Below are positions 1 through 40,243 of a DNA stretch of 40,243 nt, piece by piece. The stretch covers positions 1 through 40,243 of the forward strand of contig JAXHTS010000085.1 of the NCBI GenBank assembly GCA_034190085.1. Reading direction: 5' to 3'. The notes beneath the pieces were generated by a model. That model saw nothing but the letters and a program-made list of their open reading frames with translations, was not told the origin of the DNA and did not search any database. How positions within the stretch are numbered: the first letter of the stretch is position 1; each line of letters starts with the position of its first letter. A program made the translations under genes and the position numbers. This DNA is from Spirochaetota bacterium (GTDB lineage: Bacteria > Spirochaetota > UBA4802 > JAFGDQ01).

Positions 1-86
1 CATATTTTTGTTCAGGAGGAAAAATTTTTAACTTCTTCTAAACTAATAATTTTTTAAGCTAATAATAGGTGGAACTCTTCCAAACT

Positions 87-103
87 TACCAGCATAGCTG
101 GTA
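87..103 (-). terminator. weak terminator-like hairpin after the PQQ-repeat gene
   Basis: A perfect 7-bp inverted repeat (TACCAGC, loop ATA, GCTGGTA) lies about 60 bases downstream of the stop of the minus-strand gene at 165-644. No good U-tract follows on the minus strand, so intrinsic termination is doubtful. The rest of 1-164 is AT-rich and shows no gene I can support. Confidence 0.3.
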
Positions 104-164
104 GTTAAATTTATAATTTATACCCAACGCCAATCGATACAAAATATAGCTTATTCATAAACGA

Positions 165-644
165 TTATATTTGTCTGCCATTTTTTAGGGATAATGACTC
201 ACTCCTACCTGACGCATAGGAGAGTTGAATCATATTGAGAGTGAACCTGTATTCACACAAGTCATGATTAACATAATGATGCCATCTGACTTTCCCATTC
301 CTTCTATTAACCTTTAACAGGTAATGATGCTCATCTCCGTCTACAAAAATGAGATAGAGATATCTCTCAAAGATAATCTGTAAAAAAGATTTTCCTGGAA
401 TGAACCATGCGGTTGATCCATTCACCTTTCGAAGAGCGAGGAGTTGTCCATTAAGCTCTCCGGACTCACAAGCAATATAATATTTATCATCATCTTCAAT
501 TATATTGGAAAGACAACCTACACTCATAAGCTTTTTAGCCCAGAGCTTTTTGTTATTGGACATACATAACAGGATTGATTTGTCGATATCATAACGCAAT
601 ATTGAAGTCTTCATTTCAAACATTTGCGGGTAGCTATTATCCAT
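165..644 (-). CDS. small protein with PQQ-type beta-propeller repeats
   Basis: This 159-residue protein has at least two segments that look like blades of a PQQ (quinoprotein dehydrogenase-like) beta-propeller: one around residues 68-85 (LLALRKVNGSTAWF) and one around 107-125 (LLKVNRRNGKVRWHHYV). Both show the typical hydrophobic strand, then a NG turn, then Trp. It is far shorter than a full 7- or 8-blade propeller and has no signal peptide, so it is either a partial propeller or a small relative. It starts 24 bases after the stop of psd on the same strand and is probably co-transcribed with it. No enzymatic residues are visible, and a scaffold role is only inference. Whether it is a decayed fragment of a longer propeller protein cannot be told here. 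Confidence 0.55.
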   Translation of the reverse strand: MDNSYPQMFEMKTSILRYDIDKSILLCMSNNKKLWAKKLMSVGCLSNIIEDDDKYYIACESGELNGQLLALRKVNGSTAWFIPGKSFLQIIFERYLYLIFVDGDEHHYLLKVNRRNGKVRWHHYVNHDLCEYRFTLNMIQLSYASGRSESLSLKNGRQI

Positions 645-668
645 GGTATATCAACGTGTTCCAAGAGT

Positions 669-1526
669 TTAGAGAAAGGAAGCGATCCTCTCACCTACTC
701 TAACCTTTGTACCAATTATAATATCTTCAAATTTTACAGCATCCTTCTGAAAGAGTAGAATAACAGTTGATCCAAGATGAAAAATGCCCAGTTCCTCGCC
801 TTTACTGATCTCAGGTTGTGAGTCTTGATGAAATAATAATTCACATCTCTTCCTGAACGCTTTATTGGTTACTTTATCAGAATAACTTAGGCTAATCCTT
901 CCCACATTCATCGCTCCAACCTTGCATACAGCTACCATGCCATAATCACCCATAATGTAGCTAATAAAACGTTCATTTATGGTGAATAATCCCTTAAGAC
1001 CATTGACCATATAGTCCTGAACAGTAAAAAGCTTTCCAGGGATATGGAAACACCCAACAACTCTGCCACTAACCGGCGAGTGAATACGATGATAGTCTGC
1101 TGGGGAGAGATAGAGTGTCATAAAAGCACCATCAGTATAATCTATACAACTCTCAGAAGGGATTAGATCTCTAAGGGAATACTCAATGCCCTTTGCCTGA
1201 ATCAGATTTGTATGATTTATTTGACCGAATTGATCTACTACAGCATCCACCGGAGAGATGACGGAAGCCTCTGAAGAATCGAATATATGTACACCTTCCC
1301 TAAGATTCCTTGTGAAGAATTGATCAAAGGATCTAAAACCGCCCTCTGGGACGAAAATTTCATCCTTATTAACTCCATATTTACTGCAGAAAAACTCTAT
1401 TAAGGGATGTAATATAAATTTAGGCAATGATATTTCCGCAAGGCCGCCTACGATTCTTGAAACAAGGGCCTTGGGAATTATTTTAAAGAGAAAGATTAAC
1501 AAATTTTTATTATTCACATTACTCAT
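669..1526 (-). CDS. psd: phosphatidylserine decarboxylase proenzyme
   Basis: Decarboxylates phosphatidylserine to phosphatidylethanolamine at the inner membrane. The 285-residue length matches the bacterial family. The diagnostic C-terminal LGST motif is present at residues 251-254; Ser253 is the residue that becomes the pyruvoyl group after self-cleavage into beta and alpha chains. The segment SPADYHRIHSPVSG near residue 142 is the conserved Asp/His region that takes part in processing and catalysis. The start is an ATG at 1526 with only a weak GAGAAA upstream. A small PQQ-repeat gene follows 24 bases downstream, and a MITE sits about 60 bases upstream of the start. No phosphatidylserine synthase gene is seen nearby. 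Confidence 0.95.
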   Translation of the reverse strand: MSNVNNKNLLIFLFKIIPKALVSRIVGGLAEISLPKFILHPLIEFFCSKYGVNKDEIFVPEGGFRSFDQFFTRNLREGVHIFDSSEASVISPVDAVVDQFGQINHTNLIQAKGIEYSLRDLIPSESCIDYTDGAFMTLYLSPADYHRIHSPVSGRVVGCFHIPGKLFTVQDYMVNGLKGLFTINERFISYIMGDYGMVAVCKVGAMNVGRISLSYSDKVTNKAFRKRCELLFHQDSQPEISKGEELGIFHLGSTVILLFQKDAVKFEDIIIGTKVRVGERIASFL

Positions 1527-1933
1527 TTTCTCATGATGGAGGCCAAATATTAGATTAACTTTGTATATATGTCAAGAATTTAAGTAACTACTCAGCTATG
1601 CTTGTTTTTTCTTAACAATTTCTATAAAATGTTAGTTATCTTGAATATTTATGAACACCTCTGATTTTTTGCTTATTAAAAAATATTACTATTCAGTACA
1701 TTATAAGTTGTTTGTTATCTTTTTTCTATATAGCTGAGTAGTTACGAATTTAAAAGTTCAAGCATTAGTCAGAACCTTATTATAGAAGGAATAGAAATCT
1801 AAAAATGCTTTCAAAAGTGAGGACTCCCTCAAAAGTCTCAAGAAAAATTTTTGTTAATTAAAAATTATCTTGCCAAAAAAGGAATTAGTCTTATACAAAG
1901 ACTCCAATCTATTTTTTTAGAATAAAGTAGCTT
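1527..1933. other. intergenic region between divergent psd and the MBL hydrolase
   Basis: This 407-bp AT-rich gap separates two divergently transcribed genes. Its main feature is a 162-bp MITE (1584-1745) with 8-bp target duplications on either side. The remaining 180 bases, 1754-1933, hold no ORF and no hairpin I would call. The MITE lies between psd and any promoter that would be further right, so the psd promoter is either within about 60 bases of the start or inside the element. Confidence 0.6.
1584..1745. mobile_element. MITE with 16-bp terminal inverted repeats and 8-bp target duplication
   Basis: The left end at 1584-1599 reads GTAACTACTCAGCTAT and the right end at 1730-1745 is its exact reverse complement. 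The octamer GAATTTAA lies directly outside both ends (1576-1583 and 1746-1753), a textbook target-site duplication. The 130-bp interior is AT-rich and holds no ORF, so the element is non-autonomous. Termini beginning GTAA together with 8-bp duplications are characteristic of the IS66 family, which suggests mobilisation in trans by an IS66-type transposase. No such transposase is in the window. The perfect repeats and perfect duplication imply a recent insertion. Confidence 0.85.
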
Positions 1934-2563
1934 TTGATTATGATTATTGAGCAGATACTAGTTACAGGGATGCTTGTCTTTTGCTACCTCATTGGTGAAG
2001 AGGATTCTCGGGAAGGAGTTTTGATTGACCCTGCAGGCGATTTTCATAAAATATTTGAAAAGGTGAATGAACATAGAATAAATGTAAAATGGATAATAAA
2101 TACACACGGCCATTTCGATCATATATCAGGGAATTCATATGTAGTTGATAAAACAAATGCTGGATTACTTATTCATAGATTTGATGAACGAAAATTGAGA
2201 AGCAGAATAAACCGATTGCTATCTAGAATGATGGGGGGTATGACATCCCCAGATCCTGTTAAGTATTTGGATGATGGAGACGAAATAGAGATCGGGGATA
2301 TTAAATTAAAGGTAATTCACACCCCTGGTCATACAAAGGGCAGCATCTGTATATATTTGAACGGACACATCTTTACTGGGGACACCCTCTTTACTGAAGG
2401 GTTGGGAAGAACTGACCTCCTGGGGGCAAATCACAATGAAATAATACTCTCAATTAAAAAGAGGATACTCACTCTTCCTGATGAAACAATAATCTGGCCT
2501 GGTCACCATTATGGAATATCAGCAACCTCAACAGTGAAAGAGCAAAAAATGATATATCTCTAA
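1934..2563 (+). CDS. metallo-beta-lactamase-fold hydrolase, glyoxalase II-like
   Basis: A 209-residue MBL-fold enzyme. It carries the metal-binding THGHFDH motif (His58, His60, Asp62, His63 counting from the TTG), then HTPGHTKGS (His133), GDTLF (Asp150) and a final GHH (His191), so all dinuclear metal ligands of the glyoxalase II/hydrolase branch are present. Such proteins usually hydrolyse thioesters or related substrates; the exact substrate cannot be read from sequence. The longest reading starts at TTG 1934, but the ATG at 1940 two codons later gives a similar protein and is equally likely; no clear ribosome binding site decides. It has no signal peptide. It converges with the giant ATPase gene, 95 bases away. 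Confidence 0.85.
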   Translation: MIMIIEQILVTGMLVFCYLIGEEDSREGVLIDPAGDFHKIFEKVNEHRINVKWIINTHGHFDHISGNSYVVDKTNAGLLIHRFDERKLRSRINRLLSRMMGGMTSPDPVKYLDDGDEIEIGDIKLKVIHTPGHTKGSICIYLNGHIFTGDTLFTEGLGRTDLLGANHNEIILSIKKRILTLPDETIIWPGHHYGISATSTVKEQKMIYL

Positions 2564-2658
2564 TTGCCTGTCATAGAAAATACTCAAAGGTACTGGAGAT
2601 TTAATCCAATCACTCAGCGATCATGCATTCTCGGCAAATCCTATTTTCAATCGAAAAC

Positions 2659-5600
2659 TCATCTCCTCTCATAAAGGGCAAGGGGTATTATTCTCTCATA
2701 AAATGAATTCCCTCCATGAGTGTATCTCGGTTCATTTTTCTCCAGATAATCTCCCCTTTCAATAAAACCATGATCAGAGAGAATGCATACCTTACGATCT
2801 TTGGGGATCCCCTTCAGCAAGGGGATAAAAATCTCATCACAAAATAACAAAAGCTCCTCTGAGAGGCTAATGATTCCCTGTTTTGTTGAATGAATCTTTT
2901 CATCTAAGGAAGTAAATGATACAATTATTCGCATCTCTTCATTATTAGCAAAGATCTTCCATAACTTCTCTTTTTTATATTCTCGTTCTGCAGCGCTAAT
3001 AAACATCCATTTACTGCCTCGGGATTCAAAAATGAGTCCGCTCTCTACTAACTCCACATCAGAAAAGAGATTTCTTCGAAAGGTTAATGTGTCAGAGGGA
3101 GAAGCGCTTAGGAAAAGCCTCCTATCCTTGAGCTTGAGCAATGAATTGTCCTGAATCCTTTTTTCTAATTGTAAAAAAAGATCCACCCTGAGAGAATCGA
3201 ATATAAAAAAAATCCACATAGGGCTGGCAAGTTGATCAATAAAAAAACCTATATCCAGGTTATCATCCTTCTCCCAATTCCGAAAATTCATTTTAAAATA
3301 TTCATCACAATCACCCCTTATCTCCCTCCCCTGCCTGGTAATCTTTTCCTGAATAATATCAATTAGTATATTGTTATTTAAGGAGAGCCATCCAATCTTT
3401 TCAAACAAAAAGAGCGACTCAAAAGCTGAAAAGAGATAATCTTTATTAAAAATCTCTTTTTTACAACTCTCTTGATAATATTTTTTAAGCGAGGCATCGA
3501 GCATAAAAATTGACAAAAGAATGCTAGAATGGGGGGAATCATCGAATTGCATTCCACTGGTAATATCTTTCGTAATCTTTATCCCTTCCCTTATAATCAA
3601 CTCAATAATCCTATCACGGATAAACCTGAATCCACTAGCTGACTTGAATAGAGCATGCAGCCCCTCAGGCTTCATCTCCTTTACGCATAGAAGATTAAAC
3701 ACCTCGACTATAGTGTCCTCCCTAAAAAACTCATCCCAACAAACATCTGACTTTAATATATCTCTTCCAATCTCAATCGCTGAGGATACCTGATGGAGAT
3801 CAAGATCAATAAATAACACCCTTTTAATTATGTCAAAATGCGCTCCATTCTCAACATCATAGAGCAGCCATGCAAGGGCAAAGGCTTGTACTTTAGCTGC
3901 TTCATCATCAACACTAATAATGCGATTAAGCTCCTCCATAAGGAGAGCGGGCAACGATGTCTTTCTGTCTTCATTCAATCCCACTATTTCGAAGATCAAC
4001 TCCTCTCTTCCGTCACCCGAATCCGCTTCAATCCATTCATTGAATATCCGCATCAACTCATTCTTCCTGAACCGCCTTCCATAGATTGAGTTGTAAAAAT
4101 CCCTTATTCTCCTCCTCACAATCTTGATGTTACCCGACAACGCCCTATTTAATAGGCTAATGGTCTCCATGTTTGCAATCCGCAAAAGATCATTATCGCT
4201 TGTCCTCTTTGGGTCAAGCTCCATGATCTCCTTTAATGCGTCTCTTTTATCAACATCGCCACTGGAGAAAAGCGCCCCCACATAATTTATGATCTTACTC
4301 CTATTTGTCGCATGATTTAAAGCATGGATATACTGCTCAATACCTCGTCTGGCTATGCATTGAATCTGTGTAATATCAATCCTTAACTCACTACCCTTTA
4401 GTCTACAATCACAGTAGGGCTTATGATCAAGCTCCTTTGAGACAGACCTTCGACAGACTGACATACTCGCTTCCCTCATTAGGGTATCAATCCTTATAAG
4501 ATCATCCTTAACTGATATTGTATCAATTCTGGAAAGATTGGCCAAGGCTCTATAAGGGGGAGTAAGTTTTATCTTATCAACCTCTTCTATAATTTCAGAT
4601 GTATGAATCTTTTCATGCGCTTTAAAATAATTAAGTTTATAGTCATCCTTAAACTCGTTAAACCTATCTATTATAATCCTGATCTGATTATCAATAATCA
4701 GATTCTCTATTCTTTTAAAGCAATCTAAAAGCAGCAAAAAATCACTCTTTAGTCTCTCCTCCTCTCCAAGATAAATTTCGTGATCAGTTAAATAGGCATA
4801 TATGAAAATCAATTGATCAAGCTCATTCTGCAAAAAAAATCTGAATCGACTATCAATTTCCATGTCCTCTTGTAGATATGATTTTGTCCCCATAGACTCT
4901 ATAAGAATGTCCAGCCCCTCTCTGGAGGGTTTGCTCACCTTTATGTTTGACATAAAACCAATGAGCCTGTCATAAGAATCTCTAATCCTATCAATTTTAT
5001 TCTCCCTGAAAAGGGAGTATTCCTCCAATGTGTCAAGACTTGCCCAGCTCTCCCTTATGTTGCTCTCCTGGTTCCTCTTAAACTCAACCAACTCATCCCA
5101 TATCCTCTTTTGTGTTTGAAGATGAATATTCTTTGAACTCAAATTCAAGGTAAATGGCTCAAGCATGCTGTAATTTTCAATAAAAAGCGAGGAAATCTCT
5201 TCCCCGGTATATATAGCATCAGAGGAACCAATTACTAATGGATCCAGCCTTTCAGGTCTTAGAGATCTTCCAGATTTTTCTATGGTAATAAATCCTGAAT
5301 AGGAGAGAAAAAAGAGGTACAGGGTAAAGAGTTCCCTCTGTATCCCATACTTACCCTTTCTAAAGATCCTGTAAAGATCATTAAATGAACCCTTGGTCTG
5401 TTCAATTTCGTAAAGGAGATCCTTGATGAATATATTTTTTGAGGGATCCGGCGATATTCTATAGACATTCTGAAGGATCTTTAAAAGCCCGCTGTTCTTT
5501 AGCAATGCATCAACAGCGTTTTTCATGACCCTGCTTGCCTCAAAATTAAAGTCAACCTCCCCCCTCTCCCTGAATAAAAGGATAATCTGTCTATATGTTT

Positions 5601-7905
5601 CAATGGATTCAATCTCAAAACCAGGCATAACCCTGGAATGAGAGGGGAAGGCTGCCCTTAACAAATCCTTAATCATCAACTCTACTGTCTTCTCAAATGT
5701 GCCAGTAAGTAGCACCTCGCCTGTAGTTACGACTCCCTCCTTAATTAAGGAAAGATTCCCGGATGAATACAGCTTCTTGATAACTCGGAAAGCCTTTTCT
5801 TCAGCATCCTTCACAATATCAGTTAAAACCTTCACTCCCCTTTCCTGATTATCCTTGCTATAATTCCTTTCAAACACAACAATCCTGGCATAGGCATTGA
5901 GCAGCAAATCAAATTCTGACTCTGATGGCATCTGCGGCTTCCAAAAGACAATATTATCCTTCAGCGGAGATACAACCGCTGTACTCAATGCCGCAAATTT
6001 ATCCACAATCCCACCATCCATAACGGGGAAACCTAGAAAGAGGATAAAATCATACTCATCCTCACTCAAATATCTATCAATTGTGGCTAACTCTTCATCT
6101 GATATCTTCCCAATATCTTTAAGATAAACGCGTCCCTCCCTTAGAGTATTCTCAAAAGGAATCCCTACCACACCATCATCGCCCTTAAAATCAAACAGGG
6201 GCAAAGCTTTATCCTGAAGACGAGAGATAAAAAACCAAAGCGCCTGTTTCTCAATATTTACATTCTTTGCTATAAATTGCCTAACCTTGCTCTCAAAAAG
6301 GACTATAAGGCTTTCTTCAAATTGTAAATAAAATCTATCCCTTACTGGAGATGTGCCCCTCTCAACACCGAGATAGCCGCATTTCATCTCCATCTCCCTT
6401 AGTATCTTTTCCCTGATAAAGGTATAATTGTATTCCGGGTCAAGCTTGATCCTTGCCTCAAAAACGAGATGCGCCAGTTCCATAGCCGTTGGCCTTCCCA
6501 CACCTGGCAAAATTTGAAAGAGTAATATAAGCTTAATGACGCGAATTGCTACATTTCTGTCATCTGATTTAGTAAATATGTTCGGGATCTCCCTCTCAAA
6601 AGCAGAAAACACACTGGTCATTAGCTTATTATACTCAATACTCTCCTCAAGATTATTTCTAAAGTGATCGAATATGCGGTCAGGATATAAAAGCGTATCA
6701 GCGCTCTCATTAATGATACCTGAAAAACCTCGAATAGGATCTCCCTTGATCTCAGTATAGATAAAATCGACCATACCACGTGTCTTCGAGAAGATGCCCG
6801 TGATACCCTCAAGCATTTTGAATGTTGCGGGATGCACAGGATATATTGATCGGAAATCCTCCTTGGATATTTCCCATTCAGGAAAGGAGTCTGCAATGGA
6901 AATATAGACGTCATCAATAAAATTAATTGTCTCGTTACTCTTTAGCAAAAGCCTCCTTTCCACTAACTCTCTAAGATGAATCGATGTTAGGTTTATTCTA
7001 ACTGGATAGCGATCTTTTATACGATTAAGCCCATCAGTAGAAATTTCAGCAACCTCCTCTATCGCTTCCTGCATTGACATCACAATCCTTAAATTCGTCT
7101 CTCTTGCCCTCTCGCCCAAAAACTGTATGAATCTTATATCCTCTGAGACAAGATCGCCCCTATTTCTTGCCCTTAAGAACTCAGATAGCTCATCAATAAG
7201 CAAAAACATTCCCCCAGGATATCTTTCGCATAGCAATTCTCCAATATTCTTAAAAATATCCTGATAATCATAAAATGGTCTAAAGGGAATATTATATTCC
7301 TTTAAAAAGCCGAAAATCACATTTGACTGACCTGCCAGGGGAAGTAACCCTAAATCATCAACTTTTATGGATTTAAGGTAGTCTAAAAATTCTTCCTCTA
7401 TGTTTGGCAAAATAATCTTTTCAAAATCAGAGACAACCCTCTCAGCATCCCATACAGACTCCCCTATTCCATCCCTCTGTAGAGCCGCAGATATCTTCTC
7501 AGCCACAATCTCCGCAAGGCTGTTTGAAACGGAGTAGTCGGTTAGGGTAATAGAAACCGGAAATACTCGTTTATCAATTAGATCGGTCTTATAAGTCGCA
7601 ATTTCCGGGCTCGCCCTCCTAATAGTATCCATCATCTGCGGAAATTTGAGGAGCGCAGAGAGAAATGCAAGCAGATGACTCTTCCCAGAACCATAGTTCC
7701 CCTTTATTATAAAACCGCATCCCTCACCCTTTCGCACTGTGAATAGGATAGCTTCAAGGGCGCGCAAAATATCCTCGGTTATAACAAAGGATAACACAAT
7801 CCTCTTGTGAAGTTCCTCCTCGCTCATGCCTTCAGCCGCTGAAACCTGTATTACCGTTTCCACTTCCGGCACTTCTATTATGTCACAAATTCTCCTCATC
7901 CTCAA
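2659..7905 (-). CDS. giant BrxC/PglY-like ATPase fused to a C-terminal PglZ-type phosphatase domain
   Basis: A 1748-residue protein encoded in one uninterrupted frame. Residues 69-76 form a Walker A motif (GNYGSGKS) and 234-239 a Walker B (FLLIDE). The surrounding sequence (RIVMSMQEAIEEV, then LRELVERRLLLKS) resembles BrxC/PglY and DUF6079-type ATPases of BREX/Pgl phage defence. A long, mostly helical middle with a CDC motif near residue 1165 follows. The last ~200 residues look like a PglZ domain of the alkaline-phosphatase superfamily: FDSLRVD at 1569-1575 (compare the DxLRyd signature), a PSDTLTFRR stretch in place of the PTxT nucleophile region, then SDHG (Asp1711, His1712) and YTHGG (His1730), as expected for metal ligands. 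It overlaps the upstream TPR gene by 23 bases. The TTG at 7905 or the ATG at 7899 could be the start. No other BREX gene is in the window; the defence role is inferred. Confidence 0.8.
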   Translation of the reverse strand: MRMRRICDIIEVPEVETVIQVSAAEGMSEEELHKRIVLSFVITEDILRALEAILFTVRKGEGCGFIIKGNYGSGKSHLLAFLSALLKFPQMMDTIRRASPEIATYKTDLIDKRVFPVSITLTDYSVSNSLAEIVAEKISAALQRDGIGESVWDAERVVSDFEKIILPNIEEEFLDYLKSIKVDDLGLLPLAGQSNVIFGFLKEYNIPFRPFYDYQDIFKNIGELLCERYPGGMFLLIDELSEFLRARNRGDLVSEDIRFIQFLGERARETNLRIVMSMQEAIEEVAEISTDGLNRIKDRYPVRINLTSIHLRELVERRLLLKSNETINFIDDVYISIADSFPEWEISKEDFRSIYPVHPATFKMLEGITGIFSKTRGMVDFIYTEIKGDPIRGFSGIINESADTLLYPDRIFDHFRNNLEESIEYNKLMTSVFSAFEREIPNIFTKSDDRNVAIRVIKLILLFQILPGVGRPTAMELAHLVFEARIKLDPEYNYTFIREKILREMEMKCGYLGVERGTSPVRDRFYLQFEESLIVLFESKVRQFIAKNVNIEKQALWFFISRLQDKALPLFDFKGDDGVVGIPFENTLREGRVYLKDIGKISDEELATIDRYLSEDEYDFILFLGFPVMDGGIVDKFAALSTAVVSPLKDNIVFWKPQMPSESEFDLLLNAYARIVVFERNYSKDNQERGVKVLTDIVKDAEEKAFRVIKKLYSSGNLSLIKEGVVTTGEVLLTGTFEKTVELMIKDLLRAAFPSHSRVMPGFEIESIETYRQIILLFRERGEVDFNFEASRVMKNAVDALLKNSGLLKILQNVYRISPDPSKNIFIKDLLYEIEQTKGSFNDLYRIFRKGKYGIQRELFTLYLFFLSYSGFITIEKSGRSLRPERLDPLVIGSSDAIYTGEEISSLFIENYSMLEPFTLNLSSKNIHLQTQKRIWDELVEFKRNQESNIRESWASLDTLEEYSLFRENKIDRIRDSYDRLIGFMSNIKVSKPSREGLDILIESMGTKSYLQEDMEIDSRFRFFLQNELDQLIFIYAYLTDHEIYLGEEERLKSDFLLLLDCFKRIENLIIDNQIRIIIDRFNEFKDDYKLNYFKAHEKIHTSEIIEEVDKIKLTPPYRALANLSRIDTISVKDDLIRIDTLMREASMSVCRRSVSKELDHKPYCDCRLKGSELRIDITQIQCIARRGIEQYIHALNHATNRSKIINYVGALFSSGDVDKRDALKEIMELDPKRTSDNDLLRIANMETISLLNRALSGNIKIVRRRIRDFYNSIYGRRFRKNELMRIFNEWIEADSGDGREELIFEIVGLNEDRKTSLPALLMEELNRIISVDDEAAKVQAFALAWLLYDVENGAHFDIIKRVLFIDLDLHQVSSAIEIGRDILKSDVCWDEFFREDTIVEVFNLLCVKEMKPEGLHALFKSASGFRFIRDRIIELIIREGIKITKDITSGMQFDDSPHSSILLSIFMLDASLKKYYQESCKKEIFNKDYLFSAFESLFLFEKIGWLSLNNNILIDIIQEKITRQGREIRGDCDEYFKMNFRNWEKDDNLDIGFFIDQLASPMWIFFIFDSLRVDLFLQLEKRIQDNSLLKLKDRRLFLSASPSDTLTFRRNLFSDVELVESGLIFESRGSKWMFISAAEREYKKEKLWKIFANNEEMRIIVSFTSLDEKIHSTKQGIISLSEELLLFCDEIFIPLLKGIPKDRKVCILSDHGFIERGDYLEKNEPRYTHGGNSFYERIIPLALYERR

Positions 7906-8923
7906 TCTCTTTGCCTAATTTCTTAATTCTACTCCATAGATTAGCGTATTGTCCGGATCCTTCAGCAAGCTGAAGCATCCGTTGTATTAGCTCCTTTTTA
8001 TCATTTATTGATTTAGCTGAGGCAATAATAGTAGAAAGGAAGATGTTGTCCCTAAAGTTGGGATCTGACAGACTGATGAAGATATTAAAGGCCCTGGTGT
8101 ATTCCTTCATCCTGTAATATAAGTAGGCAAGACCCCTTTGATTAAACTCGCTTCCATCAATAGAGATCAATCTTTTATATATCTCTACTGCCTCATCAAA
8201 CCGTCCCTCACCCTTTAAGCTATCCGCGAATAGCTTCAGGAGATGAGGATTTTCATCATCAGATATATCCATTAACTCCTGAATATTTGATGAACCCAAA
8301 TTCCTTTCCCTTAGTCTTAGAGACAACTTCTGTGAATAATAGAATTTGTTATTCTGATCGAGCTGTAGGGCTCTATTTATTGCCTCTTCAGCCCTATCTA
8401 GATCTGAAAGATTATCATAGATCTGAAAAAGAAGATAATGGATATCAGCCCTATCAGGGAATTTATCTCTTCCAATGATTGCATATTCCAAGGCTTTTAT
8501 AAGGTCATTCTTGAGATAATAGGTCCTAGCGATTCTCTTTATTAAAAAGTAATCATTATCATTTCGTTTGATAATGTCAAGGAATAACGTCAGCGCATCA
8601 TCATATCTCCCCCTTTTAGCCAATATATCGCCCTTTCTCTTTATGGCATATATGCTATCAGGTTCACCTTTTAATATTAACTCCACATTCTTTTCTGCAT
8701 CATCAAGTCTTTCCATCTTGATATATAAATCAATTAAAAGCCCAATAATATATGGATCAGAGGGATTCATCTCCAGAGCCTCGAAGAGAACACCTTCTGC
8801 CTCACGATAATTTTTATTTCCAATAAGCCCCTTTGCGATATTTATTATCTCTTTTTGAGTGGTCATATATTTATCTGCAGTATTATACGACTTGTTCTGC
8901 AATATTGCTCTCAGATCACCCAC
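7883..8923 (-). CDS. TPR-repeat protein translated ahead of the ATPase-PglZ gene
   Basis: A 346-residue protein made almost entirely of tetratricopeptide repeats, about seven to eight helix pairs from residue ~30 to ~310. Examples are YREAEGVLFEALEMNPSDP, RYDDALTLFLDIIKRND and RFDEAVEIYKRLISIDG. There is no signal peptide or membrane segment, so it is probably a cytoplasmic protein-protein adaptor. Its 3' end overlaps the start of the giant ATPase gene by 23 bases, strongly suggesting translational coupling and a shared complex. The longest reading starts at GTG 8923; an ATG 19 codons further in (8866) is an alternative, and neither has a clear ribosome binding site. A role as a partner or sensor for the ATPase-PglZ protein is inference from gene order. 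Confidence 0.8.
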   Translation of the reverse strand: MGDLRAILQNKSYNTADKYMTTQKEIINIAKGLIGNKNYREAEGVLFEALEMNPSDPYIIGLLIDLYIKMERLDDAEKNVELILKGEPDSIYAIKRKGDILAKRGRYDDALTLFLDIIKRNDNDYFLIKRIARTYYLKNDLIKALEYAIIGRDKFPDRADIHYLLFQIYDNLSDLDRAEEAINRALQLDQNNKFYYSQKLSLRLRERNLGSSNIQELMDISDDENPHLLKLFADSLKGEGRFDEAVEIYKRLISIDGSEFNQRGLAYLYYRMKEYTRAFNIFISLSDPNFRDNIFLSTIIASAKSINDKKELIQRMLQLAEGSGQYANLWSRIKKLGKEIEDEENL

Positions 8924-9165
8924 TAATAAATCAACTATGAGTAATTTTTAACAGGTAAGATCTAATATCAATTAATTCGGGAATCCACAAGTAAAAATTA
9001 TCATCTTCAGATCTTTTATATGCACTTAATATCCTAATCAAATCCAAATATCATTAATAAATGTTTATATAAACAACAGACCAGCATCAACAGGGGTTAA
9101 GCAGTAACAGTTATCATAAAAAGCCTTTACAATTCACATAGATAAGAATACCCTACCGTTATATT

Positions 9166-9795
9166 ATGATAGCAAATACTCGAATTCCGGCAACACTCTT
9201 AATTCTCATTCTACATTTCATTATTACATCCTTGGTATACCCTGAAATAAAAAAGAAGATACTGAAGGACGGCACCATTGAATATTATTCAGAAGAGAAA
9301 AAAGACATTGATCAGCACAAAAGGGCTCTATCCAAGAGTCCGTATAATAAACTCATCAATAGGATATCTAAAAAGGAGGGAGCAGACCCTTACCTAATAA
9401 AATGCATAATCAAGATAGAATCCAATTTTAATCCTGATGCAGTTTCAAAGGCTGGAGCCATGGGACTTATGCAGATTATGCAGGAGGTGGCAAGATACTA
9501 CGATGTTAAAGATCCATTGAATCCAGAAGAGAATCTAAAAGCCGGCATAAAACACCTAAAATCCATCATAGTATATTTTAATAATGATATCCCCCTTTCT
9601 CTCGCAGCTTACCACGCTGGAATCGGAAGGGTGAAGAAAGCGATGAAGATTCCTCCCATCAGTTCAACAGTAGACTATGTAGACAAGGTAATGTTATTAT
9701 ATAGCGGTAAAAGGATGAATGAAATAAGGACAAAGGTCAAGAGTCTCTATAAAAGGATTGAGAAGGATGGAACCATCGCAATCTCCGACAAGTAA
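9166..9795 (+). CDS. exported lytic transglycosylase with SLT domain
   Basis: Cleaves peptidoglycan glycan strands in the periplasm. A hydrophobic N-terminal segment (residues ~8-24) acts as signal peptide or anchor. A short KDGTIEYYSE-type segment follows, like the DUF4124 motif often found at the front of these proteins. The SLT domain spans residues ~62-180: catalytic Glu85 in KIESNFNP, GLMQ at 100-103 and the AYHAG motif near 147-151 in place of the common AYNAG. The 209-residue length fits small housekeeping SLT proteins. It is divergent from the TPR gene (242-bp gap) and converges with fliG 23 bases away. No strong ribosome binding site precedes the ATG. Confidence 0.9.
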   Translation: MIANTRIPATLLILILHFIITSLVYPEIKKKILKDGTIEYYSEEKKDIDQHKRALSKSPYNKLINRISKKEGADPYLIKCIIKIESNFNPDAVSKAGAMGLMQIMQEVARYYDVKDPLNPEENLKAGIKHLKSIIVYFNNDIPLSLAAYHAGIGRVKKAMKIPPISSTVDYVDKVMLLYSGKRMNEIRTKVKSLYKRIEKDGTIAISDK

Positions 9796-9818
9796 CAGTG
9801 ATTTTTTGACTCAATTCC

Positions 9819-10835
9819 TCACTCAACATATTTTTCCCGTTCCTTCCTGATGTTTATCATGCCATTGTCATTTAGGCTTATCATGATTGATGCAATCATA
9901 TGCCTGGCATCCTTTATTTCAGCCAAGCTCAAAGGACCCATGTTGAACATATCGGATAGAACATCTGTTGCCCTATTTCTGCTCATATTTCTCAAAAACT
10001 TGAATCTGATCTCATCTCCCGCCCCTTTGAGCGCCTTTGAAATGATATGATCATCATTCACCTCATCAATGAGTATTTGAACCTCCTGATGGCTCAGGTT
10101 TACAACGTTTTCAAAGGAAAATATTCTTTCTCTAATATTATCAGCGATCTGTGGAATTGTGGTATCAAAGTACTCCATTAATCTCTTTTCCTGATCAAGA
10201 CTCATGCGATTTAATATATCAACAATTGCATTCACGCCATCTGGCGCTTCATAGTTGTTGCTAGACTCTATAAGCTTTTCGTACTTCTTCTTGATAAACC
10301 GCACGATTTCAAGAACAGCTTCAGGGGATGTTTTCCCCAGTCTGGCCATCCTCTTTGAAACCTCTTTTGCAATATACGGTTGAAACCTATTCAGAACCTC
10401 AGCGGATTTATGTGGAGATAAATAAGCAAGGGTAACAGTTATGGTTTGCAGATGTTCGTTTTCTAAAAACGATGCTAATATTTCTGAATCGACGTCCCTT
10501 AGAAAGGCGAAACCCCTCTCAAGATCCTTTCTCGTCAGCTTAGTGAACACCTCCTCCGCTTTCTCTTCACCAAATGCCGACACAAGCAGATTTCGTGCTA
10601 CAGTTTCACCACCAGACAGGGTTCCCTGATTTCTCTTAAATTCTAGCAGAAACTCGCCTATCATCTCCTCCTTCTCTTCAATTGACAAGCTATCCACTTT
10701 GGCTATCTCTACAACAATCTTCCTTATGCTATCCTCGTCAAGATATTTCAACACCCTTGAAGCAGCATCAGGACCAATGGCAATCAGGAGAGAAGCGACC
10801 TTCTCCATGCCTGTCATCTGATCGATTGACTTCAT
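9819..10835 (-). CDS. fliG: flagellar motor switch protein FliG
   Basis: A C-ring rotor protein that couples to the stators and sets rotation direction. It is 338 residues, the usual length. Hallmarks visible are the N-terminal KVASLLIAIGPDAASRVLKYL segment, the middle-domain ENEHLQ at residues 126-130 (EHPQ in enteric FliG, with Leu for Pro), the hinge-like RIFSFENVV (compare MFVFEDI) and the C-terminal GPLSLAEIKDARHMI, which contains the charged stator-facing helix. Its ATG overlaps the stop of the rnfB-like gene by one base (TAATG), so the two are translationally coupled. No other flagellar gene is adjacent, so this may be one of several fliG copies, as is common in spirochetes; that cannot be tested here. 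Confidence 0.95.
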   Translation of the reverse strand: MKSIDQMTGMEKVASLLIAIGPDAASRVLKYLDEDSIRKIVVEIAKVDSLSIEEKEEMIGEFLLEFKRNQGTLSGGETVARNLLVSAFGEEKAEEVFTKLTRKDLERGFAFLRDVDSEILASFLENEHLQTITVTLAYLSPHKSAEVLNRFQPYIAKEVSKRMARLGKTSPEAVLEIVRFIKKKYEKLIESSNNYEAPDGVNAIVDILNRMSLDQEKRLMEYFDTTIPQIADNIRERIFSFENVVNLSHQEVQILIDEVNDDHIISKALKGAGDEIRFKFLRNMSRNRATDVLSDMFNMGPLSLAEIKDARHMIASIMISLNDNGMINIRKEREKYVE

Positions 10836-11683
10836 TATACTGATATAGTAACCCTATCAAAATTAATAACATTCTGTGGACATATATCAACACATTTCCC
10901 GCAATTAATACATTTATCATAATCAATAACTGCAAGAAAATCGATTACATCAATGGCCGTCTCAATATCAGGATTCTCGGTAAAGACCTCTTTACACGCC
11001 TTGATGCATCTTTTACATGCAATACAACCAACGGAACACCCCTTTTTCATTATTGGAGCCTTTTCTTTATTATTACAGAGAATATGTACCCCAAAACCTT
11101 CATCAATGAGGGTAATAATCCCCCTTGGACAAGCCTCAACACAATTGCCACATCCAGTACACTCTTCCCAATCCACAGATGGAAGTCCGCTTTCTAAAAT
11201 GCGAATTGCTCCAAAGGGGCAGGAGTTCACGCAATCTCCAAGTCCTAAACACCCATACTTGCATACCTTAAATCCTCCCCTAATCTGTCCAGCAGCTAAA
11301 CAGCTTTTGGGTCCATCATAGATAAATTTAGTTTTTGTCGCACCCCTACTACCCTGACAGCATACCCTCGCCTTCTTAGGAATAGCAATCTCAGCCTCAA
11401 CTCCCATGATATCACAAATCTCATTGGTTACATCAGGTCCTCCAACCGGGCATAGGTTCAAAGATACGCTGCCTTCTATTATATTAGATGCATATCCAGC
11501 ACACCCAGCTTCTCCGCATGCGCCGCAATTAACGCCTGGAAGAGCCTCCAATACTAACGCAAAACGAGGATCTTTATCTACTTTCAATTTCAATTTTGCA
11601 TAGGATAATACAAATCCGAAGATAACTCCAATGGCAGTAATACTTATAACCGATGAAATCGAGGGTACAATAATCTCAATCAT
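10835..11683 (-). CDS. RnfB-like electron-transport iron-sulfur protein
   Basis: A 282-residue protein with the RnfB layout. It has an N-terminal membrane helix (residues ~5-28) followed by the RnfB-type cluster motif CGACGEAGC (Cys53, Cys56, Cys61) plus Cys78. Ferredoxin-type 4Fe-4S motifs follow around 145-155 (CxxxCP), 175-185 (CTGCGNCVEACP), 216-230 (CxxxCxxCxxxC) and 258-268 (CINCGKCVDICP). RnfB relays electrons from ferredoxin within the Rnf complex. None of rnfA, C, D, E or G flanks it; instead it is the first gene of a two-gene unit with fliG. A strong AAGGAG precedes the ATG. It may serve a scattered Rnf complex or another redox partner. Confidence 0.85.
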   Translation of the reverse strand: MIEIIVPSISSVISITAIGVIFGFVLSYAKLKLKVDKDPRFALVLEALPGVNCGACGEAGCAGYASNIIEGSVSLNLCPVGGPDVTNEICDIMGVEAEIAIPKKARVCCQGSRGATKTKFIYDGPKSCLAAGQIRGGFKVCKYGCLGLGDCVNSCPFGAIRILESGLPSVDWEECTGCGNCVEACPRGIITLIDEGFGVHILCNNKEKAPIMKKGCSVGCIACKRCIKACKEVFTENPDIETAIDVIDFLAVIDYDKCINCGKCVDICPQNVINFDRVTISV

Positions 11684-11992
11684 CTATATCTCCTTTTCCT
11701 TACACTTTCTCTTATTATAAATTCGAAAAATCACTTTTATCATAAATAGTCATCGCATTCCATATCTGATATGAATTTATATCTTGATGAGATTGCGAAG
11801 GTTAATCCCTAACGATTATTAAATAAAATTTATACTTGAAAAAAATCAATTATTATTTCAATATCTCATCACATTTTGTTTAAATGTGAATTTACAATTA
11901 AACATTGGTTTTTCTATTACTCAATAACTCAAGTTTCGTCAGACTTTATTTAGCGTGGTAGGAATATCTAATTAATTACCGAGGATAACTGC
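11684..11992. other. divergent promoter region, rnfB-like and GHKL protein genes
   Basis: A 309-bp AT-rich gap between divergent genes, so it should hold both promoters. I see a 7-bp inverted repeat CACATTT/AAATGTG with a 5-base spacer at 11870-11888 that could be an operator, but nothing shows which protein would bind it. There is no ORF of note and no terminator. Confidence 0.35.
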
Positions 11993-12637
11993 TTGAAAAA
12001 CCAGGATATTCAAACAGAATTGATCAATGCAGTAAACAATGGAGATGATATTGTATTCTTATCTTATTCCATGCTCGATGATACAGAGGATAGAATTAAG
12101 CTGGTTCTGCAAATAATTTTGAAGAATTATCAAAAAGATGAATGGTTTACACCATTATACTCCTGTATTAAAGAGTTATTATCAAATGCTATAAAGGCAA
12201 ATGCAAAGAGGATACTTATTGACGAGGGAGTAATCAAGGATCCAGATAACATAATAGAAGTGGTTAACAAATTAAGAACAATTCTAAATGAGGAGTCTTT
12301 GCTTGAGTATGGAATAAAGGTTAAGGAGAAGAGGCTATCCACAAGAATTTTTTTAATGGTGCAGGATGACACACTGATCATTAAGGTTGTAAACAACCTG
12401 CGCCTCTCATCAAGGGAGTTAAAAAGAATAAATGATAGAATAGAGAAATCCTACCATTACGACAGCATAGCAGAATTTTATCTCGATAATCCAGATCCAG
12501 TTGCTGAGGGCATGGGTCTTGGTCTGTCAATGGTTGTGGTGCTTCTTAAAAATATCGACATTGATCCCCACAATTTCACCGTAACCACTGATGGTAGAGA
12601 AAAAACATACGCAAAAATTGAAATCCCTCTAAATTAA
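11993..12637 (+). CDS. stand-alone GHKL (histidine-kinase-like) ATPase protein
   Basis: A 214-residue protein with a histidine-kinase-type ATP-binding fold but no phospho-acceptor histidine domain and no sensor domain. The N box is ELLSNAIKAN (Glu61, Asn65, Lys68), and a glycine-rich lid EGMGLGLSMVVVLLK lies near residues 173-187. The region where a DxGxG motif normally sits reads IIKVVNN instead, so nucleotide handling may differ from classical kinases. The start is TTG at 11993, supported by GAGGA eight bases upstream. It converges with the TetR gene only 8 bases downstream. Possible roles include an anti-sigma-like or two-component partner acting in trans; none can be assigned. Confidence 0.7.
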   Translation: MKNQDIQTELINAVNNGDDIVFLSYSMLDDTEDRIKLVLQIILKNYQKDEWFTPLYSCIKELLSNAIKANAKRILIDEGVIKDPDNIIEVVNKLRTILNEESLLEYGIKVKEKRLSTRIFLMVQDDTLIIKVVNNLRLSSRELKRINDRIEKSYHYDSIAEFYLDNPDPVAEGMGLGLSMVVVLLKNIDIDPHNFTVTTDGREKTYAKIEIPLN

Positions 12638-12644
12638 TGTACCC

Positions 12645-13256
12645 TTATTTCTTCAGATATGCCATTATCATGGCTAAGCAGGTTCGTGTCATCTGATCAA
12701 TATTATATTGAGACTTATTAAAAGTCCATTGAATGGCAATAACAGCGATCATAGATGTGATGACATACGCTGTATTGGAAGAGTTTACATTATTAAAGAC
12801 TCCCTTTTTAATACCAATTTCAATAACCTTCTTTATCTCATTGAACATCAATTCAGTGATCTTATTATTAATATCCTTTATTCTTTCATTTATGGTCATT
12901 TGTGCTGTAAAATGAATCATAACAGGATATATCGCTGGATTTCTCTTTGCTGCTACAATATAGGCGATTATTATAGCTTTCAGCTTCCTTTCAGGAGTTC
13001 TATACCTTTCTGCTCTCTTTGTAATAATATCCTCAACCGCTGTATAGATCATTACAAGCAAGCTCACTAAAATATCCTCTTTAGTCTTAAAATAGTGAAG
13101 AATTCCTCCCTTGGATAAACCGGCTGTATTAGCAACATCCTCCAATGTAAAATCACTACACCCCTTTAGGGCAATTACCTCATAGGCTGCTTCAAGAATC
13201 TGAGTCTTACGCATCTCTTCCCTTGCTAAGTTTTTCGTAACCATTTCCTTCTCCAA
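12645..13256 (-). CDS. TetR-family transcriptional regulator
   Basis: A 203-residue regulator with the N-terminal TetR helix-turn-helix: ILEAAYEVIALKG, then FTLEDVANTAGLSKGGILHYF (residues ~18-62). The C-terminal ligand-binding domain is helical and not diagnostic. TetR proteins usually repress a neighbouring gene. The only close candidates here are its own gene and those behind the radical SAM gene, which lies upstream on the same strand. A TGTATACA palindrome at 13375-13382, within the 180-bp gap upstream, is a plausible but unproven operator. The ligand is unknown; the helical C-terminus with a KRNPAIYPVMIHF segment resembles lipid- or drug-responsive members only loosely. Confidence 0.85.
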   Translation of the reverse strand: MEKEMVTKNLAREEMRKTQILEAAYEVIALKGCSDFTLEDVANTAGLSKGGILHYFKTKEDILVSLLVMIYTAVEDIITKRAERYRTPERKLKAIIIAYIVAAKRNPAIYPVMIHFTAQMTINERIKDINNKITELMFNEIKKVIEIGIKKGVFNNVNSSNTAYVITSMIAVIAIQWTFNKSQYNIDQMTRTCLAMIMAYLKK

Positions 13257-13436
13257 ACCACATAATCATAGCGCAAATTCATCTGTACACTCTGTATATA
13301 AAAAACAATACATCCTCCCATTTGCACTAATATAATCATTCATTAATCATCACTACTCGGAAAGTGATATAATTTGTATACATAATTGCAAATAGAACCA
13401 TATAAGTTACCGGACATTAGACATAATGCTATATCT

Positions 13437-14465
13437 TTAATTAAATCCTACCCTCTTAAGTCTATAGAAGCTACCCCTTTTGGTACTCCTCTCTTCTATT
13501 TTATCATTTATCAATAGATATTGCAGCGACTCTGTTAACTTAGGCTTTTCAATTCCAAGTATAATCGATAAATCATTAAGGGTTGATGGCCTTCGTTCAA
13601 TTGTAGAGAGCACAGCCTTTGATACTTCCTTTAATCCAACATCTATCTCATCATTGTTGAGCACAGAATGTCGATGCACATGCTGCACAGAGGAAGCGCG
13701 ACATTGGATATCGTCAGCTTGTTTACAGTGATCCTTGTAAGCGTCCTGCGAGCCAACTATTTCAACCACAAGGGGAGCTAGATTATATTTAATTTCCTGT
13801 AAGCTATCTATTGTAGCAGCCTCAATCCATTCCTCTGAACCCGGTCTGTCAAGTGTATTGAGATGAATTCTGTCAGGTCTTATCCTTAAACAAGCATCTC
13901 GAATTCCCTCAATTTCTGATCTACGATCATTAATTCCAGGAACAATAAAAATCTCAAGAATAATCTCACCACAATACTCCTTCCTGAGTTCAATCAACCC
14001 GTTAATCACAGTCTTTACATCTATCCCTGAAATGGGCCTTGTAATTTTATCAAAGACACCTTCACTGATAGCATCTATTGATGGAATAATAATATCAGCG
14101 CCCAATACTGATTCTCTCACATCTTTATTATAGAACAGGGTTCCGTTGGTCAAAAGCGCGACTCTGTATTCTGAATAACTCTCCTTTAAAAAAGTGATTA
14201 TCCTTTTAATACCACTATGAAGGGTTGGTTCCCCTGAGCCTGAAAAAGTAAGCACATCAAGGGTTGGTCTGACCGATAGATATTCACTTAGCTCCGCTAT
14301 AACCCCATCCGTAGGCACATATTCATCTATTCTTGAAGTTAGATTGCTCGTCTCCCCACATTCACAATATATACAGTTTAGTGTGCATGTTTTGTATGGG
14401 ACTAAATCAATACCTAAAGATAGACCGAGTCTCCTTGAATTAACTGGACCGAATATATATTTCAC
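13437..14465 (-). CDS. radical SAM protein of the COG0731 type
   Basis: A 342-residue radical S-adenosylmethionine enzyme. The cluster motif is Cys27-TLN-Cys31-IY-Cys34, followed by Cys36, close to the N-terminus and preceded by FGPVNSRRLGLSLGID, a signature of the COG0731 group (often labelled wyosine-type or Fe-S oxidoreductase). The SAM-binding FSGSGEPTLH follows near residue 93. The C-terminal ~60 residues (KAVLSTIERRPSTLNDLSIIL) resemble a winged helix, so a nucleic-acid contact is possible. The substrate is unknown. The start is GTG 14465 with a weak AGG upstream. It sits alone, about 180 bp upstream of the TetR gene on the same strand. Confidence 0.85.
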   Translation of the reverse strand: MKYIFGPVNSRRLGLSLGIDLVPYKTCTLNCIYCECGETSNLTSRIDEYVPTDGVIAELSEYLSVRPTLDVLTFSGSGEPTLHSGIKRIITFLKESYSEYRVALLTNGTLFYNKDVRESVLGADIIIPSIDAISEGVFDKITRPISGIDVKTVINGLIELRKEYCGEIILEIFIVPGINDRRSEIEGIRDACLRIRPDRIHLNTLDRPGSEEWIEAATIDSLQEIKYNLAPLVVEIVGSQDAYKDHCKQADDIQCRASSVQHVHRHSVLNNDEIDVGLKEVSKAVLSTIERRPSTLNDLSIILGIEKPKLTESLQYLLINDKIEERSTKRGSFYRLKRVGFN

Positions 14466-14664
14466 TTGATTAAACCTATAAGCTTAGTCCGGCCATTTAT
14501 ACAATTTGATTGCTTTCAGTCTGTTTATTAGTTTAATCCTACTAAACAGAAACCTATCTGTTTTGCCTGCCTATTGAAGATTTATTATTATTTGTGCAGC
14601 AAATCCCACATAACAGTCAAACAGCACTACTCAATATATATGAGATATTCCTACTTTAAACCTG

Positions 14665-16371
14665 TTACTGACAAAAATTTATCCTCATATCAAAGGAAAG
14701 GTTGCTATCTACCCTCTTTCCAATTACGAATACGCTTCTCATTCTGTTTATCAACCTATAAAGGGCTGGTTTTGAACTAGTCAATAGCATTAAAATTTGT
14801 TTAAACTGGTTCCCTTCATCGAATTTGACATAAGAAACAAAAAAGGTTTGGTTGTCAACTTTTTTAAATTGCCGGTAATTCATATCACAAATGTTTTTCT
14901 CAATGGTATTAATTGTACTGTATAAGAATTGAAGATTGTTTCCTATACAAAATCCTCTATCTATAGCAACAAAATTCATCTTATTCCCATGTAGGGATTT
15001 ATACCAAAATGAATCAATACCCCCTCCTTCCTCTCCAAATCTGCCAGTCTTGCGATACTTTTTATCCATCTCCTTTTTTATACTCTTCCATAGTTTACTA
15101 TTTTCAGATTTATCCTGCAATGGATAAAATATAATGTAATTATCAAATCCCTTGTCTAACTTAGATTTTTCAATAACAAAATTATAGAAATCAATCGGAT
15201 AAGAGACAAAATAATTTGTCAAATCAATGCCAAAACTATGCGTAATATTTTTTGTGAATAGTGTTAAATCATACCCATCACTCATTACGTTATTCCCTCT
15301 TTTCCATATGCTCTGAAGAACCTTAGTGTCAATTGAGGAGTAGTAATAAACAAGCGGATTCTCTACATATAATGCCCTCCCTGCCATCCCTATCTTTAAT
15401 ATCTCCTTTAATGTCTTTGCATAAAGACTCTCGTTATTCATTCCCAAATCAACCTTAATGTCTATTTCAGTGGATTCAATCTTCAAGCTTAGGCCTATAT
15501 AATTTATGGAATCCAATTTTGACTCCTTTTTAATCTGCCCCCTTTTAGGAAATTCCCTTTGCCCTGTATCTGTTTTTTCAGTTTCCGATATATATTGCTT
15601 TTTTATGAAGGCTTTCTCTTTTAATGAACTGGTTTTATATTTATTCCCCCCCACATCCTTATTATATATATACTCTTTAACAAACTCCCTCTTTAAAAAG
15701 ATATTAATATCACTTATCCTCTCAATCCTCCCCTTGTATGCTTTGTAGAGTGGATCATCAACAATGCTTATCTCATTTGTCTCTCCAGCTTTTAAATCAA
15801 TTATTCGTTTTATTGAGCCTCCAGATGAGGTAAGAATAAAATAATCATCAACAGTCGTAAAAAAGATATCCTTCAATACTTGACCAACTCTATGTCTCTT
15901 GTAAGAAGCAATAATCGGATCCAGATCGATATCGGATCTATTGGTATTTGCCCTTTGAATTATCTTGATAAATTTCAGGTAAAAGTTATCGCTTTTTATA
16001 GGAAGAAATATAAGCATATCCTCCGACTCCCCTTTACCCTTCAGGCATGCCAAGGCTAAGGGTCGCTTAGTGTCAATTCCCGCTTTTCTTACGGATTGAA
16101 CATCATATATATCAATATCCGTTTTCCTTTTGAATGTATTAACCCATTGTGTCACTCCAACTGAATAATCATTAAATATTATATTATTAAATATATAGGA
16201 TACAATGCCAATGGTTTTATCAAGCCCTGAAACCCTCACAAAAAGGATTGCTGATGCTGGTGTGATTTCATCAAGCTCTGAAGACCCAATCCCCGCTACA
16301 GGTTCTTCATCTCCACTGACAAAGTATATTGGGAAAAGGGCAATAAATAAGGCTAATAGTATTCTATTCAT
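14665..16371 (-). CDS. large secreted protein of unknown function (DUF3352-like N-terminus)
   Basis: I do not recognise a function. The protein is about 568 residues from the ATG at 16371, which is preferred over an upstream TTG at 16395 because AAGGGGGTG lies between them at the right spacing. It has a clear signal peptide (MNRILLALFIALFPIYFVSG). The early segment ITPASAILFVRVSGLDK resembles the opening of DUF3352-type periplasmic proteins (PADA-x-VFV), and FVAIDRGFCIGNNLQFL near the C-terminus also fits that pattern. It lacks obvious catalytic motifs and has many Lys/Asp-rich stretches. It is flanked by a 200-bp gap and a 559-bp gap and appears monocistronic. It is probably a periplasmic or envelope protein; confidence in the family is low. 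Confidence 0.6.
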   Translation of the reverse strand: MNRILLALFIALFPIYFVSGDEEPVAGIGSSELDEITPASAILFVRVSGLDKTIGIVSYIFNNIIFNDYSVGVTQWVNTFKRKTDIDIYDVQSVRKAGIDTKRPLALACLKGKGESEDMLIFLPIKSDNFYLKFIKIIQRANTNRSDIDLDPIIASYKRHRVGQVLKDIFFTTVDDYFILTSSGGSIKRIIDLKAGETNEISIVDDPLYKAYKGRIERISDINIFLKREFVKEYIYNKDVGGNKYKTSSLKEKAFIKKQYISETEKTDTGQREFPKRGQIKKESKLDSINYIGLSLKIESTEIDIKVDLGMNNESLYAKTLKEILKIGMAGRALYVENPLVYYYSSIDTKVLQSIWKRGNNVMSDGYDLTLFTKNITHSFGIDLTNYFVSYPIDFYNFVIEKSKLDKGFDNYIIFYPLQDKSENSKLWKSIKKEMDKKYRKTGRFGEEGGGIDSFWYKSLHGNKMNFVAIDRGFCIGNNLQFLYSTINTIEKNICDMNYRQFKKVDNQTFFVSYVKFDEGNQFKQILMLLTSSKPALYRLINRMRSVFVIGKRVDSNLSFDMRINFCQ

Positions 16372-16612
16372 AGCATTCACCCCCTTATTATTCAATAGAT
16401 GAATCGATTTAACATCGTTTTGTTATGAGCAAAGAGAATTCAGCGTTTGAGGGATGAGTTGAAAAGATGTATAAATCGGCTTCACTGCTTAGGCGGCTTC
16501 ATGCCCTCTATTTTCATTGATGGTAGTGAAAGTGGAGAAAATACTGAAGCCTCTTGTCATCGTATTTCACAAGATAACCCTTATGTGTATCAGCTAACTA
16601 AATTTTAATATG

Positions 16613-16654
16613 AGTTTTTCAAATAATTACATCCGTGTAATTATTTGAAAAACT
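16613..16654. repeat. perfect 19-bp inverted repeat with TCCG loop
   Basis: The left arm at 16613-16631 and right arm at 16636-16654 are exact reverse complements and flank TCCG, which on the plus strand is a UNCG-type tetraloop. The stem is long and AT-rich and lacks the GC core and U-tract of a normal terminator. It is about 280 bp downstream of the UPF0280 stop. It could be a terminator, an RNA-processing stem or a cruciform-forming site. Confidence 0.6.
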
Positions 16655-16731
16655 AGTGTAGCTAAATTACCAATCCCTAGATTAATCCCTTTTCATCGAT
16701 CCAGGATTGTGGCGCTTAATTGTAATAACAT

Positions 16732-16771
16732 AAATTTTGAATAAATACATCCTTTTAATTTTTCAAAATTT
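16732..16771. repeat. 9-bp inverted repeat, second in the same gap
   Basis: AAATTTTGA at 16732-16740 is mirrored by TCAAAATTT at 16763-16771 with a 22-base interior that itself pairs poorly. The interior TACATCC is shared with the hairpin 80 bp to the left. It is much weaker than that hairpin, and may be chance in AT-rich DNA. Confidence 0.35.
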
Positions 16772-16930
16772 CGATGCGCTATATTTATCTACCTAAGTAT
16801 ATATTAAAGGGCATTTTGGGAAAAATTCAATTAAAAAATATTTTATCTTTCCTTTTATGTCGCTATATCCGGGTATTAGTATCTTTGCACAATAAACAGG
16901 GATAAAGAGACAAAGCATACTAATTGGAAG

Positions 16931-17668
16931 TTAATAGGGATTTGCGAATTCCACATCCCCTTTGGCTGCTAACTTATCTCCATAAATCACAACCGCTCCC
17001 CTTACTTTACTAATGCTCATCGCATATTCAATCGCTGTCTCAATATTATCTTCTGCTGTTACCATATTGCACATGCCCGTGGCCACAGCGTCTGATAGGG
17101 CTGTATTGTATGAAATGATTGTGGCAGCATCTGCCCTCCCAAAGCTAATGGAGTGCCCAATTTTTCCAGATGATGTGCAGATACCCATTGGAGTTTCATC
17201 CGGATCAATTCTTATCCCAATCCTCCCCGAAAAGGGGGAATCACCTACATAAATTGATATTACAACCGGCTCAACTACCTTCAAGTAGATATCTCCCCCA
17301 TTTTCTACTATGACCTCCTCTGATTGACCAAGCAACTCCATTCCAACAGACTCTGCAATTGCCCCTGCGACAGCAGCCATAGGGCCAACATTTGCGATCT
17401 CAGATGCGCTATACATGTTCTCAATAATTGCCGGAACACCCTCACACCTTGTCACAGGCTGTAAAGATGTTAAAAAACAATCCTGTCTCAGGATGTGTTC
17501 TCTTATTTCCTCTCTATTCTGTTCAACTATCCCTTTAGCATATTCAGAAAGATCCTTTCTCGCTCTAATAAAGAGATCTGTAGTTTCAACCCTTACTCCA
17601 AAACTCTTCCATCTCAATGTATTTGAATAATCTCTATAAAATCTATTACTAAACCTCATAAATATCAC
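16931..17668 (-). CDS. UPF0280/ApbE-superfamily protein (COG2122)
   Basis: A 245-residue member of the UPF0280 family, seen from ASEIANVGPMAAVAGAIAES (residues ~89-108), VENGGDIYLK and the closing SGKIGHSISFGRADAATIIS segment. The family is related to the ApbE FAD-transferase fold but lacks its usual length. In methanogenic archaea the COG2122 protein (MA1715 of Methanosarcina acetivorans) is tied to sulfide assimilation alongside HcyBio-type enzymes. Here it lies 63 bases downstream of the HcyBio gene on the same strand, exactly that arrangement. A GTG at 17668 or the ATG at 17659 is the start; neither has a good ribosome binding site. The biochemical step it performs remains unsettled in the family. 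Confidence 0.85.
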   Translation of the reverse strand: MIFMRFSNRFYRDYSNTLRWKSFGVRVETTDLFIRARKDLSEYAKGIVEQNREEIREHILRQDCFLTSLQPVTRCEGVPAIIENMYSASEIANVGPMAAVAGAIAESVGMELLGQSEEVIVENGGDIYLKVVEPVVISIYVGDSPFSGRIGIRIDPDETPMGICTSSGKIGHSISFGRADAATIISYNTALSDAVATGMCNMVTAEDNIETAIEYAMSISKVRGAVVIYGDKLAAKGDVEFANPY

Positions 17669-17731
17669 ATATCGTTTAATAGGATAATTGCAGATACCTT
17701 CTCTTCTCTATTGTGTAAGAATATGGTATAT

Positions 17732-18922
17732 TTAAAAAAAATCGCCTTTGAATTGCGCTGATGGAAGAAATATCTGAGGTGAGCCAAGACTAAAGCAACC
17801 TTCAGATATCCATCCTTTAAGTATATCTGCTATCTGCAAAGCCTTAGGATAACTGGAGAGCGGCGCAGTTGGTACTGTTTTTCCCATAATCTCAATTTTA
17901 CCAGATTTTAGTTCAGCATAGCTGACCTCCCCTAATGATCTCTCAATGGCGTTTGGATAATCAGTTCCATAATCAACCACCTGGCAGTAGATATCGCGAT
18001 CAGATATTCCAGTAAAGTAGGCCATCTCCTCGTTTACTATTGGAATGGGTATTCCGATTCCAACCATTAATGAACATCCATACCCTGTTAACGAGGCTCC
18101 CTTGATAAAATTTTGAGACATCCCCTTCATATCTCCAGTTACTGCAATTGTGCCGGCACCTTCCCTTACCATGCCATTTCCTCCCCTTTTTGCCAAAGGG
18201 GCATGTTGGGTGCCTCTCCAACTAACAACCCCAACCGTGCCTCCAAGAAAAATCTTTGTTCCAATACCAACAGTCCAGTAAAATGGATCGTTAAGGAGCG
18301 GGCTAAGTTGTCCAGCGCTTGAATAGGTTGCATTTCCCATATTTGGCCTTAGTATTCCCATATACGTATAGATCGTCCTATTAGATAGATTTACAGCACA
18401 ATTATAATTCTGATAGGCATTCCTCGGATTATAGAGAAAAGCATCCCTCAAATCATTTATTTTCACTTCAGCATTATATTCCCTAAGCGGATAGCAATCG
18501 GTTCCATAACCCTTCACCTTAAGCTTGACCCTCCTACCTGAGATTAAATCCTCAATTACATGACCACCACCATATTTGAATCTTCCAGGATGGACTCTGT
18601 TTAAAGGATCATCCTCCTGTACCTGGGTGGCTCCAAGATAACAATCAACCGCTGCAATCCCTCCATAGGCATCCACATCATTAAACCACACCTTAGATGC
18701 CTTTATTTTTGGTTTTGTATGTCCAAAATTGATGAAAGCCCCAGAAGAACACATAGTCCCAAAGGTCCCTGTTGTTACTACATCAACCTTCTTATATGCA
18801 TTTTTCGGACCTTCATCTGCAACGATATTAGTCATCTCTTCCGCATTGACTACCACAACGCTCCCTTCCCTTATCTTTTTGTTTATTTCATCCAAATCCC
18901 TCTTGATCCCTGATCCGCTCAT
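17732..18922 (-). CDS. homocysteine biosynthesis protein, HcyBio/DUF39 (aspartate-semialdehyde sulfurtransferase type)
   Basis: A ~396-residue HcyBio (COG1900) protein. In Methanosarcina its homologue MA1821 works with a ferredoxin-domain partner (MA1822) to convert aspartate semialdehyde and sulfide to homocysteine, bypassing O-acylhomoserine. Conserved cysteines are visible at Cys58 (TMCSSGAF), Cys94 (AAVDCYLGA) and Cys143 (GYGTDCYPL); the last two are in the most conserved blocks. GNATYSSAGQLSPLLNDP and the long GIGIPIPIVNEEMA segment are family signatures. The start is taken as ATG 18922 because GGAG lies six bases upstream; a TTG at 18934 would extend it. UPF0280 follows 63 bases downstream. 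The NIL/ferredoxin partner is not in the window and would have to be elsewhere. Confidence 0.9.
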   Translation of the reverse strand: MSGSGIKRDLDEINKKIREGSVVVVNAEEMTNIVADEGPKNAYKKVDVVTTGTFGTMCSSGAFINFGHTKPKIKASKVWFNDVDAYGGIAAVDCYLGATQVQEDDPLNRVHPGRFKYGGGHVIEDLISGRRVKLKVKGYGTDCYPLREYNAEVKINDLRDAFLYNPRNAYQNYNCAVNLSNRTIYTYMGILRPNMGNATYSSAGQLSPLLNDPFYWTVGIGTKIFLGGTVGVVSWRGTQHAPLAKRGGNGMVREGAGTIAVTGDMKGMSQNFIKGASLTGYGCSLMVGIGIPIPIVNEEMAYFTGISDRDIYCQVVDYGTDYPNAIERSLGEVSYAELKSGKIEIMGKTVPTAPLSSYPKALQIADILKGWISEGCFSLGSPQIFLPSAQFKGDFF

Positions 18923-19184
18923 CATATTCTCCAAAAGTGATACTTAATATTATTATAAATAGTCATACCTATTACGAATATAGCAAATGATAACCTACAC
19001 CTCAATCAATGAAATTAATATATTCAATTAATTTACACCCTATATGGCGCTATCATATTGATATCAATTATCCATTTTGATTTTTTTTTATGTCAATTAA
19101 ATTTAATGCTAAAAAAATAACAGCTCAACGAAATAGGCAGTCTAGATGGAATTTAATATCGGGAAGGATTTTGTGTATTCATCA

Positions 19185-19874
19185 TTATGAATAAAAAAAA
19201 GGCATAGAACCCCAATTCCCTATTAACGTCTCAGATAGCAGCGCTTTATCTAAAATTTGGATAAACCTTGATCTCGGAATCATTCTTGCTCCAAGGCTGT
19301 GTAAATGATCTGTATATACCTGACAGTCAATGATAAATCTCAATTCCCCTAGTTTCCTAACAAGTGAGATGAAAGCTGCTTTTGATGAATTGCTGCAGTT
19401 TGAAAACATCGACTCTCCAAAAAAACACCGACCAAGTGAAACACCGTATAAACCACCGGCAAGCACACCATCCTTCCACGCCTCTATCGAGTGAGCATAT
19501 CCCTGGTCATGGAGTTTGATATAGGCAGCCATCATTTCATCGGTTATCCATGTTCCAGGGTCTCTTCTCTTTGCGATCTTGCAGCCCTGGATTACATCAT
19601 TAAAGCATAAGTCATATGTAATATGAAAGATCTCCCTCCTGAGAACTTTTCTCATGCTCTTTGATACAGCCAGCTCCTTGGGATATAATACAAACCGGGG
19701 ATTCGGAGACCACCAGATGTAGGGATCGCCCTCAGAGAACCATGGAAAGATACCGCATCTATAAGCCTCTAGTAATCTTTCAGGGGAGAGATCTCCTCCA
19801 ACCGCAAGTATCCCATTCTCTTCAGCAAGATGCACTGGCGGAAAGATATTCTCCTTCCCTAGCTTAAAGATCAT
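19185..19874 (-). CDS. aat: leucyl/phenylalanyl-tRNA-protein transferase
   Basis: Transfers Leu or Phe from aminoacyl-tRNA to proteins with N-terminal Lys or Arg, making N-degrons. It is 229 residues, the normal length. Signatures are the N-terminal FPPVHLAEENGILAVGGDLSPERLLEAYRCGIFPWF region, WWSPNPRFVL, the central GGLYGVSLGRCFFGESMFS and the final DCQVYTDHLHSLGARMIPR. It starts only 6 bases after the clpA stop, so it is the third gene of a clpS-clpA-aat unit. This unit holds the substrate-tagging enzyme, the adaptor and the unfoldase of the bacterial N-end rule; clpP is not in the window. Confidence 0.96.
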   Translation of the reverse strand: MIFKLGKENIFPPVHLAEENGILAVGGDLSPERLLEAYRCGIFPWFSEGDPYIWWSPNPRFVLYPKELAVSKSMRKVLRREIFHITYDLCFNDVIQGCKIAKRRDPGTWITDEMMAAYIKLHDQGYAHSIEAWKDGVLAGGLYGVSLGRCFFGESMFSNCSNSSKAAFISLVRKLGELRFIIDCQVYTDHLHSLGARMIPRSRFIQILDKALLSETLIGNWGSMPFFYS

Positions 19875-19880
19875 TATTGT

Positions 19881-22115
19881 CTAATTATCCACAATAGTAA
19901 TTTTTATATCATCATTCTCAACCTCAGCACGGGCATTCCCGCCATCAGTCAATCTACCAAAAAGCACCTCATCAATAAAAAAGCTCTTGATCTTATCCTG
20001 AACAAGCCTTGACACCTCTCTTGCGCCAAAATCCGGCGAATATGCCTTTTGAGCAAGCCATTCAAAGCACTCCTCTGCAACATCAAAGCTTATATTCTTC
20101 TCCTTCAATTGAAGGCTAAATTCAGCAATAGCCTTCTTTACAATTTTCTGAACAATCCGTTCACTCAAATCATTAAAGGTAACAACATCATCGAGACGGT
20201 TTCTGAACTCAGGGGAGAATATCCTCTCAACAGCCGATGATACTGCGTCATCCGAAATCCTACGCTCTTCAAAACCCAGCATATGCTTTCCTATCTCTCT
20301 CGTTCCGGCATTTGAAGTCATAATAATTATCACATTACGAAAATCAACCTTCTTGCCGCTATTCTCCGTTAGGGTGGCATAATCCATTATCTGTAGAAGG
20401 GTATTAAAAATATCCGAATGGGCCTTCTCGATCTCATCGAATAGAAGCACAGCATGAGGACTTCTCCTAATAGCATCCGTCAACAGCCCTCCCTCCTCAT
20501 AGCCTACATACCCTGGAGGCGATCCTATTAGTCTTGCTACTGTATGCTTCTCCTGGTATTCGCTCATATCAAATCGGTGAAGAGCAATACCAAGAATTAT
20601 TGAGAGCTGTCTTGTAAGTTCTGTTTTGCCTACGCCGGTTGGGCCTACAAAGAGGAAGGAAGCTATAGGTTTCTCTGGTTCACGAAAACCTGCGCGACTC
20701 CTCTTGATGGCCTCGCAAACACGCGAAATAGCCTGATCCTGGCCGAATATTATACCCTGTAGCTCTCTCTCAAGATTCTTAAGCCTATTGGTCTCTGTTG
20801 ATGTTAAACTCTTTTCAGGTATCCTTGCTATCTTAGCAACAATCCTTTCAATATCAACCACCTCGATTGTCGTCTCTTCATCATCTACGCTATGCATCCG
20901 AACAAAAGCCCCTGCCTCATCAATCACATCAATCGCCTTATCTGGCAAATAACGGTCATTGATGTATTTAGCAGAGAGTTCAGCAGCAGCGTGTAGCGCT
21001 GAATCCTCATATTTTATCTTATGATGCTGCTCATATCTCTCCCTAAGACCCAATAGTATTTGAAATGTATCCTCAACAGTAGGCTCCATTATCTCAATCT
21101 TCTGAAACCGCCTGGAGAGGGCATGATCCTTTTCAAAGTGTTTCTTATAATCCTCATAAGTTGTGGAACCGATGCATCGCATCTCGCCAGAGGCCAATAT
21201 CGGCTTCAATATATTTGAAGCATCCATTGAACCGCCCGAAACAGCGCCCGCTCCCACTATTGTATGGATTTCATCAATAAAGAGGATTACATGCTTCTCC
21301 TTCTTAAGCTCATTCAACACCTTCTTCAGCCTCTCTTCGAAATCTCCCCTATACCTTGTGCCAGCAAGGAGTGCCCCCATGTCCAGAGAATATATCTTTA
21401 CATTTTTCAGCAACCTGGGAACTTCATCCTTCGCTATTAATTGTGCCAACCCCTCGGTTATAGCTGTCTTCCCTACCCCTGGATCCCCTACATGAATCGG
21501 ATTATTCTTTAGCCTTCTGCACAAAACCTGAAGCGTTCGCTCAATAACATCCTCCCTTCCAATAAGAGGATCCATCACCCCGCTTCTGGCCTTCTCTGTA
21601 AGCTCATTGGTAAAAGCACGAAGGGCCTTGCTCTTACTCTCCCCCTCATCCCCATTATCCGTCTCTTCAGTCACAAATGAATCATCTGGAATTACAGGCA
21701 CCCCATGGGATATAAAACTCAGAATATCCATTCTGTTTATGCCCTCTATGCTTAAAAAATAGGAGGCATAGGACTCCTTTTCGTCAAACATGGCAATAAA
21801 AACATCCCCAATGTCCAATTCATCCTTTTCTGCAGATGTTGTATGCCATATAGCTCTAGCCATCATGTTCTGAAATCCTACAGATTGGATTGGCTCAACA
21901 TCCTGAACAGTTGGCACCCTTTGTGTAAAATGATCTACTATCATCTTCTTCATCTTACCGACATCCACCCCACAGGATTGAATAATTTTTCTCCCATCTT
22001 CAAAAAAAAGGGATGAGTATAATATATGCTCAGGAGTTAGATATTCATGATTCCTCATCTTTGCCTCATTGAAGGCCGCCATTAAGATTTGATTGAGCTG
22101 ATCACTTATTTTCAT
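19881..22115 (-). CDS. clpA: ATP-dependent protease ATP-binding subunit ClpA
   Basis: An AAA+ unfoldase that feeds substrates to ClpP. It is 744 residues. There is an N-terminal ClpN domain (residues 1-~145) that binds ClpS, a first AAA module with Walker A VGDPGVGKT (209-217) and an FIDEIHTIVGAG Walker B, and a second module with VGPTGVGKT near residue 490 and LLFDEIEKAHSDI. There is no long coiled-coil middle domain, which separates it from ClpB and ClpC. The LGF tripeptide in KHMLGFEERR sits where the ClpP-docking loop (IGL/LGF) is expected. It lies 113 bp after clpS and 6 bp before aat. The start is ATG 22115. Confidence 0.96.
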   Translation of the reverse strand: MKISDQLNQILMAAFNEAKMRNHEYLTPEHILYSSLFFEDGRKIIQSCGVDVGKMKKMIVDHFTQRVPTVQDVEPIQSVGFQNMMARAIWHTTSAEKDELDIGDVFIAMFDEKESYASYFLSIEGINRMDILSFISHGVPVIPDDSFVTEETDNGDEGESKSKALRAFTNELTEKARSGVMDPLIGREDVIERTLQVLCRRLKNNPIHVGDPGVGKTAITEGLAQLIAKDEVPRLLKNVKIYSLDMGALLAGTRYRGDFEERLKKVLNELKKEKHVILFIDEIHTIVGAGAVSGGSMDASNILKPILASGEMRCIGSTTYEDYKKHFEKDHALSRRFQKIEIMEPTVEDTFQILLGLRERYEQHHKIKYEDSALHAAAELSAKYINDRYLPDKAIDVIDEAGAFVRMHSVDDEETTIEVVDIERIVAKIARIPEKSLTSTETNRLKNLERELQGIIFGQDQAISRVCEAIKRSRAGFREPEKPIASFLFVGPTGVGKTELTRQLSIILGIALHRFDMSEYQEKHTVARLIGSPPGYVGYEEGGLLTDAIRRSPHAVLLFDEIEKAHSDIFNTLLQIMDYATLTENSGKKVDFRNVIIIMTSNAGTREIGKHMLGFEERRISDDAVSSAVERIFSPEFRNRLDDVVTFNDLSERIVQKIVKKAIAEFSLQLKEKNISFDVAEECFEWLAQKAYSPDFGAREVSRLVQDKIKSFFIDEVLFGRLTDGGNARAEVENDDIKITIVDN

Positions 22116-22228
22116 AACACATCATCCTTTCATATATTTTTACCCCAATCTTTTATCACGAAAAAAACTCAACTAAATCTCCTACTTATCGCCCCAACCG
22201 CTAATAGAGGATATTAGGCCAATAAAAC

Positions 22229-22552
22229 TCAAACCTTTTCATAGCTACATTTGAGTGGAAATTCACATTGCTTTGCTAATTGATGAACCTGGGTTATCTT
22301 GGTTAACGCTATATCATAGGTATATACCCCACAGATACCCTTTCCCTTCTTATGTATGTCTAACATTATTTTCGTTGCCTCAGCCGCACTTTTATGAAAA
22401 ATCTTCATTAAAACTTCAACGACAAAATCCATTGTAGTATAATGATCGTTATGCATAATCACTCTGTACATACTCGGTTCTTTTAATTTATCCCTAGTAT
22501 CTAACTGAGTAAATCCTTCATGTTGATCATTATATTCATTATTCTTAGACAT
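22229..22552 (-). CDS. clpS: ATP-dependent Clp protease adaptor ClpS
   Basis: A 107-residue adaptor that binds N-degron residues and delivers them to ClpA. The core YRVIMHNDHYTTMDFVVEVL contains the conserved N-D-x-x-T-x-D/M-x-F-V-V pattern, and the following IFHKSAAEATKIMLDIHKKG plus GVYTYDIALTKI matches the family well. A variable acidic/charged N-terminal tail of about 25 residues precedes it, as usual. It is the first gene of the clpS-clpA-aat unit, so tagging, recognition and unfolding genes are together. The start is ATG 22552. Confidence 0.95.
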   Translation of the reverse strand: MSKNNEYNDQHEGFTQLDTRDKLKEPSMYRVIMHNDHYTTMDFVVEVLMKIFHKSAAEATKIMLDIHKKGKGICGVYTYDIALTKITQVHQLAKQCEFPLKCSYEKV

Positions 22553-22938
22553 GAAGATCCTCTTAATTCTTTCCCTTATTTAAGTCTATACTTTAAAACA
22601 TCTCAATTATTTTTCAACAAATATATTTTTCATTTATTATAATTAGCCTTAACACATGTTGACAAAAAATTTTAGCAAAATAATGTATACACATCAGCAT
22701 TAATGCCATTATATAAAGGTGCGAAGTTAGATTTTGAATATTATAGTTCTAAATCTATCCTTATAATCTCAAACATATAAGATCACCCTAGCAGTTATTA
22801 TGGAGATAAAAAAGCAGCGCCTTGGTCACTCAAAGCTAAAATAGGAGTAAAATTCCTATTTGTTTATTGATTAGTAATTATGGGATAACTCATGGGGAAG
22901 TATTGAAATTGATGATTAAGAGCGGGAAAAAAGTCAAC
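22553..22938. other. intergenic region between zapA and clpS
   Basis: This 386-bp AT-rich gap should hold the clpS promoter on the minus strand near its right part. It also has a plus-strand promoter-like pair, TTGACA at 22659-22664 and TAATGT at 22681-22686 (16-base spacer), with no plus-strand gene behind it, and an 8-bp hairpin at 22839-22861. Together these could mark a small RNA of about 170 bases, but the evidence is weak. Confidence 0.3.
22839..22861 (-). terminator. possible terminator downstream of zapA
   Basis: An 8-bp stem AAATAGGA/TCCTATTT with a 7-base loop lies about 78 bp past the zapA stop. On the minus strand it is followed by TTTTAGC, a short U-rich run. The stem has only two GC pairs, so termination would be weak; the same hairpin could also end a plus-strand transcript. 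Confidence 0.35.
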
Positions 22939-23256
22939 TCAAACTGGAACGGCATTTATATTAGAGAAAACATCGCCAATTAAGCCCTCATCCAACATGG
23001 ATATTAAGGTTTTTGTCTTTCTCTCCAATTCATGCGTTATGTCACTCCTCATCTCTTGTAACTGAAAAAATTCATCAGCAATGTTTAAAGCTGCAAGAAT
23101 TGCGATCTGTGCCAAGTTGCCACTGGAGACATTCTTGCTTACATCCCTCATCCTTCCATCAACATAGTCGGCTAATTGAAGAATATAATCAGGCAATGCA
23201 TCCCCTTGAATATTATAGGTACTCCCATATATGGATACCTTCATTTTATTTTCCAC
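22939..23256 (-). CDS. zapA: cell division protein ZapA
   Basis: A 105-residue ZapA homologue, an FtsZ-associated protein that cross-links Z-ring filaments. Seen are the N-terminal KVSIYGSTYNIQGDALPDYI (compare the ZapA opening VxIxGxxYxI), then YILQLADYVDGRMRD and the conserved AILAALNIADEFFQL, followed by a helical tail that forms the coiled-coil tetramer in the family. The start is GTG 23256, supported by GGAGG a few bases upstream; an in-frame ATG four codons in is possible. It follows, on the same strand and within about 60 bp, the ZapB-like gene, a common zapB-zapA arrangement. Confidence 0.9.
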   Translation of the reverse strand: MENKMKVSIYGSTYNIQGDALPDYILQLADYVDGRMRDVSKNVSSGNLAQIAILAALNIADEFFQLQEMRSDITHELERKTKTLISMLDEGLIGDVFSNINAVPV

Positions 23257-23316
23257 TCATCCCTCCAATGACTAATAATATCTACACAACTCACATATTA
23301 TTAGTTGCGAGAAAGA

Positions 23317-24099
23317 TCATTTCGCATCGTCTTCAATAATTTGAAAATCATCATCTAAGTCAGAATCCAACTTCTCTTCTTCAATATTCCCTTGAGAAGA
23401 TTCTGCATCATCTGTGGATTTCAGTTCCGATTCGTCTACAATAACCAAATCATCATCAACGTCATCAATTACTATTTCATCATCATCCTCTTCTAATAGA
23501 ATGATATCATCATCATCATCATCATCTGATATAGATTCCACTAAAATGTCGTCATCATCCGTTTCATCATCAATAATAATAATATCCTCTTCCTCATCAT
23601 CTAATACATCATCACCTTCACTTAACTCAACAGTCGCAACTTTAATATCACCATCTTTATTTGCATCCTCATCCTCGAGAGATTCCATTGTTTCATCTAC
23701 TTCATCAATTTGGGCAACCTCATCAACTTCAGCTACCTCAACTTCCATCTCCGGTTCCTCTGATTTAGCAAATTCCTCTGGTTCAGGAGTTTGAGGCATA
23801 GGTGTTGACTCGTCAGATAAGACATCGAGCTTCGCCAATAGCTCAATTATTTTCTTCTCTAAAACATCTTCCCTTTCCTTAATCTCCTGTAACTCTTTAA
23901 CTGCCTCATCCAACTCCTTCTGGAGTCGCACAACTTCCTGTTCCTTTTCTTCAAGGCTCAATTTTGCATCTTCTGCCTGGGCTTGCAAAGACTCATTATC
24001 TGCCTCGAGTCTCGAATTCTCCGCTCTTAAATCTCCGATTAATTGCAAAGCCTTGATAATTCGACTTTCAAGGTCTTCCAATTGTTGCATGGTTATCAT
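23317..24099 (-). CDS. ZapB-like coiled-coil protein with very acidic C-terminal tail
   Basis: The protein is about 260 residues from ATG 24099. That start is preferred to the upstream TTG because GGAGG sits eight bases before the ATG. Residues 1-~105 form a coiled coil opening QQLEDLESRIIKALQLIGDLRAENSRLEADNESLQAQ (spread over residues 4-41), the pattern of DUF904/ZapB proteins that lie upstream of zapA in many bacteria. The remaining ~155 residues are dominated by Asp and Glu, with runs such as DDDDDDIILLEEDDDEIVIDD, and hold almost no basic residues. Ordinary ZapB is about 80 residues, so this is a ZapB-like head with a long acidic extension. Trinucleotide ATC repeats encode the Asp runs. 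Cell-division role inferred from position and coiled coil. Confidence 0.7.
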   Translation of the reverse strand: MITMQQLEDLESRIIKALQLIGDLRAENSRLEADNESLQAQAEDAKLSLEEKEQEVVRLQKELDEAVKELQEIKEREDVLEKKIIELLAKLDVLSDESTPMPQTPEPEEFAKSEEPEMEVEVAEVDEVAQIDEVDETMESLEDEDANKDGDIKVATVELSEGDDVLDDEEEDIIIIDDETDDDDILVESISDDDDDDDIILLEEDDDEIVIDDVDDDLVIVDESELKSTDDAESSQGNIEEEKLDSDLDDDFQIIEDDAK

Positions 24100-24505
24100 T
24101 TTTTCTTCCTCCAATTATCTTCTATTCCTATAGTTACCCATTTGATAATGCCTCTACTTTTAGTGAAGGATTAGGAATTGACAGTTAATGCATTGGCATT
24201 AAAATTATAGTTATTATCTTTATTTTCGGTCATTCTAATAATAGAATTAAAACATAAAATAACCCATCCATGAGTTATTTTGGCATTTATTCAATGTTAA
24301 TTAGAATAATTCCTCTAATTTAAACTGCCCTTTCTCTATCCTCCTAAAAACGACTATAACCCAAAGGATCAGTCCCCATGTCTCATATCAGGGAATAATA
24401 TATCTCCCCTCCAGTTGAAATCATGTATAGGATGTGGCAATCCGTAAACCTCCATGATATTTGAAGCACCACTCAACTGATTATCAATTATTATTGCATA
24501 ATATC
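24100..24505. other. intergenic region with terminator candidate
   Basis: A 406-bp AT-rich gap. It contains the hairpin at 24256-24281 and, near the right end, no ORF I can support. The zapB-like promoter should lie between 24100 and about 24250. Confidence 0.4.
24256..24281 (-). terminator. terminator of the rplT/barrel-protein transcript
   Basis: A 12-base-per-arm stem with one mismatch (AAAATAACCCAT against ATGAGTTATTTT), loop CC. On the minus strand the stem ends GGTTATTTT and is followed by ATGTTTTAATT, a U-rich run. It lies 225 bp beyond the stop of the gene at 24506-25429. Confidence 0.5.
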
Positions 24506-25429
24506 CTAAAATTGCAAGCTAAAATCAAAACCGAAAATATCTTTTATATATTTTTTTTCTCTTACTGGATTTAATACATAATAGCATCCCAGGAATGATG
24601 ATTCGATTAAAAAATACCTGCATCCAAAAAAGAATAATATCGGATCTATACTGCATCCTTCAATTGGAATATCAGCGCCTATCATGTTCTTATTTTTATA
24701 TATTTTCCTTGAATAATAACAACCCATATACGGAATTATCGGATATACTATATCACTGTTTATTGCCAATGAAAATACTGTGAAATCATTTTTCAGTCTA
24801 TTAGCTTCAAAAAATGTTTTATCTGATTGATAATTTAATCCAAATAATTTTGTATAGGTTTTCTTTTCAAAGGGATTCAAATATATTCCACTATAAAAGT
24901 CTTCATCATATGCCTGCCTAAAGACATAAAAGATATTTAAATGCAGATATATATTTTTCTTTACATCCAGTTGAATTACTGGACCAATCTTAATCTCATG
25001 ATTACCCAATGAAAGATTTCTCCACTCTTCATTACTATAAGCATTCTTGCCTGTGGGTAGCCTGAATGAGCACAGGCAACCGAGATGAAGCAAATCATCA
25101 TAGTAATCCCCGAGATAAACCCAGAGTTTAAAAAATGAATCGCCTAATTCATTACGGCTAGATTCATATATTCCTCTATGAAGGTATTGAATGGAGTACC
25201 ATATTGAAAGGCTGGATATTATTCCTAATCCAAGATAAAAGGTTTCAATCCTGAAATCTTCCTCAATCCTATAGATTTCCTCCCTAAAGGCCAATTCTAT
25301 CTCGCCTTCAGGTATAGTATTTATCGTCTCCAGAAAGGGCAAGGCGCCCTTTAATTCAGGGGTGAATAATAATAAATAAAAAAGCGTCAAACAGAGGACG
25401 CTTTCCATTAACATCACATTATTTTTCAA
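24506..25429 (-). CDS. probable outer-membrane beta-barrel protein, unknown function
   Basis: I do not recognise a family. The protein is 307 residues from a TTG at 25429, or 302 from an ATG at 25414; neither has a good ribosome binding site. A hydrophobic N-terminal segment (around residues 8-28: MESVLCLTLFYLLLF) looks like a signal peptide. The rest has alternating hydrophobic and polar residues, frequent Tyr/Phe, glycines in turns (e.g. HEIKIGPVIQLDVKKNIYLH) and a C-terminal aromatic residue in the final ...FDFSLQF, the usual ending of outer-membrane barrels recognised by the BAM complex. It starts 79 bp after rplT and is on the same strand, so it may be read through from the ribosomal operon. 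Confidence 0.6.
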   Translation of the reverse strand: MKNNVMLMESVLCLTLFYLLLFTPELKGALPFLETINTIPEGEIELAFREEIYRIEEDFRIETFYLGLGIISSLSIWYSIQYLHRGIYESSRNELGDSFFKLWVYLGDYYDDLLHLGCLCSFRLPTGKNAYSNEEWRNLSLGNHEIKIGPVIQLDVKKNIYLHLNIFYVFRQAYDEDFYSGIYLNPFEKKTYTKLFGLNYQSDKTFFEANRLKNDFTVFSLAINSDIVYPIIPYMGCYYSRKIYKNKNMIGADIPIEGCSIDPILFFFGCRYFLIESSFLGCYYVLNPVREKKYIKDIFGFDFSLQF

Positions 25430-25508
25430 TATATGTAATTAATTAATTAGGTCTTTATGCTTTGTGGTAATAAGTGGTTATAATCTTCACTACAATGATG
25501 ATGAGATA

Positions 25509-25862
25509 TTAAGCCCTCTCATTTATCCTATCAACGATCTTCTGAAATGCATTGAGATCACTCACAGCCAACTCAGCAAGCATCTTTCTATTTATTTTTA
25601 TATCTACTGCCTTTAGGCCAGCAATTAATTTACTATAAGATATTCCGGATATCCTGGCGGCAGCATTTATTCTTATGATCCAGAGAGATCTAAAATCCCT
25701 CTTCTTCCTTCTTCTGTCTATATAGGAATTTTGCAGAGCCCTTCTTCTTGCATCCATGGCTGTTCTATATAGTTTACTCCTAGCGCCATAAAATCCTTTG
25801 ACATCCTTTAAAACCTTTCTTCGCTTTCTTCTGTGTATTATCCCGCTTCTCGCCCGTGGCAT
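25509..25862 (-). CDS. rplT: 50S ribosomal protein L20
   Basis: A 117-residue L20, binding 23S rRNA and acting early in large-subunit assembly. The very basic start (RARSGIIHRRKRRKVLKDVKGFYGARSKLYR) and the conserved WIIRINAAARISGISYSKLIAGLK and KMLAELAVSD segments are diagnostic. A GAGGAAA ribosome binding site precedes the ATG. It follows rpmI after an unusually long 299-bp gap, instead of the usual few dozen bases. In E. coli and B. subtilis L20 represses its own operon by binding a leader RNA; the gap here could hold such a site or a separate promoter. Confidence 0.97.
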   Translation of the reverse strand: MPRARSGIIHRRKRRKVLKDVKGFYGARSKLYRTAMDARRRALQNSYIDRRRKKRDFRSLWIIRINAAARISGISYSKLIAGLKAVDIKINRKMLAELAVSDLNAFQKIVDRINERA

Positions 25863-26161
25863 AATATTTCCTCTTTGATATTGTTTTGATATTGCAAGTT
25901 ATGCTGCTTCACAAATAAAAAATTGAAAATCCAAGTAATCTAATCAAACGATTTATTGTAATTTATTCTACAATAATAATACTATAACCTGTCAGCACTT
26001 AAATTCTCAAAACCAACATGATTAGGCAGTATACTTAACATTTACTAAAATATTAGACATTGAAAAATCAATCGAAATCCCAACATGCAGATGAAATCTA
26101 TGGATACTATAGGTATTGTTTTCCAGCAATCAATAGCCTAAAATCAAACATCCATTAAAGA
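25863..26161. other. 299-bp gap between rpmI and rplT
   Basis: A long leader-like spacer inside the usually compact infC-rpmI-rplT operon. It is AT-rich, with small A/T hairpins and no ORF longer than about 13 codons. I see no convincing L20-binding pseudoknot by eye. It could contain a promoter, a processing site or an L20 autoregulatory structure. Confidence 0.35.
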
Positions 26162-26359
26162 TTAGCCATAAGGAAGCATTCTCTTAATTTTTTTCTCATC
26201 ACTGGCAGCAACAATACTTGATTGTCGAAGTTTTCTCTTCCTATTTGAGGATTTGCTTTCAAGCAAATGGCTTTTATATGCATTAGCTCTCTTGATCCTT
26301 CCGCTTTTAGTCAACTTAAATCTTTTCTTTGCGCCCTTATTAGTCTTTATCTTTGGCAC
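26162..26359 (-). CDS. rpmI: 50S ribosomal protein L35
   Basis: A 65-residue L35 with the family sequence PKIKTNKGAKKRFKLTKSGRIKR at the start and HLLESKSSNRKRKLRQSSIV in the middle. The start is GTG 26359, with GAGGT six bases upstream. It overlaps the end of infC by 20 bases, so the two are translationally coupled. Confidence 0.96.
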   Translation of the reverse strand: MPKIKTNKGAKKRFKLTKSGRIKRANAYKSHLLESKSSNRKRKLRQSSIVAASDEKKIKRMLPYG

Positions 26360-26936
26360 TTTCTACCTCACTACTATTAACTGATTGCTTCTTCTTTTTT
26401 TTACTTCCTGATGGCATAGGGCCAATGATCATTGTTATATTTCTACCCTCTTTTGACGGTTCCTTCTCAATCAAGGCAATTTCTTTAAAATCACTCCTAA
26501 TATTATTCATCACCTCAAAACCTAGTTCTGAATGCACTATTTCACGACCCCTAAACATAATAGTGAATTTTACTTTATCACCGTTATCAATAAAACTTCG
26601 AGCATGTTTAATCTTATGTTCATAATCATGAGTATCAATCCCTGGTCTCATCTTAATCTCTTTTAGATGTACTATTTTCTGTTTTTTCTTAGAGGCCTTA
26701 GCTTTTTTTATCTGATCAAACTTAAACCTGCTGTAATCAATAGTCTTTACAACTGGGGGGTCCTGATCGGGCGAAATCTCTACTAGATCTAGGGAACTCT
26801 GTCTCGCAATCTCTAAGGCTTCTGTGAGGGGTATTATCTTAGGCCCCCCTTCTTGGCCTACAAACCTTACGTTTTTTGCTCTAATCTCCTCGTTAATCCT
26901 ATACTTCTTCGATTTCTTTGAGCTACTTGTGCTTAT
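26340..26936 (-). CDS. infC: translation initiation factor IF-3, apparent AUA start
   Basis: A 198-residue IF-3 that binds the 30S subunit and proofreads start-codon pairing. The N-domain begins KYRINEEIRAKNVRFV, followed by PLTEALEIARQ and LDLVEISP; the C-domain has KEIKMRPGIDTHDYEHKI, VKFTIMFRGREIVH and ITMIIGPMPSG. The reading frame has no ATG, GTG or TTG from its in-frame stop upstream to Met at 26651, which is already inside the C-domain linker. The ATA at 26936 lies six bases after GGGAGG and is the best start. In E. coli infC starts with AUU and is repressed by IF-3 itself; an AUA would serve the same autocontrol. It ends with a lysine/serine tail. It overlaps rpmI by 20 bases. Confidence 0.93.
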   Translation of the reverse strand: MSTSSSKKSKKYRINEEIRAKNVRFVGQEGGPKIIPLTEALEIARQSSLDLVEISPDQDPPVVKTIDYSRFKFDQIKKAKASKKKQKIVHLKEIKMRPGIDTHDYEHKIKHARSFIDNGDKVKFTIMFRGREIVHSELGFEVMNNIRSDFKEIALIEKEPSKEGRNITMIIGPMPSGSKKKKKQSVNSSEVESAKDKD

Positions 26937-27320
26937 AACGAACCTCCCTATAATATCGTATTATAAGTGCTATCTGCTTTTAGATTGCAGGATTATTTAA
27001 CTGGATTTTTTTTTGATTAAACACTATGAATTAAAGTTAATATTGCTTATGAAAACAACAAAATTGATAATATGTTAATATAAAGCAACTATATTTCAAA
27101 TACTTTTATAAAAATTCAACAAATTTTCAATAACTCCTGATCTGAACAAGCATTAACTAATGTTTTTATTAGATCATTGTTCTAAAGAAGATCATTTATA
27201 TTTACACTATAATCCGCTGGCAAGGCACGAACAGATGTAACATCACCACGGTTAACTAAATACTGCTAATCGGGTTTATAATTCTCTGTTAGCAAAAGCA
27301 TGATCTTCATGATTAACCCG
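26937..27320. other. 384-bp region between thrS and infC
   Basis: Downstream of the thrS stop and upstream of infC. The GGGAGG ribosome binding site for infC is at its left end. It also contains a 24-codon open stretch on the minus strand (near 27175-27255) without a start codon, which I do not count as a gene. A promoter for infC is likely but not clear. No stem with a U-tract was found for ending thrS. Confidence 0.4.
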
Positions 27321-29240
27321 CTAAATCCTACCCTTACTCTCTTCCTTAATTTTATTTATTAGCTCTTCAGTGTCAATTGAAGATGAATTGTTTTCCCCCC
27401 TCACCCTTAATGAAATAGTACCAGCTTCCAATTCCCTATTACCGATTACTCCAATATAAGGAATCTTCTTCGAAATCGCATCCCTTACCTTGTAAGTAAT
27501 GGACTCGTCTCTCAAATCTGAATCAGCTCGAATCTCCTCAGACAACATTCTTTTGTTAAGGTTATATGTAAAATCCTTCTGTTCTTCATTCACATTTAAC
27601 AGCATAATTTGAACAGGAGCCAGCCAAACCGGAAACTTGCCAGCATAATGCTCGATCAGAATTCCGATAAATCTTTCAAGGGAGCCCAGCAAAGCCCTAT
27701 GTATCATAATCGGTCTATGTTTTCGCCCATCCTGACCAATATATGACAAATCAAAACGTTCAGGAAGATTAAAATCGACCTGAATTGTGCTGCACTGCCA
27801 CTCCCTTCCTAGAGCATCCCTTATTTTTATATCTATTTTCGGACCGTAAAACACACCAGCCCCGGGATCTATTGAATAGGAGATATTATTCTTTTCTAAT
27901 GCACTTTTTAGCGCTGTGGTGGCTAATTCCCAATTAGCCTCACTCCCTACCGATTTTTCAGGTTCAGTTGATAGATATACATTTCTCTTGTCAAATCCGA
28001 ATATGCTGAGCATATAAAAGGTGAAATCCATCACTTCCATTATCTCATCTTCAACCTGATCCTCTGTACAAAAGATGTGAGCATCATCAACAGTGAATCC
28101 TCTGACCCTTGTTAACCCATGAAGCACTCCTGATCTCTCGTATCTATATACTGTCCCCATCTCAAAACACTTATAAGGCATATCTCTATAGCTTTTAATA
28201 CTATTTGTATATATTTGTATCTGAGATGGGCAATTCATCGGCTTCAAGTAGTAATCCTGCTCATCAATCTGAATTGGCGAATACATATTTTCACTGTAGA
28301 AATCCAAATGACCTGATGTCTGATATAAATTCGCTCGTGCAATATGAGGCACATTAAAGAGTTTATATCCTCTCTTTAGATGCTCGTTAGTCTCAAATTT
28401 ATCTATAATAAACCTTAAAACAGCTCCATTCGGATGCCATAAGGGAAGTCCAGTGCCAACATCATTGCTAAAAGAAAAGAGATCCAGTTCTTTGCCCAAC
28501 TTTCGGTGATCGCGCTTTTTTGCCTCTTCAAGAAGATCGAGATGCTTTTTTAATCTCTTTTTATCCGGAAATGCTACCCCATAGATTCGCTGTAGCATCT
28601 TATTCTTTTCGTCACCACGCCAATAAGCGCCTGCAATGGAGAGCAATTTGAAGGTCTTGATATATGAAGTCCTTAAAAGATGGGGTCCCCTACAGAGATC
28701 GACAAACTCCCCTTGGCGATATACTGTAACAGCATCCCCCTCCATCTCCTCAATTAGCTCAACCTTATATGGCTCATTCAATGATTTAAAAAGATCAATC
28801 GCCTCAGCCTTGCTAAGTTCCTCACGGGATATCGCTAGATCCTCCTCATTGATCCTCTTCATCTCCGCTTCAATTTTATCCAAGTCCTCTGGTATAAAAG
28901 CCCTTTTAACATCAAAATCGTAATAGAATCCATTTTCAATAGCTGGCCCAATGGCCAACTTAGCATCTGGAAATATCCTCTTAACTGCCTGCGCCATTAA
29001 ATGTGAGGATGAATGCCAAAAGGCATCCCTGCCCTCTTCAGAATCGAAGGTCAGCACATCGATGGAAGCATCTGAGTCTACGATGAATGAGAGGTCAACG
29101 AGATTATCGTTGATTCTCGCTACTAATGCCTGCTTCTGGAGTCCCTGTCCAATTTTGCCAGTAATATGATAAACCGATAAGCCATCACTTACTGTCATGA
29201 TAGAGGAATCAGGTAGAGCTATTTGTATCTGATCACTCAA
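27321..29240 (-). CDS. thrS: threonyl-tRNA synthetase
   Basis: Charges tRNA-Thr with threonine. It is 639 residues, the bacterial norm. Domains are an N-terminal TGS domain (residues ~1-62), the editing/SAD domain with HSSSH (His76, His80) and the VDLCRGPH motif, the class II catalytic core with FNVPHIARANLYQTSGH, MNCPSQIQIY and RYERSGVLHGLTRVRGFTVDDAHIF, and the C-terminal anticodon-binding domain around VQIMLLNVNEEQ. The start is TTG 29240 with AGGAGA eight bases upstream. It begins 21 bases after a tRNA-Val gene on the same strand and leads into infC, rpmI and rplT, the order of many bacteria. Confidence 0.97.
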   Translation of the reverse strand: MSDQIQIALPDSSIMTVSDGLSVYHITGKIGQGLQKQALVARINDNLVDLSFIVDSDASIDVLTFDSEEGRDAFWHSSSHLMAQAVKRIFPDAKLAIGPAIENGFYYDFDVKRAFIPEDLDKIEAEMKRINEEDLAISREELSKAEAIDLFKSLNEPYKVELIEEMEGDAVTVYRQGEFVDLCRGPHLLRTSYIKTFKLLSIAGAYWRGDEKNKMLQRIYGVAFPDKKRLKKHLDLLEEAKKRDHRKLGKELDLFSFSNDVGTGLPLWHPNGAVLRFIIDKFETNEHLKRGYKLFNVPHIARANLYQTSGHLDFYSENMYSPIQIDEQDYYLKPMNCPSQIQIYTNSIKSYRDMPYKCFEMGTVYRYERSGVLHGLTRVRGFTVDDAHIFCTEDQVEDEIMEVMDFTFYMLSIFGFDKRNVYLSTEPEKSVGSEANWELATTALKSALEKNNISYSIDPGAGVFYGPKIDIKIRDALGREWQCSTIQVDFNLPERFDLSYIGQDGRKHRPIMIHRALLGSLERFIGILIEHYAGKFPVWLAPVQIMLLNVNEEQKDFTYNLNKRMLSEEIRADSDLRDESITYKVRDAISKKIPYIGVIGNRELEAGTISLRVRGENNSSSIDTEELINKIKEESKGRI

Positions 29241-29261
29241 AGATTTCTCCTAAAAAAATTT

Positions 29262-29335
29262 TGGGCGATGTCGGAGTTGAACCAACGACCTCCTGCGTGT
29301 CGAGCAGGCACTCTAACCAACTGAGCTAATCGCCC
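29262..29335 (-). tRNA. tRNA-Val (anticodon GAC), unusual C33
   Basis: A 74-base cloverleaf: acceptor GGGCGAT/ATCGCCC, D stem GCTC/GAGT with loop AGTTGGTTA, anticodon stem CCTGC/GCAGG with loop TCGACAC, variable AGGTC and T stem GTTGG/CCGAC. Positions 34-36 read GAC, giving valine. Position 33, normally U in nearly all tRNAs, is C. CCA is not encoded; the base after the acceptor stem is A, followed by an A/T-rich run. It lies 21 bases upstream of thrS on the same strand. Confidence 0.9.
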
Positions 29336-29587
29336 CTTTCGATTATCCATTGAAACAAAAATAATTTCGATTTTAGTTAATGTCAAGATAAAACCAGAAG
29401 ATATGACGCAAATTACTATAACCTCCCTATTAGCCCGAAAATTAACTCCCCTATAGCCATATAAACGATCATTTCTCATAAATTACTATATTTTACTTTA
29501 CTTTTTTCTTATTTGTTACAAATTATGTTGCCCATAACAATAAAAGACAAATCACACCTGATGATTATATGAGTCGGAGAGTGAATC

Positions 29588-30178
29588 ATGAATATCAAGA
29601 GAGCATTAATAAGCGTTTCTGATAAAAATGGAGTTGTTGATTTCGCAAAGGAGTTAATTACCTTTGGAGTCAAATTATTGTCCACTGGCGGAACAGCAAA
29701 GACTTTGCGTGAATCTGGCCTTGAAATAATGGATGTCTCAGAATACACTGAATTTCCCGAAATGCTTGACGGGAGGGTTAAAACCCTTCATCCAAAAATT
29801 CATGGCAGCCTCTTGGGTGTAAGATCAAATCAGGAACATGCTAATGTAATGAAGGACCATGGCATTATGGAGATTGATATGCTAGTGGTAAATCTCTACC
29901 CTTTTAAGGAAACTATCTCAAAAGAAGGTTGCACATTGGCTGATGCAATCGAGAACATTGATATTGGTGGACCTGCTATGCTCCGCTCCGGTGCTAAAAA
30001 TTGTGAAAGTGTAACCGTTGTTATTGATCCCTCAGATTACAATATGATTATTGATGAGATGAAGAATAATCGAGGAGCAATCTCAAAAGAGACAAACTTC
30101 AAACTTGCGGTCAAGGTCTTCGAGTGCACATCCAATTATGACAGAATGATTGCCCAATACCTGAAAGACAGGTTATAG
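29588..30178 (+). CDS. stand-alone IMP cyclohydrolase (PurH N-terminal domain)
   Basis: A 196-residue protein matching only the MGS-fold IMP cyclohydrolase half of PurH, the last step of purine synthesis (FAICAR to IMP). Family signatures are [34 protein letters not shown], the [16 protein letters not shown] active-site loop, NLYPFKET and [18 protein letters not shown]. The AICAR transformylase half is absent: a stop comes at 30178, straight after the cyclohydrolase fold, and the neighbour is unrelated. Split PurH is known in some anaerobes, so a separate formyltransferase is expected elsewhere. The GGAGAG ahead of ATG 29588 supports the start. It converges with cobO, 1 base apart. Confidence 0.9.
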
Positions 30179-30179
30179 A

Positions 30180-30707
30180 CTATATCTCAATTCCGATTCT
30201 GGCTAGTACACCTTTGTTATAATAGTGTTTAATCTCTTTCATCTCAGTAACAAGATCACAGATATCGATTATTTCCTGTGTTGCCCCCCTTCCTGTTAAG
30301 ACTAGCTCTTTATTTTTTGGTCTTCTCCGAATGATTTCTATTATTTTATCCATTGCAACCATCTTAAATTGAAATGCTGTCACTATCTCATCAAGTATTA
30401 TAATTGAAAATCTATCATCATCAATTATTTCATGAGCACGGACTAATCCATCCTGGCATAACCTATAATGTTCATCATAGCTTTCATCATCAACCCTGCA
30501 AAGCTTTTTGCTACCATATTGCTCGATTTGGATCAGACCGCTAAGTTTTTCTATTGAATTTAACTCATTATAATGCTGTCCCTTCATAAACTGAATGATT
30601 ATTGATCTAAGCCCTGCACCCGCCGCCCTTAATGTCAGCCCCAAGGCTGCTGTAGTTTTGCCCTTCCCATTTCCTGTATATAGATGTGTGTACCCTTCTT
30701 CTAACAT
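30180..30707 (-). CDS. cobO: cob(I)alamin adenosyltransferase, CobO/BtuR type
   Basis: Adds the adenosyl group from ATP to cobalamin, giving coenzyme B12. It is a 175-residue P-loop enzyme with GNGKGKTTAALG (residues 12-23) at the N-terminus, then IIIQFMKGQHYNE, a LDEIVTAFQF Walker-B-like stretch and KELVLTGRGATQEIIDICDLVTEMKEIKHYYNKGVLA at the C-terminus, all typical of CobO/BtuR. The start is ATG 30707. It has no cobalamin neighbours; TrmO lies 72 bases upstream on the same strand and may be co-transcribed. Confidence 0.94.
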   Translation of the reverse strand: MLEEGYTHLYTGNGKGKTTAALGLTLRAAGAGLRSIIIQFMKGQHYNELNSIEKLSGLIQIEQYGSKKLCRVDDESYDEHYRLCQDGLVRAHEIIDDDRFSIIILDEIVTAFQFKMVAMDKIIEIIRRRPKNKELVLTGRGATQEIIDICDLVTEMKEIKHYYNKGVLARIGIEI

Positions 30708-30779
30708 GAATCGTTTTCTCCTTATTTGTGATGAATAACCTGTGTCAATAGCATAATCGAGTTATCCCAAATATGGGAT

Positions 30780-31265
30780 TTATACCGCAAATCTTCCGTC
30801 ATCCCTTGCTGAATGGATTTTATGTATATTTTTCTCGAGCCAACCGATTTTCGTCCCTTCCCGTTTGTCAAATTCCGGCACATAGGGCTTTATATCCAAA
30901 TGAGGCGTTTCATTTAATATATCAACATCCTGTATGTAGAGGATTTTTCCTTCAAGCCTCACTATACGCACAATCGATATGCCAATAGGATTCGGTCTAC
31001 TCGGGCTTCGTATTGCAAAAATTCCATGTTCCTCCTTGTCCAAAAAGGGCTCTGCTCTTAAGGAATATTTAATAGATAGATGAAAGTGATATATTAAAAA
31101 GACATGAGAAAAGCCCTCAATATCTTTTAATCCTTCAGCATATTCAGAGAATATTTCCACCCTTCCTTCAATGCCCTTGGCTACAGCTGATTGTATTGGT
31201 GTCCCCTTGACCTCAATAAAAGGAGAATGGATCAATCCTATTGGCTTGTATACTATTTCATCCAA
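30780..31265 (-). CDS. TrmO-family tRNA t6A37 methyltransferase
   Basis: A 161-residue protein of the TrmO/TsaA (YaeB) family, whose founder methylates N6-threonylcarbamoyladenosine in tRNA. Seen are IGLIHSPF near the N-terminus, GIEGRVEIFSEYAEGLKDIEGFSHVFLIYHFHLS, and the characteristic AIRSPSRPNPIGISIVRI, then LNETPHLDIKPYVPEFD. The fold is a beta-barrel with SAM binding rather than a Rossmann fold. Small members in anaerobes often lack experimental assignment, so the exact modified site is inferred. The start is TTG 31265, with AAGGA seven bases upstream. It is divergent from glpD across 313 bp. Confidence 0.85.
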   Translation of the reverse strand: MDEIVYKPIGLIHSPFIEVKGTPIQSAVAKGIEGRVEIFSEYAEGLKDIEGFSHVFLIYHFHLSIKYSLRAEPFLDKEEHGIFAIRSPSRPNPIGISIVRIVRLEGKILYIQDVDILNETPHLDIKPYVPEFDKREGTKIGWLEKNIHKIHSARDDGRFAV

Positions 31266-31578
31266 AATGTATCCTTATTCATTACCCTAAGTTTGCCATT
31301 AATAATTTATTATGATATGAATTCTAAAATTATTACTTCCATAGCAATTATATCATGTAAATTAAAATTTTTATAATATTATACCCTTCTATCCAATTAT
31401 TACACTAATGAATAATTCACTAGCTTTTTACTAATTACAGTTAATGGTTGACATATCTTAAAAGTTTTATAATTTATCTGAATATAAATATCCACAATTT
31501 AATATAATGGCAAGCTTGAGAATATAAAAATATCTTTTAATATTTTATTTCTACTATTATAATTTAACGAGGATAGCC
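31266..31578. other. divergent promoter region, trmO and glpD
   Basis: A 313-bp, very AT-rich gap between divergent genes. On the plus strand TTGACA at 31448-31453 with TAATTT at 31470-31475 (16-base spacer) is a fair promoter for glpD, about 100 bp upstream of its ATG. The glpD ribosome binding site GAGGA is at 31569-31573. I see no operator-like palindrome. Confidence 0.4.
31448..31475 (+). promoter_or_regulatory. candidate sigma-70 promoter for glpD
   Basis: A consensus TTGACA -35 is followed by a 16-base spacer and TAATTT as -10. It points to glpD, whose ATG is about 100 bases further on. In such AT-rich DNA partial matches are common, so the call rests mostly on the perfect -35. Confidence 0.35.
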
Positions 31579-33207
31579 ATGAACCGTTTTATCGAAAATT
31601 ATCATAAAGAAGAGTTTGACATTATAATTATTGGAGGGGGAATAACAGGTGCAGCGGTCGCATACGATGCATCACTTAGGGGACTAAAGGTTGCCCTACT
31701 GGAGAAGGATGATTTCGGGGGAGCGACATCTGCTGCTACCTCAAAGCTCATACATGGAGGATTGAGATACCTAAATAATTTCGAGTTTTCCCTTGTTCGT
31801 GAATCCCTGAGAGAGAGGAGGTATTTGGAAAATATTGCCCCTAATTTTGTATACCCCCTACCATTTATGATTCCACACTATAATGGCTTCAATTCCAACA
31901 AATGGCTCATAAAGACAGGGCTCAACATCTATGATCTGCTCTCCTATGATAGGAAATGGACGTGGGATAAGACAAAAAGATTACCCAAACACCAATCAAT
32001 GTCAAGGGAAGAGGCTTTAGAGGCTGAGCCCAATGTCATTGCTAAGGGATTGACTGGGGCCTCTATATATTATGATTGCCAAAGCATCTCTCCTGAAAGA
32101 CTCACGCTATCTTTTATAAAGTCCGCATTAAGACATGGAGCCAAGGTATCAAATCACGCCAAGGTTCATAGTTTTATTTATTCGGATGAGAAAAAAATTG
32201 AAGGTGTTAAGGTTATTGACCAGCTTAACAATAAAGAAATAGAGATGAAAGGGCGATTAACCATAAATTGCGGCGGCCCCTGGGCAGATATCATACTGAA
32301 TATCGCTGAACATGGAGAATCCCAACATCACATAAAGAGATCCGAGGGAATACATCTGATAACAAATAAACTTGTTAATCAACATGCTGTTGTGCTCATG
32401 CCAAAAGATGGAAGACATTTCTTTCTCATCCCCTGGAAAGGGCATTCTCTTATAGGCACAACAGATAAGGAATATATTGGAAATCCCGACAATTATAGGG
32501 TTACACAGCATGGTATTGAAGACTTCATAGGAGAGATAAATAAATCCTTCGGTAATGTGAAGCTGGCTTACAACGATATTAAATTTGCTTATGGGGGTCT
32601 TAGACCAATTATTGATGACCAGACCGAAGGCACATATGATTCATCGAGAAAATACGAGATTTACGATAATGCAGTGGATGGCTTTGAGGGGATAATCACT
32701 GTAGAGGGGGGGAAATACACAACCAGTAGAAATTTAGCGGCCAATACAATGAAAATTGTTGAGAAAAAAATAAACAGATCTATTGGAAAATCGCAAACAG
32801 AAAAAAGATATTTATATGGTTGCGAAATAAGAGATATTTCATCTTTTCTAAAAACAATTAAAACAGAAAATAATGATTATAATGAAAAGACTATGGAATA
32901 TTTAGGAAAGGATTTCGGCACTGAATCTAAAGAGGTTTTAAAAATTGCGCGATCAAACAGAGAGTATGCTGAAGTGATAAACGAAGATAGGGAGATACTG
33001 GCAGAAGTCGTATATTCAGTTAGAAACGAAATGGCTAGAACCCTAAAAGATATCTTATTTAGGCGAACCAGCATAGGCCAATTAGGTCACCCTGGGCATA
33101 GTGTTTTACAAAGGATCGCAAAAATTGCGGCTGAAGAGCTTAATTGGGATGACTCTAAGTTACAAAAAGAGATATCAGATGCAGACAAAGCCTTAAGCCT
33201 TCCCTAA
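31579..33207 (+). CDS. glpD: FAD-dependent glycerol-3-phosphate dehydrogenase
   Basis: Oxidises sn-glycerol 3-phosphate to dihydroxyacetone phosphate at the inner membrane, passing electrons to quinone. It is 542 residues. The FAD-binding start IIIIGGGITGAAVAYDASLRG has the GGGITG loop at residues 19-24. GDFGGATSAATSKLIHGGLRYL follows, along with VEGGKYTTSRNLA and the C-terminal DUF-type cap with EVVYSVRNEMARTLKDILFRRTSIGQ. GAGGA precedes the ATG. It is followed 153 bp later by an alkyl-DHAP-synthase-like oxidase that would use the DHAP pool. No glpK or glpF is in the window. Confidence 0.95.
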   Translation: MNRFIENYHKEEFDIIIIGGGITGAAVAYDASLRGLKVALLEKDDFGGATSAATSKLIHGGLRYLNNFEFSLVRESLRERRYLENIAPNFVYPLPFMIPHYNGFNSNKWLIKTGLNIYDLLSYDRKWTWDKTKRLPKHQSMSREEALEAEPNVIAKGLTGASIYYDCQSISPERLTLSFIKSALRHGAKVSNHAKVHSFIYSDEKKIEGVKVIDQLNNKEIEMKGRLTINCGGPWADIILNIAEHGESQHHIKRSEGIHLITNKLVNQHAVVLMPKDGRHFFLIPWKGHSLIGTTDKEYIGNPDNYRVTQHGIEDFIGEINKSFGNVKLAYNDIKFAYGGLRPIIDDQTEGTYDSSRKYEIYDNAVDGFEGIITVEGGKYTTSRNLAANTMKIVEKKINRSIGKSQTEKRYLYGCEIRDISSFLKTIKTENNDYNEKTMEYLGKDFGTESKEVLKIARSNREYAEVINEDREILAEVVYSVRNEMARTLKDILFRRTSIGQLGHPGHSVLQRIAKIAAEELNWDDSKLQKEISDADKALSLP

Positions 33208-33360
33208 ATAAAAAATCAATCCCTTAGTCTCATAGACATCATTTGCCAATGCAAATAATTAAGAAGAGAGAATTGCCCTTTGATACATATTATCCATTTA
33301 TGGAAATGATATTTCATTCCACTGCGTCTCAGTCAAATTGTATAATATCTGGAGGAGGAG

Positions 33361-35001
33361 ATGAACAATAAAAGCTATAGAAATATTTTTAAATGGGGAA
33401 ATCCTACTCATGAAGAGATCTTTGATAAGGAGATGCTTGAATTTATCAAAAGAGCCTTTAGTCTTAGCGATTCAGATATTGAAGAAGTATTTCTTCCTGG
33501 CCATGACGAGGTTAAACTAAAAAAGAAGAGCAGATTAACACCAACAGTAATTAATGGACTAAAGAATATAGTTGGAGAAAATAATGTCAGTTTGGACGAT
33601 TTCGATAGAGCTTATCATTCCTATGGCAAGGCCTACATCGATCTATTAAAGTTAAGACTTGGGAAAATAGACAATCCTCCTGATGTAGTTGTTTATCCCC
33701 GTTACGAGGATGATATCATAAAGATACTACAGATATGCAACAAAGGCAGAATACCCATTACTCCATTTGGGGGGCACTCCTCTGTTACCAGAGCGATTGA
33801 AACACCAAAGAGGGGCATATCTCTGGATATGACACGCTATATGAACAAGGTTATAAAAATAAATGAGGTTAATCACACTGTGTCAGTGCAGCCAGGCATT
33901 ACAGGGCCAGCACTTGAAGAATATCTCAACAATCACGGAGAGGGGTATACATGCGGACATTTTCCACAATCTTTTGAATACTCAACAGTCGGTGGATGGG
34001 TATGTACCAGGGGAGCGGGTCAGGCTTCGACAGGATATGGAAAGATCGAGGACATTGTACTATCAATGAGGATGGTTACACCAAAGGGTATAATTACAAC
34101 AAAAGACTACCCCGCTGCTGCATTAGGCCCTGATATTGATGAAATCCTAATAGGCTCTGAGGGCACATTTGGGATTTTAACTGAAATAACTTTGAAGATA
34201 AGAAAATATCTCCCTCACAACACTGGACTATCATCCTTTATCTTTAAAGACTTCCCTTCCGCCATTATAGCAATGAGAGAGGTTATGCAGGGACAATTCG
34301 GCAAGCCTTATATCTTTCGAGTCTCAGATCCTGAAGAAACAGACATCTCCTTTGAAATGAAGGGTGAGAGCGGGAAGATCAGCGATAGGATACTCCAATT
34401 CCTAGGATACAAACCGATGTCACGCTGTTTAATGTTTATCAGCGTTGAGGGTGATCATGATTATACAAGGTTCGTAATAAAAAAGATTAAAAAAATTGCT
34501 CGGAAGAACGGCGGTTTCAGTATCGGCTCATCCCCTACAATTAAGTGGCTCAAGCAGAGATACACAAGCTCATATCTGCGAGATCCCCTAATGGATATTG
34601 GAATAATGACAGACACACTGGAGACTGCGGTAACATGGGAAAATCTCCTCCCACTCTGGAACTCCGTTAGAAAATATATCAAGAGAAGACCCAATACCCT
34701 TTGCATGACTCATCTTTCCCATTGCTATGAAAACGGGGCAAATCTCTATTTTACGTTCCTCTCAAAGATGAACAAAAACAACAATATAGATGATTATAAA
34801 AAATTTCAAAAGGGTATAATAGACAAAATTCATGTTAGCGGTGGATCACTATCTCATCATCATGGTATAGGCAAGATGTTCTCTCCCTGGATGAAGCTGG
34901 AGATCGGGGATATTGGATTGGGATTACTTCAAGCTATAAAAAACTACTTTGATAATAAAGGCATTATGAATCCCGGAGGAACCCTTGGAATGAAAAATTG
35001 A
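33361..35001 (+). CDS. alkyldihydroxyacetone-phosphate synthase-like FAD oxidase
   Basis: A 546-residue VAO-type flavoprotein resembling alkylglycerone-phosphate synthase, which exchanges the acyl group of acyl-DHAP for a fatty alcohol to make ether lipids. Seen are SYGKAYIDLLKLRLG, PDVVVYPRYEDDI, the FAD loop PFGGHSSVTRAIE, GHFPQSFEYSTVGGWVCTRGAGQASTGYGKIEDIV and the late HHHGIG (His499-501), all AGPS hallmarks. The C-terminal PGGTLGMKN is also typical. A very strong GGAGGAGG precedes the ATG. It follows glpD on the same strand by 153 bp, which suggests a glycerol/DHAP and ether-lipid link, although the family also includes other FAD oxidases. Confidence 0.85.
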   Translation: MNNKSYRNIFKWGNPTHEEIFDKEMLEFIKRAFSLSDSDIEEVFLPGHDEVKLKKKSRLTPTVINGLKNIVGENNVSLDDFDRAYHSYGKAYIDLLKLRLGKIDNPPDVVVYPRYEDDIIKILQICNKGRIPITPFGGHSSVTRAIETPKRGISLDMTRYMNKVIKINEVNHTVSVQPGITGPALEEYLNNHGEGYTCGHFPQSFEYSTVGGWVCTRGAGQASTGYGKIEDIVLSMRMVTPKGIITTKDYPAAALGPDIDEILIGSEGTFGILTEITLKIRKYLPHNTGLSSFIFKDFPSAIIAMREVMQGQFGKPYIFRVSDPEETDISFEMKGESGKISDRILQFLGYKPMSRCLMFISVEGDHDYTRFVIKKIKKIARKNGGFSIGSSPTIKWLKQRYTSSYLRDPLMDIGIMTDTLETAVTWENLLPLWNSVRKYIKRRPNTLCMTHLSHCYENGANLYFTFLSKMNKNNNIDDYKKFQKGIIDKIHVSGGSLSHHHGIGKMFSPWMKLEIGDIGLGLLQAIKNYFDNKGIMNPGGTLGMKN

Positions 35002-35099
35002 ACACTCTTCTCCTCCTGTTCACAACTTAAATACAGAAAGGGATCAATTCCCACTAAGATATTATTGATGAACTAAATTATTTCATCAGATATTAGCAT

Positions 35100-35573
35100 A
35101 TGGCTATTATAAAATTATTAAGCAGATGCCCTGATTATGCACCAATCCTTGCCTTCTGGTCTTACAGAGAATGGTATAGAGGTAGAAATATCGACTTTGA
35201 TATCATTATTAAATCCTATAAAAATAGAACTAATGAGAGATCAATGCCTATCAGCTGGGTTGCTATAGACGAAGGAATTCCAGTAGGGATGGTATCCCTT
35301 AAAGAGAATGATCTTTGGAATCGCAAAGATATCAATCCATGGCTTGCTTCCCTATATGTTTTGCATGAATTTCGAAATCGCGGGATAGGCACAATGCTTA
35401 TTAATTCCGTAATAGATAAAGGGAAAGAACTCGCCATCAATACACTATTTCTCTTTACTTCAATTCCTGATGAATCGAACCTAAAATTGTTCTACTCTCG
35501 TAGGGGATGGAGATTTAAAGAAGCATCAATTGGCAATTATGGAGAGCCAATAAGAATATTTTACTATATATGA
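35100..35573 (+). CDS. GNAT-family N-acetyltransferase
   Basis: A 157-residue GNAT protein. The acetyl-CoA-binding motif A is HEFRNRGIGTMLINSVIDKGKEL (split over residues ~88-110), with the R-x-x-G-I-G loop, and LFLFTSIPDESNLKLFYSRRGWRF is the later beta-strand/helix pair seen in the fold. There is no signal peptide. The substrate is unknown. It sits about 100 bp after the AGPS-like gene on the same strand and is followed by a strong terminator, so it is probably the last gene of that unit. It has no visible ribosome binding site. Confidence 0.85.
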   Translation: MAIIKLLSRCPDYAPILAFWSYREWYRGRNIDFDIIIKSYKNRTNERSMPISWVAIDEGIPVGMVSLKENDLWNRKDINPWLASLYVLHEFRNRGIGTMLINSVIDKGKELAINTLFLFTSIPDESNLKLFYSRRGWRFKEASIGNYGEPIRIFYYI

Positions 35574-35590
35574 TGTAATTTGATGAATAT

Positions 35591-35639
35591 AAAAAACAAC
35601 TCCCCATCAGTCGCAGATTGGATTAGGGAGTTGTTTTTT
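35591..35639. terminator. strong bidirectional intrinsic terminator
   Basis: Fourteen-base perfect arms, AAAAAACAACTCCC (35591-35604) and GGGAGTTGTTTTTT (35626-35639), with a 21-base loop. The A-run on one side and T-run on the other give a U-tract on either strand. It stands between the plus-strand GNAT gene and the minus-strand thiolase gene that converge here. Confidence 0.9.
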
Positions 35640-35697
35640 ATGCTAAGTAATTATTATTCGCCTTATTGAGGCTATCCGGCTAATAATCTGGTATAGA

Positions 35698-36903
35698 TTA
35701 TAATCCAATAATATTGATGCTAACAACATTATTTATTGGCATGCCTCCTAAATTATGAGTTAACCCAAACTTTGGATCCGGTACCAGCCTCTCTTCCGGC
35801 CATCTTCTTAACAATTGATTATACATCTCATAAAGCATCCTCAATCCAGATGCCCCAATAGGATGGCCAAAACACTTGAGTCCTCCATCGCTCTGGCATG
35901 GAATTCCACCACCCTTGAGGTCATAGAATCCGTTGAGGATATCATCTACTGCTCCTCCCCGTGGGGATAGCTGAAGATCCTCATAGGTGCTCAACTCTGT
36001 TATGGAGAAACAATCATGAACTTCAAACATACTTATCTCTTTTCGGGGGTCCGTTATTCCTGCTTCCTCATAAGCCTTTATGGCCCCCCTTGAAGTAGTC
36101 ATTATGCTAGCCCCATCATACTCGTTGCATAATACTTCTTCTCCTGAACTTACCGCAATTTGCAGAGCCTTAACCTTAACAATTTCCTGATTTTTCTTGA
36201 TGCTCTTGGCTATCTCTGGTGTTGTTACTATCGCAGCAGCAGCCCCATCACTCACTCCACAGCAGTCAAATAATCCCAGCGGATATGAAATCATGGGGGC
36301 AGCTAATATCTGTTCCTTTGATACCGCTTTTTGTAAATGTGCTTTAGGATTTAAAGACCCATTTTGATGACTCTTCCAGGAAATATGAGCCATCGCTTCC
36401 TTCAACCTTTCCATAGGAACTTCATATTTAGCCTCATAACCGGAGGCTAATTGAGCGAACATTCCAGGGGCTGACATGTTTGGACCGATTACTGTTGAAA
36501 GTGTTCCGCCAAAACCGCCAGCCATTGGCAATCCGCCATATCCAGTATCCTTAGTCTTCTCAACCCCCATAGTTAGAACAATATCATACACTCCAGAGGC
36601 TACTGCATAGCAGGCTCCCCGAAAGGACTCACTGCCAGTTGCGCATGCATTCTCAACACGGGTAACCGGAATAAATGGCAACTTCAATGTTCTAGCCACA
36701 GGCAACGCTGTGCCACCCATACCGAATTCAGGCATACAGCTTCCTATCCAACAAGCATTTATATCCTTCTTTTCTATTCCTGCATCTTCAAGACATTCTA
36801 CATAGGCCTCTACAAGCATGTCTTCTGCGGAAGAATCCCATCGCTCGCCAAAACTGCTGCAACCCATTCCTAAAATAGCAACTTTATCTTTAATACTACC
36901 CAT
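35698..36903 (-). CDS. thiolase-family acetyltransferase
   Basis: A 401-residue thiolase of the SCP-x/acetoacetyl-CoA type. The nucleophilic Cys87 is in RVENACATGSES, with AGASGLR-like CFGHPIGASGLRMLYEM and the final GGMPINNVVSINII; the second active-site Cys of typical degradative thiolases (CGGGxG) is replaced by NLGGMP. It is transcribed 12 bases after the HMGCS-like/DUF35 fusion. In archaea, a thiolase, an HMG-CoA synthase and a DUF35 protein form one complex that channels acetoacetyl-CoA, so the pair probably acts together. The strong GGGGGTG ribosome binding site precedes ATG 36903. Confidence 0.9.
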   Translation of the reverse strand: MGSIKDKVAILGMGCSSFGERWDSSAEDMLVEAYVECLEDAGIEKKDINACWIGSCMPEFGMGGTALPVARTLKLPFIPVTRVENACATGSESFRGACYAVASGVYDIVLTMGVEKTKDTGYGGLPMAGGFGGTLSTVIGPNMSAPGMFAQLASGYEAKYEVPMERLKEAMAHISWKSHQNGSLNPKAHLQKAVSKEQILAAPMISYPLGLFDCCGVSDGAAAAIVTTPEIAKSIKKNQEIVKVKALQIAVSSGEEVLCNEYDGASIMTTSRGAIKAYEEAGITDPRKEISMFEVHDCFSITELSTYEDLQLSPRGGAVDDILNGFYDLKGGGIPCQSDGGLKCFGHPIGASGLRMLYEMYNQLLRRWPEERLVPDPKFGLTHNLGGMPINNVVSINIIGL

Positions 36904-36915
36904 AATTACACCCCC

Positions 36916-38361
36916 TTATTTAGGTACTGCTTTCCAAAAATATATTGTTAAGTCTCGTTTTTCATCATAGTATACAATACGAAAGCTAAATTTCATAGGC
37001 ATCCCTACGGCAATTGATTCCAATGTGCAATCAGTAAAACTCATTGTAAACCTGCCGCCGCCATCAAAATCGATGTTTCCATATAGCTGCGGAGGATCCA
37101 TTGATGCTGCAAGGTTATCTCCAGTATAACTGAAAATTTTACCAGTTTTATCAGCAAAATTATAATCTTCCATCTGATCAATAGCTCCGCATTCTGGATT
37201 TGCGCAAACCTGTTGTGGCGGCAATTGTGGTGTCCCGCACTTCTTGCATTTGCTGCCAATGAATCCCAATATTGTCTTCCTGTTTCTCCAATTCACTGAC
37301 CATCGAGCCCAAACATCTTCCTCTCCCCTCAAGCCTATGTCCGCGTCAATAATGCCTCTCCAGGTAAGATATTTCTCATACCTATCCAATTCAGCCTTGT
37401 TGGCCAAGCTTCCTGAAACTCCTGTCCTTGCAGATAAGTTCTTTATATTATTAGTCACCTCAAAGCAAATAGCATCGCAACCACTTCCAAAGCTAACAAC
37501 TAAAAGCTTATCCCCAGGATTAGCGTCCTCTAAAGCCTTTGCCAGCATCACCATCGGTTGAGCTGTTCCCATCTCTCCAACCTCTCCCAACATGGTATCC
37601 TGAACCCTACCATCACCCAATCCAAACATCTTTGCCAGTTTTTGATGTTCGCGAGCATAATAACAGGGATAGATCACCTTGGCAATATCATCCATCTTCA
37701 TATTGCACTTATTCAACAAACCATTAACGACTTCAGGAATAAACTTATCAAATCCCTCATCCCTGATCCATCGATCTTCCCACTGTCGATCAAATTTTGC
37801 AAAACTGCCTCGATAATGATCAACGAAATCACATGATAGAGAATATGAACCCTTATATTCAGCAATCACGTCCTTATCGCTAACCAAAAAGGCAGCAGCG
37901 CCATCGCCCATTATGAGTTCCTGCGGACTCCCCATTTTACCCAAACGACAATCAGAGGCACAGACAACCATATCTTTGGTTCCATTGGATGAGACTGCCT
38001 CAATTGCGGATATCAAGGCCGTTGTCCCAGACTTGAGTGAACCGGCAAAATCTGCTGTCCTCACATTATCATTCATTCTTAATGCACCTGAAATAATGCC
38101 AGCGTTCTGTCTCTCCTTATAGGGAAATGTTGTTGAAGCGAAATAAACACCACCCATTTCGGATGGATTAAAACCACCGATACAATCCAAACTTGCAGCC
38201 ACTGCCATGGTAAGAGAATCTTCATCAACATTAGCCACAGCCTTCTCACCGCGTGCATACGCCATATTAGCCTGATTAATCCAACCCATGCTCTTAAAAA
38301 TCGTACCGCGGTTCAACCTATAGCGAGGAATATAACCTCCATATGAACGTATTCCAACCAT
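36916..38361 (-). CDS. HMG-CoA-synthase-like protein fused to a DUF35 zinc-ribbon/OB domain
   Basis: A 481-residue fusion. Residues 1-~350 are a thiolase-fold HMG-CoA synthase/KAS III-like module: GIRSYGGYIPRYRLNR at the start, GDGAAAFLVSDKD near 152 and VSFGSGCDAICFEV near 289. Where the catalytic Cys is expected the sequence reads DFAGSLKSGTTAL (104-116), with Ser108 and no Cys. Residues ~362-481 are a DUF35 module with a four-Cys zinc ribbon (Cys372, 375, 386, 391) and an OB fold. The thiolase gene follows 12 bases later. In the archaeal complex the DUF35 part holds CoA between the two enzymes. GGAGG lies seven bases before the ATG. The reaction may differ from HMG-CoA synthesis. Confidence 0.88.
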   Translation of the reverse strand: MVGIRSYGGYIPRYRLNRGTIFKSMGWINQANMAYARGEKAVANVDEDSLTMAVAASLDCIGGFNPSEMGGVYFASTTFPYKERQNAGIISGALRMNDNVRTADFAGSLKSGTTALISAIEAVSSNGTKDMVVCASDCRLGKMGSPQELIMGDGAAAFLVSDKDVIAEYKGSYSLSCDFVDHYRGSFAKFDRQWEDRWIRDEGFDKFIPEVVNGLLNKCNMKMDDIAKVIYPCYYAREHQKLAKMFGLGDGRVQDTMLGEVGEMGTAQPMVMLAKALEDANPGDKLLVVSFGSGCDAICFEVTNNIKNLSARTGVSGSLANKAELDRYEKYLTWRGIIDADIGLRGEEDVWARWSVNWRNRKTILGFIGSKCKKCGTPQLPPQQVCANPECGAIDQMEDYNFADKTGKIFSYTGDNLAASMDPPQLYGNIDFDGGGRFTMSFTDCTLESIAVGMPMKFSFRIVYYDEKRDLTIYFWKAVPK

Positions 38362-38934
38362 ACTAACCTCCTTTTATTGTATTCGATCTAACCTTACCGT
38401 AAAACAGTTATTGACAAGACTAATCATTCTCAATATGAAATCATTCAAATGCATACTATCTTAATCATTAATAACAACTGAACTACGTGACTGTTAAATC
38501 TTATATAATACTTGGCAAGCACAAAATATTTAATATTAAATATGCAGGATTTAATTATTTTTATTATTGATTGTTAATTATCCAAGGACTTTTATTAAAA
38601 TTACAGACAATGGGAATTAGAGGGATTGTCCTTTTTGTTGGAATTTAGGATAGGGGTATTCTTGTGTCAAGTATAAAGTGCTACAATTTTCAGGAATATC
38701 ATAATACTCCATTTTATTATTACTCAATCCTTCAGGGGATTCAATTTCTATTTTAATAAGCAAGCCTAATGTTGAAATCCTTTTGCAGTCTTTTCACACC
38801 TAACCAATATTATTGTAGCTACCCAAAGTTATGAGATATTCTTGATTTTTATGATATGAACAAATATGCTACATTAATTAAAACATGGATAGATTTCAAC
38901 TTCATACTTAAATAACAGAACCCCCTAGAATAAT
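38362..38934. other. 573-bp divergent intergenic region
   Basis: AT-rich gap between the divergent HMGCS-like/DUF35 gene and the sfsA fusion. I see no ORF. A weak 6-bp stem GACAAT/ATTGTC at 38606-38630 is followed by CTTTTT on the plus strand, but no plus-strand gene precedes it. A promoter on each side must be present; none stands out. Confidence 0.35.
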
Positions 38935-40032
38935 ATGGTTAATGATAACTACATTGAAGCCAAATTTATAATAAGATTGAACCGCTTTGTAGGTATAGTA
39001 GATATTGATGGCAATCATTGTTCTGTTTACATACCGAATACCGGCAGGCTTTCTGAATTGCTGCACCCTGGAAGGAGAGTAATGCTAATACCCTCTTCAG
39101 GCAAACACCCATACAGACTACAGTATGTGATATACAAGGACAAGCCAATATTTATAGATTCAATAACCAGCAATCGTATATTCTACGACCTCCTCACAGA
39201 GAAGAGGGTCCCAATGCAAGGGGACTATGATTCAATTACCAGAGAACCATGCTTTAGAGATCATCGATTCGATTTTTCTCTATCCGAAAACTTATCAGGG
39301 GACAGGGATAAACTCTTTATTGAGTTAAAATCAGTTACCCTGGCATGGGACAATACAGCTTCCTTCCCCGATGCACCTACCATCAGGGGTGTGGAACATA
39401 TCAGGGCATTATCCCATAGCGGGAAGGGAATGCTTGTCTTCCTTATCTTTCATAGCAATATTGACTATTTTATTCCAAACTATCATACTGACTTTGAATT
39501 CTATAAAACACTGGTGGATCATAAAGAGAATATTCAAATATCTGCTTTCTCTGTAGAATATGGGGTTAATCTTGATATTAATGGATTAAAGGAGGTTGAA
39601 ATCATATTACCCCATGTTAAGCCCTCAGGCTCTTATCTCCTCATCTATAGCAACTCAAGTTGTAGGATTGCGGATGTGGGGCATTTAGGAGGAATATCCT
39701 TTCCAGAGGGATTTTACATATATGTTGGTAGCGGAAAAAAGAATCTCTTCAAAAGGATAGAATACCACAGAAGAAATAGCGTAAAAAAACACTGGCATGT
39801 GGATTATATAAAAAATCATTTCAAACTTATTATGGATATTCCAATCGTAACTCATAGAGATATTGAATGCATTCTTGCTGAAAGGATAATAGAATTAGGA
39901 GGGAAGGGAATAAAGGGATTTGGCTCATCCGATTGCAGATGTAATAGTCACTTCTTTTTCTTTGCAAGCAATCCCCTATACAGCGAAGACTTCTGGGATA
40001 TGATTCTTGAAGAAAGGCTGTCAATTCTTTAG
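38935..40032 (+). CDS. SfsA nuclease fused to a DUF123 (GIY-YIG-like) domain
   Basis: A 365-residue fusion. Residues 1-~225 match the SfsA DNA/RNA-nuclease family: FIIRLNRFVGIVDIDGNHCSVYIPNTGRLSELLHPG at the start, LFIELKSVTLAWDNTASFPDAPTIRGVEHI in the nuclease core (with a D-x-n-x-E-x-K pattern) and VFLIFHSNIDYFIPN. Residues ~228-350 look like DUF123, a GIY-YIG-type module: GSYLLIYSNSSCRIADVG, EGFYIYVGSGKKNLFKRIEYHRR and KHWHVDYI, ending GFGSSDCRCNSHFFFF. Both halves suggest a nucleic-acid enzyme. The function of either domain in vivo is not firmly known. The ATG at 38935 has no visible ribosome binding site. Confidence 0.88.
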   Translation: MVNDNYIEAKFIIRLNRFVGIVDIDGNHCSVYIPNTGRLSELLHPGRRVMLIPSSGKHPYRLQYVIYKDKPIFIDSITSNRIFYDLLTEKRVPMQGDYDSITREPCFRDHRFDFSLSENLSGDRDKLFIELKSVTLAWDNTASFPDAPTIRGVEHIRALSHSGKGMLVFLIFHSNIDYFIPNYHTDFEFYKTLVDHKENIQISAFSVEYGVNLDINGLKEVEIILPHVKPSGSYLLIYSNSSCRIADVGHLGGISFPEGFYIYVGSGKKNLFKRIEYHRRNSVKKHWHVDYIKNHFKLIMDIPIVTHRDIECILAERIIELGGKGIKGFGSSDCRCNSHFFFFASNPLYSEDFWDMILEERLSIL

Positions 40033-40118
40033 CAGGCAATAGCTTGATACTACAAGTGACATCAATTCACTTTATAATAATTCCTTGAATAGTTCAGTGC
40101 ATGGACACAGCTTACAAA

Positions 40119-40157
40119 CGTTAAACCGCAGCTGGAAAATCCAGCTGCGGTTTAACG
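40119..40157. terminator. bidirectional intrinsic terminator, GC-rich 17-bp stem
   Basis: Seventeen-base perfect arms at 40119-40135 and 40141-40157, with a 5-base AAAAT loop. It lies 86 bp past the sfsA-fusion stop and 25 bp past the stop of the partial minus-strand gene at the right edge, so it can serve both. Weak U-runs flank it on either strand. Confidence 0.8.
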
Positions 40158-40182
40158 ATGGTGGTTTTATATGATCGATCGA

Positions 40183-40243
40183 TTATCTGACAACATACTC
40201 TTCGAGTGTAGGTATTTCAGAACCAGAAACAACTACTCTTAGC
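40183..40243 (-). CDS. C-terminal end of a gene cut by the right edge
   Basis: The last 19 codons of a minus-strand frame read LRVVVSGSEIPTLEEYVVR and stop at TAA (40183-40185), 25 bases before the 17-bp terminator hairpin. Position and terminator make a real gene likely, but too little is present to name it. Confidence 0.45.
   Translation of the reverse strand, partial: LRVVVSGSEIPTLEEYVVR

What the first reader, a model, noticed from the sequence alone, without database searches (positions are those of the whole stretch)
2659..7905. BrxC/PglY-like ATPase and PglZ-like domain fused in one 1748-residue protein
Core BREX/Pgl phage-defence systems use separate ATPase (BrxC/PglY) and alkaline-phosphatase-fold (PglZ) proteins. 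Here one frame has a Walker A at 69-76 and Walker B at 234-239 in a BrxC-like context, then FDSLRVD at 1569-1575, SDHG at 1710-1713 and THGG at 1729-1732, in the order expected for PglZ. No PglX methyltransferase, BrxA, BrxB or BrxL is in the window. This could be a compact, methylation-independent relative of BREX or a repurposed module with a cellular role.
Basis: partly seen in the sequence, partly recalled or inferred. Interest (0 to 1): 0.8.

Follow-up and report, generated by a model that had tools for sequence, protein, structure and literature searches.

The report
Single-chain BrxC–PglZ fusion with TPR partner
A giant bacterial protein joins, in one chain, the DNA-loading ATPase and the phosphodiesterase/nuclease that the BREX anti-phage system normally makes as separate proteins; it travels with a small TPR helper gene in about a dozen phyla and has no DNA methyltransferase, so it looks like an undescribed stripped-down BREX relative.

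Summary
The 1748-residue frame (minus strand, 7905→2659) is a full-length BrxC/PglY-type ATPase (residues 1 to ~1300) joined to a PglZ domain (~1560-1748) by a helical linker. No HMM finds PglZ in this copy alone, but family profiles (hhalign 99.2 %, E 9e-20), an AlphaFold2 model (pLDDT 84) and Foldseek (PorX E 3e-11; BREX PglZ E 1e-7) do. It is no one-off: 43 of 47 copies with a complete 3' end, from about a dozen phyla, carry the same fusion, with both active centres conserved. A co-directional TPR gene, usually overlapping, precedes it in 43 of 52 loci. The host genome has no PglX, BrxL or other PglZ. Close relatives lack it, and no near-full-length copy was found in viral contigs, phages or plasmids. 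I found no earlier description in the paper library. Best reading: a two-gene, methylation-independent BREX derivative in which an ORC-like ATPase loads on DNA and delivers its own PglZ nuclease, most likely against invading DNA. A genome-maintenance role is a serious rival: RecD2, RecQ or SNF2 helicases adjoin some loci, neighbours are mostly housekeeping genes, and the tree follows host phyla.

The parts
2659..7905 (-). BrxC-PglZ fusion gene, 1748 aa (start TTG 7905, or ATG 7899)
4006..7905 (-). full-length BrxC/PglY-like (DUF6079) part, residues 1 to ~1300
   Evidence: Foldseek to BrxC 9zdx/9zll; in a relative DUF6079 is matched to profile position 1223 of 1238
7678..7701 (-). Walker A, residues 69-76 (GNYGSGKS)
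   Evidence: G69, G72, G74, K75, S76 invariant in 43 of 43
7189..7203 (-). Walker B, residues 235-239 (LLIDE)
   Evidence: L236-E239 invariant in 43 of 43
7009..7017 (-). K297-D298-R299, possible arginine-finger region (assignment inferred)
   Evidence: 42-43 of 43
4405..4617 (-). family-specific H1097, C1151, C1165, C1167; probable zinc site (inferred)
   Evidence: invariant in 42 rows; CxC absent from three complete BrxC of the same phylum
3229..3903 (-). helical linker, residues ~1335-1559
   Evidence: AlphaFold2 model, all helical
2662..3228 (-). PglZ (alkaline-phosphatase superfamily) domain, residues ~1560-1748
3181..3201 (-). FDSLRVD, residues 1569-1575; D1570 metal ligand by homology
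   Evidence: D1570 in 39 of 40 rows that have the domain
3088..3099 (-). PSDT, residues 1603-1606; T1606 matches PorX nucleophile Thr271
2890..2904 (-).
   Evidence: invariant in 43 C-termini
2767..2778 (-). SDHG, residues 1710-1713
   Evidence: D1711, H1712, G1713 invariant
2710..2721 (-). THGG, residues 1729-1732
   Evidence: H1730 invariant
7883..8923 (-). TPR protein, 346 aa, overlaps the fusion start by 23 nt
   Evidence: Pfam TPR; TPR relative upstream in 43 of 52 loci

Best explanation
A two-gene, BREX-derived, methylation-independent module. Shown by sequence, fold and conservation: a full BrxC-type AAA+ ATPase and a PglZ domain form one chain, both with complete active-site residues, and the gene follows and overlaps a conserved TPR gene. 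Inferred: the ATPase binds DNA and oligomerises with ATP, as BrxC does; the fused PglZ needs no BrxB bridge and acts as a metal-dependent nuclease or phosphodiesterase on the DNA so captured; the TPR protein takes the place of BrxB as adaptor or trigger by sensing a protein signal. Most likely use: restriction of phage or other invading DNA without self-methylation, so that self must be spared by something else, such as the TPR-gated trigger.
For: Fusion and both active centres conserved in about a dozen phyla. ATPase closest in structure to BrxC, PglZ part to PorX and BREX PglZ. In BREX, BrxB bridges BrxC and PglZ, and a complex with the PglZ N-terminal 98 residues was crystallised (PMC13326643); that PglZ domain is missing from the fusion, and type-1 PglZ is reported to nick DNA (PMC12839542). 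TPR partner in 43 of 52 loci. Patchy: 2 of 393 genomes of the phylum, absent beside a conserved block in seven relatives, about 10 of 38 in Halanaerobiales. No PglX or BrxL in the genome.
Against: Neighbours are mostly housekeeping genes with few defence genes (no control set was scanned). No near-full-length match on plasmids, none in phages or viral contigs. The tree is clustered by host phylum. RecD2, RecQ or SNF2 helicases adjoin some loci, which also fits repair. No activity has been measured.
Confidence: 0.52

Rival explanations
1. A genome-maintenance machine repurposed from BREX. The ORC-like ATPase and TPR adaptor load on damaged or stalled DNA, and PglZ trims or nicks it together with a repair helicase.
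For: RecD2 directly downstream in six Spirochaetota loci; RecQ between TPR and fusion in two; SNF2 adjoining in three more or less close positions. Mostly housekeeping neighbours. Tree clustered by host phylum. No near-full-length copies in plasmids, phages or viral contigs.
Against: Very patchy: 2 of 393 genomes of the phylum and missing from close relatives with conserved flanks. Most loci, the window included, have no repair helicase beside them. BREX types also use helicases (PMC12839542).
Confidence: 0.28
2. A signalling enzyme: the PglZ part hydrolyses a nucleotide messenger, as PorX does, under control of the ATPase and TPR protein.
For: PorX is the closest solved fold and is reported to act on cyclic and linear oligonucleotides (PMC12839542).
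Against: A complete BrxC-like ATPase is attached and no receiver domain; no nucleotide cyclase recurs among neighbours.
Confidence: 0.12
3. An assembly or frameshift artefact that joins two separate genes.
For: Most copies come from metagenome-assembled genomes; one copy is split (L069) and three lack PglZ.
Against: The same join in 43 copies from independent assemblies, one an isolate (Moorella stamsii), with no stop inside and conserved catalytic residues.
Confidence: 0.01

Closest known systems
BREX core: BrxC/PglY ATPase and PglZ
   Same: Full-length BrxC-type AAA+ ATPase and PglZ domain, both with conserved active-site residues
   Different: One chain instead of two; no PglX or BrxL; PglZ lacks its N-terminal alpha/beta domain; TPR partner; extra His/Cys3 site
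PorX (response regulator with PglZ domain)
   Same: PglZ fold, preceding helices, nucleophile Thr and metal ligands
   Different: PorX has a receiver domain and no ATPase
SspC (Ssp phosphorothioate systems; type-4 BREX)
   Same: Related DUF6079-type ATPase
   Different: SspC models score far lower than BrxC models; no Ssp partner genes seen
HerA/FtsK-centred BREX-related capture system (PMC12839542)
   Same: Has DUF6079 and PglZ without a canonical BREX set
   Different: There the two are separate genes among seven components; no HerA/FtsK or TGT gene recurs near the fusion

Membership tests
BREX system | BrxC/PglY ATPase | tested here: met
   Pfam and PADLOC, fold match to BrxC; NCBIfam BREX_BrxC matches (65.7 bits) but far below its cut-off of 400
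BREX system | PglZ | tested here: met
   Profile and fold, as a domain of the fusion; no stand-alone PglZ
BREX system | PglX/BrxX methyltransferase (all types but type 4) | tested here: not met
   NF033452 absent from the genome; other MTase families were not searched genome-wide
BREX system | BrxL (types 1 and 4) | tested here: not met
   TIGR02688 absent from the genome
BREX system | BrxA- and BrxB-like proteins | not tested
   No genome-wide HMM search made; none recognised among window frames
BREX system | Restricts phage | not testable with these tools
   Needs experiment
PorX | N-terminal receiver domain with PglZ | tested here: not met
   N-terminus is AAA+; no receiver domain
Ssp / type-4 BREX | SspC-type ATPase with phosphorothioation genes | tested here: not met
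   SspC E 6e-12 against BrxC 9e-30; no such genes recognised in the window or recurring near relatives
HerA/FtsK BREX-related capture system | HerA/FtsK, DUF4007, TGT and separate PglZ | tested here: inconclusive
   No separate PglZ in the genome; no HerA or TGT recognised in the window, but not searched genome-wide

The most novel reading that the evidence does not exclude
A widespread, chromosomal, methylation-free BREX descendant in which a TPR protein and a single BrxC-PglZ chain (with RecD2, RecQ or SNF2 in some lineages) form a DNA surveillance or repair nuclease rather than a phage-defence system.
Probability: 0.25. Interest if true: 0.8.

Novelty: new variant of a known kind. Interest (0 to 1): 0.66.

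Why it matters
How BrxC and PglZ cooperate in BREX is unsettled; BrxB is thought to bridge them. A natural single chain that does without BrxB and PglX would be the simplest form of that machine, and would let one ask directly whether the BrxC-PglZ core can restrict or process DNA without methylation. The family spans about a dozen phyla, yet I found no account of it in the 2026 BREX census, and the defence library searched here reports it only as a partial BrxC.

Tried and rejected
Single-sequence look-ups failed: phmmer against PDB, pattern scans of genomes and viral contigs with this protein alone, Pfam on the last 313 residues. Only after a second family member (G060) did a two-sequence alignment open the family. 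Viral scan with that alignment: nothing. Plasmid hits are partial, 21-32 % identity, none covering 80 % of the query. Rejected: chance motifs (conservation); assembly fusion (43 copies); membership of PorX or Ssp. ~900-aa neighbours first taken for DNA polymerase I proved to be SNF2 helicases. No control set of neighbourhoods was scanned against which to judge the low count of defence genes.

Full report
What is there. The frame at 2659-7905 lies on the minus strand and encodes 1748 residues from TTG 7905; ATG 7899, two codons in, is an equally possible start. Residues 213-458 match Pfam DUF6079 (E 6e-42, above cut-off) and PADLOC BrxC (9e-30). No HMM of Pfam, PADLOC or NCBIfam finds PglZ in this copy, even with the last 313 residues alone against Pfam.

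The family. A search of the phylum found one real relative, G060:C94 (1517+ residues, ~26 % identity over 1100). An alignment of the two, scanned against genomes of 84,980 species, returned 59 loci, one of them (L070) the same contig as G060:C94. Hosts include Halanaerobiales and other Bacillota, Spirochaetota, Thermodesulfobacteriota, Myxococcota, Planctomycetota, Acidobacteriota, Nitrospirota, Caldifarciminota, Fibrobacterota and Actinomycetota. Most are metagenome bins; Moorella stamsii DSM 26217 is an isolate. Counting the window and G060, 43 copies end in a PglZ-like DHG...H tail; one is split into two neighbouring frames (L069), and three complete frames lack PglZ (L047, L060, L077). The fusion is thus the normal architecture. 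The ATPase parts of the family separate from 12 stand-alone BrxC in a tree (78 % of bootstrap trees), consistent with one origin but not proving it.

Both catalytic centres are kept. In 43 proteins aligned over their length, G69, G72, G74, K75, S76, D238, E239, D298 and R299 are invariant. In 43 C-termini D1668, H1672, D1711, H1712, G1713, H1730 and E1737 are invariant, and D1570, D1575, P1603 and G1731 nearly so. T1606 aligns with the PorX Thr271 (8thp is the T271V mutant). In the Spirochaetota/Planctomycetota clade this threonine sits one residue earlier, which I did not resolve. A separate site, H1097, C1151, C1165 and C1167, is invariant in a 42-row alignment. The CxC is absent from three complete BrxC of the same phylum, while a PxCxC occurs in two of four stand-alone BrxC-like proteins of Halanaerobiales. 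A zinc site is probable, by inference.

PglZ identity. Eleven of 43 C-termini hit PF08665 at E<0.01, best 1.8e-4. A profile comparison with stand-alone PglZ proteins gives 99.2 % and E 8.8e-20, for a one-template search. AlphaFold2 of residues 1329-1748 gives pLDDT 83.9 and pTM 0.85, and Foldseek returns PorX (E 3e-11) and the Acinetobacter BREX PglZ (E 1e-7) first. A profile search of PDB sequences finds the same molecules. The model is all helical before the PglZ core, so the alpha/beta N-terminal domain of BREX PglZ (PMC12839542), whose residues 1-98 were crystallised with BrxC and BrxB (9zll; PMC13326643), is not seen.

ATPase identity. AlphaFold2 of residues 2-1199 (pLDDT 83.6; pTM 0.50, so domain placement is uncertain) matches BrxC structures 9zdx and 9zll first and ORC/Cdc6 proteins next. 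In a relative, L041, DUF6079 is matched to profile position 1223 of 1238, so the fusion holds the whole BrxC.

The partner. A TPR gene (window 7883-8923) overlaps the fusion start. Of 52 loci with at least 700 nt upstream, 40 have a co-directional TPR relative upstream, in two cases (L051, L054) with a RecQ gene between. Three more (L066, L072, L079) have it overlapping an over-long start call, by my reading of their coordinates, and three (L086, L087, L090) have it on the opposite strand. The commonest overlap is 4 nt. In six Spirochaetota loci a RecD2 helicase gene follows directly; SNF2 helicases lie beside the pair in L051, L071 and L095, and one lies on the opposite strand in L070. No such helicase adjoins the window copy.

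Distribution and context. In the window genome (96 % complete) there is no PglX, BrxL, PglZ or second DUF6079 by HMM. A profile search of 393 genomes of the phylum finds only the window and G060; in the order of G396 (Halanaerobiales) about 10 of 38 have it. Beside the window locus, the SLT-FliG-RnfB-HATPase-TetR-rSAM block is conserved to varying extent in seven related genomes, and none has the TPR-fusion pair in the stretch examined, so the pair was gained here or lost repeatedly. No near-full-length copy was found in phages, viral contigs or plasmids. Of 136 proteins within 10 kb of relatives, most are metabolic or housekeeping; PADLOC flags what looks like one R-M locus plus RecD-like and candidate families. 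No control neighbourhoods were scanned. The tree is clustered by host phylum (15 changes against 25.7 shuffled), though the window copy sits on a long branch away from the other Spirochaetota.

Mechanism. BrxC binds DNA when loaded with ATP, multimerises, and joins PglZ through BrxB (PMC13326643); type-1 PglZ is reported to be a metal-dependent nickase (PMC12839542). The fusion keeps the AAA+ and PglZ centres, shows no PglZ N-terminal domain and has a TPR partner. The simplest inference is that covalent linkage replaces the BrxB bridge and the TPR protein supplies the trigger. Without a methyltransferase, self-protection must rest on something other than methylation. Patchiness and BREX ancestry favour defence (about 0.52). 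Repair helicases, quiet neighbourhoods and phylum clustering leave a maintenance role open (about 0.28).

Novelty. In the paper library only two papers mention DUF6079. The 2026 BREX census contains no 'TPR', and the passages on fusions that I read describe no BrxC-PglZ fusion (not all were shown). Further searches found none. Most subscription papers, and preprints, are not held, so an earlier mention cannot be excluded. I file it as a new variant of a known kind: it is built of BREX core parts but fails BREX membership on PglX.

Noticed in passing
L067, L073, L076, L078, L080, L082: A RecD2-type helicase gene directly follows the fusion gene in six Spirochaetota loci, overlapping or within 20 nt.
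   Followed up: partly
L051:1213-3441 and L054:7325-9655: A RecQ helicase gene lies between the TPR gene and the fusion gene in two Desulfobacteraceae.
   Followed up: partly
L130:9101-14720, L131:2042-8978, L128, L129: Halanaerobiales operons with a stand-alone ~1300-aa DUF6079 ATPase preceded by two ~260-300-aa genes (one weakly BrxA-like, one without a match; a WYL regulator precedes them in L131); no obvious methyltransferase in the stretch read.
   Followed up: partly
window 9819-10835: A FliG paralogue beside an RnfB-like gene, with a second FliG elsewhere in the genome; both copies recur in relatives.
   Followed up: no
window 38935-40032: By reading alone, an SfsA-like protein with a GIY-YIG-like C-terminus.
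   Followed up: no
L069:9995-15513; L047, L060, L077: One relative with ATPase and PglZ on two adjacent frames, and three lacking PglZ: secondary splits or losses, or sequencing errors.
   Followed up: partly
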